A stretch of 64,000 bases of DNA, taken from contig NZ_CP053826.1 in the NCBI RefSeq assembly GCF_013372125.1, positions 1,910,919-1,974,918 of the forward strand, read 5' to 3'. Of the stretch, positions 1 to 64,000 are shown in pieces. Both the position numbers and the translations under genes were made by a program. Positions within the stretch are counted from its first letter, which is position 1, and each line of letters begins with the position of its first letter. Origin of the DNA: Campylobacter curvus (GTDB lineage Bacteria; Campylobacterota; Campylobacteria; Campylobacterales; Campylobacteraceae). A model generated the notes under the pieces. It searched no databases. It had not been told where the DNA came from and saw nothing but the letters and a program-made list of their open reading frames with translations.

Positions 1-690
1 TAGCACCATGCGTATGCCGTCGCCTGTATTGCCCGCACCTCCTACGTTTATGACTCGCTCACCGATGTTATGCTTGCCGTATTTATTCATCATTTCAGGA
101 TTATTTGCATATCCGCCGGTAGCCACTACGACAGCCTTTGCACCGAGTAAGACCTCTTCATTGTTTGCATCTACGGCTTTGACGCCGATGATCTTTCCGT
201 CTTGTTTTAAAATTTCAACAGCAGATGTCGATAAAAACAGATCCACTCCGCGCCTTACGGCGTCCGCCTCTAAAAGTTCGATGACGCGCGCTACTTCGCC
301 CTCTGGTAGGTGCCAAGTGACGAGCTCGCCTGGTTGATCTGGCGCTGTGACCTCGACGTTTTCATACACTGCGCCTTCTTCACGCATTTTTACTATCGTT
401 TTATCGGCATTATGGACGAATTTTGACACCAAAGCAGGCTTTGCCCTCCAATGAGAATAATCCATATAGGTGTTAAACGCTTCTTCTTTGCTTACGTGTA
501 TGCCTCTTTTTTCCTGCTCGTCAGACTCGAATGCCGCGTGCCCTTCGGCAAAAGACGAGCTACCGCCCGTAGTCGCCTCTTTTTCCAAAACGGCGCAAGT
601 GTTGCCGTTTTTTGCAGCCTGAACGGCAGCCGAAAGTCCTGATCCGCCACCACCGATAACCACTACATCGTAATGTGCGTCAAATTCCAT
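1..690 (-). CDS. FAD-dependent fumarate reductase / flavocytochrome-type flavoprotein (partial)
   Basis: The gene runs off the left edge, so only about 230 N-terminal residues are visible. A dinucleotide-binding motif (VVIGGGGSG, residues 10-18) opens the protein, followed by GGSSSFAEG and a VVVATGG strand, the pattern of the soluble fumarate reductase / succinate dehydrogenase flavoprotein family that also includes urocanate and other enoate reductases. The start is ATG at 690, with an AGGAT ribosome site upstream. It lies 11 nt downstream of etfA in the same direction, so it is probably the acceptor or partner of the electron-transfer flavoprotein. The substrate cannot be told from this fragment, and no heme-binding or export signal is seen at the N terminus. 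Confidence 0.85.
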   Translation of the reverse strand, partial: MEFDAHYDVVVIGGGGSGLSAAVQAAKNGNTCAVLEKEATTGGSSSFAEGHAAFESDEQEKRGIHVSKEEAFNTYMDYSHWRAKPALVSKFVHNADKTIVKMREEGAVYENVEVTAPDQPGELVTWHLPEGEVARVIELLEADAVRRGVDLFLSTSAVEILKQDGKIIGVKAVDANNEEVLLGAKAVVVATGGYANNPEMMNKYGKHNIGERVINVGGAGNTGDGIRMVL

Positions 691-701
691 TTTTTATCCT
701 T

Positions 702-1595
702 TTAATTTTTAAGGGCGTCTTGAACCGCCGGTATGACCTCATAAAGATCGCCTACTATGCCGTAATCAGCGGACTTAAATATCCTAGCGTCAGGGTCTTT
801 ATCGACCGCTACTATTATCTTTGCACCTCTTACGCCCTCTAAATGTTGAGGAGCGCCTGAAATTCCCACCGTAAAGTAAAGCTTTGGTGAAATTTTCTGA
901 CCTGAACGTCCGATGTAGCACTCCTTTGGCATCCAGCCAAGATCGTCTGCGATCGGCATCGAGCAACTCACTTCGGCATTTAGCGCCTCTGCCAAAGACC
1001 TTATGAGCGCGATATCGTCTTTTGACTTCACGCCCCTACCAAAAGATACGACCCTAGAAGCTTCCAGTAAGCCTGATTTTTCAGAGCCTAAATTCTGGCT
1101 TTTCATATCCATTTGATAGCTCTCACCGTCAAGCGTTTTTATCTCTACGCTTGAACCGCTTGGCGCTTCGACATCTTTGCCGTCATAAAAGGCAACGACT
1201 GGTTTGTCGCTTTTTAATGTCTCTAAAACATGACCACCAAGTGCGCTTTGAGTGACGACTAGCGAGTCATTTTCAAATTTAGCCTCCGTGACATTTGGTA
1301 TAGCGACCCCGTCAAGTGCCGCTGTAACGGCTCCTGCTACTATCTTCGCTCCCGGAGCGAGACTTGCTAAAACAAGCTTTGGAGCTAAATTTTTTATTTC
1401 CGCTGCCACCGCTTTTGCCTTTGACTCGGGCAAATTCGTCTCGGCGAATATCACCGAGCTAACGCCGCTAGCAGCGACTTTATCCGCTAAATTTTTAGAA
1501 CCAAGCACCACGGCGCAGACATCGCCTAAGCTTTTAGCGATATTTAACATGCCGCCAAACGGCGCTTCATCAGTTACGATCATACAAATACTCAT
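702..1595 (-). CDS. etfA: Electron transfer flavoprotein, alpha subunit
   Basis: A 297-residue protein with the usual EtfA layout: an N-terminal domain related to EtfB, and a C-terminal FAD-binding domain (about residues 180-297) containing the S-F-G-R-G, G-R-S-G-Q and T-V-G-I-S-G motifs. EtfA with EtfB carries electrons between flavin dehydrogenases and an acceptor. The start overlaps the end of etfB by 4 nt (ATGA), showing translational coupling, and the flavoprotein gene follows after 11 nt. The operon presumably passes electrons to or from that flavoprotein. The length is typical of the family. Confidence 0.93.
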   Translation of the reverse strand: MSICMIVTDEAPFGGMLNIAKSLGDVCAVVLGSKNLADKVAASGVSSVIFAETNLPESKAKAVAAEIKNLAPKLVLASLAPGAKIVAGAVTAALDGVAIPNVTEAKFENDSLVVTQSALGGHVLETLKSDKPVVAFYDGKDVEAPSGSSVEIKTLDGESYQMDMKSQNLGSEKSGLLEASRVVSFGRGVKSKDDIALIRSLAEALNAEVSCSMPIADDLGWMPKECYIGRSGQKISPKLYFTVGISGAPQHLEGVRGAKIIVAVDKDPDARIFKSADYGIVGDLYEVIPAVQDALKN

Positions 1596-2329
1596 AGCAA
1601 TACTCCCTCTTTTTTCAATGCATCTACTAGTTTTTTAGCCGCACTTTGTGCGTCCTCGTTAAACAGCGTAGTGTGCTTAGTCTCAGGCACGCTTAATTTA
1701 AGCGAGACGAATCTATCTTTTAGCTCCACTCCAAGCTCGGCAGAAGCGACGTTGTTTATCGGTTTTTTCCTCGCCATCAGCATATCTTTCATGCCGGGAG
1801 CATTTTTCTCCTCGGTCTGAGCCACCACGCCAAGCACGGCTGGGGTCTTAACCGTGATGGTCTGCTCTTCGTTGCCGATATGTCTTGTAGCTACGATACT
1901 ATCAGCAGTCGCGCTCGCAGAGATCACACTACCAACAGCGCTAAATCCAAGCTCGCCCGCCAAGCAGCCTGCAACCATAGGATACGCCGCACAATCTCCT
2001 ATAACGACCACATCCACATCGCCTATCTTTTTGATAGCGGCGGCTAAAATTTTAGCTACCAACGCCTGATCGTCTAAATTTGGCGCGTCAGCCACGCTGA
2101 ATGTCTCTTTCACACCGCGCGCAAGTATCCAGCTAGCATCGCCGTCCCCGATGCAAACTCCGACTATATCGGCATTTGTGCCACTTGCGATGTTTTTAGC
2201 TACCGCAAGTGCGGCAGGGTCGTCCTCTAGCGCCACCATTTTCGCACCGCGCCAATCAACGTTACCGTCACTGCGTACGACGGCTGACTCGGGGTCTCTG
2301 CCCCACTTATACACTACGGCTATTTTCAT
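1592..2329 (-). CDS. etfB: Electron transfer flavoprotein, beta subunit
   Basis: A 245-residue EtfB family protein, first gene of the etfB-etfA-flavoprotein operon. The N terminus MKIAVVYKWGRDPESA and the central GDCAAYPMVAGCLAGELG segment are typical of the family, which binds AMP or a second flavin at the subunit interface. Translation starts at ATG 2329, after an AGGAAA ribosome site. The palindrome at 2379-2398 lies about 50 nt upstream, and the TetR gene is divergent, so expression is probably repressed by that TetR protein (inference). Confidence 0.92.
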   Translation of the reverse strand: MKIAVVYKWGRDPESAVVRSDGNVDWRGAKMVALEDDPAALAVAKNIASGTNADIVGVCIGDGDASWILARGVKETFSVADAPNLDDQALVAKILAAAIKKIGDVDVVVIGDCAAYPMVAGCLAGELGFSAVGSVISASATADSIVATRHIGNEEQTITVKTPAVLGVVAQTEEKNAPGMKDMLMARKKPINNVASAELGVELKDRFVSLKLSVPETKHTTLFNEDAQSAAKKLVDALKKEGVLL

Positions 2330-2378
2330 GTGTTTTCCTTTCGTCTATCGTTGCGATAGGTTTGAATTTTGAAATTTT

Positions 2379-2398
2379 ATGACTGACTAGCCAGTCAT
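2379..2398. promoter_or_regulatory. Putative TetR operator (20-bp palindrome)
   Basis: The sequence ATGACTG-A-CTAG-C-CAGTCAT is a palindrome with a single mismatched pair. It lies in the 225-nt divergent space between etfB and the TetR gene, 50 nt from the etfB start. TetR repressors generally bind such symmetrical sites beside their own gene. Confidence 0.7.
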
Positions 2399-2554
2399 TT
2401 ATTTAGTAGAATAGTAATCCTTTTTACATTAATTACAGCTTAAAAATTTGATTTTTTGCTAAAATTTCTGTATTTTAATAATTAAGTCAAAAATTTTAGT
2501 AATAAATAAGCAACAATACTGTTATAATAACGCTTTTTGCATAAAGGGGACAGG

Positions 2555-3154
2555 GTGGCAAAGGTCGTAGATAAAGAACTGATGAGAGAAAATATAATAA
2601 AAGCGGCGGTCGCAACGTTCCTAAAAAACGGTGTGAACAGCACGACGATGGAGCACATTGCAAAAGAGGCGGATATCGCAAAAGGCACTTTGTATCTGTA
2701 TTTTTCATCAAAACAAGATCTAGTCTCTGCGTGCAACGTCGATCATTACACAAGCCTAAAATCGTCCTTGATACCTAAAAAAATGCTTCCGAGCCTTGAT
2801 GATTTCTTAAAACATATAGAAAAAAATCTCTTCATCAACAAAAAAAGAGCCGAATATGTAAAAATTTTCTTCGAGGCGTTTGGGGCGCAGCTAAATAGCA
2901 AAGATTTTACCGACGAATACAATCTATTTTTCGAAGAGATCGCCGCCTTTTACGAGCAAAATTTAAAATTTTTGATAGAAAAAGGTGAGGCCGACGCCGA
3001 TATCGACACTTTCACACTAAGTAGAGCCATAGTCAGCATGATGGACGGACTCACCTTGCATAGAGGATTTTTCAACATCGAAAATACCAAATATAACGGC
3101 ATGGTAAGAGATGCCATAGCGATGTTTAGGATGATGCTTGCTCCTAAATTTTAG
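2555..3154 (+). CDS. TetR/AcrR family transcriptional regulator
   Basis: A TetR-family protein of 199 residues. An N-terminal helix-turn-helix (about residues 20-50, with T-T-M-E-H-I-A-K-E-A and G-T-L-Y-L-Y-F) is followed by a variable ligand domain. A longer reading frame opens at TTG 2537, but GTG 2555 has a good ribosome site (AGGGGA, 2545-2550) and gives the usual N terminus, so I prefer it. The gene is divergent from etfB, with the operator-like palindrome between them, so it probably controls the electron-transfer operon and itself. The ligand is unknown. Confidence 0.88.
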   Translation: MAKVVDKELMRENIIKAAVATFLKNGVNSTTMEHIAKEADIAKGTLYLYFSSKQDLVSACNVDHYTSLKSSLIPKKMLPSLDDFLKHIEKNLFINKKRAEYVKIFFEAFGAQLNSKDFTDEYNLFFEEIAAFYEQNLKFLIEKGEADADIDTFTLSRAIVSMMDGLTLHRGFFNIENTKYNGMVRDAIAMFRMMLAPKF

Positions 3155-3199
3155 CGGCTGTTTTGGATTTGGTATAAATTTTAATATTTTAAAGTAAGG

Positions 3200-3233
3200 A
3201 AATTTACGACCAGCCATAGCCAGCCGTAAATTT
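3200..3233. terminator. Bidirectional hairpin between convergent genes
   Basis: AAATTTACG and CGTAAATTT form 9-bp perfect arms around a 16-nt loop. The hairpin sits between the TetR gene and the convergent rhodanese gene and is flanked by A/T runs, so it probably terminates both. Confidence 0.65.
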
Positions 3234-3235
3234 AT

Positions 3236-3595
3236 CTATTTTACGAGATCGTATTTGTATTGTTTGACACCGTCGGCGTTATAGACGTCTTTGATGCCGT
3301 TTTTGTGTAAAATTTCAGCCGCTTTGCCGCTTTGTCTGCCGCTGTTGCAGTAAAGCACGACTTTTTTGCCGTCAAAATCCTTAAATTTACCAGGATTGGC
3401 CTCAATATCTTTGAGCGGGATATGCACGGCGTCTTTGATGTGCCCCTCGTTAAACTGCTCATCGACCCTCACATCGACGATCACTGCGTCTTTTGAGCCC
3501 ACTAGCTTGCTCACCTCATCGCCGCTTAGATGTCCTACCTCGTTTGCAGCGAACAAAACAACCGCACTCGCAAGTGCTAAAAGAAATTTTCTCAT
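3236..3595 (-). CDS. Periplasmic rhodanese-like protein
   Basis: A 119-residue single-domain rhodanese. An N-terminal signal peptide is visible (MRKFLLALASAVVLFAA), so the domain acts in the periplasm. The active-site loop is C-N-S-G-R-Q-S-G (about residues 83-90) with the catalytic cysteine present. Such proteins transfer sulfane sulfur or shuttle thiols. It is encoded downstream of the arsenic genes but 115 nt away from arsM, so a part in arsenic metabolism is only possible. Confidence 0.88.
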   Translation of the reverse strand: MRKFLLALASAVVLFAANEVGHLSGDEVSKLVGSKDAVIVDVRVDEQFNEGHIKDAVHIPLKDIEANPGKFKDFDGKKVVLYCNSGRQSGKAAEILHKNGIKDVYNADGVKQYKYDLVK

Positions 3596-3710
3596 GTAAA
3601 TTCCTAAAATTTATTTAAAGGCGACCGCCCTCTAAGCTCGTTATTTTACTCTTTTTAGCTTAAATTTTTACCCGCGCAAAGCCGCCTAATATCGCCCTTG
3701 CTTCTTAAAT

Positions 3711-4772
3711 TTAGCAGCAGCAAGACCCGCCTTCGCACGCGCCCCCGTCTGCACCAGATGAGCCGCCACTGCAGTCAAACGGCCCAAAGTGCTTGCTCCT
3801 GTCGCCGTGTATCTCAAAATATTTGCCAAATCTAGTCACCTCGACCATCGCGCATGTATTTCCGCACACGCTCATCGGCAAGTCTTTGAAAAAGCGGTGA
3901 TGATCGTCGAGGTCAAAGTAAAATTTAGCCCCTACCATGCCGCCTTTGTAGGTCGCAAACTGCCCGTATTGCTCGCAGATGTCTTCCATCAGATCGGGGA
4001 TCTTGATGGCTCTAACGGTACGCGAAGTGAAATTTATATTTTCTATCAGATCTTCGATTTCTTCGTTATCTATCGTGGCTTTTGCGGTAGAAACGTATCT
4101 AAAATCGCTCCAACCGACCTTGCTCATCAGCCGCCTAAAATCCTCCACATACATAGCTCCACCCAGGCACTCTCCGCGCAAAACAGGATCGTTTGAGATC
4201 TCCTCAGGCACGCGGCGATCGGCGAAAATATCGGAAAAATATAGCTCGCCGCCTCGCTTTAACACGCGCCAAATTTCGCTAAAAACACTTTGCTTGCACG
4301 GAGATAAATTTATCACGCAGTTTGATACGACCACATCGACGCTGGCGTCTTTGATGCCTAGGCTCGCTAGATCTTCGATGTAGCCTTGTAAAAATTCTAC
4401 GTTTGATCTTTTATAGCCGAATTTCTTCGCCATCTCGTCTTGATATTTTCTGGCGATAGCCAGCTGATCTTCGTTCATATCCACACCGATGACCCTGCCG
4501 CTCTCGCCCACTAGACGCGAGAGGATATACACATCAAGCCCGGTGCCGCAGCCAAGGTCAAGCACCGTGCAACCCTCTAACGCAGGCGGTATCGGCGAGC
4601 CGCAGCCGTAAAATCTCTGCACGATCTCATCCGGGATCATCGCCCTGATCTCCTTTAAATGGCGCGGTAAATTTTCAGCCGCGCAAGAGCAAATTTTAGT
4701 CTCCATTTTGCCCGCATTTTCTTTGGTAACCTTACTGTAATACTCTTTTACCTGTTCTCTGATGTCACTCAT
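3711..4772 (-). CDS. arsM: Arsenite S-adenosylmethionine methyltransferase
   Basis: A 353-residue ArsM family enzyme, which methylates As(III) with S-adenosylmethionine. Motif I of the SAM fold (LDLGCGTGLD) is at residues 71-80. The three cysteines that bind arsenite in this family are present in Y-G-C-G (C57), S-N-C-V-I-N-L (C152) and G-E-C-L-G-G (C202). The C terminus ends in a cysteine-rich GGSCCC tail. The product, methylated arsenic, is the substrate of ArsS, encoded upstream in the same direction. A 230-nt gap with a large inverted repeat separates it from the aquaporin gene. No ArsR gene is seen nearby. Confidence 0.93.
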   Translation of the reverse strand: MSDIREQVKEYYSKVTKENAGKMETKICSCAAENLPRHLKEIRAMIPDEIVQRFYGCGSPIPPALEGCTVLDLGCGTGLDVYILSRLVGESGRVIGVDMNEDQLAIARKYQDEMAKKFGYKRSNVEFLQGYIEDLASLGIKDASVDVVVSNCVINLSPCKQSVFSEIWRVLKRGGELYFSDIFADRRVPEEISNDPVLRGECLGGAMYVEDFRRLMSKVGWSDFRYVSTAKATIDNEEIEDLIENINFTSRTVRAIKIPDLMEDICEQYGQFATYKGGMVGAKFYFDLDDHHRFFKDLPMSVCGNTCAMVEVTRFGKYFEIHGDRSKHFGPFDCSGGSSGADGGACEGGSCCC

Positions 4773-4802
4773 CGTTTTCTCCTTTGGATTAAATTTTAAT
4801 TT

Positions 4803-4987
4803 GAAAAAGTGTCAATACCCTTAAACGAACGCTTCGCAAATCTTATTTACTCCGCAAAGCGCCGAACATGTAGCACGATTTTCGCGGTCAGCCTTATGGC
4901 TTCCTTGAAAATCGGCGGCGATAGCGTCGCTACATAAGATTTGGCTACGCTATAACGTTTTAAATTTTAAAAATCAACACTTTTAAA
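4803..4987. repeat. Long imperfect inverted repeat (about 185 bp) between aquaporin and arsM genes
   Basis: The outer parts pair (AAAAAGTGT on the left, ACACTTTTAA on the right). The middle arms pair over about 40 nt (GCAAATCTTAT against ATAAGATTTGG). The centre pairs again (CGATTTTC / GAAAATCG around GCC-TTAT-GGC). The whole gap could fold into one long hairpin. It may be a small non-autonomous element (MITE-like), a processing site or a terminator within the arsenic operon. I cannot tell which. Confidence 0.6.
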
Positions 4988-5002
4988 ACATAGCCTATAA
5001 AT

Positions 5003-5833
5003 TCATATATTGCAACTATTGTTCTTTTTGTCCGTTACGTGTAGCGGCTCGATCACTTTGGTGAAAAACAGCGACGCGAGCAGCCCGCCTATCATCGGCG
5101 CTAGCGCATAAACGTAAAGAACGTCCCACGAAAAGGCCTCTTTAAAACCCACCAAAAATGCCACCACGCGCGGCCCCATATCTCTTGCTGGATTTAGCCC
5201 CGCGTCCGTCATCGGCCCTACGACTGCGATGATGCACGTGACCGTTAGCCCGATGAAAAGCGGGAAAAGGTCGTTGCTAGGGCGTCCCAGGTTGCAGCTT
5301 TCGGTCATGCAAAATATAACCATCACCAGCACAAACACGCCAAGCCCCTCGGCAAACGCCGCAACATTGGTGCTTATCACGCCTTTGGCAGTGTTTGGAT
5401 AGACCTCGCACCAGATGCTATAAGCGGCGCTTTTTGCCTCCATCGTAGCACTCGCAGCGCTTAGAGCAGCCTGCACGCTATCTGCGAAAAATATCCAAAG
5501 CACGAAGCCAGCCAGTATCGCGCCCACAAACTGAGCGACGACGTAAAGCGGGAAATTTATCCACGAGCACCTGCCGCTAGCGCACATCGCAAAGGTAACG
5601 GCGGGATTAAAATGCGCCGCAGAGAGGTTTCTGGTCGCGTAGATCGCTATGGCGATGGCTAGACCCCATATCATGCCTACCTGAAAGGGCCCCGTATGCG
5701 CGCCGTAAAGCGTCGCCGTCGCCACCGCACCGATACCAAAAAAGCACATCAAAAACGTGCCGATGATCTCGCCCACGGCCTGCTTTAAAAAGATCGCCCT
5801 ACTGACCGCACCGCAATCACAACTTGTATCCAT
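5003..5833 (-). CDS. MIP-family channel (aquaglyceroporin), probably for arsenical transport
   Basis: A 276-residue six-helix channel of the MIP family with both pore motifs: HFNPAVT in the first half and GLNPARDMG in the second. The Asp after the second NPAR is the mark of glycerol-type channels (GlpF). In arsenic operons such channels (AqpS/GlpF) move arsenite or methylarsenicals across the inner membrane. The gene starts 59 nt downstream of the C_GCAxxG protein gene, on the same strand, so it is probably part of the arsenosugar operon. Confidence 0.88.
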   Translation of the reverse strand: MDTSCDCGAVSRAIFLKQAVGEIIGTFLMCFFGIGAVATATLYGAHTGPFQVGMIWGLAIAIAIYATRNLSAAHFNPAVTFAMCASGRCSWINFPLYVVAQFVGAILAGFVLWIFFADSVQAALSAASATMEAKSAAYSIWCEVYPNTAKGVISTNVAAFAEGLGVFVLVMVIFCMTESCNLGRPSNDLFPLFIGLTVTCIIAVVGPMTDAGLNPARDMGPRVVAFLVGFKEAFSWDVLYVYALAPMIGGLLASLFFTKVIEPLHVTDKKNNSCNI

Positions 5834-5892
5834 AAAAATCCTTTGTATTAATCTGTCTTAACTAAGACCTAAATTTAGCTCTCCAAGCCCGC

Positions 5893-6372
5893 CTACTTCG
5901 CATCGCCTAAGATCTCGTCTAAAATTTCGATGCAGTCTCTTACGACGCAAGGACAGACGCTTTTAAATAGCCCGCGCTTTTGAATCTGCGCCATTTCGTC
6001 CGGTTTGCTTAGATCAAAGCCCAAAATTTCGCGGCAAATTTTTGAATTCCATTTTTTAAAATACGCACTTTGAAATTCTGCCAACTTGGCTTCAAATTTC
6101 GCCTTCTCTTCACCAAATTTAAGCCCCAAAACAAGCACCGCCGCCAGATACGTATCGCACGTCAGTCCCTCTCGCAGCCCGCCGCCAAGCCCTGCTCCAA
6201 GGCAAATCGCGCGTTTTTCGTCTAAATTTAACGCTCCTGCGTATCGCTCGAAAAGCACCTGCGCGCAGTTTATTTGGCTAAATTTCGCCGCGATCTGCTC
6301 GGTCGTGAGCTTTTGTAAATTTCGCGCGCCAGCCACACCCTCCGACTTCGCCGCCTTCATATCAGCCCTCAT
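5893..6372 (-). CDS. C_GCAxxG_C_C family redox protein
   Basis: A 159-residue cysteine-rich protein resembling the C_GCAxxG_C_C family: an N-terminal N-C-A-Q segment, a glycine-rich GAGLGGGLREGLTCDTYLAA segment, and four further cysteines (K-I-C-R, and C-P-C-V-V-R-D-C at the C terminus). The family is thought to be redox-active and membrane- or pathway-associated, but its reaction is not known. Its start overlaps the end of arsS by 4 nt (ATGA), so it is translationally coupled and likely takes part in the arsenosugar pathway. Confidence 0.78.
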   Translation of the reverse strand: MRADMKAAKSEGVAGARNLQKLTTEQIAAKFSQINCAQVLFERYAGALNLDEKRAICLGAGLGGGLREGLTCDTYLAAVLVLGLKFGEEKAKFEAKLAEFQSAYFKKWNSKICREILGFDLSKPDEMAQIQKRGLFKSVCPCVVRDCIEILDEILGDAK

Positions 6373-7298
6373 GCTATCGCTCCGCCGCAGCTGCTTCCAG
6401 CCCCCGCCGTGCAGGCATAGCAGTAGTCGCGAAACACGATCTCGCGCGAAAGCTCTTGCGCGCTGGCAAGCTCAAAAATATCGCGCACGCCGTTTGCTTT
6501 TAAATCCAGCATTTGATTGAAGTCGCAGTCGTAAAGCGAGCCGTCGTAAGCAACTGAAATTTGGCTACGGCACATGATGTTTTGCGCGGCGCAGGGGTTG
6601 AAATTTGCTTCCAACAAGCTCATATAGCTTTCCAGCTCGCCGTGGTTTTGTAGCGCGGTCTTAAAGCGGCCGATCGGCAAATTCGTAATAGTAAAAAGAT
6701 GAGAAAATTCCACGCCAAAGCCCTCTTTTAGCTCGCGTTTGTAGTCTTTTTCAAGTCCCGCTTGATCGCCTGGCAAAAAAGCGCCGCCCGGGTTATAGAC
6801 TAAATTTAAGCTCAAATTTTTACCATATCCAAGCGCGTTTAAAATTTTTAAAACCTTTATCGAGCCCTCAAATACGCCGTTGCCGCGCATTTTATCGGTG
6901 TTTTCTTTGGTGTAGCAAGGCAGGCTGGCGACCAGCTCCACGCCCTTATCCGCGTAAAATTTTGGCAAGTCCTCGTAGCCCTTTTCAAGCAAAATGACTA
7001 AATTCGTGCGCACGATGACGCGCGGGACGATTTTTACCGCTTCGCTAACGAGCCAGCGAAAATTCGCGTTCATCTCAGGTGCGCCGCCCGTGATGTCAAG
7101 GGTGCTGAATTTATGCCTTTTTAGCGCCTCAACGACCGCCTGCGCAACCTCGCGGCTCATCGTCTCGGTGCGATTTGGCGATGCGCCGACGTGGCAGTGA
7201 TGACAGGCGAGGTTGCAAATTTTGCCGACGTTTATTTGAAGCGTCGTGATCTCGCTCGTGCGTTTAAACTCGGGCGCGATCCTTTCGGTGAATTTCAT
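6369..7298 (-). CDS. arsS: Arsenosugar biosynthesis radical SAM protein ArsS
   Basis: A 309-residue radical SAM enzyme. The cluster-binding C-x3-C-x2-C is at C28, C32 and C35 (CNLACHHC), followed by a DITGGAPEM glycine-rich strand and a C-terminal cysteine-rich region (F-N-P-C-A, I-M-C-R-S, Y-D-C-D-F, C-Y-A-C). ArsS joins the adenosyl group of S-adenosylmethionine to dimethylarsenic as the step towards arsenosugars. The gene overlaps its neighbours on both sides by 4 nt. The presence of two glycosyltransferases in the same operon supports the assignment. Confidence 0.92.
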   Translation of the reverse strand: MKFTERIAPEFKRTSEITTLQINVGKICNLACHHCHVGASPNRTETMSREVAQAVVEALKRHKFSTLDITGGAPEMNANFRWLVSEAVKIVPRVIVRTNLVILLEKGYEDLPKFYADKGVELVASLPCYTKENTDKMRGNGVFEGSIKVLKILNALGYGKNLSLNLVYNPGGAFLPGDQAGLEKDYKRELKEGFGVEFSHLFTITNLPIGRFKTALQNHGELESYMSLLEANFNPCAAQNIMCRSQISVAYDGSLYDCDFNQMLDLKANGVRDIFELASAQELSREIVFRDYCYACTAGAGSSCGGAIA

Positions 7299-8260
7299 TT
7301 CCTGCTCCTTTTATAAAATTTTAATCCGAGCACGTTTTTTAGGTAGCTTAAATTTGGCGATTCATTGACGCCTAACATATAGCTAGCCACGTGCTTGACG
7401 TTTTTACAGCCGTTTTTGGCGAAATTTCCCGCACACGTCGCGCAGTAGGTATAGATGTTTGGCGTGTTTTTATTGCGCACGGTGATTGGGTATTGCTTGG
7501 CGATCTCGGGCTCTTCGCCGCGCGCCAGCCCGCCAAGCCCACAGCAATTAACGTCTTTGAAACTTTCCTTTTTATTTTTTATGCGGTGCGCCATGGTGTT
7601 AAAAATTTCGCGCCCGTTGCGCTCGGGACAGGGGAAAAACATATGCGCCTCCTCTTCGATGTCCGCTGCAAGCCCTAGCTCCTCGTATTTCTCATAAAGC
7701 GTTTTTATCTTCACGCTTACCTTGTCCTTTAAAAAATGATAGCAGTTTGGACAGGCGCAGATGAGCGTCTCCACGCCCTTTGCCGCAAAGAGCTCGTCAA
7801 GGTGCTTTTTGGTCTCGTCAAAATACCCGCGGTGCGCCTCGTATAGCGGCTTGCCGCAGCAATCGATACTAAAATCGATCCCCGCTTCGCCAAAAATTTC
7901 GATGATCTTTCGCGTCGTTTTTGGATAATATCCCGTGAAATTGCAGCCAAAAAACACGAGCTCGCGGCTTTGTTTGGGCGAATTGTTCGCGAAAAGATAG
8001 GGCGATTTTTGAAAATTTAGATACCTAAACGGCTTTGGGGCCAGGTCGCGTAAATTTAGCGCGATCTCGTTGCCGCTGATGTCTTTTGGGCAGACTTGGT
8101 AGCATTTGTCGCACAAAAAGCAGCTATACGCGAGATCCGGGCGCTTGGAGAAGTCCAGTAAATTTATGTCGTATTTGGTTAAAAACTCGCATTTTTTCGT
8201 GCATGCCCCGCAGTCAATGCACATCTGGGGCGGGTTTTTAGTAGTCTTTGGCGATCTCAT
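7295..8260 (-). CDS. Fe-S oxidoreductase with CCG domains (GlpC/HdrB-like)
   Basis: A protein of about 321 residues with two N-terminal 4Fe-4S motifs (C-I-D-C-G-A-C-T-K-K-C and C-F-L-C-D-K-C-Y-Q-V-C-P) and two CCG cysteine-rich domains (D-C-C-G-K and N-C-C-G-L-G-G). This is the layout of GlpC, HdrB and similar electron-transfer subunits. The frame is open to an ATG at 8290, but ATG 8260 has an AAGG site upstream and keeps the overlap with the glycosyltransferase gene short, so I prefer it. It presumably supplies or takes electrons in the arsenosugar pathway (inference from position). Confidence 0.83.
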   Translation of the reverse strand: MRSPKTTKNPPQMCIDCGACTKKCEFLTKYDINLLDFSKRPDLAYSCFLCDKCYQVCPKDISGNEIALNLRDLAPKPFRYLNFQKSPYLFANNSPKQSRELVFFGCNFTGYYPKTTRKIIEIFGEAGIDFSIDCCGKPLYEAHRGYFDETKKHLDELFAAKGVETLICACPNCYHFLKDKVSVKIKTLYEKYEELGLAADIEEEAHMFFPCPERNGREIFNTMAHRIKNKKESFKDVNCCGLGGLARGEEPEIAKQYPITVRNKNTPNIYTYCATCAGNFAKNGCKNVKHVASYMLGVNESPNLSYLKNVLGLKFYKRSRK

Positions 8261-8927
8261 CAGCTGCCTTTTGCGCGCCCTTTGCGCCATACACGCTTAG
8301 CGCGCGCCTAAATTTGTATTGGAATTTTTGCATTTTCATTAGCGTTCTTAGCGTCCCTTCTTTTTTAAATTTTCGCGCGCTCGTGGTGATTTGCTCGCTT
8401 ATTTGATGAAATTTCACGCCCACTTTTTTTAGCCTTAGGCTAAGCTCGAAATCCTCCATTATAGGGATCTGCTCAAAGCCGCCAAGCTGCGTGAAAAAAT
8501 CCTTTCGCACGAAGATGCCTTGATCTCCAAATGCGATATTTCTAAATTTCACGCGCAAATTCGCACACGTGGCTATCAAATTTAACCAAACGCCGCCCTC
8601 GTCAAATTTCATCTCAAAGCAGCCTATCTGGCACTTTTCTAGCGCCGCCTCCGCCGCTAGAAGCGCACTCTCGCTTTTAAATTTACTATCGGCGTGCAAA
8701 AATAAAATTTTTTCAAATTTTGCTACGCGTGCGCCTAAATTTTGCTGCGCGCCCCTGCCCTTTGGCGAGGCCAGCATGGCAAATCCACCCAAATCCCTAT
8801 CTTCACTCACGCCACCATCGACAAATATCGCTTCAAACTCGCCCCTTTGCTTTTTTAGCTCGCGCACGATGTTTTCCAGCACCGCGGGGCTTTCGTTATA
8901 GATCGGGATCACGACCGAGATCGCCAT
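8238..8927 (-). CDS. TIGR04283-like arsenosugar biosynthesis glycosyltransferase (GT2)
   Basis: A 229-residue GT-A fold glycosyltransferase. It starts MAISVVIPIYNES, has an F-V-D-G-G nucleotide-sugar motif and an FLHADS metal-binding motif, and G-D-Q-G-I-F-V-R further on. These match the small glycosyltransferases that accompany ArsS (TIGR04283). It overlaps the upstream VTT gene by 32 nt and the downstream Fe-S gene by about 23 nt, so it belongs to a tightly coupled operon. Confidence 0.86.
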   Translation of the reverse strand: MAISVVIPIYNESPAVLENIVRELKKQRGEFEAIFVDGGVSEDRDLGGFAMLASPKGRGAQQNLGARVAKFEKILFLHADSKFKSESALLAAEAALEKCQIGCFEMKFDEGGVWLNLIATCANLRVKFRNIAFGDQGIFVRKDFFTQLGGFEQIPIMEDFELSLRLKKVGVKFHQISEQITTSARKFKKEGTLRTLMKMQKFQYKFRRALSVYGAKGAQKAADEIAKDY

Positions 8928-9552
8928 TTTTAGCCCTCAGTTTCTTTGCGCCCCAGCTTGAAAGTACGACTAGTAGCACCATCAGCACGCAGGCAAACGC
9001 AAATTCAAACGATTTTACATCAAGCACCTTATCGCCTAAATTTACCATTATAAATGTCGCTGGCACGATGCCTACAAAGGTCGCCCCCGCGTAGTCTTTT
9101 AGGCTCACGTTTATTAGCCCGCAAGCGTAGTTTAGCGCGTTATAGGGCACTAAGGGCATGAGGCGCAGTATCAAGATAAGGACGAATTTATTTACGCTTT
9201 TATCTAGCTTGGCTAAAAAATTATCGCTCCTGCCTATAAAATTTGAAACGCTTTTAAAGCCCAAAAATCGCGCGATATAAAACATCAAAATGGAATTTAT
9301 CATCGCGCCGACGATCGTATAGACGCTGCCCCAAACGAGCCCGAACATCGCTCCTGCGACTACTGCAAGGATCGGCACGGGAAATAAAAATATCGGCAAG
9401 ATCGCAAAGCACGCGATATAAACGATCGGCGCATAGATGCCATATCCGCCCACAAAGCCTTTTAGTTCGCTCACGCCGACGCGGTTTAAAAGATACGCGC
9501 CAAAAGCTATGATGAGCAGGACAGCCGCGATTTTAAGTATTTTGCTCGCCAA
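8896..9552 (-). CDS. TVP38/TMEM64 (VTT, DedA-like) membrane protein, copy 2
   Basis: A 218-residue integral membrane protein with several hydrophobic segments and the VTT signature: the F-P-V-P-I-L re-entrant region, A-G-A-M-F-G-L-V-W-G, and a C-terminal L-R-L-M-P-L-V-P-Y-N-A-L-N-Y segment. VTT proteins are linked to lipid scrambling or ion-coupled transport in other systems. Here it is the second of two neighbouring copies, with a 20-nt overlap with the upstream copy. Movement of an arsenolipid or arsenosugar is a guess. Confidence 0.85.
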   Translation of the reverse strand: MASKILKIAAVLLIIAFGAYLLNRVGVSELKGFVGGYGIYAPIVYIACFAILPIFLFPVPILAVVAGAMFGLVWGSVYTIVGAMINSILMFYIARFLGFKSVSNFIGRSDNFLAKLDKSVNKFVLILILRLMPLVPYNALNYACGLINVSLKDYAGATFVGIVPATFIMVNLGDKVLDVKSFEFAFACVLMVLLVVLSSWGAKKLRAKNGDLGRDPDL

Positions 9553-10237
9553 GCTTTTTCGCCTTGCGATCTTTTAGGATATTTTTAGCCACATAGACCA
9601 CGATAGAGAAGGCAAACATCATCATCAGCCCCCAAAATAGCACGCTGGCCGTGCCAAAAATGCTCTGACCAAAATACGAATATACAAGCGTAGCCGGAAG
9701 CTGCCCTAAGCCAGTCGCCCAGAAAAACGACCAAAATCTCATCGACGTGAGCCCCGCTGCGTAGCTAACCAGATCAAAGCTCACAAACGGCAGCAAGCGA
9801 CATACCATGATCGTGTGCTTGCCGTATTTGGTGAAGTATTCATCGGTCGCTTGAAGTGCTCTTTTGCCCGTGATCTTCTCGACCACATCGCGACCTAAGA
9901 TCCTAGCGATATAAAAGCACATCGCAGCCCCGACCATCGCCGAGCTCCACGACAGCAAGGCACCCCACGCCCAGCCAAAGATGAGAGCGTTTGAAAGAGT
10001 GATCAAAAATGCCGGCACGGGCGCGATGATACTTTGCAAGATCATCAAAAAAAAGCTAACGACCGCGATCACGTCCTTATGCTCGTAGCTTTGCAAGTAG
10101 TGATAGACGGCGTTTAGATCAAACGAGCTAAGCGTAGATACCGAGCTATCGATGTATGATTTCACGCTTGGCACGAAAAAATAGATAGCGGCAATGGCGA
10201 TAACCACTACCAGCAACGCGATTTGAGATTTCTTCAT
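9533..10237 (-). CDS. TVP38/TMEM64 (VTT, DedA-like) membrane protein, copy 1
   Basis: A 234-residue VTT-family membrane protein. An N-terminal anchor (residues 6-25) is followed by the P-V-P-A-F-L-I-T-L-S-N-A re-entrant segment, FGWAWGALLSW, and C-R-L-L-P-F-V-S-F-D-L-V-S-Y. It is only distantly like copy 2 and not a recent duplication. The start overlaps the end of the glycosyltransferase-kinase gene by 4 nt. Confidence 0.85.
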   Translation of the reverse strand: MKKSQIALLVVVIAIAAIYFFVPSVKSYIDSSVSTLSSFDLNAVYHYLQSYEHKDVIAVVSFFLMILQSIIAPVPAFLITLSNALIFGWAWGALLSWSSAMVGAAMCFYIARILGRDVVEKITGKRALQATDEYFTKYGKHTIMVCRLLPFVSFDLVSYAAGLTSMRFWSFFWATGLGQLPATLVYSYFGQSIFGTASVLFWGLMMMFAFSIVVYVAKNILKDRKAKKLGEQNT

Positions 10238-11742
10238 GAAATGTCCTTTAAAAAAATTGATATGTTCGATAAAAACTTATCGCTTAAATACTCCTTTATC
10301 TTTGCGTAGGTCGCGGCGTTTTTGATAGCGCGAGCGCCCTGATACTCGGTGTATGCCATCGCGCACCAGCTAAGCCCGCGAAAGCAAGTCATTGCCAGGT
10401 ATTCGTTAAATTTCGTCCTATCGACGCTAAGGAATTTTTCGTATTCATTTAAGAAATTTTGCATTTCATTAAAATTTAAGATGACGTCCGTTTTCCAAAA
10501 CGTCGTAGTCGGGGCTAAAAAGTGCGCCAAGTCTTGCTCCTTTTCGCCTACGATCGGCTTTTCCCAGTCGATGACGTAGCTTTGCGCGCCCTCGTTTATC
10601 AAAAAATTTCCGGAATTTAGCTCGGTGTTGATGATACGAGGCTCGCTTATCTCGCGGCTTAAATTTAGCCCGCCCAGCCGCTCCTCTAGCCACGATAAAA
10701 ATTCGCTCGCGTTTTTGCTTTTAAATTTCGATCCGTGATAAATTCGCGCCATTTTCCCGCACTCCGTCATCATCGCAGCTAGCGGCTTGCGAGCGATCAA
10801 AAATTTATGCTTTTTAGGAAGCGGCACGCTGTGAATGCGCACTAAAAGCTGCGCCGCGGTTTTTAGATCCCGCCTATAATCAAGCGCGCGCCCGGGCAAA
10901 AACTCCATACTCATCGCCCCGCGCGGTAAAAACGGGCTTGGCGCGAAATATTCGTACGCTTTTGGCGTCACACCCGAGCTTTCAAGCACTTTTAGCGCGT
11001 CAAATTCGTATTTGACCTGGTGCTTCAGCCCGATTTGAGATTTTGTGTTTATGCGAAAAACAAGGCTCGCGCCGCGCTTTTTAATTTTATAGTTGATGTT
11101 GTATTCGCCGCTAGCTAGCGCGCTGAGGCGGCGCACACGCAAAACGTGAGCGAAGATGTCCTCTTTGGTGTCGATGTCGCGAAGTGAGGCGAAAGACTTA
11201 AAGCTTAAATTTAGCTCGTTAAATTTAGCGCAGATGCCCTTATAGACGTTTTTTGCGTCACTGTAATCGCTGCTAAAAATCTCATCTTTTATCTCTTTTA
11301 GCCCGATGAGCGCGTATCCGCCATCAAGCGTAGGATCTATCACGACGTCGTTTGTATCAAGTGCGTCAAAACACTCGCAAATTCGGCGTGCGCGTAAATT
11401 TACGATGTCGCTGCCAAGTAGTAAAATTTTCTCAAAGCCAAGCAATTTTACAAATTTAAACGCATTTAGCATCCTAATCGCCAGATCGCCCTCGCTTTGC
11501 GCGTGATAAAGCCACTCCTCGCCTAAAATTTCACGTAAAATTTCGCCCTCGCCCTTTGGTGTGAAAAATACGAAAATTTGCGTGTTTGTTAGCTTTTTCA
11601 GCTCTAAATTTATCTCGCCGATAAGATGAGCGTGTAGCCTCGTAGCCTCGCGCGGACTTAGGAAATCAAGTAGCCTAGTTTTGGTCTTTTTAGGTAGCGG
11701 CACTCTGGTGAAAAGTATCACCGCATTTTTTGCGTCACTCAT
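10234..11742 (-). CDS. Fusion: TIGR04282-like glycosyltransferase + aminoglycoside-phosphotransferase-like domain
   Basis: A 502-residue two-domain protein. Residues 1 to about 205 resemble the TIGR04282 / GT-A family of arsenosugar clusters (LFTRVPLPKKTKTRL, L-L-G-S-D-I-V, D-G-G-Y-A-L-I-G-L). Residues about 210-502 resemble the APH / choline kinase fold: a kinase-like N-lobe, M-E-F-L-P-G-R-A-L, and a C-lobe with V-I-D-W-E-K-P. The catalytic loop, normally H-G-D-x4-N, reads N-T-E-L-N-S-G-N, so the key His and Asp are changed. It overlaps its neighbours by 4 nt on both sides. The fused domain may phosphorylate a sugar intermediate or act only as a binding domain. Confidence 0.85.
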   Translation of the reverse strand: MSDAKNAVILFTRVPLPKKTKTRLLDFLSPREATRLHAHLIGEINLELKKLTNTQIFVFFTPKGEGEILREILGEEWLYHAQSEGDLAIRMLNAFKFVKLLGFEKILLLGSDIVNLRARRICECFDALDTNDVVIDPTLDGGYALIGLKEIKDEIFSSDYSDAKNVYKGICAKFNELNLSFKSFASLRDIDTKEDIFAHVLRVRRLSALASGEYNINYKIKKRGASLVFRINTKSQIGLKHQVKYEFDALKVLESSGVTPKAYEYFAPSPFLPRGAMSMEFLPGRALDYRRDLKTAAQLLVRIHSVPLPKKHKFLIARKPLAAMMTECGKMARIYHGSKFKSKNASEFLSWLEERLGGLNLSREISEPRIINTELNSGNFLINEGAQSYVIDWEKPIVGEKEQDLAHFLAPTTTFWKTDVILNFNEMQNFLNEYEKFLSVDRTKFNEYLAMTCFRGLSWCAMAYTEYQGARAIKNAATYAKIKEYLSDKFLSNISIFLKDIS

Positions 11743-12113
11743 TTTGACCTGCGGGGTAAAATTTTAAACAGCGCAAAGCAATTAAACGCAAGCAAAAGCC
11801 CTAAAAATGCGCACTTTATCTGCGAAAATGAAAAGGCGTCCAGATAGGTTTCTTTGATGTTGTAGTAGATCAAATTTTGCTTATCCATCAAAAACGCAAG
11901 CAAAAATAGCAAAATTTCACAGATAAACAGGGCTGAAATTTTGGCATTTTTCTTAAAAAACGAGTAGATGACGCCAAGTATCAGTGCGCCGACGACGATG
12001 TATCTGTTGTGGATACGCATCTCCAGCCACACTGAAAGCGAAGCTAAAAGCGTCGCGCTAAGCCCGAGGAGCATAGCGCAAAACGCGTAATAAACGGCTA
12101 GAAAAATTTTCAT
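11739..12113 (-). CDS. Small membrane protein of unknown function
   Basis: A 124-residue hydrophobic protein with about four membrane segments (residues 3-30, 36-49, 56-74 and 94-118). I do not recognise a family. It overlaps the lipoprotein gene upstream and the glycosyltransferase-kinase gene downstream by 4 nt each, so it is translationally coupled within the arsenosugar operon. Confidence 0.75.
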   Translation of the reverse strand: MKIFLAVYYAFCAMLLGLSATLLASLSVWLEMRIHNRYIVVGALILGVIYSFFKKNAKISALFICEILLFLLAFLMDKQNLIYYNIKETYLDAFSFSQIKCAFLGLLLAFNCFALFKILPRRSK

Positions 12114-12763
12114 TGAGCGAGTTTGAAGCTGATAGCCACGTATGTGCCGTCTTTTGGCAACACGTCTTTTTTACCGTGAAATACGACTTCGTTGCGTTTC
12201 TCGACCGCGCCGTTTGTGTAGGTGTGATTTGAGATGATACCTACAGGGCAGCTATCCAGGCAGGCTAAGCAGCCAGTATTGAAGCTCATCGCGTTGGCTT
12301 CGTTGCCGCCAAATCTCATATCGATCGGCTTACCGTTGCTGTCAGAGATGACCTCGTTGATGTCGTAGGTCTTTGGCGCGCCGTCCCAAGTGACGCTGAT
12401 ATTGATCTTATCGCCCTCTACTTGCGTCTCAGCAGCGTTTTTAGGCGTCATATTGTTGCCTGGTTTGCCGCCGATTTGTATCAAAGCTTTGTAAAAATCG
12501 TTTTGATTTGCCTCGGAGATGAAAACCGGTTTCTCGCCGAATTTGCCGCCCTTAAAAACCACTGCATGGCGCGTATTTTCGTCAAGATACTTGCCATTTA
12601 CCTTTGCAAGGACAGTGATAGTCTTGCTCGCCTCGTCGATGACAAGCGGGGTTTGGGTGCTTACGACACCGACTTTTACGTTCTCTTTTGGAGTATTGTC
12701 CTCGCCGCAACCGACGAAGAATAGCCCGCAAACAGCTATGAAAATAGCCATTTTCTTAAACAT
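12110..12763 (-). CDS. YdjY-like periplasmic lipoprotein with C-x2-C-x3-C-P motif
   Basis: A 217-residue lipoprotein. The signal peptide ends in a lipobox (F-F-V-G-C, Cys at 19). The mature domain has T-G-C-L-A-C-L-D-S-C-P-V-G-I near the C terminus, a ferredoxin-like cysteine cluster, and the pattern F-Y-K-A-L-I-Q-I-G-G-K-P-G-N-N-M-T resembles YdjY-domain proteins. It is the first gene of the nine-gene operon and probably sets its 5' end. A redox role in the periplasm is likely, but the reaction is unknown. Confidence 0.75.
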   Translation of the reverse strand: MFKKMAIFIAVCGLFFVGCGEDNTPKENVKVGVVSTQTPLVIDEASKTITVLAKVNGKYLDENTRHAVVFKGGKFGEKPVFISEANQNDFYKALIQIGGKPGNNMTPKNAAETQVEGDKINISVTWDGAPKTYDINEVISDSNGKPIDMRFGGNEANAMSFNTGCLACLDSCPVGIISNHTYTNGAVEKRNEVVFHGKKDVLPKDGTYVAISFKLAQ

Positions 12764-12863
12764 GGTAACACCTTTAAAATGAAATTTGACAATCTAAAAT
12801 TTACAGAAATTTGAATAATTTTTGTAAAAGTAATAGGCGAACTCGCCCCATGAAATTTTGCGG

Positions 12864-12869
12864 ATTATA
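12864..12869 (-). promoter_or_regulatory. -10 box of the arsenosugar operon promoter
   Basis: On the minus strand TATAAT occurs here, about 100 nt upstream of the lipoprotein start at 12763 and within T-rich DNA. It is the best promoter candidate for the nine-gene operon. No ArsR-type palindrome was recognised around it. Confidence 0.5.
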
Positions 12870-12940
12870 ACCTCTAAAATCTTAAATACATATAAAAATA
12901 TCATCTAAAACGATAGGTAAAAACAGGAGAAAATAGGCAG

Positions 12941-12986
12941 TTGGTGTCACGGGGGAGACTTGAACTCCCGACCTCCGGCTTATGAG
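12941..12986. repeat. Island attachment site, left copy (3' half of the tRNA-CAT gene)
   Basis: These 46 bases are identical to 46705-46750, the 3' half of the intact tRNA from the anticodon loop to the CCA end. Identity stops sharply at both edges. The copy has no 5' half, so it is a tRNA remnant left by site-specific integration. The arsenic operon lies directly to its left, where the original downstream flank of the tRNA would be. Confidence 0.93.
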
Positions 12987-13051
12987 GGTTTAAAATAAAC
13001 TTTGTGTAAGCACCAAAAAGACGGCACATAGCCAGTTTCACACTAAATATC

Positions 13052-13068
13052 TGCTACATTTTGCTACA
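13052..13068 (+). promoter_or_regulatory. Putative integrase arm-type sites, left end
   Basis: Two neighbouring copies of TGCTACA (the second as TTTGCTACA at 13060-13068) lie between the left att site and the integrase gene. The same TTTGCTACA occurs twice near the right end (46606-46614 and 46626-46634). Repeats placed beside both ends are typical arm sites of tyrosine integrases. Confidence 0.6.
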
Positions 13069-13093
13069 AAGTTATATTGCATAGGTAACAAAG

Positions 13094-15235
13094 ATGCAAT
13101 ATCTAATCAAACGAAATGGCATATACTACTTTAGAGTAGCTATCCCACTATATCTGAGACCTTATTTTGGTAATAAAACTGAATATATAACCTCCTTCCT
13201 CACAAAACGCTTTGATACAGCAAAAAATCGTGCTAAGATCTACTCTATAATTTTTAACGCGATCAAAAAGGCATGGAAGATGAATTTGAGCAGCGAACTT
13301 ATAGAGTACTTGGTGCTTATGCTTTTAAAAGCCAAGGAGGCCAAAAGTATCAAAGAGCATGATATGCTTGGCAGATATATAAATTTAGATGGACTACTAT
13401 CACTAAATTTGTTTTTAAAACAGAGTTTAAAAGAAGATAGCTTGCCCAGCGCCATATCAAAAGAGGTTGATGATATCTGCAAAAAGCTATCTTGTACTGA
13501 CTCTCACACCAAAAAGCTTCTTGGCAAAAGAGTGCTTGAAGCAACGATAGATAACATAAATCACATATCATATAAGATGTGCAAAAACCAAAAGCTACTA
13601 AATGATAAGCAACAGATATTTGTACCACTTGGCAAAAAGCACAAGAGTGCAAATTTAGATGATAGTGTCAAAGAAGAGATAGCAAAAGGTGTTAAAGAGG
13701 CTAACATAGATAGCTATCAAGACGATATAGAGACTTTAAAAAAGCAGAATTTAGTACTCCCTTTTACTAAAAAATCTCTAAAATACTCTATTTGCGAGCT
13801 AAGAGATGCTATAAATGAGCTAGCCAAGCAAAAAGGCGCACTCACACAAAACGATATTCTAAGAATATTTGGCTGCGAGTTATCACTAGATGGAGATAGT
13901 GAGCTAAGTGATGATCTAAAATTTGGGTATGGAAATTTAGATGATCCTACCTTTGGTGGTCAGGTAAAGCTATACAAGGCAGATAAATATGAAGATAAGG
14001 GCATGGTTTTAAGCGACATTGAGGCTAAAGACCTTGCGATAGATGATACGAGTGATGCTAGTGGCATGACTTTCAATGAAGCTATAAATTTCTTTCAAAA
14101 GCTCTTTTCAAATAGAGCCAAAAGCTTTAAATCCAATCTAACATCAACTACCAAAAGCGAGAGCAAAGCTGACATGGTCACACTAAAGAGCGCATTTGAA
14201 AACTATGTATCAAACACGAGTATTTCAAACAACTGGAGTGATAGCACATTTGGTCTTGTTAGATATGTAGGAAAGCTGATGTTTATGAAATTTGGTGATG
14301 GGCTAGATATTAAAAAGATAAAAAGAGATGACTTACTAAATTTTAGAAATGTCTTACTACAACTACCAACCAAGCTCTCTCAAAATAGTCTCTATAAAGA
14401 TAAAAGCTTAGATGAGATCATAGCTTTAGCAAAGGATAGACCAAAAATTTCTAAATCAACCATTAAGAAGTATATTGTTAGAGTTAGTGAGTTTTTTAAA
14501 TACTGCTACGATAGTGATTATATAGATAAGAACCCAGCTATAGATCTGCAAATAAATATAAACCAAGATGATGTTACAAATAAAAACCCTTATGAAGATA
14601 GTGACGTAAACGCACTTTTGGATATTGTGAGTAAGATCAGATCAAGTGGAGATACCAAAAGCCAAAGGATTAGCAAAGATGAGCTATTTTTTGTTACTCA
14701 TATAGCAGCTTACTCTGGCATGAGACTAAATGAGATAATCCAGCTAAACACAGATGACATAGTTGAAAAATATAACATAGTATGCTTTAGTTTAAATACA
14801 AAAATAGATGTAAAAACAGGCAAGAGTAAGACTTTAAAGACTAGAAACTCTGTAAGGATAGTCCCTATCCACTCTAAGCTAAGTAGCATTGGACTGTTTG
14901 AATTTATAGAGAGCAAAAAGAAGCTAGCTAGGAAATGCGGCAAAGCAGTTAGGTTATTTAACTGTGATAATAAAGACTTTTCTGAGTATTTTAGAAAGAA
15001 TATCAATACTAAAGTTATAAAAGATAGTGATAAAACAAGGACATTTCACTCATTTAGACACACTTTCATAAACAAGCTCATCCAAAGTGGCCAGAGGGTC
15101 GAGCATATAGCTGCTCTGGTAGGATACGAGCAACAATACAAGATCACTATGAATACTTATGGCGAACCAGTAACTCCTAAAATTCTAAAGGATCTAGTCG
15201 AGGAGATAAATTTTTATCAAGGAGGGGAAGGGTGA
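13094..15235 (+). CDS. Tyrosine recombinase (island integrase)
   Basis: A 713-residue integrase. The N terminus (YLIKRNGIYYFRVAIP) resembles the DUF6538-type domain of long phage-type integrases, a central SAM-like core-binding region lies around residues 370-520, and the catalytic domain follows. The catalytic Arg is in S-G-M-R-L-N-E (about residue 543), H-x2-R in H-S-F-R-H-T-F (about 652) and the nucleophile Tyr in N-T-Y-G-E (about 687). The usual L-G-H near the end reads V-G-Y. It begins 107 nt inside the left att copy and reads inwards. It is the likely enzyme for integration into the tRNA gene. Confidence 0.92.
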   Translation: MQYLIKRNGIYYFRVAIPLYLRPYFGNKTEYITSFLTKRFDTAKNRAKIYSIIFNAIKKAWKMNLSSELIEYLVLMLLKAKEAKSIKEHDMLGRYINLDGLLSLNLFLKQSLKEDSLPSAISKEVDDICKKLSCTDSHTKKLLGKRVLEATIDNINHISYKMCKNQKLLNDKQQIFVPLGKKHKSANLDDSVKEEIAKGVKEANIDSYQDDIETLKKQNLVLPFTKKSLKYSICELRDAINELAKQKGALTQNDILRIFGCELSLDGDSELSDDLKFGYGNLDDPTFGGQVKLYKADKYEDKGMVLSDIEAKDLAIDDTSDASGMTFNEAINFFQKLFSNRAKSFKSNLTSTTKSESKADMVTLKSAFENYVSNTSISNNWSDSTFGLVRYVGKLMFMKFGDGLDIKKIKRDDLLNFRNVLLQLPTKLSQNSLYKDKSLDEIIALAKDRPKISKSTIKKYIVRVSEFFKYCYDSDYIDKNPAIDLQININQDDVTNKNPYEDSDVNALLDIVSKIRSSGDTKSQRISKDELFFVTHIAAYSGMRLNEIIQLNTDDIVEKYNIVCFSLNTKIDVKTGKSKTLKTRNSVRIVPIHSKLSSIGLFEFIESKKKLARKCGKAVRLFNCDNKDFSEYFRKNINTKVIKDSDKTRTFHSFRHTFINKLIQSGQRVEHIAALVGYEQQYKITMNTYGEPVTPKILKDLVEEINFYQGGEG

Positions 15236-15533
15236 GCGTAGTAAACTATTTAAAATGATGGGATTGTTAGCATAAATAGTAAAGATTGATTTATAATTTA
15301 AGGTTATTTAAGATTCTAAAATTATGCTTAATTTTATGGCTTTTTAATATTTTGCTATATGTTATTTGATTTATCTTAAACGGATCAATAAACAACGAAA
15401 AACATAACCTAAACCAGCTTGCATCTATATTCTATATATGGTATTTGCTATCAAAAAGTCATCTTGTATTTCATTTGGGCGAGGATACTTTTTGTCCGAC
15501 AAGTCAGACAAAACACCTCGTTAGGGATAGTCC
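15236..15533. other. AT-rich gap between convergent genes, with two hairpins
   Basis: No gene is seen in these 298 nt. Two inverted repeats lie at the right end: 11-bp arms at 15490-15513 (TTTTGTCCGAC / GTCAGACAAAA, one mismatch) and 7-bp arms at 15521-15537 (TTAGGGA / TCCCTAA). They lie downstream of the AAA ATPase stop and are probable terminators. Confidence 0.55.
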
Positions 15534-17549
15534 CTAAAACCCTATTTTCACACTCTTTTCTTCATTTTTTAGTGCAACTTCAAGCTCAAGTCTATGGCAA
15601 AAGTCGTCGCCGTTTTTTATAGGTCTAAATTTAGCTTGTCTTCTCACACTGGCAAAGTCTCCAGGCGTTAGCAAGCCTAAATTTGAAACCTTTTTGGCTG
15701 CATTTTCGTCAAATTTGACTTTTAGTAGTGTGCACTCTTTTTTAAACAAATTTTGCGCTTGCTCTGGCAGCAAATAGCTAAACTCAAGTTTTAGATCAAA
15801 CCTTCTAAGACAGGCTTTATCTAGATTATCGATCAAATTCGTCGTAGCGATAAAGATACCATCAAAGCTCTCCATCTGCACTAACATCTCATTCACTTGG
15901 GTTACTTCCCAGCTTCTTGTAGCCATGCCTCTATCTTGCAAAAAGCTATCTACTTCGTCAAAGACTAGCACAGCATGTTTTTCTTTGGCTTCTTTGAAGG
16001 CTAATGCTATATTTTTCTCAGTTCCTCCTACAAACATAGATAAAAGATCGCTTCCTTTTTTGATGATGATCGGCTTTTTTAGACTTTTAGCGATAAATTT
16101 AGCATAAGCACTTTTGCCAGTTCCAGGCACACCATAAAGGCATATTCTTGCGTTTTTGCTTACTTTTATGCCTTGCATTAACTCTTTTAGATCGCAGTCT
16201 GAGTTTACGAAATTTGGATCGTAGCTGCTTGGCAGATCGTCTCTTGGATTGTAATCTCTTATCTCCTCGTAACCTTGTGCTTTTAAAGTGTTGTTTATCA
16301 CTCGCTCAAAGGCTTTATTTTTGTCCTTTGTGTTTAAATTTGAGACAACAGCGCTTGCGTTACTGATGAGCGCTGGAGCTATAAACTTATTTTTAGCTAG
16401 CTTTTTTACGAGCTTATTGTCTATCAAATTTTCACTATATTTTTTTATGATCTTTGCTCTTACATCTTCAGTTGGTATGCCTATCTCTATGGCTAGGTTA
16501 AACCTTCTAACCACGGCCTCATCCATATCAAAAATGTTATTTGTTATCCAAATAGTAGGCAGCTCATTAGTCTCAAGAGATCTATTTATAAAGGCTTTGC
16601 CGTACTGTCTTTTTTCGTCATTATTTGTGTTAAATATATCCTCTGCTTCGTCATACATCAATAAATTTGATCCAGCGGATAGTACATTTTGTGCAAGACA
16701 ATACGATCTTATCCTTTGATGCTCATTTGCATATCCATCTCCGTCATCATAAGCTACTTCATAAAGCTTCAAATTTAGCTCACTAGCTATCACTTTGCTA
16801 AGCTCTGTTTTACCAGTTCCTGCTGAGCCATATAGGAGTACATTTACTCCTTTTTGCTTTTTAGTAATGGCATTTTTTAGAAATGAGAGCAAAATTTTCA
16901 CATCTTCTTTTATGTGTGGGTAGCTCTTTGTGGTCAAATTTGTCTTGCTACATGGCTTTATCGAGCTTTCAAATATCTCGTCCATGCTTTCACATTTAAT
17001 AAACAAATCACACATAAAGTTATTGTTTATGACATCGATTTTATATTTTAGATTATGCGTATTAGTGTCTAGTCTTATTATCGAAGTCTTGGCAAAGATT
17101 CCATCTTTTCTAAAGACCTTTTGAACATCGCCAAAGTTTAAATTTAGTATCTTTGAGATAGCTTTTATGGCTTGTATGTTATTTAACTCTCCTAGTGTAT
17201 TGCAGGCATTAGAGACTACTTCATAGTTGTACATGATCGCGACAAATCTCAAAATATCTCTCTCGGTACTATTTAGACCTAAATTTTCTTGAAGTAAATT
17301 TAGGTTGTGTTCAAGATCTTTTAGCTCGCATGAAATTTGACTTTTTTCAAGAATTTCAAGTCTGTTTTTAAGATTTTGGATATCTTCTTCTTTAGGCTCT
17401 TTTGACTCGATACCCAAAAACTCTAAAACATCGTCACATCCGCTTCTTAACAATTCTCTTTCTCCTCCGAGATCAAAAATAGCACGAAGTGTCCAAAGTG
17501 TCGCAAGCTCATATATCTCGCCATCTACGTAAAAAATCTCTTTTTCCAT
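15534..17549 (-). CDS. Tandem AAA+ ATPase (two ATPase domains)
   Basis: A 671-residue protein with an N-terminal helical region (about 1-200), a first AAA+ domain (Walker A LLYGSAGTGKTEL near residue 240, Walker B LLMYDEAEDIF near 300) and a second AAA+ domain (CLYGVPGTGKSAY near 476, VLVFDEVDSFL near 530). The pattern suggests a two-tier remodelling or unfolding machine of the Cdc48/FtsH-like branch without a protease domain. The ribosome site AGGAG precedes ATG 17549. Its promoter carries palindrome site 1 (17598-17611), so it belongs to the proposed WYL-controlled set. The role is unknown; defence is likely from context. Confidence 0.85.
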   Translation of the reverse strand: MEKEIFYVDGEIYELATLWTLRAIFDLGGERELLRSGCDDVLEFLGIESKEPKEEDIQNLKNRLEILEKSQISCELKDLEHNLNLLQENLGLNSTERDILRFVAIMYNYEVVSNACNTLGELNNIQAIKAISKILNLNFGDVQKVFRKDGIFAKTSIIRLDTNTHNLKYKIDVINNNFMCDLFIKCESMDEIFESSIKPCSKTNLTTKSYPHIKEDVKILLSFLKNAITKKQKGVNVLLYGSAGTGKTELSKVIASELNLKLYEVAYDDGDGYANEHQRIRSYCLAQNVLSAGSNLLMYDEAEDIFNTNNDEKRQYGKAFINRSLETNELPTIWITNNIFDMDEAVVRRFNLAIEIGIPTEDVRAKIIKKYSENLIDNKLVKKLAKNKFIAPALISNASAVVSNLNTKDKNKAFERVINNTLKAQGYEEIRDYNPRDDLPSSYDPNFVNSDCDLKELMQGIKVSKNARICLYGVPGTGKSAYAKFIAKSLKKPIIIKKGSDLLSMFVGGTEKNIALAFKEAKEKHAVLVFDEVDSFLQDRGMATRSWEVTQVNEMLVQMESFDGIFIATTNLIDNLDKACLRRFDLKLEFSYLLPEQAQNLFKKECTLLKVKFDENAAKKVSNLGLLTPGDFASVRRQAKFRPIKNGDDFCHRLELEVALKNEEKSVKIGF

Positions 17550-17579
17550 GACAAACTCCTTTTGCTTTTGTTTGGAGCT

Positions 17580-17611
17580 ATTTTACTTGGCATAAAAGAC
17601 ATTTTTATGTC
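17580..17611 (-). promoter_or_regulatory. WYL-type operator site 1 with promoter
   Basis: The palindrome GACATTTTTATGTC (17598-17611) lies exactly 12 nt upstream of a minus-strand -10 box, TAAAAT (17580-17585). The next gene in that direction is the tandem AAA+ ATPase, 31 nt further on. It has the same layout as six other sites in this island. Confidence 0.8.
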
Positions 17612-17654
17612 CATAATGATAAAAATTTGGGAAATTTTTGTGAGAAAAATTTAA

Positions 17655-17678
17655 AAAGAGCGTCCTAAAACGCTCTTT
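17655..17678 (-). terminator. Rho-independent terminator of the 115-aa gene
   Basis: AAAGAGCGT and ACGCTCTTT form a 9-bp perfect stem with a 6-nt loop. On the minus strand a T-rich run follows. It lies about 85 nt after the stop of the gene at 17764. Confidence 0.75.
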
Positions 17679-17763
17679 ATTTACTCCAGCGTATCACCAC
17701 TATATGGCAGCTCCAGATCTTTTGCACTAGATTAGCACAATCTTGTATTGTAGGTTTATTTTT

Positions 17764-18111
17764 TTATTTATTTAAGAACTTAACTAGTTCATCTTTAAAA
17801 TAGTCATCATCATACTCTTCACCCTGAGCATCATATGATAGTTCAAAAGAGACATTACCAATGCAAGCACTTACACTTGACATATAAGAAGTCGGTTTTT
17901 TAGTATAGGCTTCTATGGCCAGGCTTGCTGGCATAAAAGAGTTTTGGTAGTTAAATTCACTCCTAGCAATAACACATTTTTCATTTAGGTATGAATTGCA
18001 AAATTCTAAAAACTTAGCTCCTAATTCATCTGCTAGCTCTCTTTGTGTGCTAGCCAAATCTACAAACTGCTCAATTATAGGAGCAGTTTTAACAACTTTT
18101 TTCTTTGACAT
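17764..18111 (-). CDS. Hypothetical protein, 115 aa
   Basis: I do not recognise this protein. It is small, acidic at the C terminus (EEYDDDYFKDE) and has no membrane segment or clear motif. A strong AAGGAG site precedes ATG 18111. Its own promoter has operator site 2 at 18184-18196, and a terminator follows it, so it is a single-gene unit within the WYL-type regulon. Confidence 0.75.
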   Translation of the reverse strand: MSKKKVVKTAPIIEQFVDLASTQRELADELGAKFLEFCNSYLNEKCVIARSEFNYQNSFMPASLAIEAYTKKPTSYMSSVSACIGNVSFELSYDAQGEEYDDDYFKDELVKFLNK

Positions 18112-18165
18112 TTTTTCTCCTTTGTTTTAATTATTTTTTGTCAAGATATCTTTGTGACATGTGAA

Positions 18166-18196
18166 ATTATAACAAGCAAAATGGACAAAAAATGTC
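18166..18196 (-). promoter_or_regulatory. WYL-type operator site 2 with promoter
   Basis: On the plus strand GACAAAAAATGTC spans 18184-18196. On the minus strand TATAAT (18166-18171) follows 12 nt later. The -10 box continues into TTTCACAT, which is shared with site 3, so the two promoters are clear relatives. Confidence 0.82.
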
Positions 18197-18368
18197 TATA
18201 TTTAGAAATTTTAATAAAAAAATTAATCGCTTTTTGTCTTGCGCTTTATTTATCTTTATATGTAAAAAATTAAGCTTAGATAATGATATTTATAAAAAAA
18301 GATAAAAACAACCTTGCTTTGTTTTTGATCTGATTAAACTTGCTATGGTTTTTTTAGCTTATTTTTCT

Positions 18369-19265
18369 TTAAATTTCATAGTATTCATCCCAGCAAAGTG
18401 CCATATCAACAGAGCCTATGCGCAGCATGTCTTTGATCTTATTGATATGTGTGTTATTGTTAAAAGCTGCAAATAGATAGCAAAAATACGCCTTGTCGTC
18501 AAAGTAGATCGAACTACCAAAATATTCATTGCAGTTTTGCGTCCAGCGGCTCTTTTGCTTGCTCATTTCGCCAGGAACGATAGGCTCATTGATGATGGCT
18601 AAGAAATTGTCGTCATTTTCGTCATAATCTGGATCGTCTTCGCACAGGCGAAAGACCAAACGAAATTCCATAGCATAATCCTCGATAAATCCACCCTCAA
18701 CCCTTGCTTTTAGCCTGTTTTCAAGTATCTGTGCATCTCTTATTAGTATATCTTGATAAGCAGCTAGCGCTTTATTTATCTTTTCTATCTGCTCCCATTG
18801 ATCCTTATTAGCATCAGAAATATACTCTTCTTTCTTGCTACACTCTAGTTTTTCTAGGTAAAGATCTATAGGCGTATAGTCGTACCATGAGTGAAGCTTG
18901 CCATCCATCCTGTCAATAGTCAAAATTTCATCCCAGCTAAGATCTGTATGGTCATATAAGCAGTGATAAAACCAGCAATGCCACTCACCAAACATCTCAT
19001 GCGTTGGCCAGTTTCTAAATTCGCTCTGATTTTCAGTATAAAAGTAGTCATCTATGTGATTCATAAACTGCCCATATCGCATAAGAAGTTTATCTTTTGA
19101 GTAAAAAGAGAGCAATAGGCTACATTTATGATCCCATGCCTCTTTTATATCTTTTACAGAGATGTTTATCTGTTTTGCACGTGGCACAACTCGGCGCTCA
19201 AGGTCATAAAGCCTTTCGTTTATGCTATTTAGCTTTTGCCTTTGTTCTTTTGTAAATTTTTCCAT
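18369..19265 (-). CDS. Hypothetical protein, 298 aa
   Basis: I do not recognise this protein. It is soluble, rich in charged and aromatic residues (for example W-P-T-H-E-M-F-G-E-W-H-C-W-F-Y), with an acidic cluster C-E-D-D-P-D-Y-D-E-N-D-D. No catalytic motif stands out. It lies 9 nt after the 195-aa gene and probably shares its promoter at operator site 3. The pair looks like one functional unit of the island. Confidence 0.75.
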   Translation of the reverse strand: MEKFTKEQRQKLNSINERLYDLERRVVPRAKQINISVKDIKEAWDHKCSLLLSFYSKDKLLMRYGQFMNHIDDYFYTENQSEFRNWPTHEMFGEWHCWFYHCLYDHTDLSWDEILTIDRMDGKLHSWYDYTPIDLYLEKLECSKKEEYISDANKDQWEQIEKINKALAAYQDILIRDAQILENRLKARVEGGFIEDYAMEFRLVFRLCEDDPDYDENDDNFLAIINEPIVPGEMSKQKSRWTQNCNEYFGSSIYFDDKAYFCYLFAAFNNNTHINKIKDMLRIGSVDMALCWDEYYEI

Positions 19266-19274
19266 TTTTGTCCT

Positions 19275-19862
19275 TTAAAATTTAATCGTCGCAACTTGTT
19301 CAGCCATCTCTTTATCTGTAAAATTTCCGTTTGTATCAAGCGAGTAATTTTTGCCTAAAAAATAGAGCTTAAAGCCCGTTATCTCGCCAAAGATAGGTAG
19401 CGTTTTCGTCTTTTGATAGTAGTCTTTAACGACTTGAGAGATTGTATTTAGCTGCTCGTCTAATGCTTTAAAACAGAGCTTGTCTAAAAATGGCGTTAGG
19501 CTGATATATCTTAGATGCTGCGTCATAGCAAGGGCAAATATAGGTTCATTTTTGCGCTTGAAATTTGTATCTATGTAGATATATGAGCCTCTAAATTTTA
19601 CTCGCTCGTTGTAGAGTTTTTGCACCTCGCTAAGCTCAGCGTCTATGCTAAGGCCAAAGTGCTTGCTAAGAGCAAGGATGAGCGTTTCTGAGCTGTGCGC
19701 CCAGTCAAAATGCCCCTTTGTGATAAACTCATCAAGGCTCTTTGCCGCCTCTAAATTTGCAAGTGCTCTTGTGAAATTTTGCTCTCTTACGTAGCCAAGT
19801 GCTTTCGAGAGTGCCTTCTTGTCGCTATTTTGTGTGAGAATTTTGAGCTCTTCGTAGATCAT
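19275..19862 (-). CDS. Hypothetical protein, 195 aa
   Basis: A soluble 195-residue protein that I do not recognise. Alanine- and leucine-rich helices make up the first half; no known motif is seen. It is the first gene of a two-gene operon with the 298-aa protein. Its promoter is the minus-strand half of the operator site 3 region; AAGGAT precedes ATG 19862. Confidence 0.75.
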   Translation of the reverse strand: MIYEELKILTQNSDKKALSKALGYVREQNFTRALANLEAAKSLDEFITKGHFDWAHSSETLILALSKHFGLSIDAELSEVQKLYNERVKFRGSYIYIDTNFKRKNEPIFALAMTQHLRYISLTPFLDKLCFKALDEQLNTISQVVKDYYQKTKTLPIFGEITGFKLYFLGKNYSLDTNGNFTDKEMAEQVATIKF

Positions 19863-19914
19863 TGATTATCCTTTTTTGATTTTTATCGCCGATACATTTT
19901 TTGCGATATGTGAA

Positions 19915-19945
19915 ATTATAGCAACCAGAGTAGACAAAAAATGTC
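19915..19945 (-). promoter_or_regulatory. WYL-type operator site 3 with promoter
   Basis: GACAAAAAATGTC (19933-19945) is followed on the minus strand, after exactly 12 nt, by TATAAT (19915-19920). On the plus strand a TAAAAT lies 14 nt after the site, towards the deiminase gene, so the site may serve both directions. Confidence 0.82.
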
Positions 19946-19996
19946 CAGAATTTTACTAGTAAAATTTCACAAAAACTATAAAATTTAGGAGCAAAT

Positions 19997-20794
19997 ATGC
20001 AGCCAACTATCCTACTTTCAGCACTTTTACCAAAACACCACGCCAAAGTAACCACCAGTTTGTGCCAGATATTTGACCGGCACGGAGTTGGCTATCAGTT
20101 TTTGCAAACAAAAGACATTTGGATGAGGGACTTTATGCCGTTTTTGCTAGATAATGGGCGCCTCGTCTCTTACGACTACGATCCAGACTACCTAAAAGAT
20201 GATAAATATAGCCATCTAAGGACAAAGATCCAGCCGCTAAAAGAACATATAAATTTAGTCATTGATGGTGGAAATTTCATAAGGCTTGGAGGCAAAGCCA
20301 TCATGACTGATAAAATTTTCAAAGAAAATCCAACAAAAACAAAGTCCGAGATCATTGAGACCATAAAGCAAAAATGCGCGCTAAATGAGCTCATCATCAT
20401 ACCAAGGCAGCCATACGATATGCTAGGTCACAGCGACGGCATGGTGAGGTGGATAGATGAAAACAGCGTGCTATTAAATGACTTTTCAAACGAGAGTAAG
20501 AGTTTTAACGATAGGCTTATAAAGGCTCTTAAAAAGTACGGTTTGAATATCAAATTTATGAAGTATGGCGAGGGCTTTTTTAGTAAAAAGAGAGATTGGG
20601 GCGCTTACTTAAATTTTATTAAAATTAAGGATATTTTAATAGTTCCGATATATGGGATGGATGATGACGATACGGCGATAGAGCAGATCAAGAAAATTTA
20701 TAGTGGCTGCAGTGTAGAGACGATAAATTTAAGCGAAATCATAGAGCTTGGCGGAGCGCTACACTGCATAACGGCAGAGAAATTTGGGTGGTAG
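19997..20794 (+). CDS. Agmatine deiminase / peptidylarginine deiminase-like protein
   Basis: A 265-residue protein of the guanidino-group modifying family. It has W-M-R-D-F-M-P (residues 42-48), G-H-S-D-G (about 143-147) and a C-terminal G-G-A-L-H-C-I-T, which correspond to the substrate-binding and catalytic Asp, His and Cys of agmatine and peptidylarginine deiminases. It is shorter than typical agmatine deiminases (about 330-370), so the substrate is uncertain. It starts at ATG 19997 after AGGAG and lies among defence-like genes, divergent from the 195-aa gene across operator site 3. Confidence 0.82.
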   Translation: MQPTILLSALLPKHHAKVTTSLCQIFDRHGVGYQFLQTKDIWMRDFMPFLLDNGRLVSYDYDPDYLKDDKYSHLRTKIQPLKEHINLVIDGGNFIRLGGKAIMTDKIFKENPTKTKSEIIETIKQKCALNELIIIPRQPYDMLGHSDGMVRWIDENSVLLNDFSNESKSFNDRLIKALKKYGLNIKFMKYGEGFFSKKRDWGAYLNFIKIKDILIVPIYGMDDDDTAIEQIKKIYSGCSVETINLSEIIELGGALHCITAEKFGW

Positions 20795-20814
20795 AGTTAC
20801 CGCCATTTATAAAA

Positions 20815-21624
20815 CTATTTTTTGTTTTTGCTCCAATATTCAAAATCTTCTGGAAATTCTACATTCTTGTTTAAATAATTATTCCAAAATTTGTTTATAC
20901 CTCTGGCAATAGGTTCAAAACTCTCAGCTGACAAAAAATCGCTTTTTGCATTATTGCAAATGTAGCAAGCCAAGCGACAATTCTCTTTTGAATATTTATT
21001 TTTACTTTCTGGTGCTGTAATCACTCGCTCAACTTCTAAAAATTTTCCTCTTTGTCTAGCATCTTTATATTGTGTGTTTTTACTATGAAAATATTTTTTT
21101 AGGTCTGCTTCTTCAATGCCACAATAGCAACATTTTTTCTCTTGGTTGTTATACCAATTTAAAAATTCATCTCTTCCGCCAAAACCTTTTATTCTATCCG
21201 CAGTAGCTAGGCTATTTATTCTTCTATCGTTATCGGCATAATCAGTAAATGATTCGATATTTAAGTCAATCATATCTTTTTGTGCTACTGTTACACTACC
21301 TTTATTTTTACAAATTTCAAATTTATCATTAAAAAGCACCTCCATATCAGCATCAAATTTTTTTATCTTAAGCTCAAGCCTATAAAATTTATCATCATCA
21401 ATGCAACCAATGATTACATTGACATTATTTTTAACTTTTTCCAATATTTCTTTTTTTAATAAAAGTCTATATTTCTTATCGGCTCTTTTTGAAATACTTT
21501 TTACAATCACCTTCTCGTCGTCTTTTTCAGCATAAAACCAGTCACCGGAATTGGATATAAAATTCTCAAATCTCTTGTCTGTTAAAATATATGCTCTTGT
21601 TCTAAGTGTTAATTTCTCTATCAT
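20815..21624 (-). CDS. HNH-type endonuclease
   Basis: A 269-residue protein with a C-terminal HNH zinc-finger nuclease: C-C-Y-C-G, then L-E-V-E-R-V-I, then N-C-R-L-A-C-Y-I-C-N-N-A-K-S-D. The second half of the motif and both Cys pairs are intact. The first catalytic position, usually D-H, is E-R, as seen in some HNH variants. The N-terminal 150 residues are unlike anything I know. Its promoter lies on the minus side of operator site 4, divergent from the Sir2 operon. A restriction or abortive role is likely. Confidence 0.82.
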   Translation of the reverse strand: MIEKLTLRTRAYILTDKRFENFISNSGDWFYAEKDDEKVIVKSISKRADKKYRLLLKKEILEKVKNNVNVIIGCIDDDKFYRLELKIKKFDADMEVLFNDKFEICKNKGSVTVAQKDMIDLNIESFTDYADNDRRINSLATADRIKGFGGRDEFLNWYNNQEKKCCYCGIEEADLKKYFHSKNTQYKDARQRGKFLEVERVITAPESKNKYSKENCRLACYICNNAKSDFLSAESFEPIARGINKFWNNYLNKNVEFPEDFEYWSKNKK

Positions 21625-21652
21625 ATTTTCTCTCCTTCATAAGATTTTCACT

Positions 21653-21703
21653 ATTTTACCAAAAGATAACGGACAAAAAATTGTCTTATTAGTTTATTAC
21701 AAT
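21653..21703. promoter_or_regulatory. WYL-type operator site 4 with two divergent promoters
   Basis: GACAAAAAATTGTC (21672-21685) lies between HNH and Sir2 genes. To the right, TACAAT (21698-21703) follows after 12 nt. To the left, TAAAAT (21653-21658, minus strand) follows after 13 nt. One operator could thus control both directions, including the operon that encodes the WYL regulator. Confidence 0.83.
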
Positions 21704-21730
21704 TACTAAAATTTCTTTAAAAGGATCAGA

Positions 21731-22549
21731 ATGCAAGAGAATATAGATAGGATCAAAAAGATCATCGCAGAGGCTGATGCGGTCATCATAACAGCAGGTG
21801 CTGGCATGGGTGTGGATAGCGGATTGCCTGATTTTAGAGGCGATCTTGGCTTTTGGAAAGCATATCCACTCTTAAGGGATAAAAATTTAAGCTTTGAAGA
21901 TATGGCAAATCCGCAGTGGTTTTTAGACGATCCAAAGCTAGCATGGGCATTTTACGGACACAGGCTAAATTTATACAAAAGCGCAGAGCCTCACGAGGGC
22001 TTTGGGCTACTTTTAGATCTTGTAAAAAGCAAAAACGACAACTACTTCATCTACACATCAAACGTCGATGGTCACTTCCAAAAAGCTGGCTTTAGCGAGG
22101 AGAAAATTTACGAGTGTCACGGCTCTATCCACTACTCTCAGTGTATACATAAGCGTGATGGAGATATCTGGGAAACAAGCAGCAATGTCAAAGTAGATGA
22201 AGAGAAATTTATAGCTTTAGATATGCCTATTTGCCCAGAGTGTGGCTGTGTGAGCCGTCCAAATATCGTGATGTTTTACGACTGGATGATAAACACAAAA
22301 CGCATAAACGAGCAGTATGAGAGATATAAAGCATGGCTAGATACAAATGAAGATAGCCGTTTTGTGGTTATAGAGTTAGGTGCAGGGCTTGCGGTGCCGA
22401 CTATCAGAAATTTTGGTGAGAAATTTGTCAAGCGCTCCAAAAAAGCGACGCTCATACGCATAAACCCGCGAGATAACTACATCTCGGAGTATATCGGCAT
22501 AAGTCTAAAATGTGGTGCGCTAGATGGCCTTAGGCAGATATTATGCTAA
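21731..22549 (+). CDS. Sir2 family NAD-dependent deacylase
   Basis: A 272-residue sirtuin-like protein. It has the NAD-binding G-A-G-M-G-V-D-S-G-L-P-D-F-R-G (residues 23-37), Y-T-S-N-V-D-G-H, the catalytic C-H-G-S and a zinc-ribbon-like C-P-E-C-G-C. Because the catalytic His and zinc cysteines are kept, it may be a lysine deacylase rather than only an NAD hydrolase like Sir2 effectors of Thoeris or DSR systems. It is the first gene of a four-gene operon with the WYL regulator, Fic and phosphoesterase genes. Promoter and operator (site 4) lie just upstream. Confidence 0.87.
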   Translation: MQENIDRIKKIIAEADAVIITAGAGMGVDSGLPDFRGDLGFWKAYPLLRDKNLSFEDMANPQWFLDDPKLAWAFYGHRLNLYKSAEPHEGFGLLLDLVKSKNDNYFIYTSNVDGHFQKAGFSEEKIYECHGSIHYSQCIHKRDGDIWETSSNVKVDEEKFIALDMPICPECGCVSRPNIVMFYDWMINTKRINEQYERYKAWLDTNEDSRFVVIELGAGLAVPTIRNFGEKFVKRSKKATLIRINPRDNYISEYIGISLKCGALDGLRQILC

Positions 22550-22566
22550 AAAAGACATATCCTAGT

Positions 22567-22595
22567 CCTAGTTTGGATATAATCTCCGAACTAGG
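22567..22595 (+). promoter_or_regulatory. Inverted repeat over the WYL ribosome-binding site
   Basis: CCTAGTTTGGA and TCCGAACTAGG form 11-bp arms (one mismatch) around seven bases. The right arm holds part of the AGGAG ribosome site (22593-22597) of the WYL gene, and TATAAT lies in the loop. It could be an RNA hairpin that masks translation, or an extra operator. Confidence 0.6.
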
Positions 22596-22602
22596 AGATC
22601 AA

Positions 22603-23520
22603 ATGAAACCTATCATAAATAAACAAGAAAACAGCAAATTTGAACGCATAAATTTAATAGCCCTAAAGCTAAGGGAGAGACCCCACTCGATAAAAGAGCT
22701 AACAGAAATGCTTGGAGTGACCTCAAAGACCATACAGCGCGACCTTTACGACACGTTAAAAGACTATGGTGCGGTCAAAAAGGGGCACTACTGGAGCATA
22801 AATGACGAAGAGGCTAGCGACGGACTAAACGGCGATGATAGAGTGGTGCTAAACATACTTGATAACGTAGCTAAAAACATGGGATCAAATTTCTACAGCA
22901 AAGCTCACGTGCTATTAGAGCAAATTTCTCAGCAGCTAAACCACCCAATACTAACAAATATCAACAACGAAAAGCTAAGCGAGGATGATCTTGTAAATTT
23001 CCAAGCGCTTGAGGACGCCATAAGAGAAAAAGCCGAGATAATATGCACTTATAACGGTTTTGAATTTCGTGTAAAACCGCTAAAACTGGCACTTTTTGAG
23101 GGATTTTGGTATTTGCTTTTGCTTGATAGTAACAAAGGCGATAAATTTAAAAAATTTCACCTAAAAAGCATAAAAGATATAAGGCAAAGTGGGGGTAAAT
23201 TTGAACTAAGTAGTGAGCTAGATGAGCGAGTAAAGGCTATGAACTCGGCCTGGGCAAACCTTGAAAAGCCAAAAACAGCAAGGCTATTACTAGCCCCTGA
23301 AGTGGCAAAATACTTCGAGCGAAAACCGCACGCAAAGCAGCGCATAACAGGTCAAGATAACGACGGCTCAGTCGAGATAGAGATAGAATTTACACACATC
23401 ATGGAGATAAAGCCACTTATATACTACTACCTGCCATTTATCAAGGTCCTTGCGCCAAAAGAGCTAGCAGATGAGGTCAAAAAGGATGTCAGCGAGTATC
23501 TAAAAGAGATAAATTTCTAA
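22603..23520 (+). CDS. WYL-domain transcriptional regulator
   Basis: A protein of about 305 residues with an N-terminal winged helix (about 25-60: S-I-K-E-L-T-E-M-L-G-V-T-S-K-T-I-Q-R-D-L), a WYL domain (G-F-W-Y-L-L-L-L-D near 167) and a C-terminal WCX region (Y-Y-L-P-F-I-K-V-L-A-P-K). The frame is open to an ATG at 22543 inside Sir2, but ATG 22603 has an AGGAG site at the right distance. WYL regulators (CapW, BrxR) control phage defence operons. I infer that this protein binds the GACA-N5/6-TGTC sites of the island. Its own operon starts at such a site. Confidence 0.85.
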   Translation: MKPIINKQENSKFERINLIALKLRERPHSIKELTEMLGVTSKTIQRDLYDTLKDYGAVKKGHYWSINDEEASDGLNGDDRVVLNILDNVAKNMGSNFYSKAHVLLEQISQQLNHPILTNINNEKLSEDDLVNFQALEDAIREKAEIICTYNGFEFRVKPLKLALFEGFWYLLLLDSNKGDKFKKFHLKSIKDIRQSGGKFELSSELDERVKAMNSAWANLEKPKTARLLLAPEVAKYFERKPHAKQRITGQDNDGSVEIEIEFTHIMEIKPLIYYYLPFIKVLAPKELADEVKKDVSEYLKEINF

Positions 23521-23523
23521 GCC

Positions 23524-24060
23524 ATGAGCAGCAACGACAAAGAGACACTTGAGCTAATAAGAGACTACAAAAAGAGCTGGTTGCTACTGCAAAAATTTGA
23601 TGATGGCTCACTTGGTCTTTGCAAAAGCGATGTGGGCGAAAATTTTATCCTTGAATATGACGAGGCGCTAATGGCAGTGGATGAGCTAAAAAGAGAGCTA
23701 GGAAAAAAGGGCGAGGCATCTAAAATTTTTGGCATTCAAAAGGCGAGCGAATTTGAAGGGATAATAAAAAATATATATCAGACCTTTGGCGGACGTGATC
23801 TTTTAGTAAGCCCGCAAGAAAAAGCGGCAAATTTGATCTACTACATCATCAAAGACCACCCTTTTAGCGACGGCAACAAACGTATCGGATCATTTATATT
23901 TATCTTGTTTTTATCAAAGTGCAAGTTTCTTTATAAAAGCAGTGGCGAGCTAAGGATAAACGACAACGCCCTTGTTGCACTTGCATTGTTAATTGCTCAA
24001 AGTGAGCCAAAGCAAAAAGACATGGTGGTAAATTTGATCACAAATTTACTTGTGGATTAA
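23524..24060 (+). CDS. Fic/Doc family protein
   Basis: A 178-residue Fic-domain protein with an intact active loop H-P-F-S-D-G-N-K-R (residues 112-120). Fic enzymes usually transfer AMP or other phosphate groups to proteins. The N-terminal 60 residues resemble the Fic half of RhuM-like virulence proteins. No clear inhibitory alpha-helix motif (S/T-x3-E-G/N) is seen, so activity may be held in check otherwise. It starts 3 nt after the WYL gene stop, so it is coupled to the regulator. Confidence 0.86.
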   Translation: MSSNDKETLELIRDYKKSWLLLQKFDDGSLGLCKSDVGENFILEYDEALMAVDELKRELGKKGEASKIFGIQKASEFEGIIKNIYQTFGGRDLLVSPQEKAANLIYYIIKDHPFSDGNKRIGSFIFILFLSKCKFLYKSSGELRINDNALVALALLIAQSEPKQKDMVVNLITNLLVD

Positions 24061-24076
24061 AGGCTGATAGATACAA

Positions 24077-24652
24077 ATGAGCGGCATAAAACTTTTTCAC
24101 GCTAGCGACCTACACTTTAATGCTGGCTATTTCGAATACATTTTGACCCTTCAAGACAAATTTGACATTTTTTGTTTTAGTGGTGATTTTCTATGCAAAG
24201 AGAGCACACAAGAAAAAGAGCAAACTGCTTTGTGGCTAAAAAGCTTTAAAAAGCCTGTATTTGCATGCTCTGGTAACCACGATATGCCGCCCTCTTGGCT
24301 AAATTCTATAAGCGGCATATATGCTGATGGCACTATAAAAACCATAAATGGCGTTAAATTTGGCTGCGCGCCTTACTTGTGTGATGATCTGATTGAATTT
24401 GCGGAGTGTGATATCTTACTGACCCACGTCCCACCAGCAAAGACAAATACGAGCATCAGTAAAAATGACAAGGATCACGGAGATATAGAGCTTGCAAGGC
24501 TTATCAAAAATAATCTTTTAAAGGCAAAGATCATCCTTTGCGGGCATATCCACGAGCCAAAATCACACACGGACGTTTTAAACGGAGTTAAAATTTACAA
24601 CTCAGCAAGCAGCGGCTCAAAAGAGCCATTTTATCAAGAGATAGAGCTATAA
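24077..24652 (+). CDS. Calcineurin-like metallophosphoesterase
   Basis: A 191-residue metallophosphoesterase with all five family motifs: D-L-H (residues 11-13), G-D-F near 36, G-N-H-D, T-H-V-P-P and G-H-I-H-E. The fold binds two metal ions and cleaves phosphodiesters or nucleotides. It is the last gene of the Sir2-WYL-Fic-phosphoesterase operon, 16 nt after the Fic stop. Its end overlaps the convergent 110-aa gene by 19 nt. It might remove Fic-type modifications or degrade a signal nucleotide (inference). Confidence 0.85.
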   Translation: MSGIKLFHASDLHFNAGYFEYILTLQDKFDIFCFSGDFLCKESTQEKEQTALWLKSFKKPVFACSGNHDMPPSWLNSISGIYADGTIKTINGVKFGCAPYLCDDLIEFAECDILLTHVPPAKTNTSISKNDKDHGDIELARLIKNNLLKAKIILCGHIHEPKSHTDVLNGVKIYNSASSGSKEPFYQEIEL

Positions 24653-24966
24653 CTTTCTATCATTTTAGCCACCTCTTGATGCTCATATGGTGTCATTTCT
24701 ATATTTAAAATTTGCAAGCATATCTCTTTTATAAATTCGCCCTCACAGCCAAAGTCGTTTTTTAGATTTTGCAGTATAAATTTAGCCTCAGTAACGAAAT
24801 CATACGCATTATTTAATGCCTTAACAGCTTGCTTGTAAAAATCTTTTGACATTTCTGTGCAGCTGTATTTAGTAAAATTAGCATTATTTACGTAATCATA
24901 GCTTGATTTTGCCTGCGCCAAAAAAGAAAATTCATCATATTCTTGCCAAAATTCTTGCTTGGTCAT
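24634..24966 (-). CDS. Hypothetical protein, 110 aa
   Basis: I do not recognise this helical 110-residue protein (A-V-K-A-L-N-N-A-Y-D-F-V-T-E-A-K-F). It could be a HEPN-like or antitoxin-like helical bundle, but no R-x4-6-H motif is seen. AGGAG precedes ATG 24966. It is a single-gene unit under operator site 5 and ends tail-to-tail with the phosphoesterase gene. Confidence 0.7.
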   Translation of the reverse strand: MTKQEFWQEYDEFSFLAQAKSSYDYVNNANFTKYSCTEMSKDFYKQAVKALNNAYDFVTEAKFILQNLKNDFGCEGEFIKEICLQILNIEMTPYEHQEVAKMIESYSSIS

Positions 24967-24985
24967 GTTTTACTCCTATCCCTTT

Positions 24986-25020
24986 ATTGTAAATAAAAAT
25001 ATAGACAAAATTTGTCTATA
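24986..25020 (-). promoter_or_regulatory. WYL-type operator site 5 with promoter
   Basis: This is the most perfect site: TATAGACAAA-A-TTTGTCTATA (25000-25020) is a 21-bp exact palindrome around one base. The core GACAAAATTTGTC is 25004-25016. On the minus strand TACAAT (24986-24991) follows after 12 nt, in front of the 110-aa gene. Confidence 0.86.
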
Positions 25021-25036
25021 AAATATCTCAAAAACA

Positions 25037-25068
25037 GACATTTTCATGTCTTTAACTCTCATTAATAT
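25037..25068 (+). promoter_or_regulatory. WYL-type operator site 6 with promoter
   Basis: GACATTTTCATGTC (25037-25050) is followed on the plus strand after 12 nt by TAATAT (25063-25068). The small gene at 25095 is next. Sites 5 and 6 are only 20 nt apart and drive divergent genes. Confidence 0.82.
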
Positions 25069-25094
25069 CCTCTTAAATTTTAGGAGATAAAAAA

Positions 25095-25265
25095 ATGGCT
25101 TACACCAAACAAGGAAAAGAGCTTTTGATAGCTTTTGATCAAAAGCTTCTTGAGATACAGCGCGAGATGACGGCAGAGTATCTACGTATTAAAGAGCTTT
25201 TTAAGGCGAATTTTGACCATGATCATAACATGATAGACATTGTCTGCGAGGTTTATTTTATATGA
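25095..25265 (+). CDS. Small protein, 56 aa
   Basis: A short frame of 56 codons that begins MAYTKQGKELL with an AGGAG site (25083-25087) upstream. It is charged and helical and has no known motif. Its stop overlaps the next start by 4 nt (ATGA). It is expressed from the promoter at operator site 6. The ribosome site, promoter and overlap all argue that it is real. Confidence 0.7.
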   Translation: MAYTKQGKELLIAFDQKLLEIQREMTAEYLRIKELFKANFDHDHNMIDIVCEVYFI

Positions 25266-25598
25266 AAGACTACGAAGAAGAAATTCTCTCTGTTAAGTTA
25301 CAGGACTTTTACTTTGAAGATGGTTATGATCTTAGTGGTATAGAACTATGCTGTGATGGGCGGCTGCAGGGCTTTGACTGCTCTATCATACTCACTGAGA
25401 TACATAGCACCTCAATAACTATAGAAGAAATTTTGTCTATTGATGATATATATATTGGCATTTTTAGCCAAAGCTATACTACAAAAAGAAAAAATAGGTG
25501 CCGCGCTTAATGAGAAGCTTATTTGGATGCCTATTGTAAGCTCCGATGACTACGACGTATATCTGCCAAAGGGTGTTAGAGAGGTAGACACCTTTTAA
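25262..25598 (+). pseudogene. Unknown gene with one frameshift (two frames, about 111 aa joined)
   Basis: The first frame (MKDYEEEILSVKLQDF..., 82 codons to 25510) changes at about 25464 to a second frame that continues A-I-L-Q-K-E-K-I-G-A-A-L-N-E-K and ends at TAA 25596. Removing one T from the run TTTTT near 25463-25467 joins them into one smooth protein. It is either a real frameshift or a homopolymer error. It overlaps the 56-aa gene by ATGA. The protein is unknown to me. Confidence 0.65.
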
Positions 25599-25823
25599 AG
25601 ACTTTGATAATATATATTCGTATTCGTAGAAGTATTTGGAGCTCTTGGGTAATTTCGAATATAACATTTTGCCAAAAAGTTATAAAAATTTTATTACTCG
25701 CTTTAGACAAACGCCCACTCAAAATTTTATAAACATCTTTTTGCTTACCAAATGTAAGATAGGTAAAATATTTAAGCCCAGAGATCAGGGCTTAAATTTA
25801 TTTATACAACTATAAAGTATACC

Positions 25824-27572
25824 CTATAGTAACTCTCGTAATTTGTTTATCATTAGTTTTTCACGTTTTTCATAAAAATCATCAAAATTATCTAAAGATA
25901 AATCAACATCAGGTATTAAATGATCCATTAAAAATTTACTCTTGTCTTTATTTCTACATTCGTTTTCAACCCACTCCTCAAGACTCTTATCATTTTTAGC
26001 CATATTTTCGTTTGCATCTAGCAACTGTAAATTAGGGAGAGCATCGTACATGGAAAAGTCATAGTATTCTTTTTTATTTTTCTCCATCAATTTTTTATAC
26101 TCTTTGTATTTACTTTCTGGATGCAAGTGATCCTTGTGGAAGTTATTCTTTGTGTCTAAATTTGGATACAAGATAGATAAGACGGCAAAAGCCTCTGGAC
26201 TATTTTTTCTATACAGCATTAAGTCTTGCAAAAAGTCATCATCAACAGCATTGCTATATTTATAAGACTTTTCAATACCTTCTAACGGAAATTCATCAAT
26301 GTTTTCGTCAAAAAATACTTTACCGTCAAAATCCTTTTTAAATACTTTTCTCGTTGCGGTTAAAACGCTATCTGCACTTCCTCCAAACGGCTTAAATAGC
26401 GTAGCCCTTAGTAAGTATTTTTTTATAACTTCCCTAGTTTGCTTTTGCCCAGTACTGTGAACTATAGAACTGGCCAAATTTTTATGATATACATAATAAA
26501 GTACCGGTAGAATTGCATTATTTGAACTCATTGTTTGCGCATTAAACCCAAAATTTTCAAGCAGATCAAAAACGCTATGAAAAGCCATTTTTATGTTATC
26601 CCATTGCTGTTCGATATTTTCTATAAATCCGTTATTAAAACTACCTATGTCAAATTTTATATTTTCGTGATATAAATATAAAAACGCTTTAAGTACTAAA
26701 TCCTTCGAGATATTAAAGCCTTTAGAGTTATTTATAAAATCAACAAGTTCATTGATCTCTTTTCTGGCATCTTTTTGTTTCCAGTTAGCGATAGCATAGC
26801 TAAATAAGATATCAGAATAGCTAAGGTGTGTCCCGCCTGAGTTAATACGAATAAATATATTCACTGCCTTTTCTGGATTTTGTTCATCTTCTTGATAGAA
26901 GCTAATAATATCTTCTGAAAATACTCTTTTTTCAAAAAGTGCTAAATTTTTAGTTTCTTTGCTGGATAAACCAAAATTTTCTTGTATTTCCATAGCCTTT
27001 ACGTCGTTATTGCTATGAGGATATATATCTTTGCATCTAAACCATTTTTGACCAAATTTATCCATGTAAATGGTTTTGCTGCCAGTTTCAGCTTTTTCCA
27101 ACCATAAAAATTCATATTCTACGTTATCATTTTTAGGTTCTTGACTTGCGGTTAGGTTAAAATAAAACTCACAAATTTTAAATTTATCGTCTGTATCTTC
27201 CCATTTTTTATACGGCCTATGCGTATGGTATTCGCCGCAAAGCGCCAAATATAGCGAAGTTAATCTTTGTTGTCCATCTAGTATAGCCGAAAATTCACTA
27301 ATGCTCTTGGTAGGCTTGTATTCGTTATGAGTATGATACCATTCCCTAAAGTATCTTAAAAAACTGTAAAACTTCCATTGCTCTGCACTTTCGCTTCTAA
27401 CTTTCCAAAAAAGCATAGAGCTAATAGGATAGCCTCGCATAATAGAATCAAATAGCCTTTCCACTTGCTCTCCAGACCAAACATACTCCCTTTGAAATGC
27501 GGGAATAAGATATTTATCCGTCCCGATTTCTCGTATCGCATCCGCTATTGTTATTTGTTGAAATCCAGCCAT
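25824..27572 (-). CDS. DUF262 / DUF1524 protein (GmrSD-like type IV restriction)
   Basis: A 582-residue protein with an N-terminal DUF262 domain (I-P-A-F-Q-R-E-Y-V-W at 23-32 and D-G-Q-Q-R at 99-103) and a C-terminal DUF1524-type HNH region (D-H-L-H-P-E-S-K and L-P-N-L-Q-L-L-D-A-N-E-N). Fused enzymes of this kind (GmrSD, SspE, BrxU relatives) use nucleotide hydrolysis and cut modified or phosphorothioated DNA. The gene stands alone; its promoter has a TATAAT (about 27602, minus strand) without the GACA palindrome, so it appears to lie outside the proposed regulon. Confidence 0.87.
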   Translation of the reverse strand: MAGFQQITIADAIREIGTDKYLIPAFQREYVWSGEQVERLFDSIMRGYPISSMLFWKVRSESAEQWKFYSFLRYFREWYHTHNEYKPTKSISEFSAILDGQQRLTSLYLALCGEYHTHRPYKKWEDTDDKFKICEFYFNLTASQEPKNDNVEYEFLWLEKAETGSKTIYMDKFGQKWFRCKDIYPHSNNDVKAMEIQENFGLSSKETKNLALFEKRVFSEDIISFYQEDEQNPEKAVNIFIRINSGGTHLSYSDILFSYAIANWKQKDARKEINELVDFINNSKGFNISKDLVLKAFLYLYHENIKFDIGSFNNGFIENIEQQWDNIKMAFHSVFDLLENFGFNAQTMSSNNAILPVLYYVYHKNLASSIVHSTGQKQTREVIKKYLLRATLFKPFGGSADSVLTATRKVFKKDFDGKVFFDENIDEFPLEGIEKSYKYSNAVDDDFLQDLMLYRKNSPEAFAVLSILYPNLDTKNNFHKDHLHPESKYKEYKKLMEKNKKEYYDFSMYDALPNLQLLDANENMAKNDKSLEEWVENECRNKDKSKFLMDHLIPDVDLSLDNFDDFYEKREKLMINKLRELL

Positions 27573-27639
27573 ATTTACTCCATTTTAAAATTTGGCTACT
27601 ATTATAGCCGTTTTTATATTTAATTTATAATTATTAAAA

Positions 27640-27746
27640 AATAAGAATGCCAGCACCTGCTGTGATGACTGTGGCATCTGTGTTTTTGAGATCTCCTTTG
27701 CGTGGAGTATTGCTTCTTCCAATGATTCAAATTTATCTGCGTCCAT
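27640..27746 (-). pseudogene. Remnant of a second Sir2-like gene behind an intact promoter
   Basis: ATG 27746 is preceded by AGGAGG and encodes MDADKFESLEEAILHAKE; after a frameshift the sequence reads T-D-A-T-V-I-T-A-G-A-G, the NAD-binding strand of Sir2, then stops. Only about 35 residues remain, so the rest has been deleted. Its promoter still carries operator site 7. It is a decayed relative of the Sir2 gene at 21731. Confidence 0.65.
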
Positions 27747-27778
27747 GTTGCCTCCTATGGTTTAAAATACCTATAGGC

Positions 27779-27809
27779 ATTATAGCCAGTAAAGCAGACA
27801 CTTTTTGTC
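27779..27809 (-). promoter_or_regulatory. WYL-type operator site 7 with promoter
   Basis: GACACTTTTTGTC (27797-27809) is followed on the minus strand after exactly 12 nt by TATAAT (27779-27784), then AGGAGG and the Sir2 remnant. The site lies at the very end of the DUF2779 gene. The promoter has outlived its gene. Confidence 0.8.
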
Positions 27810-29287
27810 TAGTTTGCCACTTCGCGCAGTTTTTCTAAAACCTTAACCATAGCCAACGTGTCTAGCTTGCAGTATTCCAAAAGTGCCTTTTTGTAGGCCT
27901 CGCGCTCCTTGGCTGGCATATACGCCATAGCCTCATAGGCCTGCATCGCTTCGCCGCCATGATGGATCAAATTTAGATCCTTATACGCTGACTCAAATTC
28001 AGGCACGAGCGCCGGCAAGACGTATTTTATAGAGTAGCTGCCTTGCATCTTTGGATGATAGTAGCTCTTGCTTGCAAATGGCGTCATTAGGTCCTTTATG
28101 TTGTCGTGGATAGCCATAAGCTCATTTGAAATTTGAGGATAGTTTACGGCAAGACGTCTTATCACTCCTTTTTCAAAGCTCATGTTGTAGGCTAGCACGC
28201 AGGCATCTTGTGGGATAAATTTGACCAAATTTAGCGCCAGCTCGTATCTAGGATCGGCTCCGGCCTCGGCTAAGAACTCAAAATGCTCTAAATTCCCCTT
28301 GCCGTCCTCTTTGTAGATAGAAAACTGAAAAGGTATTTGCTCGTATGGACTAAGCCCCACAAACTCAGGTACCGCCTGTTGAAAGGTCTCAAAGTCAAGA
28401 TGATAGAGCGGATAGCTAAGCGTGTCCAAAAACTCTTTTATGGTATCCTTGTCTATGATCTCTTCTTGTGAGAGCTCGGAGCGGATTTGGATCTGCTGAG
28501 AGGCGTTAAATTTATCTAGATCTTTGATATCTTCAAATTTAACCACGCCATTTTTGTAAAGGTCAAATTTCTTATCGCTTCTGAGCCTAGATATGTTAAA
28601 GACGCTATACTCTGGTATGCCACGCTGCTCACACCAGCAGTACTCCCAAGCGTCGCAGTGGTAAGGATTTGAGCAGTGAGGACCGATATCTACATCTGGC
28701 TCAACGTTTTTGCTTAAAATTTCTTCAAATTTATTTAAAATTCGAGGTATTTGCGCTTGTTTCTGTATGATTTGCTCGGTCACATCTTCGGTATGAAAAA
28801 GCTTTTCAAGCTCGAGATTCTCGCCTCTTACGTAGCTGCTATCTATGTGGATGATATTTACGCCGCTCACCTTGTAGCCAAGCGAGCTAATGACGTAGTA
28901 CTGGATGCTTGCATCATCGATATAGACCTCTTTTACTGAGGTGGAGCTCTTTACTTCGTTGATGATGAGGCCATCCTCGTAGATGCGAAGGATATCGACC
29001 ATCACAAGAATGCCGTCAAAACAAAATGTAGCCTCGTAGATAACCTTTGTGCCGCATCCTATTAGCTCTTTCGTTTTTGCCATCTGTGCGTTAAAATCGC
29101 CCGTGTACTCTATCCTCTCACCGCCACTAAATAGCTCACAGGCTAGCTCGCCGACCGATGTACCGGTGTCAAATATCGCCTGCGCGCCATCATCCGGAAC
29201 TTGCAAAACCCCTGGCTTTTTCTTTTTAAGCCACAAGCTCTTTTCGCACTGAAGACCGCGGATATATAGGGACTTAGATAGTGCCAT
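27809..29287 (-). CDS. DUF2779 domain nuclease-like protein
   Basis: A 492-residue protein of the DUF2779 family. The central part resembles a Cas4-like domain (I-N-E-V-K-S-S-T and clustered cysteines C-S-N-P-Y-H-C, W-E-Y-C-W-C); the C-terminal half has an RNase-H-like strand (H-L-D-F-E-T) followed by C-V-L-A-Y-N-M-S-F-E and Y-C-K-L-D-T. The protein is thus a possible exonuclease pair. Start ATG 29287 has a weak AAAGG site. The promoter lacks a clear GACA palindrome. Its role is not established, but defence islands often carry it. Confidence 0.83.
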   Translation of the reverse strand: MALSKSLYIRGLQCEKSLWLKKKKPGVLQVPDDGAQAIFDTGTSVGELACELFSGGERIEYTGDFNAQMAKTKELIGCGTKVIYEATFCFDGILVMVDILRIYEDGLIINEVKSSTSVKEVYIDDASIQYYVISSLGYKVSGVNIIHIDSSYVRGENLELEKLFHTEDVTEQIIQKQAQIPRILNKFEEILSKNVEPDVDIGPHCSNPYHCDAWEYCWCEQRGIPEYSVFNISRLRSDKKFDLYKNGVVKFEDIKDLDKFNASQQIQIRSELSQEEIIDKDTIKEFLDTLSYPLYHLDFETFQQAVPEFVGLSPYEQIPFQFSIYKEDGKGNLEHFEFLAEAGADPRYELALNLVKFIPQDACVLAYNMSFEKGVIRRLAVNYPQISNELMAIHDNIKDLMTPFASKSYYHPKMQGSYSIKYVLPALVPEFESAYKDLNLIHHGGEAMQAYEAMAYMPAKEREAYKKALLEYCKLDTLAMVKVLEKLREVAN

Positions 29288-29432
29288 TTCTTATACCTTT
29301 AAATTTTATTTATTCTTATATATCGTCAAAAATATCTTTGTTTTAACGTCCTTTTGTAGGATCATACCTATAAAATAGGAATAAAAAATGTCTGCTTTTT
29401 ACTTTAAAATTCATCCCAAAAAAGGAGTAGCG

Positions 29433-29645
29433 ATGAAAAAGATTAAAAGAGCAAAAGAGCTATTTGAAGCTAGAAGAGAGAAGCAAGCAAAGGATATGCT
29501 TGGTCACTTGCTAAATGATGCACCAAATCAATATTTCGTCTGTGCAAGATGGATCTGGAGAACAATGTGTGGCAGGCCTGAAAACGGCATAGCCGGTGCA
29601 GCCGCTATATTTAAACTAAGGTGGATATTAAAAGTAACGCTTTAA
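29433..29645 (+). CDS. Small hypothetical protein, 70 aa
   Basis: A 70-residue basic protein (MKKIKRAKELFEARREKQ...). An upstream ATG (29388) is in frame, but ATG 29433 has an AGGAG site at 29423-29427, so I prefer it. It is unlike anything I know. It is divergent from the DUF2779 gene; a degenerate GTCC-x-TTTTGT site with TATAAA follows upstream, only a weak match to the operators. Confidence 0.55.
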   Translation: MKKIKRAKELFEARREKQAKDMLGHLLNDAPNQYFVCARWIWRTMCGRPENGIAGAAAIFKLRWILKVTL

Positions 29646-29823
29646 TATTAGGGAACTTAAATTTTAAAAAGAGCCCAATAGCACTGCTTTCTCCCGTAAA
29701 AACAAATGCTTATAGTCATTTATAATAAAATACGCTTTTATTTAAAAAACAATCTTGTCTGTATCTTATTACACATATTTTTATGCTATAATTGTATTAC
29801 ATTACATAATTTAGGGATAAGCC
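29646..29823 (+). promoter_or_regulatory. Promoter region of the ATPase-STAND pair
   Basis: A TATAAT box (29787-29792 or so, in GCTATAATTG) lies about 35 nt upstream of the ATPase start. No GACA-TGTC palindrome is present here, so this pair appears not to belong to the WYL-type set. Confidence 0.5.
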
Positions 29824-31023
29824 ATGTTAGATCAACTTTTTTTAAAGAGCAATGACCTTATAAGGTTAAACAACCATAAATTTAAAAGATACTTTATAGA
29901 TTCTAAAGATTTATCTCATAGGCTTATTGTTATTCTTGGGCAAAGAGGTATAGGTAAAACAACTACGTTAGCTCAACTTGCCAGTAAAAACAAAGATAGT
30001 CTTTACCTAAGCCTAGATGACATAGAAATATCAAACGATATAACCTCGATTATAAGAGAGTTTGTATTAAATGGTGGAAAGCATCTATACCTGGATGAAA
30101 TTCATAAAAGCAAAGATATATCGGCTGTATTGAAATTTGCCCATGATAGCTTTAAAGAATTAAACATAGTAGCTACCGGCTCATCTGCTCTTGAAGTACT
30201 AAAAAGCTCTCATGATCTAAGCAGAAGAGCGATCGTATATAAGATGAGCGGCATGAGTTTTAGGGAGTATCTAGGGCTAAGGTATGGTATAAATTTAGAA
30301 GCGATTGAGCTTAAAGATTTGCTCGCAAGCCATCAGGAGATGGCTGTTGATATCATTAATGCTTTAAAACAAAAAGATCTAGTCGTCATTAAGCTTTTTA
30401 GAGAGTATCTAAAAGTAGGCTACTATCCATATTATAACGATATGCCAAATGATACTGCCTTTTATCAGACTCTAAGACAAAGTATAGAAGCTACGATAGA
30501 TAGCGATCTTTTAAGCATATATCCAAATCTAAACGGCAACACGGCAAGAAAGCTAAAGATCTTAACTCATGCCATAAGTACAAATGTCCCGTATCAACCA
30601 AACTACTCAAGTCTAAAATCACTTGTTGATATAAGAGATGATAGAACACTAAAAGAGTATCTTGCTATGCTTGATAGTGCTGGGCTTATAAGGCTTTTAA
30701 TGAAAAACGAGCTAGCTATAAAAAATATGGATAAGACAGATAAGATTTACCTTGAAAATACAAATTTAATGTATATAAATAGCCCAGATATAGGAAATGT
30801 TAGAGAGACATTCTTTGCCAATCAGCTTGGAAATATCACCGAAATTTACTCAGGCAAAAATGGTGACTTTATGGTTGGTAATAATTTTACCTTTGAAATA
30901 GGTGGAGCTAAAAAGAGCTTTGAGCAGATAAAAGATATGCCAAATTCTTTTATAGCGGCAGATGATATTGAAGTCGGAGTGAGAAATAAAATTCCACTTT
31001 GGCTGTTTGGGTTTTTGTATTAG
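29824..31023 (+). CDS. AAA_14 / DUF4143 ATPase
   Basis: A 399-residue P-loop protein with Walker A I-L-G-Q-R-G-I-G-K-T-T (residues about 38-48), Walker B L-Y-L-D-E-I-H-K and sensor V-A-T-G-S-S-A, followed by a DUF4143-type C-terminal nuclease-fold domain. This is a widespread family of unknown role. It lies 10 nt before the STAND gene in the same direction, and a decayed copy of its 3' end lies after the STAND gene (34931-35044). Confidence 0.83.
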   Translation: MLDQLFLKSNDLIRLNNHKFKRYFIDSKDLSHRLIVILGQRGIGKTTTLAQLASKNKDSLYLSLDDIEISNDITSIIREFVLNGGKHLYLDEIHKSKDISAVLKFAHDSFKELNIVATGSSALEVLKSSHDLSRRAIVYKMSGMSFREYLGLRYGINLEAIELKDLLASHQEMAVDIINALKQKDLVVIKLFREYLKVGYYPYYNDMPNDTAFYQTLRQSIEATIDSDLLSIYPNLNGNTARKLKILTHAISTNVPYQPNYSSLKSLVDIRDDRTLKEYLAMLDSAGLIRLLMKNELAIKNMDKTDKIYLENTNLMYINSPDIGNVRETFFANQLGNITEIYSGKNGDFMVGNNFTFEIGGAKKSFEQIKDMPNSFIAADDIEVGVRNKIPLWLFGFLY

Positions 31024-31033
31024 GGATTTATGT

Positions 31034-34000
31034 ATGAGTAAGATAAACCAAATAGAACAAGAGTTATCTCAAATAGATGCCTCAAAATTTCACAAATTAA
31101 TAAACACATATTTATCCAAAAAGTTTTCTTTTATGGTTCATTCAAACGGTACAAAAATAGGCGAAGATAAACCTATTTCAGGGACTCCGGATAGTTTTGT
31201 AGCTCTAGAAGATGGGAATTATATCTTTGTAGAATGTACAACGCAAAAATCAGATATAGTGTCTAAATTTTTAAAAGATTTGGAAAAATGTTTTGATGAA
31301 GCAAAAACCGGTATTGGTATCTCTAAAATAAAGAAAGTTATTTTAGCTTGCAATTGCGATATTAAGCCTAATGAATTAGAAATTTTACAAAAGTATTGTA
31401 ATTCAAAAGATAAATTATTTTTTATAGGAATTTCAAGTCTAGCAAATGACTTGTATGCAAACTATTCTAAAATAGTATATGACTTTCTTGGTGTAAGCGT
31501 AGATACCGTGCAGATATTAGACGAGAGCGATTTTGTTGCGGAGTATGAAAGCGGCGGCTATGCTACACCGCTAAATACAGTACTTTGTTGTAGAGATAAA
31601 GAAGTGGCTAATATAGAGCTTGCTTTAAAAGATAGTCAAATAACATTTATAACAGGAAAGGCTGGAGTTGGAAAAACAAGATTAGCAATAGAGGTTGCAC
31701 CTAAATTTGCTAAGGAAAATGGGTATAAATTTAAGGCCATTTTTAATAGAGGTGTCAATATTTACGATGATTTGATGGCGTATTTTAAAGTTGAAGATGA
31801 GAAATTCTTAATTTTTATTGATGATGTCAACAGGATTCATCAAGCACTTGGATACTTGTTTAACTCTTTTAACAAAAAAATTACAAATTCTCAAATTAAG
31901 ATAGTTGCTACCGTTAGAGACTATGCTAAGGATATTATAGAAAAAGTTCCAAGCAATATTAGTTGCTCAGTTATTGAAATACAATCTATGGACAATATCT
32001 CAGTAAGTGAAATCATTTCTAAAAATTTTAAAAATATAGATCCTATACATAATGAAAAAATTTTAGAGATTTCACAAAATAATCCAAGAATGGCTTTTAT
32101 GGCTTGTAAAATAGCTCAAAATGGATCTTTTGATGCTGTAAATAATACATATGATTTATACAAAGAGTATTTTAAAAGTGCTGATAATGATATAAATATT
32201 TTTGGCGATATTGACATTGGAAAAATAGTTGCGATAGTAGCATTTTTTAGAGTGATTGACAGGCAAAACGATAAACAAGTGGAAGTTATAAAACAAGCCT
32301 TTGAGGTTGATATTGTTGCTATTTGGGATAAAATAGAAAAGCTTCATAAATATGAGATATTTGATATGTATGAAAATAGTGTCATTAAAGTATCAGATCA
32401 GATACTAGCAACATATCTTTTTTATAAGACTGTATTTGTGGATAAAAGCCTAAAAATAAGTAGTTTTATAGTAAATTTTTTCCCAAACCATTTAGGTAAA
32501 ACAAGAGATGTTTTAAATCAAATAATGCCAGTTTTTGATATCGATTTAATCTTAAAAGAGCTAAAAGATCCCATAGATAGGTTGTGGATAAAATACTCAG
32601 ATAAACTATTGTTAACTGCATGTGATAATAATCCAATAATAGAGTTTATAGAAATTTTTTGGTATCTAAAAGAATCAGAAATACTAGAAAAGCTACATGA
32701 AGAGATACAAGACTTAGAACAAGAGCATATAGATGTAAATAGTATTGATATTTTTAAAAATGGCGATAACAAATCAAATTTAGTGCTAAAAATACTCTCT
32801 TTACTATCCAGAAGTAATGATGAAAGCAACCTAAAGATCACAATAGAGTTAATAGTGGCCTATCTAAATAAAAAGCCAAATAAAATACATGAAGTTATTT
32901 ATACTTTGGTAAAAGATTTTGGATATGAGCTTAATAGCTATAGATATGGATACAAAAAAGAAAATATAGTTATGGATAGGCTTTGGGAGCTATCAAAAAA
33001 TAGCGATACTTTGCTCTTAAAAAGACTATTTATTAGGATTGCCAGTGAGATGTTGGGTGCTGACTTTCAAGATATTAGACATCATGGTAGAACATTAAAT
33101 TTATACAACTATACTCTTGTTCCAACACAAGCTTTGAATGATTTTAGAAAAACTATATTTGAAAGGCTTGATGAGATCTTTAAAAATAACTATTTTTTGG
33201 CTGACTTGGAAAAATTTATAAATACATACTATCGAAAACCCAATATTTCAAATAGCATAGAAATAATAGAGCAAGATAAAAAATATATAGTAGATTTAGT
33301 TGTAAAATACTTTAATCCAAAGATTTATAAACATTGTAAAATAGTAAGAAAATTTTTATCTTTTTTGGATGAAAATAAAATTTCATATGACAAAAATGCA
33401 CAAACTCTATTTAAGAATAGTTATTTTGATATAGATGATTTGTTGTGCGCAAGTCCTTATAAATTTAAAGGCAATGATATTGAACAAAACAAGGCATATA
33501 TAAAAAATGAACTAGAAAAAATTTCGAATAATAATAAAACAAAAGATAGGTGGCTAGAGCTACTTAATATATGCGTAGAAATTTATAATGTGATTGATGA
33601 TAGCGATACATATAGTTTTAAAAACAACTTTAGTATTTTGCTTGAAATTTTATCAAGCAATGATTTGCAACTGTTTATAGAGGTTTTAGGCGAGTATTTT
33701 AAGCTAGGCGATCCATTTTTATTATATTTAGATCGTCGTATTCTTATAAAGATTTTGGGTAAAAATGGTGCTTTTGAGTTTATAGAAAAACAGAATTTTA
33801 AAGCAAAAGACTTTTGGAGATTTGGGATATTTACAGCCATAGACGAAAACGATATCACTCAAACAGATGTTAAGAATTTGCTTGATTTGTATAAAAGTGC
33901 CGATATTACAAATATTCCACAATATTCTGACCATTTACAAAAGTATGAAAATATCAAAAAAGACATTACACTAAAAATATTAAAAGTACTTTGCAATAGA

Positions 34001-34825
34001 GCTATCAGCAATAACAAATTTTTAATAACTATTGAGATGTTTTTCTACCGGTTTACCAGCATGTTAGATAAATATATCAAAACAGATAAAAAACTGATAG
34101 AAACAGCATATTTTATGAGACTAAAAGATAATATAAATTTTGATCATGATGCCAACATCTTAAATAAATTTCTAAACTATGATTCTGATTTTATAAATAG
34201 ATATATAGTTAATATACTAAAAACTCTTAGCAATGGTGTTTCTAGCGTTAATATGCATACAGATTTTTCCATCCTATTTGATAGAAAAGATTGCAATACA
34301 GTATTTTTAAAAATTATAGAAACTATACATAAAATCCCTGATAAGAAATTCGTTTTTGGAAAAGGAGAATTTCTAAAATCATTTTTTATGGGATTTCATT
34401 CACCATTACTGGATGCGCAAAAAACAATAAATATTATAGAACAATTTATAGATAAATATTTTACGGATAAAGAAAGGATGATTTTTATATCTAGACTTAT
34501 CTGCGAGTTTAATAGCGATGAATCTGAAAATGCCAACATTGATACCAGGGCACATCTATACGCTTATATAATTTCAAAAAACAATGATTACGAGTTATTT
34601 GAAAGCCTAAAATTTGAGAAAAATTTAAGAATGTCCCATGGAAGCTGGGTGCCCGTAATACAAAGAGATATCAAATTTTATGAAAAACTAATATCTATGA
34701 TGAATACGGCAAACTTATTAAAACACAGGACTTTTATTAACAAGATAATTGATGATTTAAAACGTCGTATTGATAGAGAAAAGAAATTTGATTTTATGGA
34801 AGATGAGCGATTTTATAGATATTAA
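31034..34825 (+). CDS. STAND-type NTPase with N-terminal PD-(D/E)xK-like domain (Avs-like)
   Basis: A protein of 1263 residues; ATG 31034 has an AGGGA site (31022-31026), and I prefer it to the in-frame ATG at 31007. Residues 1-150 resemble a restriction-type nuclease: G-T-P-D-S (D53) and F-V-E-C-T-T-Q (E67), with the lysine of the classical motif replaced. An NTPase core follows (T-G-K-A-G-V-G-K-T-R near 207, F-I-D-D-V near 262, V-A-T-V-R-D), like nSTAND3 proteins. The last 800 residues are probably helical repeats that would act as sensor. The layout matches antiviral Avs proteins that sense phage proteins. Codon use is AT-rich. Confidence 0.83.
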   Translation: MSKINQIEQELSQIDASKFHKLINTYLSKKFSFMVHSNGTKIGEDKPISGTPDSFVALEDGNYIFVECTTQKSDIVSKFLKDLEKCFDEAKTGIGISKIKKVILACNCDIKPNELEILQKYCNSKDKLFFIGISSLANDLYANYSKIVYDFLGVSVDTVQILDESDFVAEYESGGYATPLNTVLCCRDKEVANIELALKDSQITFITGKAGVGKTRLAIEVAPKFAKENGYKFKAIFNRGVNIYDDLMAYFKVEDEKFLIFIDDVNRIHQALGYLFNSFNKKITNSQIKIVATVRDYAKDIIEKVPSNISCSVIEIQSMDNISVSEIISKNFKNIDPIHNEKILEISQNNPRMAFMACKIAQNGSFDAVNNTYDLYKEYFKSADNDINIFGDIDIGKIVAIVAFFRVIDRQNDKQVEVIKQAFEVDIVAIWDKIEKLHKYEIFDMYENSVIKVSDQILATYLFYKTVFVDKSLKISSFIVNFFPNHLGKTRDVLNQIMPVFDIDLILKELKDPIDRLWIKYSDKLLLTACDNNPIIEFIEIFWYLKESEILEKLHEEIQDLEQEHIDVNSIDIFKNGDNKSNLVLKILSLLSRSNDESNLKITIELIVAYLNKKPNKIHEVIYTLVKDFGYELNSYRYGYKKENIVMDRLWELSKNSDTLLLKRLFIRIASEMLGADFQDIRHHGRTLNLYNYTLVPTQALNDFRKTIFERLDEIFKNNYFLADLEKFINTYYRKPNISNSIEIIEQDKKYIVDLVVKYFNPKIYKHCKIVRKFLSFLDENKISYDKNAQTLFKNSYFDIDDLLCASPYKFKGNDIEQNKAYIKNELEKISNNNKTKDRWLELLNICVEIYNVIDDSDTYSFKNNFSILLEILSSNDLQLFIEVLGEYFKLGDPFLLYLDRRILIKILGKNGAFEFIEKQNFKAKDFWRFGIFTAIDENDITQTDVKNLLDLYKSADITNIPQYSDHLQKYENIKKDITLKILKVLCNRAISNNKFLITIEMFFYRFTSMLDKYIKTDKKLIETAYFMRLKDNINFDHDANILNKFLNYDSDFINRYIVNILKTLSNGVSSVNMHTDFSILFDRKDCNTVFLKIIETIHKIPDKKFVFGKGEFLKSFFMGFHSPLLDAQKTINIIEQFIDKYFTDKERMIFISRLICEFNSDESENANIDTRAHLYAYIISKNNDYELFESLKFEKNLRMSHGSWVPVIQRDIKFYEKLISMMNTANLLKHRTFINKIIDDLKRRIDREKKFDFMEDERFYRY

Positions 34826-34930
34826 TTGGTAATAAAATAAATTAATATAGTTTTTTACAAAGTAAAGCTTCAACTAATTTAAATAGTAATTACAGACACA
34901 GTGACTTTATCGTGGACGATAAATTTATAT

Positions 34931-35044
34931 TAAAAGGCTTTGAACAGATAAAGGACATACCAAAACTCCTATATGGCTGCCGATGATATAGAAGTTGTAA
35001 CAGGAAATAAAATCCCTCTTCGGTTGTTCGGGTTTTTGTATTAA
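34931..35044 (+). pseudogene. Decayed copy of the DUF4143 ATPase 3' end
   Basis: These bases match 30907-31023 with about three quarters identity: G-F-E-Q-I-K-D-I-P, A-A-D-D-I-E-V and N-K-I-P-L-R-L-F-G-F-L-Y followed by a stop, with frameshifts. The repeat flanks the STAND gene, which suggests that the STAND gene arrived by recombination at the ATPase 3' end or by a duplication. Confidence 0.75.
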
Positions 35045-35238
35045 TACCTGCCTGATCAGATTAATTTTGTTTATTTGTGCATATTAGTATTATGTTCCTA
35101 AATATTAAAGGATAAAAGACTAGTGTGTGACAAGAAAAGCAAACATATTGCCGTAATGCTAGCAGTTAAAAAGATATAGACTCTTGGTGATACTTGACCT
35201 TACAATAGACATTCATGCTTTGCTGATGCTTGTCTTGC
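35045..35238. other. Non-coding AT-rich spacer
   Basis: No gene, promoter or clear repeat is seen here. With the ATPase relic it forms the 413-nt gap between the STAND gene and the next gene. Confidence 0.4.
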
Positions 35239-35841
35239 CTACCTTCCCAAACCATCATACTCTGACTTTACACTCTGTTTTTTAGTCTCTATCATATTCG
35301 ATGGTTGTTTTGATTGCTCTACTCCAAAATTCTTATCAAGTCCTTGATCGTATAGCTCTTGCTTTGTTATTTTTAGTGAGCCAAATAATATATGATCCTC
35401 TGTTAGATATATCTTATCTGTTTTATAACGCTCCTTTAGCTTATTAAAGCCTTGCATATCCCGCCAATCTTTCATATATGTTTTTATATTATAAATTAGG
35501 CCTTGGTAGTTAATTCGAACTATATCTGATAGATATTTTTTAAAGTTTTCTATTCTATTGATAAACACCAAATAGTACCTATTTATATCTAGATGACCAT
35601 CAATACCTTTTACGAAGTCTTCATATTCATTTTGTTTAAGTCTTAGCTTTTGAATGAGATCATCATCATAAAATCCAGTTTTTATCTTTCTAGCTGCTTC
35701 ATAAAATTTATCTCTAATGTAGATATATGGAGTATAGTGTCTATTTTGGTTAAAAGAGTAGGCCGTGTTTTCTTCTGGCAAGTATAGATATCTACTGTTA
35801 TTATTAAAAAGTATTTGATAATCTTTATATTTTTTAACCAT
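35239..35841 (-). CDS. Hypothetical protein (about 200 aa), 5' end uncertain
   Basis: The open frame reaches 36018, but its first 60 codons run out of frame through a decayed flavodoxin, so I place the true start at or after ATG 35841. The protein is charged and rich in Tyr and Lys (YLYLPEENTAYSF, L-T-E-D-H-I-L-F-G). I do not recognise it. It may be a gene truncated at its 5' end and joined to the flavodoxin relic by deletion. Confidence 0.5.
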   Translation of the reverse strand: MVKKYKDYQILFNNNSRYLYLPEENTAYSFNQNRHYTPYIYIRDKFYEAARKIKTGFYDDDLIQKLRLKQNEYEDFVKGIDGHLDINRYYLVFINRIENFKKYLSDIVRINYQGLIYNIKTYMKDWRDMQGFNKLKERYKTDKIYLTEDHILFGSLKITKQELYDQGLDKNFGVEQSKQPSNMIETKKQSVKSEYDGLGR

Positions 35842-35924
35842 AGTGTTTTCTTCAAAGTATTCTATTAACTCTTTTATCGGAATCTTTGATGATATAGCTT
35901 GATAGCTTGTTCTTTTAATTTGTT

Positions 35925-36223
35925 GCCCTACTATTACTGTTGTTGTAATTCGAATCCTCATCAGTATACGGAATCTTCGGAGTAATTTCATATAGATCTG
36001 CTCTCGTTTCTGAAGCAATGAGCTTTGCTACACCTTTTGTGTTTCCTGTACAGGAAAATATGCTACAAGAATTTTTTACTATCATTGCTATCACTTTCTT
36101 GTTTTTGTGTTACTGATAAGTTGACATCTGCACTCTTTTGGTTTTTATTTCCACATCCATATAGTACAAGTGAAAAAACACTAAAATCATCGGAAATATA
36201 AATAATTTTTTACCTCTTTTCAT
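35925..36223 (-). pseudogene. Relic of a flavodoxin lipoprotein
   Basis: Starting at ATG 36223, the frames together read MKRGKKLFIFPMILVF, a lipobox L-Y-G-C-G-N, then V-A-Y-F-S-C-T-G-N-T-K-G-V-A (flavodoxin FMN loop), ending after N-N-S-N-S-R. At least two frameshifts are needed. The C-terminal half is missing. Secreted flavodoxins of this kind are typical of Firmicutes. Confidence 0.65.
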
Positions 36224-36275
36224 GCTTTATCCTTCCATATTTTTTTTAATACTATATTCCTAGAATGCACTCATA

Positions 36276-36707
36276 CTATACAAGTTTTCCATTTATCATC
36301 CAAGCTTCTATTGTTGCCCCTTTTGCAGAGGCTTGAAGCTCTTTAACAGTTTTTCCAAATCCACTGCCACCGCTTGTTGCAAATAACTTTATTTTCTTGC
36401 CTGAAAAATCATCACTTTCCAAAAAAGTATTTATAATTGTTGGTGCTACATACCACCAAATTGGAAATCCAATATATATCTCATCATATTTTGAGATATC
36501 AATTTTTTCTCCGTTCATTTTTGGTCTAAAAGATTTATCGCTCATTTCAACTGATGAACGTGATTTTTTATCCATCCAATTCAAGTCGGTTGCTGTATAT
36601 AGTGTTTCCGGAGTAATTTCAAATAAATCTCCACCAACATCTGTAGCAACCTTTTTTGCCATATTCTTTGTTGTTCCAGTCGCACTGAAATATGCTACTA
36701 ATTTCAT
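36276..36707 (-). CDS. Flavodoxin
   Basis: A 143-residue flavodoxin: the FMN phosphate loop is S-A-T-G-T-T-K-N (residues 8-15), followed by G-F-P-I-W-W-Y and A-T-S-G-G-S-G-F-G. It is slightly shorter than usual for this branch of the family. It lies beside the aldo/keto reductase, CMD-cupin and MarR genes, a common Firmicutes stress or redox group. Confidence 0.87.
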   Translation of the reverse strand: MKLVAYFSATGTTKNMAKKVATDVGGDLFEITPETLYTATDLNWMDKKSRSSVEMSDKSFRPKMNGEKIDISKYDEIYIGFPIWWYVAPTIINTFLESDDFSGKKIKLFATSGGSGFGKTVKELQASAKGATIEAWMINGKLV

Positions 36708-36774
36708 AGTTTTCCCTCCATTTTTTGGGTTTATTACAGACTGATATTTGAGATAAGTTTAGGATTAGTGATAA

Positions 36775-37680
36775 TTAATCAACTATTTCTGTCCCAGGTT
36801 TTCCGCTGTAGCCTTTAAATTTCCCACCATATACAGGGAAAAATCCAAATTCGCCATAGCTTTCAATTCTTTCCATATTTTTTAGTGTTTTCATATCTTC
36901 ATCACTAATCACAAAGTCTATTGCCATATTTTCTTTTTGATGATCTGGATTAGCAGTTTTTGGTAAAACAATCATACCAAGTTGCCAATCATAACGAATA
37001 CAAAGTTGAGGAATGCTTACACCATATTTTTTTGCAATTTTAGCAATTTTTTCGTTTTGAAGTACAAGACCATGGGCAACAGGAGAATATGCTTCCATTT
37101 CAATGCCTACTGATTTGCAGTAATCAATAAGTTCAAATGGTGTATTTGTGATGTGTGAAAGGACCTGATTTACCATTGGTTTAACTTCACAAGTAGCCAA
37201 GATATTTTCAATGTCCACTTTAAGAAAATTAGATAGTCCGATGGCTTTTACCTTGCCCGCTTTATAAGCATCCTCAAGAGCTTTCCATACTTGTATATTT
37301 TCTTCAAAGTATCTATTTTCAGATTGATTTACTTCAACCCAAGGCTGTGGGCTGTGAATAATCATCATGTCAATGTAATCAAGCCCCATTGCTCTTAAAC
37401 TTTCATCAATAGATTCCATTGCTGATTCATAAGATTTATTCTCTGCAGCAATTTTTGATGTTACAAATAGTTCTTCCCTAGGTACTCCACAATTTCTGAC
37501 ACCGACACCAACGCCAGCTTCGTTATCATATGCTTGCGCAGTATCAATATGACGGTAACCCATAGCAATTGCAGATTTAACTGCGGCTTCTGTTTCTTTT
37601 TCTGGAATCATCCATACACCAAGAGCAAGTTTTGGAACTTTCACACCGTTTTCTAATTTAATCATTTCATTTGTAATCAT
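36775..37680 (-). CDS. Aldo/keto reductase
   Basis: A 301-residue NADPH-dependent reductase of the 2,5-diketo-gluconate reductase branch. It has D-T-A-Q-A-Y (catalytic Asp and Tyr), S-K-I and I-I-H-S-P-Q (catalytic Lys and His) and I-G-L-S-N-F. It is preceded by the CMD-cupin gene 16 nt upstream and followed by the flavodoxin, so they form one operon. Codon use differs from the host-like reductase at 44531, pointing to a different donor. Confidence 0.88.
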   Translation of the reverse strand: MITNEMIKLENGVKVPKLALGVWMIPEKETEAAVKSAIAMGYRHIDTAQAYDNEAGVGVGVRNCGVPREELFVTSKIAAENKSYESAMESIDESLRAMGLDYIDMMIIHSPQPWVEVNQSENRYFEENIQVWKALEDAYKAGKVKAIGLSNFLKVDIENILATCEVKPMVNQVLSHITNTPFELIDYCKSVGIEMEAYSPVAHGLVLQNEKIAKIAKKYGVSIPQLCIRYDWQLGMIVLPKTANPDHQKENMAIDFVISDEDMKTLKNMERIESYGEFGFFPVYGGKFKGYSGKPGTEIVD

Positions 37681-37696
37681 ATATTTAATCCTCCAT

Positions 37697-38460
37697 TTAT
37701 TTTAAGTTCAGTACACCATATTGTTCCTCAGATACTGGTTCTAACCATTCATTGAATCCATTTTCTCCCGGAACTTCAATTGCAAGATGAGAAAACCAGC
37801 TATCCGGCGCTGCACCATGCCAGTGCTTAACACCAACAGGAATATTGATACAGTCTCCAGGATTCATTTCTATAATATCCTTACCCCATTCTTGGTAATA
37901 TCCTCTTCCTGCAACACAAATGAGTATTTGACCACCACCCTTATCTGCATGATGGATATGCCAATTATTTCTACAACCAGGCTCAAATGTTACATTAAAA
38001 ACTCCAATCTGCTCCATAGAAATAGGTGCAAGATAGCTTTGACCAACAAAGTATTTTGCAAATGCATCATTAGGCTTTCCTATTGGAAATATCATAGACG
38101 CTTGATGTTGTGCCTTTGCATCATTTTTATCCGCAGTTTCTTTCCATACATCTTTAGCAAGACTAAACGCTGCCCATCCTTTTGGCCAGCCAACATAAAA
38201 TGCTACATGTGTAATAATTGCCACTATCTCTTTTTTTGTAACACCATTTTTTTTGCATTCTGTAAGTGATAAATTAAAGATGAATCTGTAATACCAGACG
38301 ACATTAATGCTACAATAGTAATTATGCTTCTAGTCTTTAAATTAATATCTTCATTATTCCAATTCTCTCCAAACAAAACATCATCATTAAAATGAGCAAA
38401 TTCAGGTGCAAATTCTCCAAGTTGATCTCTTCCTGCTGTTTGTACTATTTTTTCTGACAT
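37697..38460 (-). pseudogene. CMD-cupin fusion gene with one frameshift
   Basis: The first part (38224-38460) encodes the N-terminal half of a carboxymuconolactone decarboxylase domain; the second (37697-38224) continues with its end (I-I-T-H-V-A-F-Y-V-G-W-P) and a cupin domain with metal ligands (W-H-I-H-H, G-V-K-H-W-H-G). The run of eight A (T at 38247-38254) needs one more base to join the frames. The joined protein is about 253 residues. It is a recent frameshift, a phase-variable tract or a read error. Confidence 0.78.
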
Positions 38461-38891
38461 TTTTTTCCTCCTTTACTTTCCTTTAAAGATTCAGCTATTT
38501 TTTTTAGCATAGAAGCAACCTGTTTTTCGTTAGCATCAAGCGTGTCATAAACTTTGGCTTCTATTTCATATAATTCGGAAAGGACATCTTCAGCATATGC
38601 CTTTCCTAGATTTGTTAGGACTATATTCATTTCACGCTTTTTTCCTTTAATCGGAATCAAGTCAATATATCCATTTCTTTCTATTTCTTTTACTACAGTA
38701 TTAACCGTAGTTCGTGGTAGCTCCCAGTCCTTACAAATTTCAATTTGAGTGTGAGCATTTCCATCATTTAAGGCATACAGCACCCATAACAAGGTAGTAG
38801 AGATGCTACTTTGTTTTGCAAAATCATCATAAAATGAATCTACATGGTACATAGCTTTTCCGAAATTATAAAAAAATTGCTTTGAATTCAT
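38445..38891 (-). CDS. MarR family regulator
   Basis: A 148-residue winged-helix protein. The recognition region reads Q-I-E-I-C-K-D-W-E-L-P-R-T-T-V-N-T, then I-E-R-N-G-Y-I, with long flanking helices for dimer formation. It overlaps the start of the CMD-cupin gene by 16 nt and is the first gene of the flavodoxin operon, which it probably controls. The spelling and low GC suggest a Firmicutes origin. Confidence 0.85.
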   Translation of the reverse strand: MNSKQFFYNFGKAMYHVDSFYDDFAKQSSISTTLLWVLYALNDGNAHTQIEICKDWELPRTTVNTVVKEIERNGYIDLIPIKGKKREMNIVLTNLGKAYAEDVLSELYEIEAKVYDTLDANEKQVASMLKKIAESLKESKGGKKCQKK

Positions 38892-39009
38892 ATCCTCCTC
38901 TTAAAATCCTAATTCGTATTTTATTATAACACGAAACAGGATTTTAATCAATACTTTTTTACAAAAGAAAGACACCTCACCAATTTTAGTAAAGCGCCTG
39001 TTTTGAATT

Positions 39010-40575
39010 TTATTTATTTAATTCTATCTGGCTGCCATCAAGGAACGTGAATTCAACCTTTCCATCATAATGAACTGTAAGGTAGTCTACCATACTAAGC
39101 CATACATTTTTATCAAAGGATGTCTGCAGTTCCTGCCTTTCAAATTCATGTATAAAGTCCTCTACCTCATCACGCTTGGACTGTTTTTCTATGATGGTTT
39201 GCTTGATTTCATCCAGCCTAGCCTTTGTAGCATTAAACCTATTTGCTAGGCTAGAGTATCTAATTTCATATTTATCTTGGTTTTGAACTTTTCTGGCATT
39301 CTCATTAATGCATTCATTCACCTGCTCAGCCACAATATTAAGTTCTTCTTCAAGTTCAATCTTTTCTTTCTCAAGAGCGGAGGTATCAAAGATTATCTTT
39401 GCCATTTCCTTATGATTGTTTATGATTTCTTTCTTGTTTTTAACCAGCTTATTGACAGCCTCTAAGAATAGCTTTTGAATTTCTTCTTCGGTTAAATGTG
39501 GAGTGGTACATTTTTCTTCAAACTTATGATTGGACTGCCATATCTTCTGACAGTACTTGCTGGTTGAGTGCCATGTTTTCGAACCATACCAAGATCCACA
39601 ATCCCCGCATTTAATCTTACTTGAGTAAATGCTAACGCTTGAAATTCGATTCTTACTGGCTTTTCTTTGCTCTAGTAGCCTCTGCACCCTATCAAATGTA
39701 CTTGGTGGAATAATAGCCTCGTGGTTTCCGGTTACATAGTATTGAGGTATTTCACCCTCGTTCTTTTTCTTTTCCTTAGTTAAGAAATCAACTGTAAATG
39801 ACTTTTACAGCAGTGCATCACCTTTATATTTCTCATTACTAAGTATTGCTGCAACTGTTCTTGCTGACCATTTCTTCTTTCCACTGGGTGTTAATATTCC
39901 CTTGCTAATCAGTTCCTTTGCGATGCCAAAAGGTGAATAGCCTTGAAGGAAAAGTCTATAAATCTTTTTTATCACTTTGGCTTGTTCATGATTAACAACT
40001 AGGTTTCCGTCTTCTCCCCCCTGTCATATCCTAGAAATCTTTCAAAAGGTACTGTCACTTTGCCATCAGCAAATCTTTTTCTTTGGCCCCATGTACAGTT
40101 TTCTGAAATAGACCTAGATTTCTCTTGAGCAAAACTAGACATGAGAGTTAAAACAAACTCGCTCTTGCTATCCAAGGTATGAATATTTTCCTTTTGAAAG
40201 TATACTCCGATTCCTTCCCTTTTCAGTTTTCTAATTGTGCTAATGGTATCTACAGTATTTCTTGCAAATCGACTTATTGATTTTGTGACGATTAAATCTA
40301 TTTTTCCATCAAGTGCATCTTTCACAAGGCTATTAAAACCATCTCTATTTTTTTACTTAATCCAGAAATTCTATCGTCATAATATAACCCTACATACTCC
40401 CATTCCGGTTCATTTTTTATATATTTCAAGAAATAATCTTTTTGAGCTTCTAGACTATTATGCTGCTCATCTTTTTCTGTCGACACTCTCGCATATGCAG
40501 CAACTTTTAATTTTTCAAGTTTGATGAGTTCCGTAAACTTAGGTTCAAGTTTAATTACTTCTTTCCCCGTATCAT
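39010..40575 (-). pseudogene. Broken large serine recombinase
   Basis: Joined over frameshifts, the sequence reads V-A-A-Y-A-R-V-S-T (catalytic Ser), I-V-T-K-S-I-S-R-F-A-R-N, a recombinase domain, a zinc ribbon (C-G-D-C-G-S) and a coiled-coil C terminus. Lesions include an A-run of seven near 40348, a G-run of six near 40021, a nonsense TAA near 39805, and a frameshift in the first codons. It is like the recombinases of Firmicutes integrative elements. The enzyme is not functional as read. Confidence 0.8.
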
Positions 40576-40739
40576 CACTTCAGCATTAGCGTCGGTGGAT
40601 CGTATTTCTCTTTTACCTCTGCACTTGTTGCTATCCATTTTTCTTCATCTATCAATTCTCTGAAATACAAATAATCTAGTAGTATTTTACAAAGGCTATA
40701 ATCCATCTCATCTTTTATTATTTGTTTAACTTCTCTCAT
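40575..40739 (-). CDS. Small protein upstream of serine recombinase, 54 aa
   Basis: A 54-codon frame (MREVKQIIKDEMDY..., ending Y-D-P-P-T-L) with a perfect AGGAGG ribosome site. Its stop overlaps the recombinase start (TGATG). Such short SHOCT-like proteins are often found before recombinases of Firmicutes elements, so it marks the start of the inserted segment. Function unknown. Confidence 0.65.
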   Translation of the reverse strand: MREVKQIIKDEMDYSLCKILLDYLYFRELIDEEKWIATSAEVKEKYDPPTLMLK

Positions 40740-41369
40740 TACAATGACCTCCTTAGCTAATATACATCACTCTTTAAGCTAGGTAAGTCAAGCAATATCA
40801 AGACACACCCCAAATGATTTTATTGACACCCTATTCAATGAAAAAAGCACCCCTAAAATAAAAAAATCTAGCCTTCCGATTAGCTATAACAACGATTATT
40901 TCTATTCGATTTTTGATTTTTCTTAAATCCTTTAATTTAAGCACTTTGAGTAATATAAAGTGTAGATTTGTGTATCAATTCCTTTATCTTCTTCTCAAGG
41001 ATATTTCCCTGTTTAAATCCAGCATCCGGAGCCATTTACTTATAAAAATCCCTTTTAAACCCCGATTTTACAGATATTTCAAGAACTTTAAGTTTTCTTA
41101 GTTTTAAAAATTTGTTCCCTATTTGTTCCCAAAATTTTTTAATATTCCAATTTCTTACCAAGCTTTCTAAGTTAATCTAAGATACCTTATTTTTATTTTT
41201 AAAAATACGAAAATAATTTTTTATCCTAAATTACTCTAAAATACCCCAAGGAACCATAGGGTATTAAAAATTTTTCAAAAACTATCCAAAAACCGCTTAA
41301 AACGATAAAAGTAAATGAAAAGTACATATAATTAGTTATGTAAGAGCTTAGCAAAAGGATAAAAATAAT
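40740..41369. other. Non-coding spacer with TTTGTTCCC direct repeats
   Basis: No gene is seen in these 630 nt. The repeats TTTGTTCCC at 41111-41119 and 41122-41130 look like integrase arm sites of an older element. A TATAAT-like box (ATATAATTAG, about 41324-41333) lies in front of the AlpA-like gene. Confidence 0.5.
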
Positions 41370-41636
41370 ATGCTTAACGAACTATATAACGACGTAGAGT
41401 ACAAAACGCTTCTTGAGCACATATCTAGCCAATATAAAGGAAAGGTAGTTTTAGACAGAAAGCAAACCGCAGCGGTTCTTGGCATTGGTATATCCACTCT
41501 TGATCTTCGTATATCGCAGGGCAGGGATATTCCACGTTATATCAAAATGGGAGATGCAAAGAATTCTCGCATAGCGTTTGCGATAACGGATATTGCAGCT
41601 TATATTTTTCAAAAAAGGGTTAAAACATGCTCTTAA
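41370..41636 (+). CDS. AlpA-like small DNA-binding protein
   Basis: An 88-residue protein with a helix-turn-helix of the excisionase type (residues about 27-55: V-V-L-D-R-K-Q-T-A-A-V-L-G-I-G-I-S-T-L-D-L-R). AGGAT precedes ATG 41370. The next gene is a relaxase, so it may control mobilization or excision. Confidence 0.7.
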   Translation: MLNELYNDVEYKTLLEHISSQYKGKVVLDRKQTAAVLGIGISTLDLRISQGRDIPRYIKMGDAKNSRIAFAITDIAAYIFQKRVKTCS

Positions 41637-41670
41637 TTTCTATAGTAGATAATAAAGAAAAGGACTAAAA

Positions 41671-43350
41671 ATGAGTAATGCCCTTCAAATAGGCGGACAC
41701 AGCCTAGTTCTTTGTGTAAGAAGCGAATTCTTGACGCTCAAAAAAGCCATTATAAGGTATGAGCACAATGTTAGAGAGGTTAAGCATGCCTCTAAGATCG
41801 GATACCTTAGAGGCAACAGTCGCAATAATAGATACATAGTGCTTAGCGAATATAACAACAACGGCCACATGCGAGAGATCACAGCTGGAGATAAAGAATT
41901 TAATGATAAGAAATACATAAAAGCGCTTTTGAGAGAATATCACGAAAAAATGAAAGCCGATTACGAAGCTCAAACTAAAACCTATAAAAACGGCAAGGTG
42001 GTAAAGAATCGTTGGCGAGAAAATATGGTCGGGTTTTCTGAAGTGGTGATAAGTTTCGGCACCGAACGACCAAAAAACCAAAAAGAAGGGCTAAATCAAA
42101 CCGAAGTTAATTTTGTTAACGCCCAAGTTTCGTTTGATAGAGTCCTTAGATTTGCGAGATCGTACTGTGCAAAATACGGCGTAAAGTGTTTATTGATTAG
42201 CGAGCACAACGACGAAAAGACTAAACACTATCAACTAATTTTTACGAATTATCTCTTTAAAGAACATAGAAATTTAAGATTCGACGGAAAAGGAAATACG
42301 AGTAAATTTGGCAGAAGTATGCAAGAAATGGGCGGTATAGCATTTGACGGCATCGCTCTAAGAGGCGAAATAGGTAGCAAGGCAAAGCATAAGAATTTAA
42401 AACAAATGCACAAAGATGAAAAAGAGTTTAATAATGAGCAAGAGTTTAATAATAAAATTAGACAATTGATAGTTAATGAAGCAAGGAAGTATATAAAAAA
42501 GAAAGAGTCTATGTTTGGCAAAGATTATTTGAGATTAGAAATCGAGGACGATAAGGCTTTTATAACGAGTCTTACGAATTTGGTTTTAGATCAAATGAAA
42601 GACAATATAAACATAGTCACTGATAGCGAACTAAAGCAAAAAATAGAGGAACTAACCAGGCAACTTTTAAACAAAGGTGAAGTGATAGCAAAAAATAATA
42701 AACTAGAGCAATCTAACGAAGAACTAATACAAGAGAATAAAAAACTAAAAGAGATAAACGCAAATCTAAATAATCAAGATGAAATTATAAAAGATAGAAA
42801 TTTGCAAATAAGCAATCTCTCGGCTGACCTAATCCAAAAAGAAGATGAAAACAATAAACTAAAAAGTAGATTAGAAAATATTGAAGCTGACATAGCGCAA
42901 ATAGATAAACTAAAACAAAAAGCCGATCAAAGCGATGCCCTACAAAGCAAGCTCGAAGAAGCTAATGCAGATCTAGAAAGCAAAGAAAAAACAAATCAGT
43001 CTTTGAAACAAAGAAACGAAGAGCTGGAGGCGTCGCTAAGTAACGAGAATGCCTTAAAGGAAGATAATGATAGTAAACGACTACAAATCGTTAAACTACA
43101 AACTTCTATAAATAACAAAGATCAAAGAATATCCAAGCTGGAAGGAGAAGTAAAAGTTAAAGACGAAACGATAGAAAATTTACAGGATAAGTTAACTGTA
43201 TTAGAAAACTTTAAAACGAAGGTTATTAGTTTTATCTCAAAAATAAGCAATCTAATACCGAATTTTAGTAGGTTGCTAGATGACGAACCAAATGAGGTAA
43301 AAAATGAGATACAAGGCAAGATGTATAGTAGGGATGGGATGGAGATGTAG
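41671..43350 (+). CDS. MobV/Pre-like relaxase with long coiled coil
   Basis: A 559-residue protein. Near the N terminus R-Y-E-H-N-V-R-E recalls motif I of MobV relaxases, and S-E-H-N-D-E-K-T-K-H-Y-Q (about 176-187) the H-x-D-E-x4-H-x-H motif III, though the last His is Gln. Residues about 310-530 form one long coiled coil of Lys-, Glu- and Asn-rich heptads. MobV proteins nick an origin of transfer and pass mobilizable elements via a helper. AGGAC precedes ATG 41671. It makes the island a candidate mobilizable element. Confidence 0.72.
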   Translation: MSNALQIGGHSLVLCVRSEFLTLKKAIIRYEHNVREVKHASKIGYLRGNSRNNRYIVLSEYNNNGHMREITAGDKEFNDKKYIKALLREYHEKMKADYEAQTKTYKNGKVVKNRWRENMVGFSEVVISFGTERPKNQKEGLNQTEVNFVNAQVSFDRVLRFARSYCAKYGVKCLLISEHNDEKTKHYQLIFTNYLFKEHRNLRFDGKGNTSKFGRSMQEMGGIAFDGIALRGEIGSKAKHKNLKQMHKDEKEFNNEQEFNNKIRQLIVNEARKYIKKKESMFGKDYLRLEIEDDKAFITSLTNLVLDQMKDNINIVTDSELKQKIEELTRQLLNKGEVIAKNNKLEQSNEELIQENKKLKEINANLNNQDEIIKDRNLQISNLSADLIQKEDENNKLKSRLENIEADIAQIDKLKQKADQSDALQSKLEEANADLESKEKTNQSLKQRNEELEASLSNENALKEDNDSKRLQIVKLQTSINNKDQRISKLEGEVKVKDETIENLQDKLTVLENFKTKVISFISKISNLIPNFSRLLDDEPNEVKNEIQGKMYSRDGMEM

Positions 43351-43436
43351 TTAAAGGACTTTTGGGTGCTTGGGCGTAAAAATAGTCTAATTTAAAAATT
43401 TTTGCTAAAATTTTAAAAACAAAAAATAGGAGCACA

Positions 43437-44303
43437 ATGGGCAAGATAGATGAAATTTGCAAGTATTTGGACGCTAAATTTAGCTCAAACGGCAAGATAC
43501 AAAGCGACATCAAAGAGCTATTTATCTACCGAGCAAGTGTGCCGACCGAGTTTTTAACTGGCGTTTACGAGCCGGCGCTTTGCATGGTTTTTAAAGGCTC
43601 AAAACTGGCCAAAGTCGGTAATGATTTTTACGAGTACGATGAGCAGCGCTATCTGCTAGCCGCTACGCATATCCCTGCCGTTGCGAAGATCAAAGGCTGC
43701 CCGTATCTAGCTATAACGATCAACTTTGAGCTAGAGGATATTTTAAGCGTGATCGAGAGCATTGGCGGCGCCGAGAGCAAAAAGGGCGAGTTTGCAGGGC
43801 TAGCTCTTGGGGCAGTAGATGATGAGCTGCTTGAAGCCGTATTTAAATTTATCCGTTTGCTAGAGCGCCCAAACGATGCTAAATTTTTAGCAAAGCTCGC
43901 GATAAAAGAAATTTTATACATACTCTTAAAGGGCGAAAACGGCGATTTCCTACGCCAATACGTAATGCTAGAAACTATAGAAAACCGCGTCACGCGCGCT
44001 GCTAAAGAGATAAAATCAAACTACGCCGAGGCAATAAATATCGAAAATTTAGCCAAAAAGCTCGGTATCAGCGCATCGTCGCTATATCATAACTTCAAGC
44101 GTATTACGGCGCTTAGTCCGCTTCAGTTTCAAAAAAAGATCCGCCTCGAAGAGGCAAAAAATCTCTTGATAAATCAAAATTTAGAGGCCGCAGAGGCCGC
44201 ATTTGCCGTCGGTTACGCGAGCCCGTCGCAGTTTAATAGAGAGTACTCCAGGATGTTTGGCATGCCTCCTAAGGCGCACGTCTTAGCCATAGCTGGCGCT
44301 TAA
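43437..44303 (+). CDS. AraC family regulator
   Basis: A 288-residue regulator with an N-terminal AraC-type ligand domain and two C-terminal helix-turn-helix segments (I-E-N-L-A-K-K-L-G-I-S-A-S-S-L-Y-H-N-F, about 195-215; A-F-A-V-G-Y-A-S-P-S-Q-F-N-R-E, about 255-270). AGGAG precedes ATG 43437. It is followed by an aldo/keto reductase and a cupin gene that it probably controls. Codon use and GC are like those of the host chromosome. Confidence 0.88.
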   Translation: MGKIDEICKYLDAKFSSNGKIQSDIKELFIYRASVPTEFLTGVYEPALCMVFKGSKLAKVGNDFYEYDEQRYLLAATHIPAVAKIKGCPYLAITINFELEDILSVIESIGGAESKKGEFAGLALGAVDDELLEAVFKFIRLLERPNDAKFLAKLAIKEILYILLKGENGDFLRQYVMLETIENRVTRAAKEIKSNYAEAINIENLAKKLGISASSLYHNFKRITALSPLQFQKKIRLEEAKNLLINQNLEAAEAAFAVGYASPSQFNREYSRMFGMPPKAHVLAIAGA

Positions 44304-44530
44304 ATTTAGTGCGGGCAAGGTCTACTGTCTCTCGTTGATTTTACCTCCCAAGCTCCTTTTGTCTAAAATTTACATTTTTGCCCCACCCTAACTACAAATT
44401 TGATCTAAATTTTGTATTTTTTATAATATTTGCAGAAATAGGCAATGATTTTGCAGGATCGTTCTACCTCCTTTTTTTTAAAACCGTTATAATCACTTCA
44501 GTTAAAAAATTAAAATTACAAGGAGCAAAA

Positions 44531-45382
44531 ATGCAGTATTTAACATTAAACGACGGCAACAAAATGCCGATTTTAGGCTACGGAGTGTATCAGGTGGAGC
44601 CTGCAGAGGCTCAAAGGTGCGTTGAGGATGCGATTGGCGTGGGTTACCGTCTCATCGACACCGCACAGGCTTATTACAACGAAGAGGGCGTTGGCGCGGC
44701 GGTTAAAACGGCAATAGCCGGCGGCGTGAAACGCGAGGAGCTTTTTATCACCACAAAGCTTTGGATCAGTGACGTAAGCGAGGAACGGGCGCTAAAAGCC
44801 TTTGAAGCGTCGATGAAAAAGCTAGGGCTTGACTATCTCGATTTGTATCTCATCCATCAGCCATATAGCGACACTTACGGCGCGTGGCGAGCAATGAGTA
44901 GGCTTAAAAAAGAGGGCCGCATCCGCAGCATCGGCGTTAGCAACTTTAACGCGGGTCAAATTATGGACTTTACGATAAACAACGAGATAAAGCCCGCGAT
45001 AAATCAGATCGAGTGCAATCCTTTTCACCAGCAGCTCGCAGCGCAGGCGAATTTAAAAGAGCTCGGTATCGCGATGCAAAGCTGGGCGCCGTTTGGCGAG
45101 GGCAGAAAGGATATATTTAGCAATGCGGTTCTAAAAACGATCGCACAAAAGCAAGGCAGAAGCGTGGCTCAAGTGATTTTACGCTGGCTCGTGCAGCGCG
45201 GTATCGTCGTCATACCAAAGAGCGTAAGCAAAGAGCGCATGGCGGAAAATTTCAATATATTTGACTTCTCGCTAAGCGAGGCGGATATGCAAACGATCGC
45301 AGGGCTAGACGATGGTGCGAGCCTATTTTTCGATCACAGCGATCCGCAGATAGTAAAGATGTTAAATAATTTTTCGAGATAA
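44531..45382 (+). CDS. Aldo/keto reductase
   Basis: A 283-residue reductase; ATG 44531 has an AGGAG site and matches the family start, so the longer open frame is not used. Catalytic residues sit in D-T-A-Q-A-Y-Y, T-T-K-L-W and I-H-Q-P-Y; I-G-V-S-N-F and I-P-K-S follow. Together with the AraC regulator and the cupin it forms a group similar to the one at 36-39 kb but of different descent. Confidence 0.9.
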   Translation: MQYLTLNDGNKMPILGYGVYQVEPAEAQRCVEDAIGVGYRLIDTAQAYYNEEGVGAAVKTAIAGGVKREELFITTKLWISDVSEERALKAFEASMKKLGLDYLDLYLIHQPYSDTYGAWRAMSRLKKEGRIRSIGVSNFNAGQIMDFTINNEIKPAINQIECNPFHQQLAAQANLKELGIAMQSWAPFGEGRKDIFSNAVLKTIAQKQGRSVAQVILRWLVQRGIVVIPKSVSKERMAENFNIFDFSLSEADMQTIAGLDDGASLFFDHSDPQIVKMLNNFSR

Positions 45383-45421
45383 GTTCGGCTTTGCCGGCTA
45401 AATTTAAAAAGGTTAAATTTT

Positions 45422-45616
45422 AAAAAGTTTTTGATTTCGGCGCTATTTGCGGCGGCGCTAGCGGGAGGGCAGATGAACGAGAGCTTTACAAAAGAGAGCA
45501 AAATTTCAGACGTCGTCCGTGATGCGGCGTTTGGTGATTACGGCAGGCTGCTTTTCCCTACGCACAAGGGTTATTTTAGCGACAATACGGCTAGAGCAGC
45601 AAATTTAATAGCGTAA
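45422..45616 (+). pseudogene. N-terminal remnant of a secreted hydrolase-like protein
   Basis: The frame K-K-F-L-I-S-A-L-F-A-A-A-L-A is a signal peptide, followed by E-S-K-I-S-D-V-V-R-D-A-A-F-G-D-Y-G-R-L-L-F-P, a stretch seen in secreted alpha/beta-hydrolase-like proteins, but the frame ends after about 65 codons and no ATG is left at its start. It is a truncated relic between the reductase and cupin genes. Confidence 0.55.
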
Positions 45617-45652
45617 GAGAGCATCGCGAAAAATATAGACAAAGGAGAAAAG

Positions 45653-46096
45653 ATGCAAGAAAAGCAAGTTTTGGTTAAAAAGGAAAATCTCGCCGTTTAT
45701 GATAAGGTGAGCGATAAAATTTTTGCAGGCGGACTGCCTAAAGTCACGCTACTTTTTGCTGCGACGCCTTACGCAAATACAGGAGCGGCGCTGGTGCATT
45801 TTCCGCGCGGAGTTCGCACGGCGTGGCATACGCATCCTGCGGGTCAAAATTTAATCGTAACGCAGGGTAAAATTTACACCGGTACGGCGGATGGGATCAT
45901 ACAAATCGCTCGTCCGGGCGACGTAGTGCTCTGCCCACCTGGCGTCAAACACTGGCACGGAGCCGGACTGCACGAAGACGGCGAGCATATCGCGGTAACC
46001 TTTGAAAAGGACGGCAAAAACGTAACGTGGCTTGAGCATCTAAGCGAGGATGAGTATAAAAGCCTCGTCGAAAAAGCGGACGAGTCAAAAAAGTAG
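45653..46096 (+). CDS. Cupin domain protein
   Basis: A 147-residue single cupin. The metal-binding motifs are T-A-W-H-T-H-P-A-G-Q (about 61-70) and P-G-V-K-H-W-H-G (about 96-103). Such cupins accompany aldo/keto reductases in many bacteria and may act on quinones or phenols. AGGAG precedes ATG 45653. Confidence 0.87.
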   Translation: MQEKQVLVKKENLAVYDKVSDKIFAGGLPKVTLLFAATPYANTGAALVHFPRGVRTAWHTHPAGQNLIVTQGKIYTGTADGIIQIARPGDVVLCPPGVKHWHGAGLHEDGEHIAVTFEKDGKNVTWLEHLSEDEYKSLVEKADESKK

Positions 46097-46704
46097 ACTA
46101 AATAATCAACGCGCACTTACTATTATCGGTTACATATAAGCTTTTAATGATTGTTTGTTAAAAGCTTTCCGATAAAAAAACTTGGACGTTTTATTGACGA
46201 AAAATTATTTTTTGGTCGATAAAGTTTCGTCTAAGTTTTTATATTTTTCTTTTGCTCGGCCAAAGAAAAATATCGGCCGTCTGCCAAGACCTTACAGCAA
46301 ACTTATTTGAGTTTGCTAAATAAGTATTATCATACATACTATAAAAAAATTACTTGATGCTTGTATATTGATAGATGATATTATTTTACGAATGTGTCAA
46401 GAAGGAAAAATAGTTTCTTGGTAACTTTAAATAAAATAAATATTGTTTTTTAATATTAAAATTTATTTTTAATATTTACTTAAGTAATAGATATAACGAG
46501 TTGGTTTTTTTATAATTTCCACACAAGCTCGCATGATTCTTGGTGTCTTTATAAATTTTAAAAATTTTGTGAAAAAACATGCTAAAATCATCTCAAGCTT
46601 AAAAATTTGCTACATAAAATTTTATTTTGCTACAAACATTAAGCTATATTTTATGAAAGGTGACTGCAATATAATATTGTAGAAACATCGTAGTTTAGGT
46701 ATTT
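46097..46704. other. AT-rich island end with hairpins and arm sites
   Basis: No gene is seen in these 608 nt. Hairpins: 10-bp arms AAGCTTTTAA / TTAAAAGCTT (46138-46167); imperfect long arms at about 46176-46240; and 12-bp perfect arms ATATTTTTCTTT / AAAGAAAAATAT (46241-46273). TTTGCTACA occurs at 46606-46614 and 46626-46634, matching the left end of the island. Confidence 0.6.
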
Positions 46705-46750
46705 TTGGTGTCACGGGGGAGACTTGAACTCCCGACCTCCGGCTTATGAG
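46705..46750. repeat. Island attachment site, right copy (inside the tRNA gene)
   Basis: Identical over 46 bases to 12941-12986. It forms the 3' half of the intact tRNA gene, so integration restored the tRNA. Confidence 0.93.
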
Positions 46751-46782
46751 ACCAGCGCTCTAACCAGCTGAGCTACCGTGAC
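46706..46782 (-). tRNA. tRNA-Met (CAT anticodon)
   Basis: A 77-nt tRNA gene with encoded CCA. The acceptor arms GTCACGG and CCGTGAC pair fully, the D-arm is GCTC/GAGC, the anticodon loop is CTCATAA (anticodon CAT) and the T-arm is GGGAG/CTCCC with loop TTCAAGT. It is a Met tRNA by anticodon, though tRNA-Ile2 with a modified C cannot be excluded. It is the integration site of the island. Confidence 0.92.
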
Positions 46783-46958
46783 TACAAAATAATGAGTGCG
46801 TGGATTATACAATCTGCGAACTTATTTTTAGCTAAAATTTAGCAAATTTTAAATTTCAGTAAATTTGGCCGAAATTTAGAGCTTCAAGCGCCTTTAAATC
46901 GCTCCACTCACATCTTAAAAAGCAAGCTCTCATCAAACGCGCACGATCTCATCTCAAG

Positions 46959-47948
46959 CTACTTGACGAAAAATTCCTGTGCCGCGCTTTTATCGACAGG
47001 TTCTACTTCTAAAATTTTATCTGCGATCGTTACTTTGTAAGTCCTGTCCTTGGCGGCCTTTGTATAAGCGAGCGCGAGACGAGCGGCAAAGCGCATATCT
47101 TCATCGTCAGCTCCTACGCTTAAGAAGCTTCTAGCTCCTACGATATCGTCATTTTCATCAAATTTTACGGCGTTAAATTTATCGTTTGGATTAACTTCAA
47201 GTGCGCTATTGTCCGCTTCGTCGCGCCCTATGACTAACTTTGCGCCGTTTTTTAGGCGCAAATGACGCCCCAGCTTTAGCCATGTAACGTCGATATCGCG
47301 CATCTGCGCGTCAAATTTCAGATAGTCTTTTATCTTTACGGCGAAGCTATCGATAGTGAGCAAACACCCGCCGCCCGGCGTCGCATAGTCTTCAAAGCCA
47401 AATTCCGCCGCCATTTTTAGTTGCGGTTTTCTGTCGCGCCCACTTATGGCCATCAGCTTTTCGCGATCGACCCAGCCCTCGCGCTCGGGCTTTGTAGGGG
47501 CTAAGAGCTTCGCGCACATCGGACGAAGCACGAGGTCGTTTTCATCGTCTGCTAGGCGCTTGACCTGAAATAGCGCCTCCCTACGCTGACTCATCGGCCG
47601 CTGCCCCAAGACCTCGCCCGTGATGATAAAGTCCGCCCCCTCGCTTTTTAGCATATTTAAGGCGGTCTTAAACATATATCCGTGGCAGTCGATGCAGGGG
47701 TTAAACTGCTTGCCGTAGCCGTATTTCGGGCTAAAAAGTACATCGCGTAGATACTCGTTTCGCATATCTACGACCTTAAATTTCGCCCCGGCTAAATTCG
47801 CCCGGCGCTCTAAAACGGCGTGTTTGTCCTCATCCACGCCAAAGCCGGTATCCATATAAAGCGCCACGACCTCGATGCCTTGATCGCTGATGATCTTCAT
47901 CGCGAGCATACTGTCAAGCCCACCACTAAATAACGCTAATGCCTTCAT
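46959..47948 (-). CDS. PP-loop ATP pyrophosphatase-like protein (MnmA/ThiI-like)
   Basis: A 329-residue protein with a PP-loop motif S-G-G-L-D-S (residues 8-13), N-P-C-I-D-C-H, and a second cysteine-containing region P-G-G-G-C-L-L. These fit tRNA-thiolation or argininosuccinate-synthase-like proteins common in Campylobacter. It could thiolate tRNA, but the exact reaction is not known. It is a single gene next to the tRNA. Confidence 0.8.
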   Translation of the reverse strand: MKALALFSGGLDSMLAMKIISDQGIEVVALYMDTGFGVDEDKHAVLERRANLAGAKFKVVDMRNEYLRDVLFSPKYGYGKQFNPCIDCHGYMFKTALNMLKSEGADFIITGEVLGQRPMSQRREALFQVKRLADDENDLVLRPMCAKLLAPTKPEREGWVDREKLMAISGRDRKPQLKMAAEFGFEDYATPGGGCLLTIDSFAVKIKDYLKFDAQMRDIDVTWLKLGRHLRLKNGAKLVIGRDEADNSALEVNPNDKFNAVKFDENDDIVGARSFLSVGADDEDMRFAARLALAYTKAAKDRTYKVTIADKILEVEPVDKSAAQEFFVK

Positions 47949-48036
47949 CCTAACTCCATTTTAAAGCCAAAATACTACTTAAAATTTGAAATTTTGTAAA
48001 GATGGCGCGGTAAGTGGCGGGGGTGAAATTAAAATT

Positions 48037-49266
48037 TCACCCCTTTGCGGCTAGTTTTACTATCTCTTTTATCACCTCACTCGCGGCTCTTAGCGATCTG
48101 ACCGGCAGGTATTCGTAAATGGAGTGAAAGTTATGCCCACCGGTAAAGATATTTGGCGTAGGCACGCCCTTGCTAGAGATCACCGCTCCGTCGTATCCGC
48201 CGCGCATAGGCTTGATCTTTGGCGCGATATCGAGGTTTTTAAAGGCTTGCTTAGCCAGCACTATCGCCGGCGCACTCTCGTCTTTTAAAAAGCTATAAAC
48301 GTTTTTGTATCTGTCATTTAGCGTGATCTCGATGCGGCCGTCCCAAACGACGTTCAGGCCATCGGCTAAATTTTGCAAAAACTGCATCCGCTCTTTGTAT
48401 TTTTGCTCGTCAAATTCTCTTATATCAAGCTTTAGGATCGTTTTCGCGCTGTTTCCGCTAAGCTCCTTGACCCAAAAATACCCTTCCTTGCCCTCGGTGT
48501 ATTCGGGTGCTTCGCCGCCAGGTAGGAGCGAGATAAATTTATGCGCCATCAAAAGCGAATTTACGAGCTTTCCTTTGGCGTTCATCGGATGAGCCGAGAC
48601 GCCTTTAAATGTAAGCACGCAGTCCCCGGCGTTCCAGTTTTCATAGATGAACTCGCCTATCTCGCAGCAGTCCAGACAGTATCCAAAATCAGCCCCCAGC
48701 TTGCTCGCATCAAGCGCCTTTGCACCGCGCAAACCCTGCTCCTCGTCAGGCACGAAGCAAGCGATCACCTCGCCATGCTTGACGTCCGGATTTTTCACGA
48801 AATATTCAAGCGCATTTACGATGCTGGCGATCGCGGCTTTGTCGTCCGCTCCTAAAAGGCTGGTGCCGTCAGTCACGACGATATCGTCTCCTACATAGTT
48901 TTCAAGCTCGGGATTATCACTAAATTTTAGGAAAATTCCAAGCTCGTCGTTTAAGCAGATGTCGCCGCCCTCGTATTTTACGATCTTGGCTTTCGTGTCG
49001 GCTGTTTGCTCTGCGCTCGTATCAAGATGTGCGAAAAAGGCGATCTTGGGCGAAATTTTATCGTGATTTGCCGGGATTTTGGCGATCAATATCGCTCTTT
49101 CATCGAGGCTGATATCTTTTATGCCAAGCGCTTCCAGCTCGCTTTTTATGAGTTTGACCAGCTCGAGCTCGGTAGGGTTTGACGGCATGATACCTGCTGC
49201 GCCGTTAGCTCTGTTTGTGGTCGTGTTTATCTTGGTGTAGTTTAAAAATCTCTGCACTATATCCAT
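48037..49266 (-). CDS. pepT: Peptidase T (tripeptidase)
   Basis: A 409-residue M20 metallopeptidase of the PepT branch. The zinc ligands are in F-F-A-H-L-D-T, D-G-T-S-L-L-G-A-D-D-K-A-A and P-D-E-E-Q-G-L-R-G. It removes the N-terminal residue of tripeptides in the cytoplasm. It is the last gene of an operon amaB-like, abgA-like, pepE, dcuC, pepT with gaps of 9-15 nt. Confidence 0.92.
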   Translation of the reverse strand: MDIVQRFLNYTKINTTTNRANGAAGIMPSNPTELELVKLIKSELEALGIKDISLDERAILIAKIPANHDKISPKIAFFAHLDTSAEQTADTKAKIVKYEGGDICLNDELGIFLKFSDNPELENYVGDDIVVTDGTSLLGADDKAAIASIVNALEYFVKNPDVKHGEVIACFVPDEEQGLRGAKALDASKLGADFGYCLDCCEIGEFIYENWNAGDCVLTFKGVSAHPMNAKGKLVNSLLMAHKFISLLPGGEAPEYTEGKEGYFWVKELSGNSAKTILKLDIREFDEQKYKERMQFLQNLADGLNVVWDGRIEITLNDRYKNVYSFLKDESAPAIVLAKQAFKNLDIAPKIKPMRGGYDGAVISSKGVPTPNIFTGGHNFHSIYEYLPVRSLRAASEVIKEIVKLAAKG

Positions 49267-49281
49267 GCCCGCCTCCTAAAT

Positions 49282-50589
49282 TTAGATAACGAAAAATGCG
49301 ATCGCTACGACTGAAAGCAGCATACCTAAAAACGTTCGCTTCGCAAGTTGGATAGGATTTACCATGGCAAGTCCGGCGCACACGATAGCAGCTCCCGCGA
49401 TAGGCGATGCACTCCTACCAAGCGCTCCTGAAATAGCAGCCGCCATACCAAGCTTATCTTGCGCAAAGCCAAGATCGGCTGCGTGGATAGTGACGGCTTG
49501 GTTGAACGCAAATGTAGCCGCATCGCCAGAGCCCGTGACTACGCCCATGATGAAAGGCACGAAAGTACCGCCGAATTTCACATAGCTTTGATCGACTTTT
49601 AGCCACTCGATGACCACATCTATCGCTCCGCAAGCCTTTAGTCCCGCGACAAATACCCCGGCTGCGATGATGATGCCCATGATGTCGGCGTAGGCTTTTC
49701 CCATGCCGTTAAAAAATTCCTTCGTTATCTTCTCTGGATTTGTAAGAGTCGCTACGATAGTGACGATAGCGCCTAGTATCATCGCCTCAGCCACGCCCAT
49801 TTTGGTCCATTTGAGCAGCTCTATCTTACTTAGCTCCGTTCCGCCCACGACTAATATCGCCAAAGGAACGAGTGGCATGAGCGCATATATCAAATTTACC
49901 TTAAATTCGCTGGCTTCAGGCTGGACGGCATCGCTCTCGTTCATATAGTTTTTGCCTTTGGTATAGTCTTTAAAAACGACCGCCATCACCATCATAACGA
50001 CCAAAACTATCGCAAGAGCGATAAACGCACTTGGAATTTGCACCTTGATGACGTCTTGGACGGTGTAGGTCTCGACGCTTTTCTTTACTAGATCGGTCAC
50101 ATAGATGTTGTGAGCCGAGCCGGGGCTCAAAACGCCGCCGAATGTGCCGGCAAGCACGGCTGCACCAGCCATCGCAGGATGAACGCCGCTAGCCATGAGT
50201 AAAGGTATGAGAGTAGCTCCGACGACAGCCGAGCAGCCGGCGGCCGAAGGTATCGCGATGTTGATGAAATACGTCAGTATCGTAGTCATCGGTATCAAAA
50301 CAAAGCCGATATTTCTAAGCGGTCTTGTTAGCAGCGTGACAAGGTGCTGGTCGCATTTGGTGTATTTCATAACAAAGGCAAAGCCCATGCTAGCGCAAAT
50401 AGCCTTTATGAGCCCGGCTTTAGTCATATACTCGGTAAATGCGCTCAGAGCACCCATCGGCTTTAACGCCACTACGCAAAGTATCAGACCCACGGCTATA
50501 AGCACGGTTTTGGTCTCTCTTTTTTTGATCAAAAGATATATGACGGCGATGACGCCTAAGACCGATAAGATCAACTTTAAAGTCTGCAT
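49282..50589 (-). CDS. DcuC family anaerobic C4-dicarboxylate carrier
   Basis: A 435-residue membrane protein with about 12 hydrophobic segments and the DcuC-like G-F-A-F-V-M-K-Y-T-K-C-D-Q-H-L-V, S-A-A-G-C-S-A-V-V-G-A-T-L-I-P and G-T-F-G-G-V-L-S-P-G-S-A-H-N. DcuC carriers exchange or export dicarboxylates such as succinate. Here it lies among peptidases and amidohydrolases, so it may import aspartate-like or aminobenzoyl-glutamate-like products (inference). Confidence 0.85.
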   Translation of the reverse strand: MQTLKLILSVLGVIAVIYLLIKKRETKTVLIAVGLILCVVALKPMGALSAFTEYMTKAGLIKAICASMGFAFVMKYTKCDQHLVTLLTRPLRNIGFVLIPMTTILTYFINIAIPSAAGCSAVVGATLIPLLMASGVHPAMAGAAVLAGTFGGVLSPGSAHNIYVTDLVKKSVETYTVQDVIKVQIPSAFIALAIVLVVMMVMAVVFKDYTKGKNYMNESDAVQPEASEFKVNLIYALMPLVPLAILVVGGTELSKIELLKWTKMGVAEAMILGAIVTIVATLTNPEKITKEFFNGMGKAYADIMGIIIAAGVFVAGLKACGAIDVVIEWLKVDQSYVKFGGTFVPFIMGVVTGSGDAATFAFNQAVTIHAADLGFAQDKLGMAAAISGALGRSASPIAGAAIVCAGLAMVNPIQLAKRTFLGMLLSVVAIAFFVI

Positions 50590-50600
50590 TCTCTCCCCCT

Positions 50601-51299
50601 TTAAATTTTAAATTTGCTTCCTGATTTGATGTATGAGATCTCTTTGCCGTAAGCGAATTTCAAAATATCGCTATATCCGATCACCTCTGCTTGGTCGCCC
50701 TTTATGACAAGCGCCGTGCCTTCTGGCAGCGCATAGACGATATCTTTTTTGTTCGCTATCAAAAACTCCTCCAGCCTCTCCTCTCTGCTCTCGCCGTTAT
50801 GACCTGAAATTTTACCGCTGATGAAGTGAGGATTGATCTGATAAGGGAATAAATTTAGCGCTTTAAACGAGCGAGGCCTGATGATAGGCATGTCGTTTGT
50901 AGTCATCATCGTCTTGCCCGCGATATTCGCTCCTGCGGACCAGCCGAAGTATTTCGCGCCCTTTTCTACGGCCTCTTTTATAGGTTCGATGAGGCCGAAT
51001 TTATAAAGATCATGTAGTAGCATGAAGGTATTGCCGCCACCCACGCAAATGCTTCTTGCGCCCTTTATCGCCGCCTTTTTATCCTCGTAGTGATGTATGG
51101 ATTTGATATTTTTGTTTTTTAGACGGTCGATGACCTTTTGCTCGTATTCGTCGTTCGTTCGCCTGACTCCGGCGTATGGGATAAATAAAATTTCATCCTT
51201 GCCCGCGTCGCCTAAAAAGTCCTTGACCCAGTTTTTGCAGTGGCGCAGATAGCCGGTGTCTTGGTAGCTTGAAGCGCTGATCAATAAAGCATTTTTCAT
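50601..51299 (-). CDS. pepE: Peptidase E (alpha-aspartyl dipeptidase)
   Basis: A 232-residue S51 peptidase. The nucleophile serine is in F-G-W-S-A-G-A (about 119-125), with G-G-G-N-T-F-M-L-L nearby. It cleaves Asp-X dipeptides. The product aspartate could feed fumarate respiration, and the neighbouring DcuC carrier fits that picture. Confidence 0.9.
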   Translation of the reverse strand: MKNALLISASSYQDTGYLRHCKNWVKDFLGDAGKDEILFIPYAGVRRTNDEYEQKVIDRLKNKNIKSIHHYEDKKAAIKGARSICVGGGNTFMLLHDLYKFGLIEPIKEAVEKGAKYFGWSAGANIAGKTMMTTNDMPIIRPRSFKALNLFPYQINPHFISGKISGHNGESREERLEEFLIANKKDIVYALPEGTALVIKGDQAEVIGYSDILKFAYGKEISYIKSGSKFKI

Positions 51300-51308
51300 C
51301 TCTCCTCC

Positions 51309-52625
51309 TTATTTGTTTGAATTTAGCGCATAAGCGCATCGTAAAAATACATCGACCCCTGCCATCAGCGAGTCCTCGTCAAAGTCGAATTTCGCGTTAT
51401 GATGGCCTGCTTTTAGGCTCGTGCCTATCATCAGATAGCCGCTTTTGCCGCCGCTGTTTTGCACGGCGTGCATAAAGTGAGCGAAGTCCTCGCACGCGCT
51501 GAAATCAGACTCGCGCTTGATCTTGTCATCATCTATAAATGGCGACGCCAAAGCCGCGTCGTAATAAATTTGCGTCACCTCTTCGCTACTGTCGCCGCCT
51601 GCCGTGCCTCCAGTTATGGTTATCTCGCTGCTGACGCCGTAAATTTTACAAACGCCATCGACTATGTCTTTACAAGCGTTGAACATAAATTCATTAAGCT
51701 CGGTCGTCTCGCCTCTAGTCTCGCACGCTAGATAGCCGTTTGGAGCGATGACGTTGCGCCCTTCGCCCGCACGCAAGACACCCACGTTTATGCGAGTCAC
51801 GCCTTTTGCGTTTCTAGTGATGCCGTGCATGTTTAGAGCCATTTGAGCGGCAGCTAGCAAGGCGTTTGCACCCTCTTGAGGAGCACCCGCCGCATGAGCC
51901 GAACGACCCGTGAGCTTCACGTCAAATTTCGTCGTAGCCAGCAGCTTTTTAGTACCGCATATCAAAGCCCTCGGCTCGGTCGATTGAAAGCCGATATGAC
52001 CGCCAAAGAGATAATCCACCCCCTTCAGCACTCCGGCCTTTTCCATCGCCACAGCACCTCTAGTGCCCTCCTCTGCAGTCTGAAAGATAAATTTAAATTT
52101 GCCGTTTAGATCGTTTAAATTTTCCTTTATGAGCTTAGCTAGCGCTAGCCCCATCGTGATATGTCCGTCATGTCCGCAAGCGTGCATACATCCGGGTTTA
52201 TCCGAGCTAAAGCCCTCTTTCGTCGGTCTATGACTATCCTCGCCACACTCGGTCACATCGACGCAGTCGATGTCGAACCTATAAGCGATACATTTCCCCT
52301 TCCTGCCCGTATCGATAGTGGCTACAAGCCCGGTCAGTCCGTCCTCCATAGCATCTAAAAATTTAGCCTCATCGGCGTTTAAAAGCGTTCGCGCGCGCTT
52401 TATCGCCTCCTCACACTGTTGCTTACTGCCAAGGCCTAGCCTAGCCTCCGGCACGACGACCTCGCGCCCCAGCTTGACCTCGTAGCCTAAATTTCGCATC
52501 CTGTTTGCGATGACGGCGGTCGTGAAAAACGTGAACCAGCCGGTCTCCGGGTGCGAGTGGAAAAAGCGTCGATCGGCTACCAGCTCGTCCTTTAGGGCCA
52601 AGACCCTATTTGCGATCTCATCCAT
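51309..52625 (-). CDS. M20 amidohydrolase, AbgA-like (aminobenzoyl-glutamate utilization)
   Basis: A 438-residue M20D amidohydrolase. Zinc ligands sit in H-A-C-G-H-D-G-H and T-A-E-E-G-T-R-G-A. The dimer domain begins T-T-K-F-D-V-K-L-T-G-R-S-A-H-A. It resembles AbgA but other N-acyl amino acid hydrolases look alike. It is 9 nt before pepE, in the same operon. Confidence 0.85.
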   Translation of the reverse strand: MDEIANRVLALKDELVADRRFFHSHPETGWFTFFTTAVIANRMRNLGYEVKLGREVVVPEARLGLGSKQQCEEAIKRARTLLNADEAKFLDAMEDGLTGLVATIDTGRKGKCIAYRFDIDCVDVTECGEDSHRPTKEGFSSDKPGCMHACGHDGHITMGLALAKLIKENLNDLNGKFKFIFQTAEEGTRGAVAMEKAGVLKGVDYLFGGHIGFQSTEPRALICGTKKLLATTKFDVKLTGRSAHAAGAPQEGANALLAAAQMALNMHGITRNAKGVTRINVGVLRAGEGRNVIAPNGYLACETRGETTELNEFMFNACKDIVDGVCKIYGVSSEITITGGTAGGDSSEEVTQIYYDAALASPFIDDDKIKRESDFSACEDFAHFMHAVQNSGGKSGYLMIGTSLKAGHHNAKFDFDEDSLMAGVDVFLRCAYALNSNK

Positions 52626-52635
52626 ATCCTGCTCC

Positions 52636-53877
52636 TTAGTTTTGTGATAGTTTTATCATTGCAGCGGCTAAAATTTCAGTCGCTTTGAACGCATCATCGA
52701 AATTTATGCTCTCATTTATGTTATGGCTGATGCCGTCCTTGCACGGGATGAAGAGCATGCCCACAAGCTTTGCGATGCCCGGCATATTCATCGCGTCATG
52801 CCCGGCTCCGCTTGGAAGCCTCAGCGTCTTTATGCCTAGGCTTTTCGCCTCGTTTTCGAGCAAATTTATGACCTCGTCGCTAAGTCTTACCGGCGTATCT
52901 TTGATGAGCTCTTTTATCTCGTAGCTAAAATTCAGCTCTCGCGAAAGATCTTGCACGAAAGCTCTAAGCTCTTTATCAAGCGCCTCAAGATCGCTTTTAT
53001 CGATGTCTCTTATATCCACGCCAAGCCTCACTTCGCCCGGCACGACGTTTAAAACGCCGGGCTTTGTCTGAGCGTAGCCGATCGTCGCTACGGCAGTCTT
53101 TTTAGCTCGGGCGAAATTTTGCGCGGCGATGATGATGTGACTGGCCGCCACGAGCGCATCGTTTCGCATATTCATAGGCGTAGCGCCGCTATGATCGGCT
53201 CTGCCCCGCACTAAAATCTCATAACGTATAGGCGCTGCGATACCAGTGACTATGCCTACGGGGATGTTTTGCCTCTCTAGCACCGGACCTTGCTCGATGT
53301 GAAGCTCGAGATAGCTGTGAAAAGTGCCCTTTGGTAGCAAGGCATCGGCTAAATTTTGTGGCCTTAAGCCAAAATCCCTCATCGCATCATAAAGCGAGAC
53401 GCCGCTCTCGTCCTTTAGCTCGTGCAGCCTTGAAAGAGGCAGTTTGCCGCTTACTATTTTACTACCTATGGTCGCCATCTTAAAGCGACTGGACTCCTCG
53501 CAGCAAAACACGATGAGCTCAAGAGGGTGCTTTAGCTTCACACCGCTTTCTTTGATCGCTCGCATGGCTTCAAGTCCGGTCATGACACCTAGCGTGCCGT
53601 CATAAAAGCCGCCAAACGGCACGCTATCTACGTGCGAGCCCACGCTCACGGCGGGTAAATTCAGCTCGCTCACGTCGTCAAATTTCGCGTAAATGTTGCC
53701 CACCGCGTCCTCTTTTAGGCTAAAACCGGCCTCTTTGACGAGCGATATCAGATACTCTCTTGCCTGCTTGTCCTCCTTTGTGAAGGCAAGCCTCGTCAGT
53801 CCTCCGCCCTTTAAGGCGCCAAATTTAGAAATGGCTTCAAATTCGCCTTGAAGCCTCTTGCGATTTATCATGCGCAC
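52636..53877 (-). CDS. M20 hydrolase: N-carbamoyl-L-amino acid hydrolase / allantoate amidohydrolase-like
   Basis: A 413-residue M20C family hydrolase with V-G-S-H-V-D-S-V-P-F-G-G-F-Y-D-G, C-C-E-E-S-S-R-F and L-H-I-E-Q-G-P-V-L-E. This is the AmaB/HyuC/AllC branch; the substrate (carbamoyl amino acid, allantoate or ureido compound) cannot be told from sequence. It is the first gene of the five-gene operon. The 90-nt upstream gap is A/T rich and should hold the promoter. Confidence 0.87.
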   Translation of the reverse strand: MRMINRKRLQGEFEAISKFGALKGGGLTRLAFTKEDKQAREYLISLVKEAGFSLKEDAVGNIYAKFDDVSELNLPAVSVGSHVDSVPFGGFYDGTLGVMTGLEAMRAIKESGVKLKHPLELIVFCCEESSRFKMATIGSKIVSGKLPLSRLHELKDESGVSLYDAMRDFGLRPQNLADALLPKGTFHSYLELHIEQGPVLERQNIPVGIVTGIAAPIRYEILVRGRADHSGATPMNMRNDALVAASHIIIAAQNFARAKKTAVATIGYAQTKPGVLNVVPGEVRLGVDIRDIDKSDLEALDKELRAFVQDLSRELNFSYEIKELIKDTPVRLSDEVINLLENEAKSLGIKTLRLPSGAGHDAMNMPGIAKLVGMLFIPCKDGISHNINESINFDDAFKATEILAAAMIKLSQN

Positions 53878-53967
53878 TCCTAAAATAAAAATAAATTTAA
53901 ATTATTTTATTACTTTTGTAATTTTAGCACTATTTGGTAATTTTGTAGTAAAAAGCCCGAAATTTAT

Positions 53968-55632
53968 CTATGAGTTGCGGATCTGAAATTTTAGATTATT
54001 GATTATGGCGGCTATCTTTTGCAGCTTTTCTATCTTGTCGGAGTCGCTACTAGAGCGGATGTGAAGCTGTAAATTTTCATAAAATTTTATCTTTAGATTT
54101 GCTATGGCCGACAGTAGCTTTTTCTCATCGCCAATTACCATCGCACTCTCGTCAAGCTCGATCTCGCGCAGTAAAATTTCATCGCTCTCGCCGCTGTTAG
54201 ACAAGATCGCTCTAAAGCCCTCTTTATGATGTAAAAAATACTTCTCATCTATCGTATCTAGCACGATCGCAGCGAAATTTTCATTAAAAAGCATGCTCTT
54301 TAAGATCGAAATTTCAAGGATGTCTTTTTGAGCGCGAGCGATAGGCCTATTTATGAAATTTTGGCTATTTGGCTGTGTGTTTTGCGCCCTTACGCCGCCT
54401 AAAGAGAACGAACTCATATCTATGCCAAGCAAGCTGGCGACTAACGGAGCATAGCTGGAAGCGACGATATTTTTTAGATTTTTCGTGTAGGCCTCGATCT
54501 CTTCAAGGCACTTTTGCTTTTGAACGGGGCGCGTTAGATCGTAGTTTTTGGCTATTTGACGGATATAAAATTCTCCAAGCTCCACACCTGAAGCAAAAAG
54601 CTCCTCAAGCTCCTTTATCCGCCCTGCAAAGACCATGTCGGCAGGATCGGCTCCACCTGCGATGATGACGACGCTACCGTCTATTTCGTTCAGGCTTAAA
54701 AGATGAGAGGACTTTATCGCCGCATTTATGCCCGCTGCGTCGCCGTCAAAGCAAAGCACGACGTTTATATCATCTCTTTTTAAAAGTGGCAGGTGTTTTT
54801 CGGTTAGAGCCGTGCCAAGCACCGCTACGGCGTTTGTAAAGCCCGCAAAATGCAACATTATGACATCAAGATAGCCCTCGGTGATGATGATCTGCTTTTT
54901 CTCGAAAATTTTTTGTTTCGCCAAATGATAGCCGTAAAGCAACTTTGACTTGTCAAAGACCGCACTTTGGGGAGAATTTACATATTTTGCGGGATTGTTC
55001 GAGATCGTGCGTCCGCCAAATCCCACGAGCCTTCCCGTGTGATTATAGATAGGAAAGGTTATGCGACTGATGAAGCTCGCGTAAATTCCGCGTTCGTTTT
55101 GCTTTACGATGCCGACCTCCAGCGCCTCGGACGGCTCGATCTTTTCGTTTTCCAGTAGCCTTATAGTCTGCGCGCTATCGCCCGCCCAGCCAAGCTCGAA
55201 GCGCTCTATCATCGCGTCGTTTATGCCCCGCGAGTAGATGTAGCGCACCGCCTCGTCGTTTTTGTAAAAGGCGCTTCTATAAAATGCATTCACGTTTTCA
55301 AGGATATGCTTGTTCTCTTTGGGGGCGAAATTTCGCTCGCTGGTGTATTCGAGGCTGAAATTTGAAATTTGAGCGATCTTTTCGATAGCTTCTACATAGT
55401 TTAGCTTTTCATAATCCATCACGAATTTTATCGCGTCGCCTCCGGCCTTGCACGCGAAGCAGTGGAAGATCTGCTTGCTTTGGCTGATGCTCATACTAGG
55501 GTTCCTGTCGTCGTGAAACGGGCAGATGCATTTGAAATTCGCACCCATTTTACGCACAGAGATGTAGTGTGAGATGATGTCTACGATGTCGATTTGATCT
55601 TTAAGCTTTTGTATGGATTTTGGCTCTATCAT
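53968..55632 (-). CDS. dnaG: DNA primase
   Basis: A 554-residue DnaG. The CHC2 zinc finger is C-I-C-P-F-H-D-D then F-H-C-F-A-C-K-A-G-G-D (about 37-65); the TOPRIM domain has I-I-T-E-G-Y-L-D and C-F-D-G-D-A-A-G. It makes primers for replication. The C-terminal helicase-binding domain is shorter than in E. coli, as is usual in the epsilon group. Confidence 0.95.
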   Translation of the reverse strand: MIEPKSIQKLKDQIDIVDIISHYISVRKMGANFKCICPFHDDRNPSMSISQSKQIFHCFACKAGGDAIKFVMDYEKLNYVEAIEKIAQISNFSLEYTSERNFAPKENKHILENVNAFYRSAFYKNDEAVRYIYSRGINDAMIERFELGWAGDSAQTIRLLENEKIEPSEALEVGIVKQNERGIYASFISRITFPIYNHTGRLVGFGGRTISNNPAKYVNSPQSAVFDKSKLLYGYHLAKQKIFEKKQIIITEGYLDVIMLHFAGFTNAVAVLGTALTEKHLPLLKRDDINVVLCFDGDAAGINAAIKSSHLLSLNEIDGSVVIIAGGADPADMVFAGRIKELEELFASGVELGEFYIRQIAKNYDLTRPVQKQKCLEEIEAYTKNLKNIVASSYAPLVASLLGIDMSSFSLGGVRAQNTQPNSQNFINRPIARAQKDILEISILKSMLFNENFAAIVLDTIDEKYFLHHKEGFRAILSNSGESDEILLREIELDESAMVIGDEKKLLSAIANLKIKFYENLQLHIRSSSDSDKIEKLQKIAAIINNLKFQIRNS

Positions 55633-55693
55633 AAGCGAAATTATACTATGGCTTTGCTATAATGCAAGTAAATTTTAAACTTAAAGCAGCAAC

Positions 55694-56719
55694 GTGGATA
55701 TATTTTTTATAGAGCATAGAGACCCGATATTTAGCCTCATCGTGCTTTTTAGCATCGTTTTGATGATAGCCGCACTTAGCTATGCGTGGGGCATATTTTC
55801 CAGCAAAGACGAGAAAAAAAAGATCGAGAAATTTATCAAAAAATTTGACAGTCAAAGCGCTATCAGCGAGCAACATAAGCAAATTTTGCTAAGCCCCGAG
55901 GTCGATAGCCAAAGTCTGAGCGTGCTTGGTATGACCTTTGCTAAAAACGGCGACTTTGAAAAGGCGATCAGCGTCTATCTCATCGCGCTTTCAAAGGTCA
56001 AGGACAAAAACGAGAAAGAATTCATCCTAAACGAGCTTGGCGAGGTTTATTTTAAGGCCGGCTTTTTGAAGCGTGCGGACGATATATTTTTAGAGGCGCT
56101 GAAGCTCTCGCCGCGAAATGCGGTCGCTCTTCGCTTTTTAACGATGATAGACGAGAAGCTAAAAAACTATGACGAGGCGCTTTATGCGCTAAATTCCCTA
56201 GAAGAGCTGGGCGTGAGCGTTCGCGCTCAAAAGGCCTATATAAAGGCCATAGCGATCCTTGACGATAAGAATTTGGACACGAAGCAAAAGAGCGATAAAA
56301 TTTTAGCTTTAAGTAGCGACTTTGCGCTTTTAAAACGCATGGTGATGCAGATCCTCATAAAAAACGGGCTAAATTTAAGCGAATTTAAAAATTTCCCGCC
56401 TTTAGACGAAGTCATAGACCTCATCTATCTGCAAACCAAGCCCGTAAATTTAAGCGACGACGAGTATAGGGCGCTGTTTTACGCGAAGGGCTTGATCGAT
56501 GAGAAGTGCGATATAAAGGGCTTTGAGCTAAATGTCATAAAACATCTGAACGACGCTGGCTACAAAGGTGCGACACTAAGCTTCAACTACGTTTGTAAAA
56601 GCTGTAAAAACTCCTTTCCTATGCACTTTTACCGCTGTCCGATGTGCCACGAGCTAGGAAGTGTCAAAATTTTGCCTCATATCACGCAAGCAGACGATGA
56701 AAACGGTAACACTTTTTAG
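55694..56719 (+). CDS. Membrane-anchored TPR protein with C-terminal zinc ribbon (LapB/YciM-like)
   Basis: A 341-residue protein. A membrane anchor (residues about 12-32) is followed by TPR helices (residues about 75-210) and a C-terminal zinc ribbon with two C-x2-C pairs (V-C-K-S-C and C-P-M-C-H). This is the LapB layout, known from control of lipopolysaccharide synthesis. The start is GTG 55694. Its end overlaps rnhA by 23 nt. Confidence 0.8.
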   Translation: MDIFFIEHRDPIFSLIVLFSIVLMIAALSYAWGIFSSKDEKKKIEKFIKKFDSQSAISEQHKQILLSPEVDSQSLSVLGMTFAKNGDFEKAISVYLIALSKVKDKNEKEFILNELGEVYFKAGFLKRADDIFLEALKLSPRNAVALRFLTMIDEKLKNYDEALYALNSLEELGVSVRAQKAYIKAIAILDDKNLDTKQKSDKILALSSDFALLKRMVMQILIKNGLNLSEFKNFPPLDEVIDLIYLQTKPVNLSDDEYRALFYAKGLIDEKCDIKGFELNVIKHLNDAGYKGATLSFNYVCKSCKNSFPMHFYRCPMCHELGSVKILPHITQADDENGNTF

Positions 56720-57146
56720 CGACGGCTCATGCCTGAATAACCCCGGAGCCGGCGGCTGGGCGTATATCCTAGAATTTAACGGCGCCGTGAAAAAAGATAG
56801 CGGCGGTACGGCCATGACGACGAACAATCAAATGGAGCTCACCGCCGTCATCGAAGGGCTAAAAGCACTCAAAGAGCCCTGCGAGGTGAGGCTATTTACC
56901 GATAGCTCATACGTCGCAAATGCGGTAAATTCGTGGCTAGAGGGCTGGATCAAAAAAAATTTCATAGGCTCGGACAAAAAGCCCGTCAAAAACATCGAGC
57001 TTTGGCAAGAGTATCTACGCGTCAGTCGTCCGCACAAGGTCACAGCTAACTGGATAAAAGCTCATAACGGACACCCGCAAAACGAGGAGTGCGATACGAT
57101 GGCGCGCGAAAAAGCGACGAAATTTCAAAATGAGGCCGATATATGA
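56697..57146 (+). CDS. rnhA: Ribonuclease HI
   Basis: A 149-residue RNase HI, which removes RNA from RNA-DNA hybrids. Active-site residues are in L-F-S-D-G-S-C (Asp), Q-M-E-L-T-A (Glu), T-D-S-S-Y-V (Asp) and N-E-E-C-D (Asp). ATG 56697 is chosen, as it gives the normal N terminus. It overlaps rnc by 4 nt (ATGA). Confidence 0.95.
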   Translation: MKTVTLFSDGSCLNNPGAGGWAYILEFNGAVKKDSGGTAMTTNNQMELTAVIEGLKALKEPCEVRLFTDSSYVANAVNSWLEGWIKKNFIGSDKKPVKNIELWQEYLRVSRPHKVTANWIKAHNGHPQNEECDTMAREKATKFQNEADI

Positions 57147-57814
57147 AAGATTTAGAAAATTTACAAAAGCTTTTGGGATATGAGTTTGAAAACACGAAGC
57201 TGCTAAACGAAGCCCTCACGCACAAAAGCACGAAGCTGCCATACAGCAACGAACGGCTCGAATTCCTAGGCGATGCGGTCATGGATCTCATCGTCGGCGA
57301 GTATCTTTTTAAAAAATTCAGCAAGACTAACGAGGGCGATATGAGCAAGCTAAGAGCCGCACTTGTAAATGAAAAAAGCTTTGCAAATATGGCTAGGCAC
57401 TTACAAATCGGAGAATTTATCCACCTCTCCACGGCCGAGGCGAACAACGGCGGACGCGAAAAGGCGAGCCTTTTAAGCGATGCTTTCGAGGCGGTGATGG
57501 GGGCTGTTTATCTTGAGGCCGGGCTTGATAAAGTACGCGATATAGCGGTGAGGCTACTTGAGATTTGTTATCCTAAGATCGATTTTAGCCACCTTGTGAA
57601 AGACTATAAGACTGCACTTCAAGAGATCACGCAAGCAAGCCTGGGCACGACGCCGACGTACGAGCTCGTGCACTCATTTGGACCCGATCATAAGAAGGAA
57701 TTTGAGATCGCGCTTTTACTAAACGATAAAGAAATTTCGCGCGCCATCGCAAATTCCAAAAAAGAGGCACAGCAAATGGCGGCTAAGATCGCACTTGAGA
57801 AGATGAAAAAGTAG
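57143..57814 (+). CDS. rnc: Ribonuclease III
   Basis: A 223-residue RNase III. The catalytic signature E-R-L-E-F-L-G-D-A-V-M is near residue 35, and a double-strand RNA-binding domain occupies the last 70 residues. It processes ribosomal and messenger RNA. The gene overlaps rnhA by 4 nt and precedes aroC by 16 nt. Confidence 0.95.
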   Translation: MKDLENLQKLLGYEFENTKLLNEALTHKSTKLPYSNERLEFLGDAVMDLIVGEYLFKKFSKTNEGDMSKLRAALVNEKSFANMARHLQIGEFIHLSTAEANNGGREKASLLSDAFEAVMGAVYLEAGLDKVRDIAVRLLEICYPKIDFSHLVKDYKTALQEITQASLGTTPTYELVHSFGPDHKKEFEIALLLNDKEISRAIANSKKEAQQMAAKIALEKMKK

Positions 57815-57830
57815 AATTTAAAGGTAAATT

Positions 57831-58895
57831 TTGAATACATTTGGACGTAAACTAACCTTGACTACCTTCGGCGAGAGCCACGGTGCAGCGATCGGAGGCG
57901 TGATAGACGGCTTTCCAGCGGGTGTGAAGATCGATGCCCAGCTTTTACAAAGCGAGCTTGATCGCCGCCGTCCCGGACGAAATAAATTTGCCACCGCCAG
58001 AGACGAGGCGGACAGAGCTGAGATCTTAAGCGGTGTATTCGAGGGCGTTAGTAGCGGCGCTCCGATAGCTTTTGTGATTTTTAATCAAAATCAAAAATCA
58101 AACGATTATGAAAATTTACGCGAGATCTTCCGCCCCGGGCATGCTGATTTTACCTATTTTAAGAAATTTGGCATAAGAGACCACAGAGGCGGAGGCAGAG
58201 CGAGCGCCAGAGAGACCGCCGTCAGGGTCGCTGGCGGAGCATTTGCACAGATGCTTTTAAACGAGTTTGGCGTGAGCGTAAAAAGCGGAGTTTTAAGCGT
58301 CGCAGACGTCGTAGCGGGCGAGCCTGACTTCGATCTGGCATCAAAATCTGAAATTTACTCGCTTGGAAACGAAGATGCGATGAAAAGCCTCATCATGAAA
58401 GTCCGCGAGCAGCACGATAGCGTGGGAGCGTCGGTTTTAAGCGTCGTCGACGGCGCGCCAACGGGACTTGGCGAGGGATTATATTACAAGCTTGATGCTG
58501 TTTTGGCGGCGGCTTTGATGGGGATAAACGGCGTGAAAGCCGTCGAGATCGGCGAAGGCGTAAATGCAAGTCGCCTCTTTGGCTCGCAAAATAACGATGA
58601 GATGAGCGAACAAGGCTTTTTGGGCAATCACGCCGGAGGCATCCTAGGAGGTATCAGCACAGGCGAACGCATCGTATTAAAGAGCCATTTCAAGCCCACT
58701 CCATCGATTTTTAAAGCCCAAAAAACGCAAAATTTAAAGGGCGAGTGCGTGGAATTTGAGCTACGCGGCAGGCATGATCCTTGTATCGGAGTGCGTGGCA
58801 GCGTCGTAGCCACAGCGATGATAAGGCTCGTGATCTGCGATATGATGCTTTTAAATTTAGGTTCGAATTTAGCAAATTTAAAGAAATTTTATTGA
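57831..58895 (+). CDS. aroC: Chorismate synthase
   Basis: A 354-residue enzyme of the shikimate pathway, which forms chorismate. The family signatures are G-E-S-H-G near the start, F-R-P-G-H-A-D and D-H-R-G-G-G-R-A-S-A-R-E-T. Translation starts at TTG 57831 with AAAGG upstream. It follows rnc closely in the rnhA-rnc-aroC group. Confidence 0.95.
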   Translation: MNTFGRKLTLTTFGESHGAAIGGVIDGFPAGVKIDAQLLQSELDRRRPGRNKFATARDEADRAEILSGVFEGVSSGAPIAFVIFNQNQKSNDYENLREIFRPGHADFTYFKKFGIRDHRGGGRASARETAVRVAGGAFAQMLLNEFGVSVKSGVLSVADVVAGEPDFDLASKSEIYSLGNEDAMKSLIMKVREQHDSVGASVLSVVDGAPTGLGEGLYYKLDAVLAAALMGINGVKAVEIGEGVNASRLFGSQNNDEMSEQGFLGNHAGGILGGISTGERIVLKSHFKPTPSIFKAQKTQNLKGECVEFELRGRHDPCIGVRGSVVATAMIRLVICDMMLLNLGSNLANLKKFY

Positions 58896-59010
58896 TAGGA
58901 TGAGCGGCGACACTTTACTTCGCCTTGAAAGTTGAAAATCAATGAGATATTGCAACAGAGCCAATACTTTTTAAAACAGAGCCAAATTCTAATGAGATAA
59001 AGGAACAAAA

Positions 59011-59854
59011 ATGGATTTCGTCACTCTCTCAAATGGCGTAAAGATGCTTCAGATCGGCTACGGCGTATTTTGATAGATAACGCGCAGTGCGAGCGGCTAG
59101 TGCTTGAAGCGATCGATGTCGGATACCGCCAATCGACACGGCGCAAGCGTATTATAACGAAGAGGGCGTTGGTGCGGCGGTCGCTAAATGCGGCGTGGCG
59201 CGCGAGGAGCTCTTTATCACGACCAAAGTTTGGGTCGCAAACGCGGGTTATGAAAAAGCGTGTGCGTCAATCGACGAGAGCCTAAAAAAGCTGCAAACGC
59301 CATACGTCGATTTGCTACTCGTGCATCAGCCATTTGGCGACTACTACGGCACTTACCGCGCGATCATTGAGGCTTATAAAGCTGGTAAAACCAGAGCCAT
59401 CGGCGTGAGCAACTTCTACGGCGACCGTCTAGCCGACATCTGCCACTTTGGTGAAGTCAAACCGATGGTTGATCAGCTAGAAACCCACGTATTTTCACAG
59501 CGAAAAGAGATGCGCGAGATAATGCAAAAACATGGTGTAGCCCTTACTGCGTGGGCGCCGCTAGCACAGGGTAAGAATGAGATTTTCACACACCCGGTTT
59601 TAACGGCGATCGGCAAAGAGCACGGCAAGAGTGCATCGCAGGTGGCTTTGAGATTTCTAGTGCAAAATGGCGTCACGGTCATACCAAAGTCAAGCAGCCC
59701 TGAGCGCATGAAGGAAAATTTTGAAATTTTTGACTTCGAGCTAAGCGTAGCGGAAATGACGCAGATCGAAGCGCTCGATACGGGAAAAAATTTGATATTT
59801 GATCATCAAAAAGCGCAAAATGTAGAGATGTTTTTTGATAGATTTGGGCTTTAA
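59011..59854 (+). pseudogene. Broken aldo/keto reductase
   Basis: ATG 59011 opens a normal reductase start (V-T-L-S-N-G-V-K-M, G-Y-G-V-F), but a stop follows at 59071, and a second frameshift lies at about 59130 before D-T-A-Q-A-Y-Y. From 59195 the frame is open to the end (T-T-K-V-W, V-H-Q-P-F, I-G-V-S-N-F, I-P-K-S). At least two changes disrupt the gene. It is related to the intact copy at 44531. Confidence 0.85.
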
Positions 59855-60011
59855 GATCGGCTAAATTTAGAGTGCAGCCCTGCAAAACACCAAGGCGCGC
59901 ACTCTAAGCCGACACATTTGACGCGGATATTTTTCATCCTAATAAATTTAAAAGCTTTTTATCAAATTTTAGCTAAATTTAGGGCTAAAATTTCACACAA
60001 AAAGAGTAAAA

Positions 60012-60632
60012 ATGCAAGTCACCCTTCTAAATTTCACACCGCTAAACATCTGCTCGCATGCGATTCGCACGTGTTGGCAAAGCTTCGAGCGAGGCGATAA
60101 CGGCGGCGAAAAGGACATTGAGCTCATCTCGCGCGTCGGCAATAAATTCAAGCACGCCTCCACGCTCGAGCATCTCTATTATAACTTCTACATCCAAGGC
60201 ATCTCGCGCGCCTTGTTGCAAGAGCTCGCGCGCCACCGCATCGCCAGCCTTAGCGTCAAATCTACGCGCTACACGCTAAAAGAGCTTAAAAAAGAGGCGA
60301 AATTCGAGCTAGGCGGCTTCGAGCGCGCTAGCGGCTACATCGTGCTAACTGGCAATGAACTGGTCGATAATGCAAGCATTAAAGCACTTGAAAACCTGCG
60401 CGAAATTTTAGCCACGACCACGACGAGCCTTGACATCGTCAAATACTGCCTGCCCGAGTGCTACAAAACCGAGCTCACGTGGAGCGCGAACGCACGCAGT
60501 CTGCAAAATTTCCTCTCTTTGCGCTCGTCAAAGTCCGCACTTTGGGAGATCCAAGAGCTCTCGCACAAGATCTACGAGACACTACCGCAGGAGCATAAAT
60601 TTATCTTTAAAAAATGTATAGATATAAAATAA
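60012..60632 (+). CDS. thyX: Flavin-dependent thymidylate synthase
   Basis: A 206-residue ThyX. The signature R-H-R-I-A-S-L-S-V-K-S-T-R-Y (about residues 75-88) matches R-H-R-x7-S. It makes dTMP with FAD and folate. The last codons (F-I-F-K-K-C-I-D-I-K) differ from those left behind at 62160, which suggests that an inserted cassette replaced the native end. Confidence 0.94.
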   Translation: MQVTLLNFTPLNICSHAIRTCWQSFERGDNGGEKDIELISRVGNKFKHASTLEHLYYNFYIQGISRALLQELARHRIASLSVKSTRYTLKELKKEAKFELGGFERASGYIVLTGNELVDNASIKALENLREILATTTTSLDIVKYCLPECYKTELTWSANARSLQNFLSLRSSKSALWEIQELSHKIYETLPQEHKFIFKKCIDIK

Positions 60633-62174
60633 AGGAGTAAAAAATGTACAATATGAAAAAAAAGGAATTAAAATTTAATGATGAAGAAATAGCGGCATTA
60701 TTCGGAAGTGAAGCTGCAGAGGATGAAAAGCCAGAAAGATTGATAGAATATTACTTTAAGGCAGATATATACGAAGAAATAAAAGCGAATTTACCACTTC
60801 GTATAGCTGTTGGACATAAAGGAATTGGAAAATCAGCTATTTTTCAAGTGATGCGACAAGAATTTGAAAAAGATAATATACTAACTATAATGCTAACACC
60901 AGATGATATTGAAGGTATAAACGAATCAAAAGATGATGGTCATAATAAATTAGTAAAAATATGGAAAGATGAGCTCACAAAAATCATCATAAATAAAGCC
61001 ATTGATAAAATTAGTACTTTTGGGGAACCAATAAAAAATTTAAAATCTAGCATAATAGACACTTTGGTGGATTGTTTAAAAAATTTAAAAATTAATATTA
61101 GTCAAGAAAAAAATGCAATTACTCAACATTTTTTAAGTGATAAAAAAATAATTATTTTTATAGATGATTTAGATCGTGGTTGGGAAGGTAAAAGGGATGA
61201 TATAAAAAGAATTTCAGCTATGCTAAATGCTATTAGAGATATTTCCAATACCAATAGATCTATAAATTTTAAAATAAGCCTTCGTACAGATGTTTATTAT
61301 TTATATAGAACAAATGATGAGTCTACTGATAAAGTTGAGAGTAATGTAGTGTGGGTTACCTGGGATAATCATGGTATCTTGGCATTACTTGCTAAAAGAA
61401 TTGTTACGTATTTTGGTGGTAATGTTGAAGAAAGAGAGTTATTAAAATTAGAACAAACTGAAATTTCCAATAATATACTTAGCTATGTATTTGAAGATAG
61501 ATTTCACGGACACGGAAAGTGGTCCAATATACCAATATACAAATTACTTATGTCTTTAATAAGAAAACGACCGCGTGATCTTATTAAACTTTGTTGGCTA
61601 TCTGCAAAAGAAGCGAAAAGAAATAACCACAATAAAATTGGGACAGAGGAATTAAACAAAATATTTGAACTATATTCACAAGGTAGACTTCAAGATACCA
61701 TTAATGAATTTAAATCTGAATTACCTACTATTGAAAGATTGCTTCTAAATATGAAACCTACAAAATATGAAAAGAATTCGGGTGAAGCATATCAGTTTAC
61801 AGATGCAAATTTAAATAAAAAAGTTAAAAATATAATTAACAATATGCCTAAATTTATTTTTGCTAATGGAAAAGAAGCAACAGAAAAAGATCTTTGCATA
61901 TTTATGTATAAAATTAACTTTTTAACCGCTAGAAAAAAAGAATCTGATGGAAAAATAATAAGAAAGTATTTCGAAGAAAATAGGTTTTTGGCAAATACAC
62001 ATACAGATTTTGGCTTTGATTGGGAAATACATCCATCTTACAGATGGGCACTACAACCAGATAATATTTTGAATATATTTGATACCCTCGTAGAATATGA
62101 TAGCTAATATGTATAGTTTAGATAAAGAATATAACTATCTAAAAATTATTTTAAGAAATCATAAATTTATCTTT
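60594..62174. mobile_element. Inserted cassette at the thyX 3' end (15-bp direct repeats)
   Basis: CATAAATTTATCTTT occurs at 60594-60608 within thyX and again at 62160-62174. After the second copy the frame H-K-F-I-F then K-Y-I-G-K-A-K-R-K reads like a native thyX tail. Between the repeats lies one AT-rich P-loop ATPase gene. No transposase is seen. Confidence 0.6.
60644..62107 (+). CDS. P-loop ATPase, Sll1717-like family
   Basis: A 487-residue P-loop protein: Walker A is V-G-H-K-G-I-G-K-S-A (about 53-62) and Walker B I-I-F-I-D-D-L-D-R (about 168-176), followed by sensor I-S-L-R-T-D-V. The fold resembles KAP/Sll1717-type ATPases found in defence islands. AGGAG precedes ATG 60644. Its base composition is far more AT-rich than the flanking thyX, a sign of transfer. 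It may be a single-gene defence system (inference). Confidence 0.78.
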   Translation: MYNMKKKELKFNDEEIAALFGSEAAEDEKPERLIEYYFKADIYEEIKANLPLRIAVGHKGIGKSAIFQVMRQEFEKDNILTIMLTPDDIEGINESKDDGHNKLVKIWKDELTKIIINKAIDKISTFGEPIKNLKSSIIDTLVDCLKNLKINISQEKNAITQHFLSDKKIIIFIDDLDRGWEGKRDDIKRISAMLNAIRDISNTNRSINFKISLRTDVYYLYRTNDESTDKVESNVVWVTWDNHGILALLAKRIVTYFGGNVEERELLKLEQTEISNNILSYVFEDRFHGHGKWSNIPIYKLLMSLIRKRPRDLIKLCWLSAKEAKRNNHNKIGTEELNKIFELYSQGRLQDTINEFKSELPTIERLLLNMKPTKYEKNSGEAYQFTDANLNKKVKNIINNMPKFIFANGKEATEKDLCIFMYKINFLTARKKESDGKIIRKYFEENRFLANTHTDFGFDWEIHPSYRWALQPDNILNIFDTLVEYDS

Positions 62175-62218
62175 TAAAAGTACATAGGGAAAGCAAAACG
62201 CAAAACATCAAAATCGAC

Positions 62219-62956
62219 GTGAATAAAAAGGGCATTTTTATAAATAAAATTTTACTCGCAAATGACGCTATGATCGATGATCTAAGTAAAATTTTAAACG
62301 CTAGCCCGCGCATCGTGCCACCTGATTACGAAGTGGCGAAAAAGGGTGGATTTGAACCAAACGCCTTAGCTCTCTACGACGAGCTTGGTATCTGGTGCTT
62401 TACGACGCCAGAAGGCAGGATAAAAGATATAAATTTACTCACCCAGCGCCAAAAAAACACGAGCAAAAGGCTCTTTCCGCGCGGGCTTTTTACGGACGAG
62501 ATCACCTTTGGCGGCAAAGTGCCGCTTGATGCGATCAAGGAAAAGCAGCTGCGAGACGCCTATATCTATCTTAATGCGCGAATCGGCGAGTATCAAATTT
62601 CGCTGACATTAGCGGACGACGTGAGAGAGCGGATCGAAAAATTTAGCTTTGCCGAGCGCCTGGCAAAAAGCGAAACTGGCGAGATCGCTCAGCTGGTGCG
62701 AAGCGCACCCGTGCCGATCAGCGAGATTTGCTTTTACTACAAGCCCAAAAAGCCTCGCTCAAAGCCAAGTGACAAGTATAAGATCGTGCTTGCAGATGAG
62801 CCAAAGCTCACATTTAAAAACCTGAATCTCAAGCTCACCGTAATGAACGAGCTGATGTATGAAAGAGAAATTTTAAAGCCAAAATTTGACGTTTTTGAAT
62901 ATTGCGCTGAGCGCGACAAGGACCCGTATGACACCTTGGAGCGATACCTGCCGTGA
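62219..62956 (+). CDS. DUF7738-like protein
   Basis: A 245-residue protein from GTG 62219; the frame is open further upstream to 62165, so the original start may have been lost at the cassette edge. The N-terminal part (G-I-F-I-N-K-I-L-L, then L-Y-D-E-L-G-I-W-C-F) resembles the DUF7738 domain. The function is unknown. Its stop overlaps the start of the DUF6892-like gene by 4 nt (GTGA). Confidence 0.65.
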   Translation: MNKKGIFINKILLANDAMIDDLSKILNASPRIVPPDYEVAKKGGFEPNALALYDELGIWCFTTPEGRIKDINLLTQRQKNTSKRLFPRGLFTDEITFGGKVPLDAIKEKQLRDAYIYLNARIGEYQISLTLADDVRERIEKFSFAERLAKSETGEIAQLVRSAPVPISEICFYYKPKKPRSKPSDKYKIVLADEPKLTFKNLNLKLTVMNELMYEREILKPKFDVFEYCAERDKDPYDTLERYLP

Positions 62957-63219
62957 AAAAGTGGTTCGGCGAATACGAGATCGCTGCGGAATTTGCGGAC
63001 GAACTCGAGCACATCAATCTTGACGGCGGCAATGAAATTTACCTGTAAATCGCACCCGACTGGGACGGCGAGGACGGGATGTTTGACATCAAAAGTATCG
63101 ACGCGAGCGAGCTAGCGCAGTTTAAAAATCTAAAAACGATCTCGACCACAGGTATAAAAATCGGCACTAAGGCTAGGAAAATTTTGGATCAAAATAGTAT
63201 CGAGATTATCGATGAATAG
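62953..63219 (+). pseudogene. DUF6892-like gene with one in-frame stop
   Basis: An 88-codon frame from GTG 62953. W-F-G-E-Y-E-I and A-P-D-W-D-G-E-D-G-M-F-D-I are typical of DUF6892, and F-K-N-L-K-T-I follows. A TAA at 63046-63048 interrupts the frame where a CAA (Gln) would fit. It is the partner of the DUF7738-like gene upstream. It may be decayed or contain a read error. Confidence 0.65.
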
Positions 63220-63238
63220 GGGTTAAATTTAACCCCTA
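63217..63238. terminator. Bidirectional terminator palindrome
   Basis: TAGGGGTTAA and TTAACCCCTA form a 22-bp perfect palindrome, which carries the TAG stop codons of the genes on both sides. Confidence 0.75.
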
Positions 63239-63391
63239 GCCTTTAATAACGCAGCAGTCAGACTCGTTAAAAAGATAATTTTGAAGTATCAGATAATTCG
63301 TAGGGTCTGCGTCCATACTATCAGCAAAGGTAATGGTTAGCACATCATTTTCGGGCTTGAAATATACATTTTTAGCATCAAATTTAATCTT
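63236..63391 (-). pseudogene. Small protein frame in line with ruvC but lacking a start
   Basis: Directly after the ruvC stop, in the same frame, 51 codons read K-I-K-F-D-A-K-N-V-Y-F-K-P-E-N-D-V-L-T-I-T-F-A and end at the palindrome. The style recalls DUF2283 proteins. No ATG, GTG or TTG with a ribosome site is seen, so the gene may have lost its start or use a rare start codon. Confidence 0.4.
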
Positions 63392-63865
63392 TTACTTTAA
63401 TAGCAGATTATTCGCGTGAGTGAGTGCAATAGCGATAGCATCGGTGATGTCAAGCGGTTTTATCTCTTTTGTGATGCCTAAAATTTTCTTCACCATAAAG
63501 GCGACCTGCTCTTTTTGAGCTTTCGCCTTGCCAGTGACAGCTTTTTTTACTTGAAGCGGTGTATATTCGGCAAAATCGCCGTGAAGCTGCAAAATTTTAA
63601 GGCTCAAAGCACCGCGAAACTGCGCGAGCTTAAGCACGGTTTTAGGGTTGTAAGCAAAAAATATATCCTCGATCGCTACCTCGTCAAATTTGTGATTTTT
63701 AAAGATCACGTCAAGTCCCTCGCAAAGCTCGGTGATCTGGTATTGCAGAGTATTTGGTTTGATTTTTATCAGTCCGGCCTCAATGAGCGCCGTTTTTCTA
63801 ACGTTTTTTTCGATTATCGCGTATCCGCAGTTCCTACTTCCAGGATCGATCCCTAAAATTTTCAT
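63392..63865 (-). CDS. ruvC: Holliday junction endonuclease RuvC
   Basis: A 157-residue RuvC from ATG 63865 (a GTG one codon upstream is possible; AAAGG precedes). The first strand [12 protein letters not shown] and A-I-E-D-I carry acidic active-site residues; [11 protein letters not shown] is near the end. It cuts Holliday junctions. In Campylobacter jejuni ruvC is the last gene before dnaA, which fits the DnaA-like boxes next to it. Confidence 0.94.
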
Positions 63866-63882
63866 CACTACCTTTTAAAAAG

Positions 63883-63912
63883 TTTTTCACGTTTTTTTCA
63901 CGGCGTGAAAAA
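63883..63912. other. Putative oriC edge: three DnaA-like boxes
   Basis: TTTTTCACG occurs at 63883-63891 and 63894-63902, and inverted (CGTGAAAAA) at 63904-63912. Epsilonproteobacterial DnaA boxes have a TTCAC core. The cluster lies just upstream of ruvC, with AT-rich DNA to the right edge (63921-64000), so it is probably part of the chromosomal origin in front of dnaA. Confidence 0.65.
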
Positions 63913-64000
63913 GTTGATTTGCAACTAGTTTAACAAACAATTTATTAAATTTAAGATAAAATCAGTAATCACGTAAATATCAAAATTTTAAGGGTAAAAT

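Follow-up and report, generated by a model that had tools for sequence, protein, structure and literature searches.

The window analysed here, a 64,000-nt stretch of the Campylobacter curvus genome, holds a multi-cassette defence island whose genes are preceded by short palindromes, or boxes, of the form GACA-N5/6-TGTC (Table 1).

Table 1 Genes, box promoters and related features of the island, in window coordinates
Feature	Position	Strand	Remarks
Tandem AAA+ ATPase	15534..17549	-	IetA-like by PADLOC
Predicted WYL-box promoter of tandem AAA+ gene	17580..17611	-	GACATAAAAATGTC-N12-TAAAAT, N6 box
115-aa protein	17764..18111	-	no family found
Predicted WYL-box promoter of 115-aa gene	18166..18196	-	GACATTTTTTGTC-N12-TATAAT
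298-aa protein	18369..19265	-	downstream of 195-aa gene
195-aa protein	19275..19862	-	no family found
Predicted WYL-box promoter of 195-aa gene	19915..19945	-	GACATTTTTTGTC-N12-TATAAT
Porphyromonas-type peptidyl-arginine deiminase	19997-20794		
269-aa protein, HNH-like	20815..21624	-	weak HNH match
Predicted promoter of 269-aa HNH-like gene	21653..21685	-	21672 box read leftwards, N13-TAAAAT
Predicted WYL-box promoter of Sir2-WYL-Fic-phosphoesterase operon	21672..21703	+	GACAAAAAATTGTC-N12-TACAAT
Sir2-family protein	21731..22549	+	PF02146
Off-register box, predicted promoter of WYL gene itself	22554..22583	+	GACATATCCTAGTC-N10-TATAAT
Hairpin-forming sequence, TATAAT in loop	22566..22596	+	right arm ends in Shine-Dalgarno AGGA(G)
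WYL regulator	22603..23520	+	wHTH, three low-confidence helices, WYL, WCX
Fic-domain protein	23524..24060	+	PADLOC PDC-S23
Calcineurin-like phosphoesterase	24077..24652	+	
110-aa protein	24634..24966	-	no family
Predicted WYL-box promoter of 110-aa gene	24986..25016	-	GACAAATTTTGTC-N12-TACAAT
Predicted WYL-box promoter of strain-variable cassette	25037..25068	+	GACATTTTCATGTC-N12-TAATAT
GmrSD_N/HEC-05 protein	25824..27572	-	first long ORF after 27797 box, 206 nt from -10
Predicted WYL-box promoter before Sir2-like remnant	27779..27809	-	GACAAAAAGTGTC-N12-TATAAT
Degenerate box before DUF2779 gene (tentative)	29361..29392	-	GACATTTTTTATTC-N12-TATGAT

In other species, nine loci carry a homologue of the tandem AAA+ ATPase (33-46% identical) under a box, and the box promoter of this gene also precedes its counterpart in 7 other strains. 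The 298-aa protein has an 89% identical counterpart in locus L079 with a box of its own; in L079 and L016, a 27797-type box precedes PDDEXK_4 genes. The cassette behind the 25037 box varies by strain, with 56-aa and 82-aa ORFs here. For the 195-aa protein, a structure search turned up no confident match (best E 1.6), and no NCBIfam match at its cut-off appeared among the matches listed (for the AAA+ protein, the best 25 of 38). Some identities proposed in a first-pass annotation of this DNA needed revision. One of its 'three hypothetical units' is the peptidyl-arginine deiminase, and the side of the 19933 box facing this gene shows no -10 at 12-13 nt. Its HNH unit does have the proposed promoter, with an HNH identity that is weak (19.5 bits versus a Pfam cut-off of 21.4), and its 'Sir2 remnant' reads by eye as a short Sir2-like peptide, TDATVITAGAGI, encoded in a different frame from the ORF at 27585-27746.

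Scanning the window for GACA-N5/6-TGTC yielded exactly seven sites, with cores starting at 17598, 18184, 19933, 21672, 25004, 25037 and 27797; shuffled sequences gave a mean of 0.63 and a maximum of 3 (n = 100). None of the seven lies within an ORF of at least 100 aa. A -10 hexamer stands 12 nt past every box, on the minus strand at 17598, 18184, 19933, 25004 and 27797 and on the plus strand at 21672 and 25037. The 21672 box is used both ways, its minus-strand -10 following after 13 nt, so that there are eight box/-10 pairs, seven with N12 and one with N13. Both the sites and this spacing had been reported in the first-pass annotation, together with a count of at least eight promoters, and the scan reproduced them. 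The boxes contain inner T/A tracts and extend from roughly -37 to -25, strictly in register with the -10, which is a perfect TATAAT at three of the eight promoters; TGN is likewise present at three of eight.

Genome-wide, the bare motif has 23 matches compared with 13 for a reversed control, and 12 of 15 other genomic matches (15 of 16 were examined) fall within ORFs of at least 150 aa. In the 1.97 Mb of the genome, a box followed by TANNAT at N12 (0-1 mismatch) is confined to the seven island sites. With two mismatches, such pairs are found at 26 places outside the window (both gap lengths) versus 24 in the whole-genome reversed control. The first-pass annotation had said that a motif common in unrelated promoters all over the genome would count against a regulon, and this is not what the scan shows. 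The degenerate box before the DUF2779 gene belongs to this two-mismatch class, which is at control level genome-wide; in L083 and L142, homologues of that gene (42% and 57% identical) have full boxes upstream.

The predicted island regulator is a WYL transcription factor of class A (wHTH + WYL + WCX). PF13280 and PF25583 score above cut-off and HTH_11 below its own, and the structure model places the wHTH at residues 8-66, WYL at 127-199 and WCX at 204-303; an in-frame ATG is also present at 22543. DriD and PafBC rank first against this protein by sequence profile and by Foldseek. By VIA, DriD leads and PafBC and BrxR tie, and neither CapW nor Acinetobacter BrxR chains are among the matches that the profile gave at E values up to 10. 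Alignments read by eye suggest that some basic residues are kept in the beta4/5 region, and a single-protein search of solved structures returned chance-level matches only. The first-pass annotation had called the WYL protein the only obvious DNA-binding protein in this part of the island. Among 20 window ORFs scanned with Pfam (short ORFs partly covered), the DNA-binding families besides it were an integrase and the weak HNH; the genome encodes a second WYL/WCX-type protein at 1787474-1788424, about 145 kb away, with no strict box within 70 kb. The LexA DNA-binding domain (PF01726) has no match in this genome and one match in 41 genomes searched.

At the WYL gene's own promoter, GACA, AGTC, TATAAT and their spacing are kept in all nine of nine loci. 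The sir2-wyl operon itself would be box-driven, with the WYL gene additionally transcribed from the loop promoter within the hairpin, and in the long mRNA this hairpin may hide the WYL gene's ribosome site. Because the loop promoter sits in a hairpin of this putative kind, the supply of WYL protein may be independent of the induced operon. Distinct from the boxes of the eight promoters, the palindrome that spans the -10 of the WYL gene itself could fit a CapW/BrxR-type operator placement.

The same arrangement recurs in related bacteria. Across 153 genomes of the family, the 63 that carry a WYL gene hold 149 box promoters and the remaining 90 hold 29, compared with 15 and 17, respectively, for a reversed control; of the 149, 103 are no more than 10 kb from a WYL gene, where about 3 would be expected. 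Other families of the class show the same trend less strongly, and a scan of close relatives' contigs found two loci. Excluded from the family counts was a recurring match, GACARATCATGTC..., present once per genome in 23 genomes of the genus; at the two loci examined (L059 and L066) it falls within an ORF of 416 aa, which we take to be PurA. The core GAC-N7/8-GTC is constant, and the interior differs between boxes that neighbour WYL proteins of different clades. The distance histogram singles out N12 (N13 in one clade), with the register found in 60 loci. The half-site adjoining the -10 is fixed and the far half-site shifts by 1 bp. TAnnnT also rises at N14, which we read as a putative shifted reading of TATAAT at N12. 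Since boxes co-occur with WYL genes and their interiors change with WYL clade, the link is strong and the island WYL protein is the predicted reader. As the first-pass annotation proposed, a single operator set with a WYL reader would serve several cassettes. The arrangement is not peculiar to this island, since the rule recurs through the class, and the idea of a single-strain artefact was set aside. Because the box accompanies WYL regulators in related bacteria, the whole island is probably controlled by a single regulator, and switching on is likelier than switching off.

Excerpts of published accounts (PMC9122601, PMC9122588, PMC9122589, PMC11804915 and PMC5656591; further, PMC10693628, PMC2390758, PMC12409362, PMC13373217, PMC12340889 and PMC12255303) describe DriD and PafBC as WYL activators that sense single-stranded DNA (ssDNA), and CapW and BrxR as WYL repressors of defence operons. 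We lean towards the DriD/PafBC mode for the island. A WYL homodimer would bind GACA-N5/6-TGTC, the promoter-proximal half-site (about -28 to -25) taking the position of the absent -35 element, and would contact RNA polymerase in a register fixed relative to the -10. Binding of the WYL domain to ssDNA from phage infection or damage would be the trigger, and the eight promoters would turn on together. The geometry of these activators, a fixed distance upstream of the -10 with the proximal half near -26, is found at the box promoters. The first-pass annotation had instead drawn an analogy to the repressors CapW and BrxR. On a rival reading of that type, a WYL dimer covering the -35 region would silence the island until it binds ssDNA. 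CapW and BrxR are structural relatives of the regulator, and the strong -10 boxes at some promoters would permit repression. However, those excerpts describe CapW operators as overlapping the -10 and locate the BrxR box downstream, whereas the island box stops 12-13 nt short of the -10 at each of the eight promoters, so the analogy is unsupported. Steric block needs no 1-bp register, yet one spacing stands alone and the near half keeps it while the far half may shift. Repression of this kind is probably not the mode, and we hold it unlikely, though well worth weighing.

Another DNA-binder, whether the genome's second WYL-like protein or some unrelated factor of the island, might read the boxes, with WYL co-occurrence a by-product of defence islands. 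Some boxes do occur in genomes without a WYL match, but the clade-specific interiors, the clustering of boxes around WYL genes, the box-free surroundings of the second protein and the Pfam survey make this improbable. The box could also be an ordinary promoter part, a sigma-70 -35 substitute, as its fixed distance to the -10 and inner T/A tracts would allow; we give this very little credence because box plus -10 (0-1 mismatch) is confined to the island, and a direct -35 function was set aside.

These results point to a candidate class-wide box rule for WYL regulators, a defence regulon predicted to be inducible although its genome has no LexA match, and a WYL gene whose own promoter lies in a hairpin loop behind an off-register box. 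As far as the open-access literature without preprints shows, the box rule is absent from print; among the titles listed for WYL in Campylobacter or C. concisus none was relevant, and for defence island one Pseudomonas paper came up. Tentatively, and with more doubt than assurance, we suggest that in Campylobacteria, which lack LexA, WYL proteins could be a general ssDNA-triggered switch for defence islands. They would share one promoter code, GAC-N7/8-GTC-N12/13-TATAAT, with the interior as WYL-clade address, the loop promoter insulating WYL supply and the off-register box acting as brake. Given such a code, a new cassette would join the regulon by acquiring a box. A testable promoter code across a bacterial class would make WYL regulons readable from sequence and co-induced defence genes predictable. 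It bears on phage and DNA-damage sensing in bacteria without LexA and offers a clean test of activator versus repressor among defence-linked WYL proteins.

Against known systems, as described in the excerpts cited above, CapW (CBASS) and BrxR (BREX) are likewise palindrome-binding WYL regulators in defence islands, BrxR having two boxes in one island, but both have fewer sites. RptR is also a single regulator of a multi-gene defence island, but it is a small repressor whose TAGCTA sites, at a single promoter, form three direct repeats. SiwR (M. smegmatis) is a WYL activator with a palindrome upstream of the -10 and an essential -26 region; it differs in serving one adjacent operon, in a conserved GGA at -26 and in responding to oxidative and genotoxic stress. 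PafBC (mycobacteria) shares the TGTC-N12-TAnnnT promoter, with its element at -26, but is a heterodimer in which PafB alone reads promoter DNA, whereas island boxes keep both palindrome halves. DriD (Caulobacter crescentus) controls repair and division genes, and its flanks, ATAC..GTAT, are absent from the island boxes, some of which are N6. Its -10 spacing is ambiguous from the printed promoters, and our scan did not place the bapE site. DriD is nevertheless a wHTH-3-helix-WYL-WCX protein and the best structural match to the island regulator, with sites centred on -35 at a constant distance from the -10, a bidirectional promoter and a core, GAC-N7-GTC, that is the island box core.

All seven GACA-N5/6-TGTC palindromes (boxes) reported by the first-pass annotation are present, each outside ORFs of at least 100 aa, and its count of eight promoters is borne out by eight box/-10 pairs, 12 nt apart in seven cases and 13 nt in one. 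The concern that the motif might be common elsewhere was allayed: in the single-contig 1.97 Mb genome, of which the window is the final 64 kb, box plus -10 occurs outside the window only with two mismatches, at 26 places versus 24 for the reversed control. The -10 mostly lies 18–63 nt before a gene start, with some genes farther away and at least one box site lacking an ORF in range. For many island units the defence role is putative, taken from PADLOC candidate families, and family searches assigned several units no family. The window yielded a single tRNA, at 46706.

At four corresponding promoters in seven or eight strains, half-sites are identical and the -10 is 98–100% conserved, an identity partly built in because the aligned rows were picked by the strict pattern; the 12-nt spacer is constant in length, with 74–96% conserved letters. 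Locus L016 retains its sir2 box but has TATACT as -10, and its row is missing from this alignment. At L081:7757, the upstream flank of the box is wholly unlike its counterpart in the seven further strains of that row set, which might reflect recombination of cassettes at boxes.

Features in or next to the island, other than the strict box promoters
Feature	Window position	Remarks
Phage-type integrase	13094-15235	Left of the island and its boxes
wyl own promoter and hairpin	22554-22605	TATAAT in loop; stem ends in ribosome site; box at 10, not 12, nt
Degenerate box, N12, before DUF2779 gene	29361-29392	Full boxes precede its homologues in two other species

Box and -10 keep a fixed register in 60 regions (1.03 Mb) around WYL genes outside the window, which cover part of the WYL matches listed and include same-species strains. 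The GACA-to-TGTC gap was 5 in 56 cases and 6 in 31, and no other length between 0 and 15 was seen more than 9 times; TATAAT stood at N12 in 22/118 de-duplicated orientations and at every other distance at most once. An open search for any inverted 4-mer pair returned GACA in 38 of 71. Because N12 is kept with both gap lengths, the -10-proximal half-site is the anchored one. With the window included, 83 box promoters fell into 32 groups with unlike flanks (gap 5 in 20, 6 in 11, mixed in 1), a tally that measures independent cases rather than register, since the sites were selected by the N12 pattern. Single boxes at L143:959-971 and L144:2302-2314 have a -10 at 12 nt on either side; one palindrome may there serve two divergent promoters.

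Boxes also co-occur with WYL genes. Across 153 genomes of the family, 178 box promoters were left after removal of 23 coding matches of PurA type: 149 in 63 WYL-domain genomes and 29 in 90 without the domain (reversed pattern, 15 and 17). At least two boxes were carried by 31/63 WYL-bearing versus 2/90 WYL-free genomes; as the genomes are kin, p-values overstate the significance. Of the 149 boxes, 103 had a WYL gene no more than 10 kb away (expectation ~3), and 52/95 WYL genes had a strict box within that distance. Beyond the family (397-genome set, family genomes excluded from the count), GAC-N7-GTC-N12/13-TATAAT gave 65 sites in the 110 genomes with WYL and 29 in the 167 without, against 18 and 32 for the control, an excess that is real but modest.

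The box interior tracks the WYL clade. It is A/T-rich in the island clade; GACAYAACCTGTC goes with RTILRDF or IRTIQRDL helices and GACACTATATGTC with a YKTIRRDF helix. The island protein is 94% identical to those of two Campylobacter concisus genomes, which makes C. concisus or a close relative the very likely source and would make Campylobacteraceae and Campylobacteria the family and class of the genomes searched. One exception to the interior serving as a clade address is L079, which carries a GACATAACCTGTC box within an island-clade island. A clade 45–48% identical to the island protein has GAC-N7-GTC-N13-TATAAT instead of strict boxes, upstream of a 640-aa tandem AAA+ homologue and, in the single case scanned, a PDDEXK_4 gene. 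Many more-distant WYL proteins have no box in their surrounding region. Cassettes recur as well: tandem AAA+ homologues (33–46% identical) lie under boxes at nine loci of different species; DUF2779 homologues and PDDEXK_4 genes also recur under boxes in different species. In genome G115, 38–50 kb separate the boxes from the WYL gene, which shares their contig. At L142:5216-16802 is a second box regulon made up of several cassettes; its boxes are mostly N13, it holds WG-repeat, DUF2779 and AAA+ genes, and a WYL gene lies 38–50 kb off on that contig. In another species, a RelA/SpoT-domain gene (L141:17057-18271) lies under a GACACAACCTGTC box.

The WYL gene has a promoter of its own, GACATATCCTAGTC-N10-TATAAT, between sir2 and wyl, a form kept in 9/9 loci and overlapped by a 12-pair stem with the Shine-Dalgarno in its right arm. 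Folding z is -3.8 in the window, -6.0 at L083 and only -2.1 at L016. Both-sided changes affect 5/12 stem pairs; covariation is suggestive only, because each occurs in a single row, by alignment the distant L083, and two pairs fail to form, one in six and the other in seven of the nine rows. In read-through mRNA the stem may mask the ribosome site, as in T4 gene e; alternatively, it may act as an operator of CapW type across the -10.

This genome's second WYL/WCX-type regulator (L138:9474-10424) has a Mga-like HTH and no strict box nearby; about 3 kb away, at L138:13675, is a reversed core, GTCAAATTTTGAC-N12-TATAAT. A search for the LexA DNA-binding domain gave no match in this genome and one in the 41 genomes covered. 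Excerpts of a C. jejuni study describe a group without LexA, with no typical SOS response found (PMC2390758).

Repression of the island promoters by the WYL protein is credible and would suit their strong elements (perfect TATAAT in 3/8, TGN in 3/8). Operators of the repressors CapW and BrxR, in extracts of the source papers, lie at the -10 or after it (PMC9122588, PMC9122601); WYL activators, in similar extracts, act at -26. The nearest kin of the island protein by sequence profile and Foldseek are the activators PafBC and DriD, and a VIA comparison placed DriD first with PafBC and BrxR tied, on a structural model of low confidence in its middle helices. Phage or damage induction would follow under either mode, because ssDNA sensing is reported for WYL activators in excerpts and for repressors in titles. 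Activation is the mode we predict as the more probable of the two. In the published excerpts, the DriD core is the same as the box core, down to the probe, and the PafBC promoter shares the proximal half and spacing of the box promoters (PMC12340889, PMC5656591).
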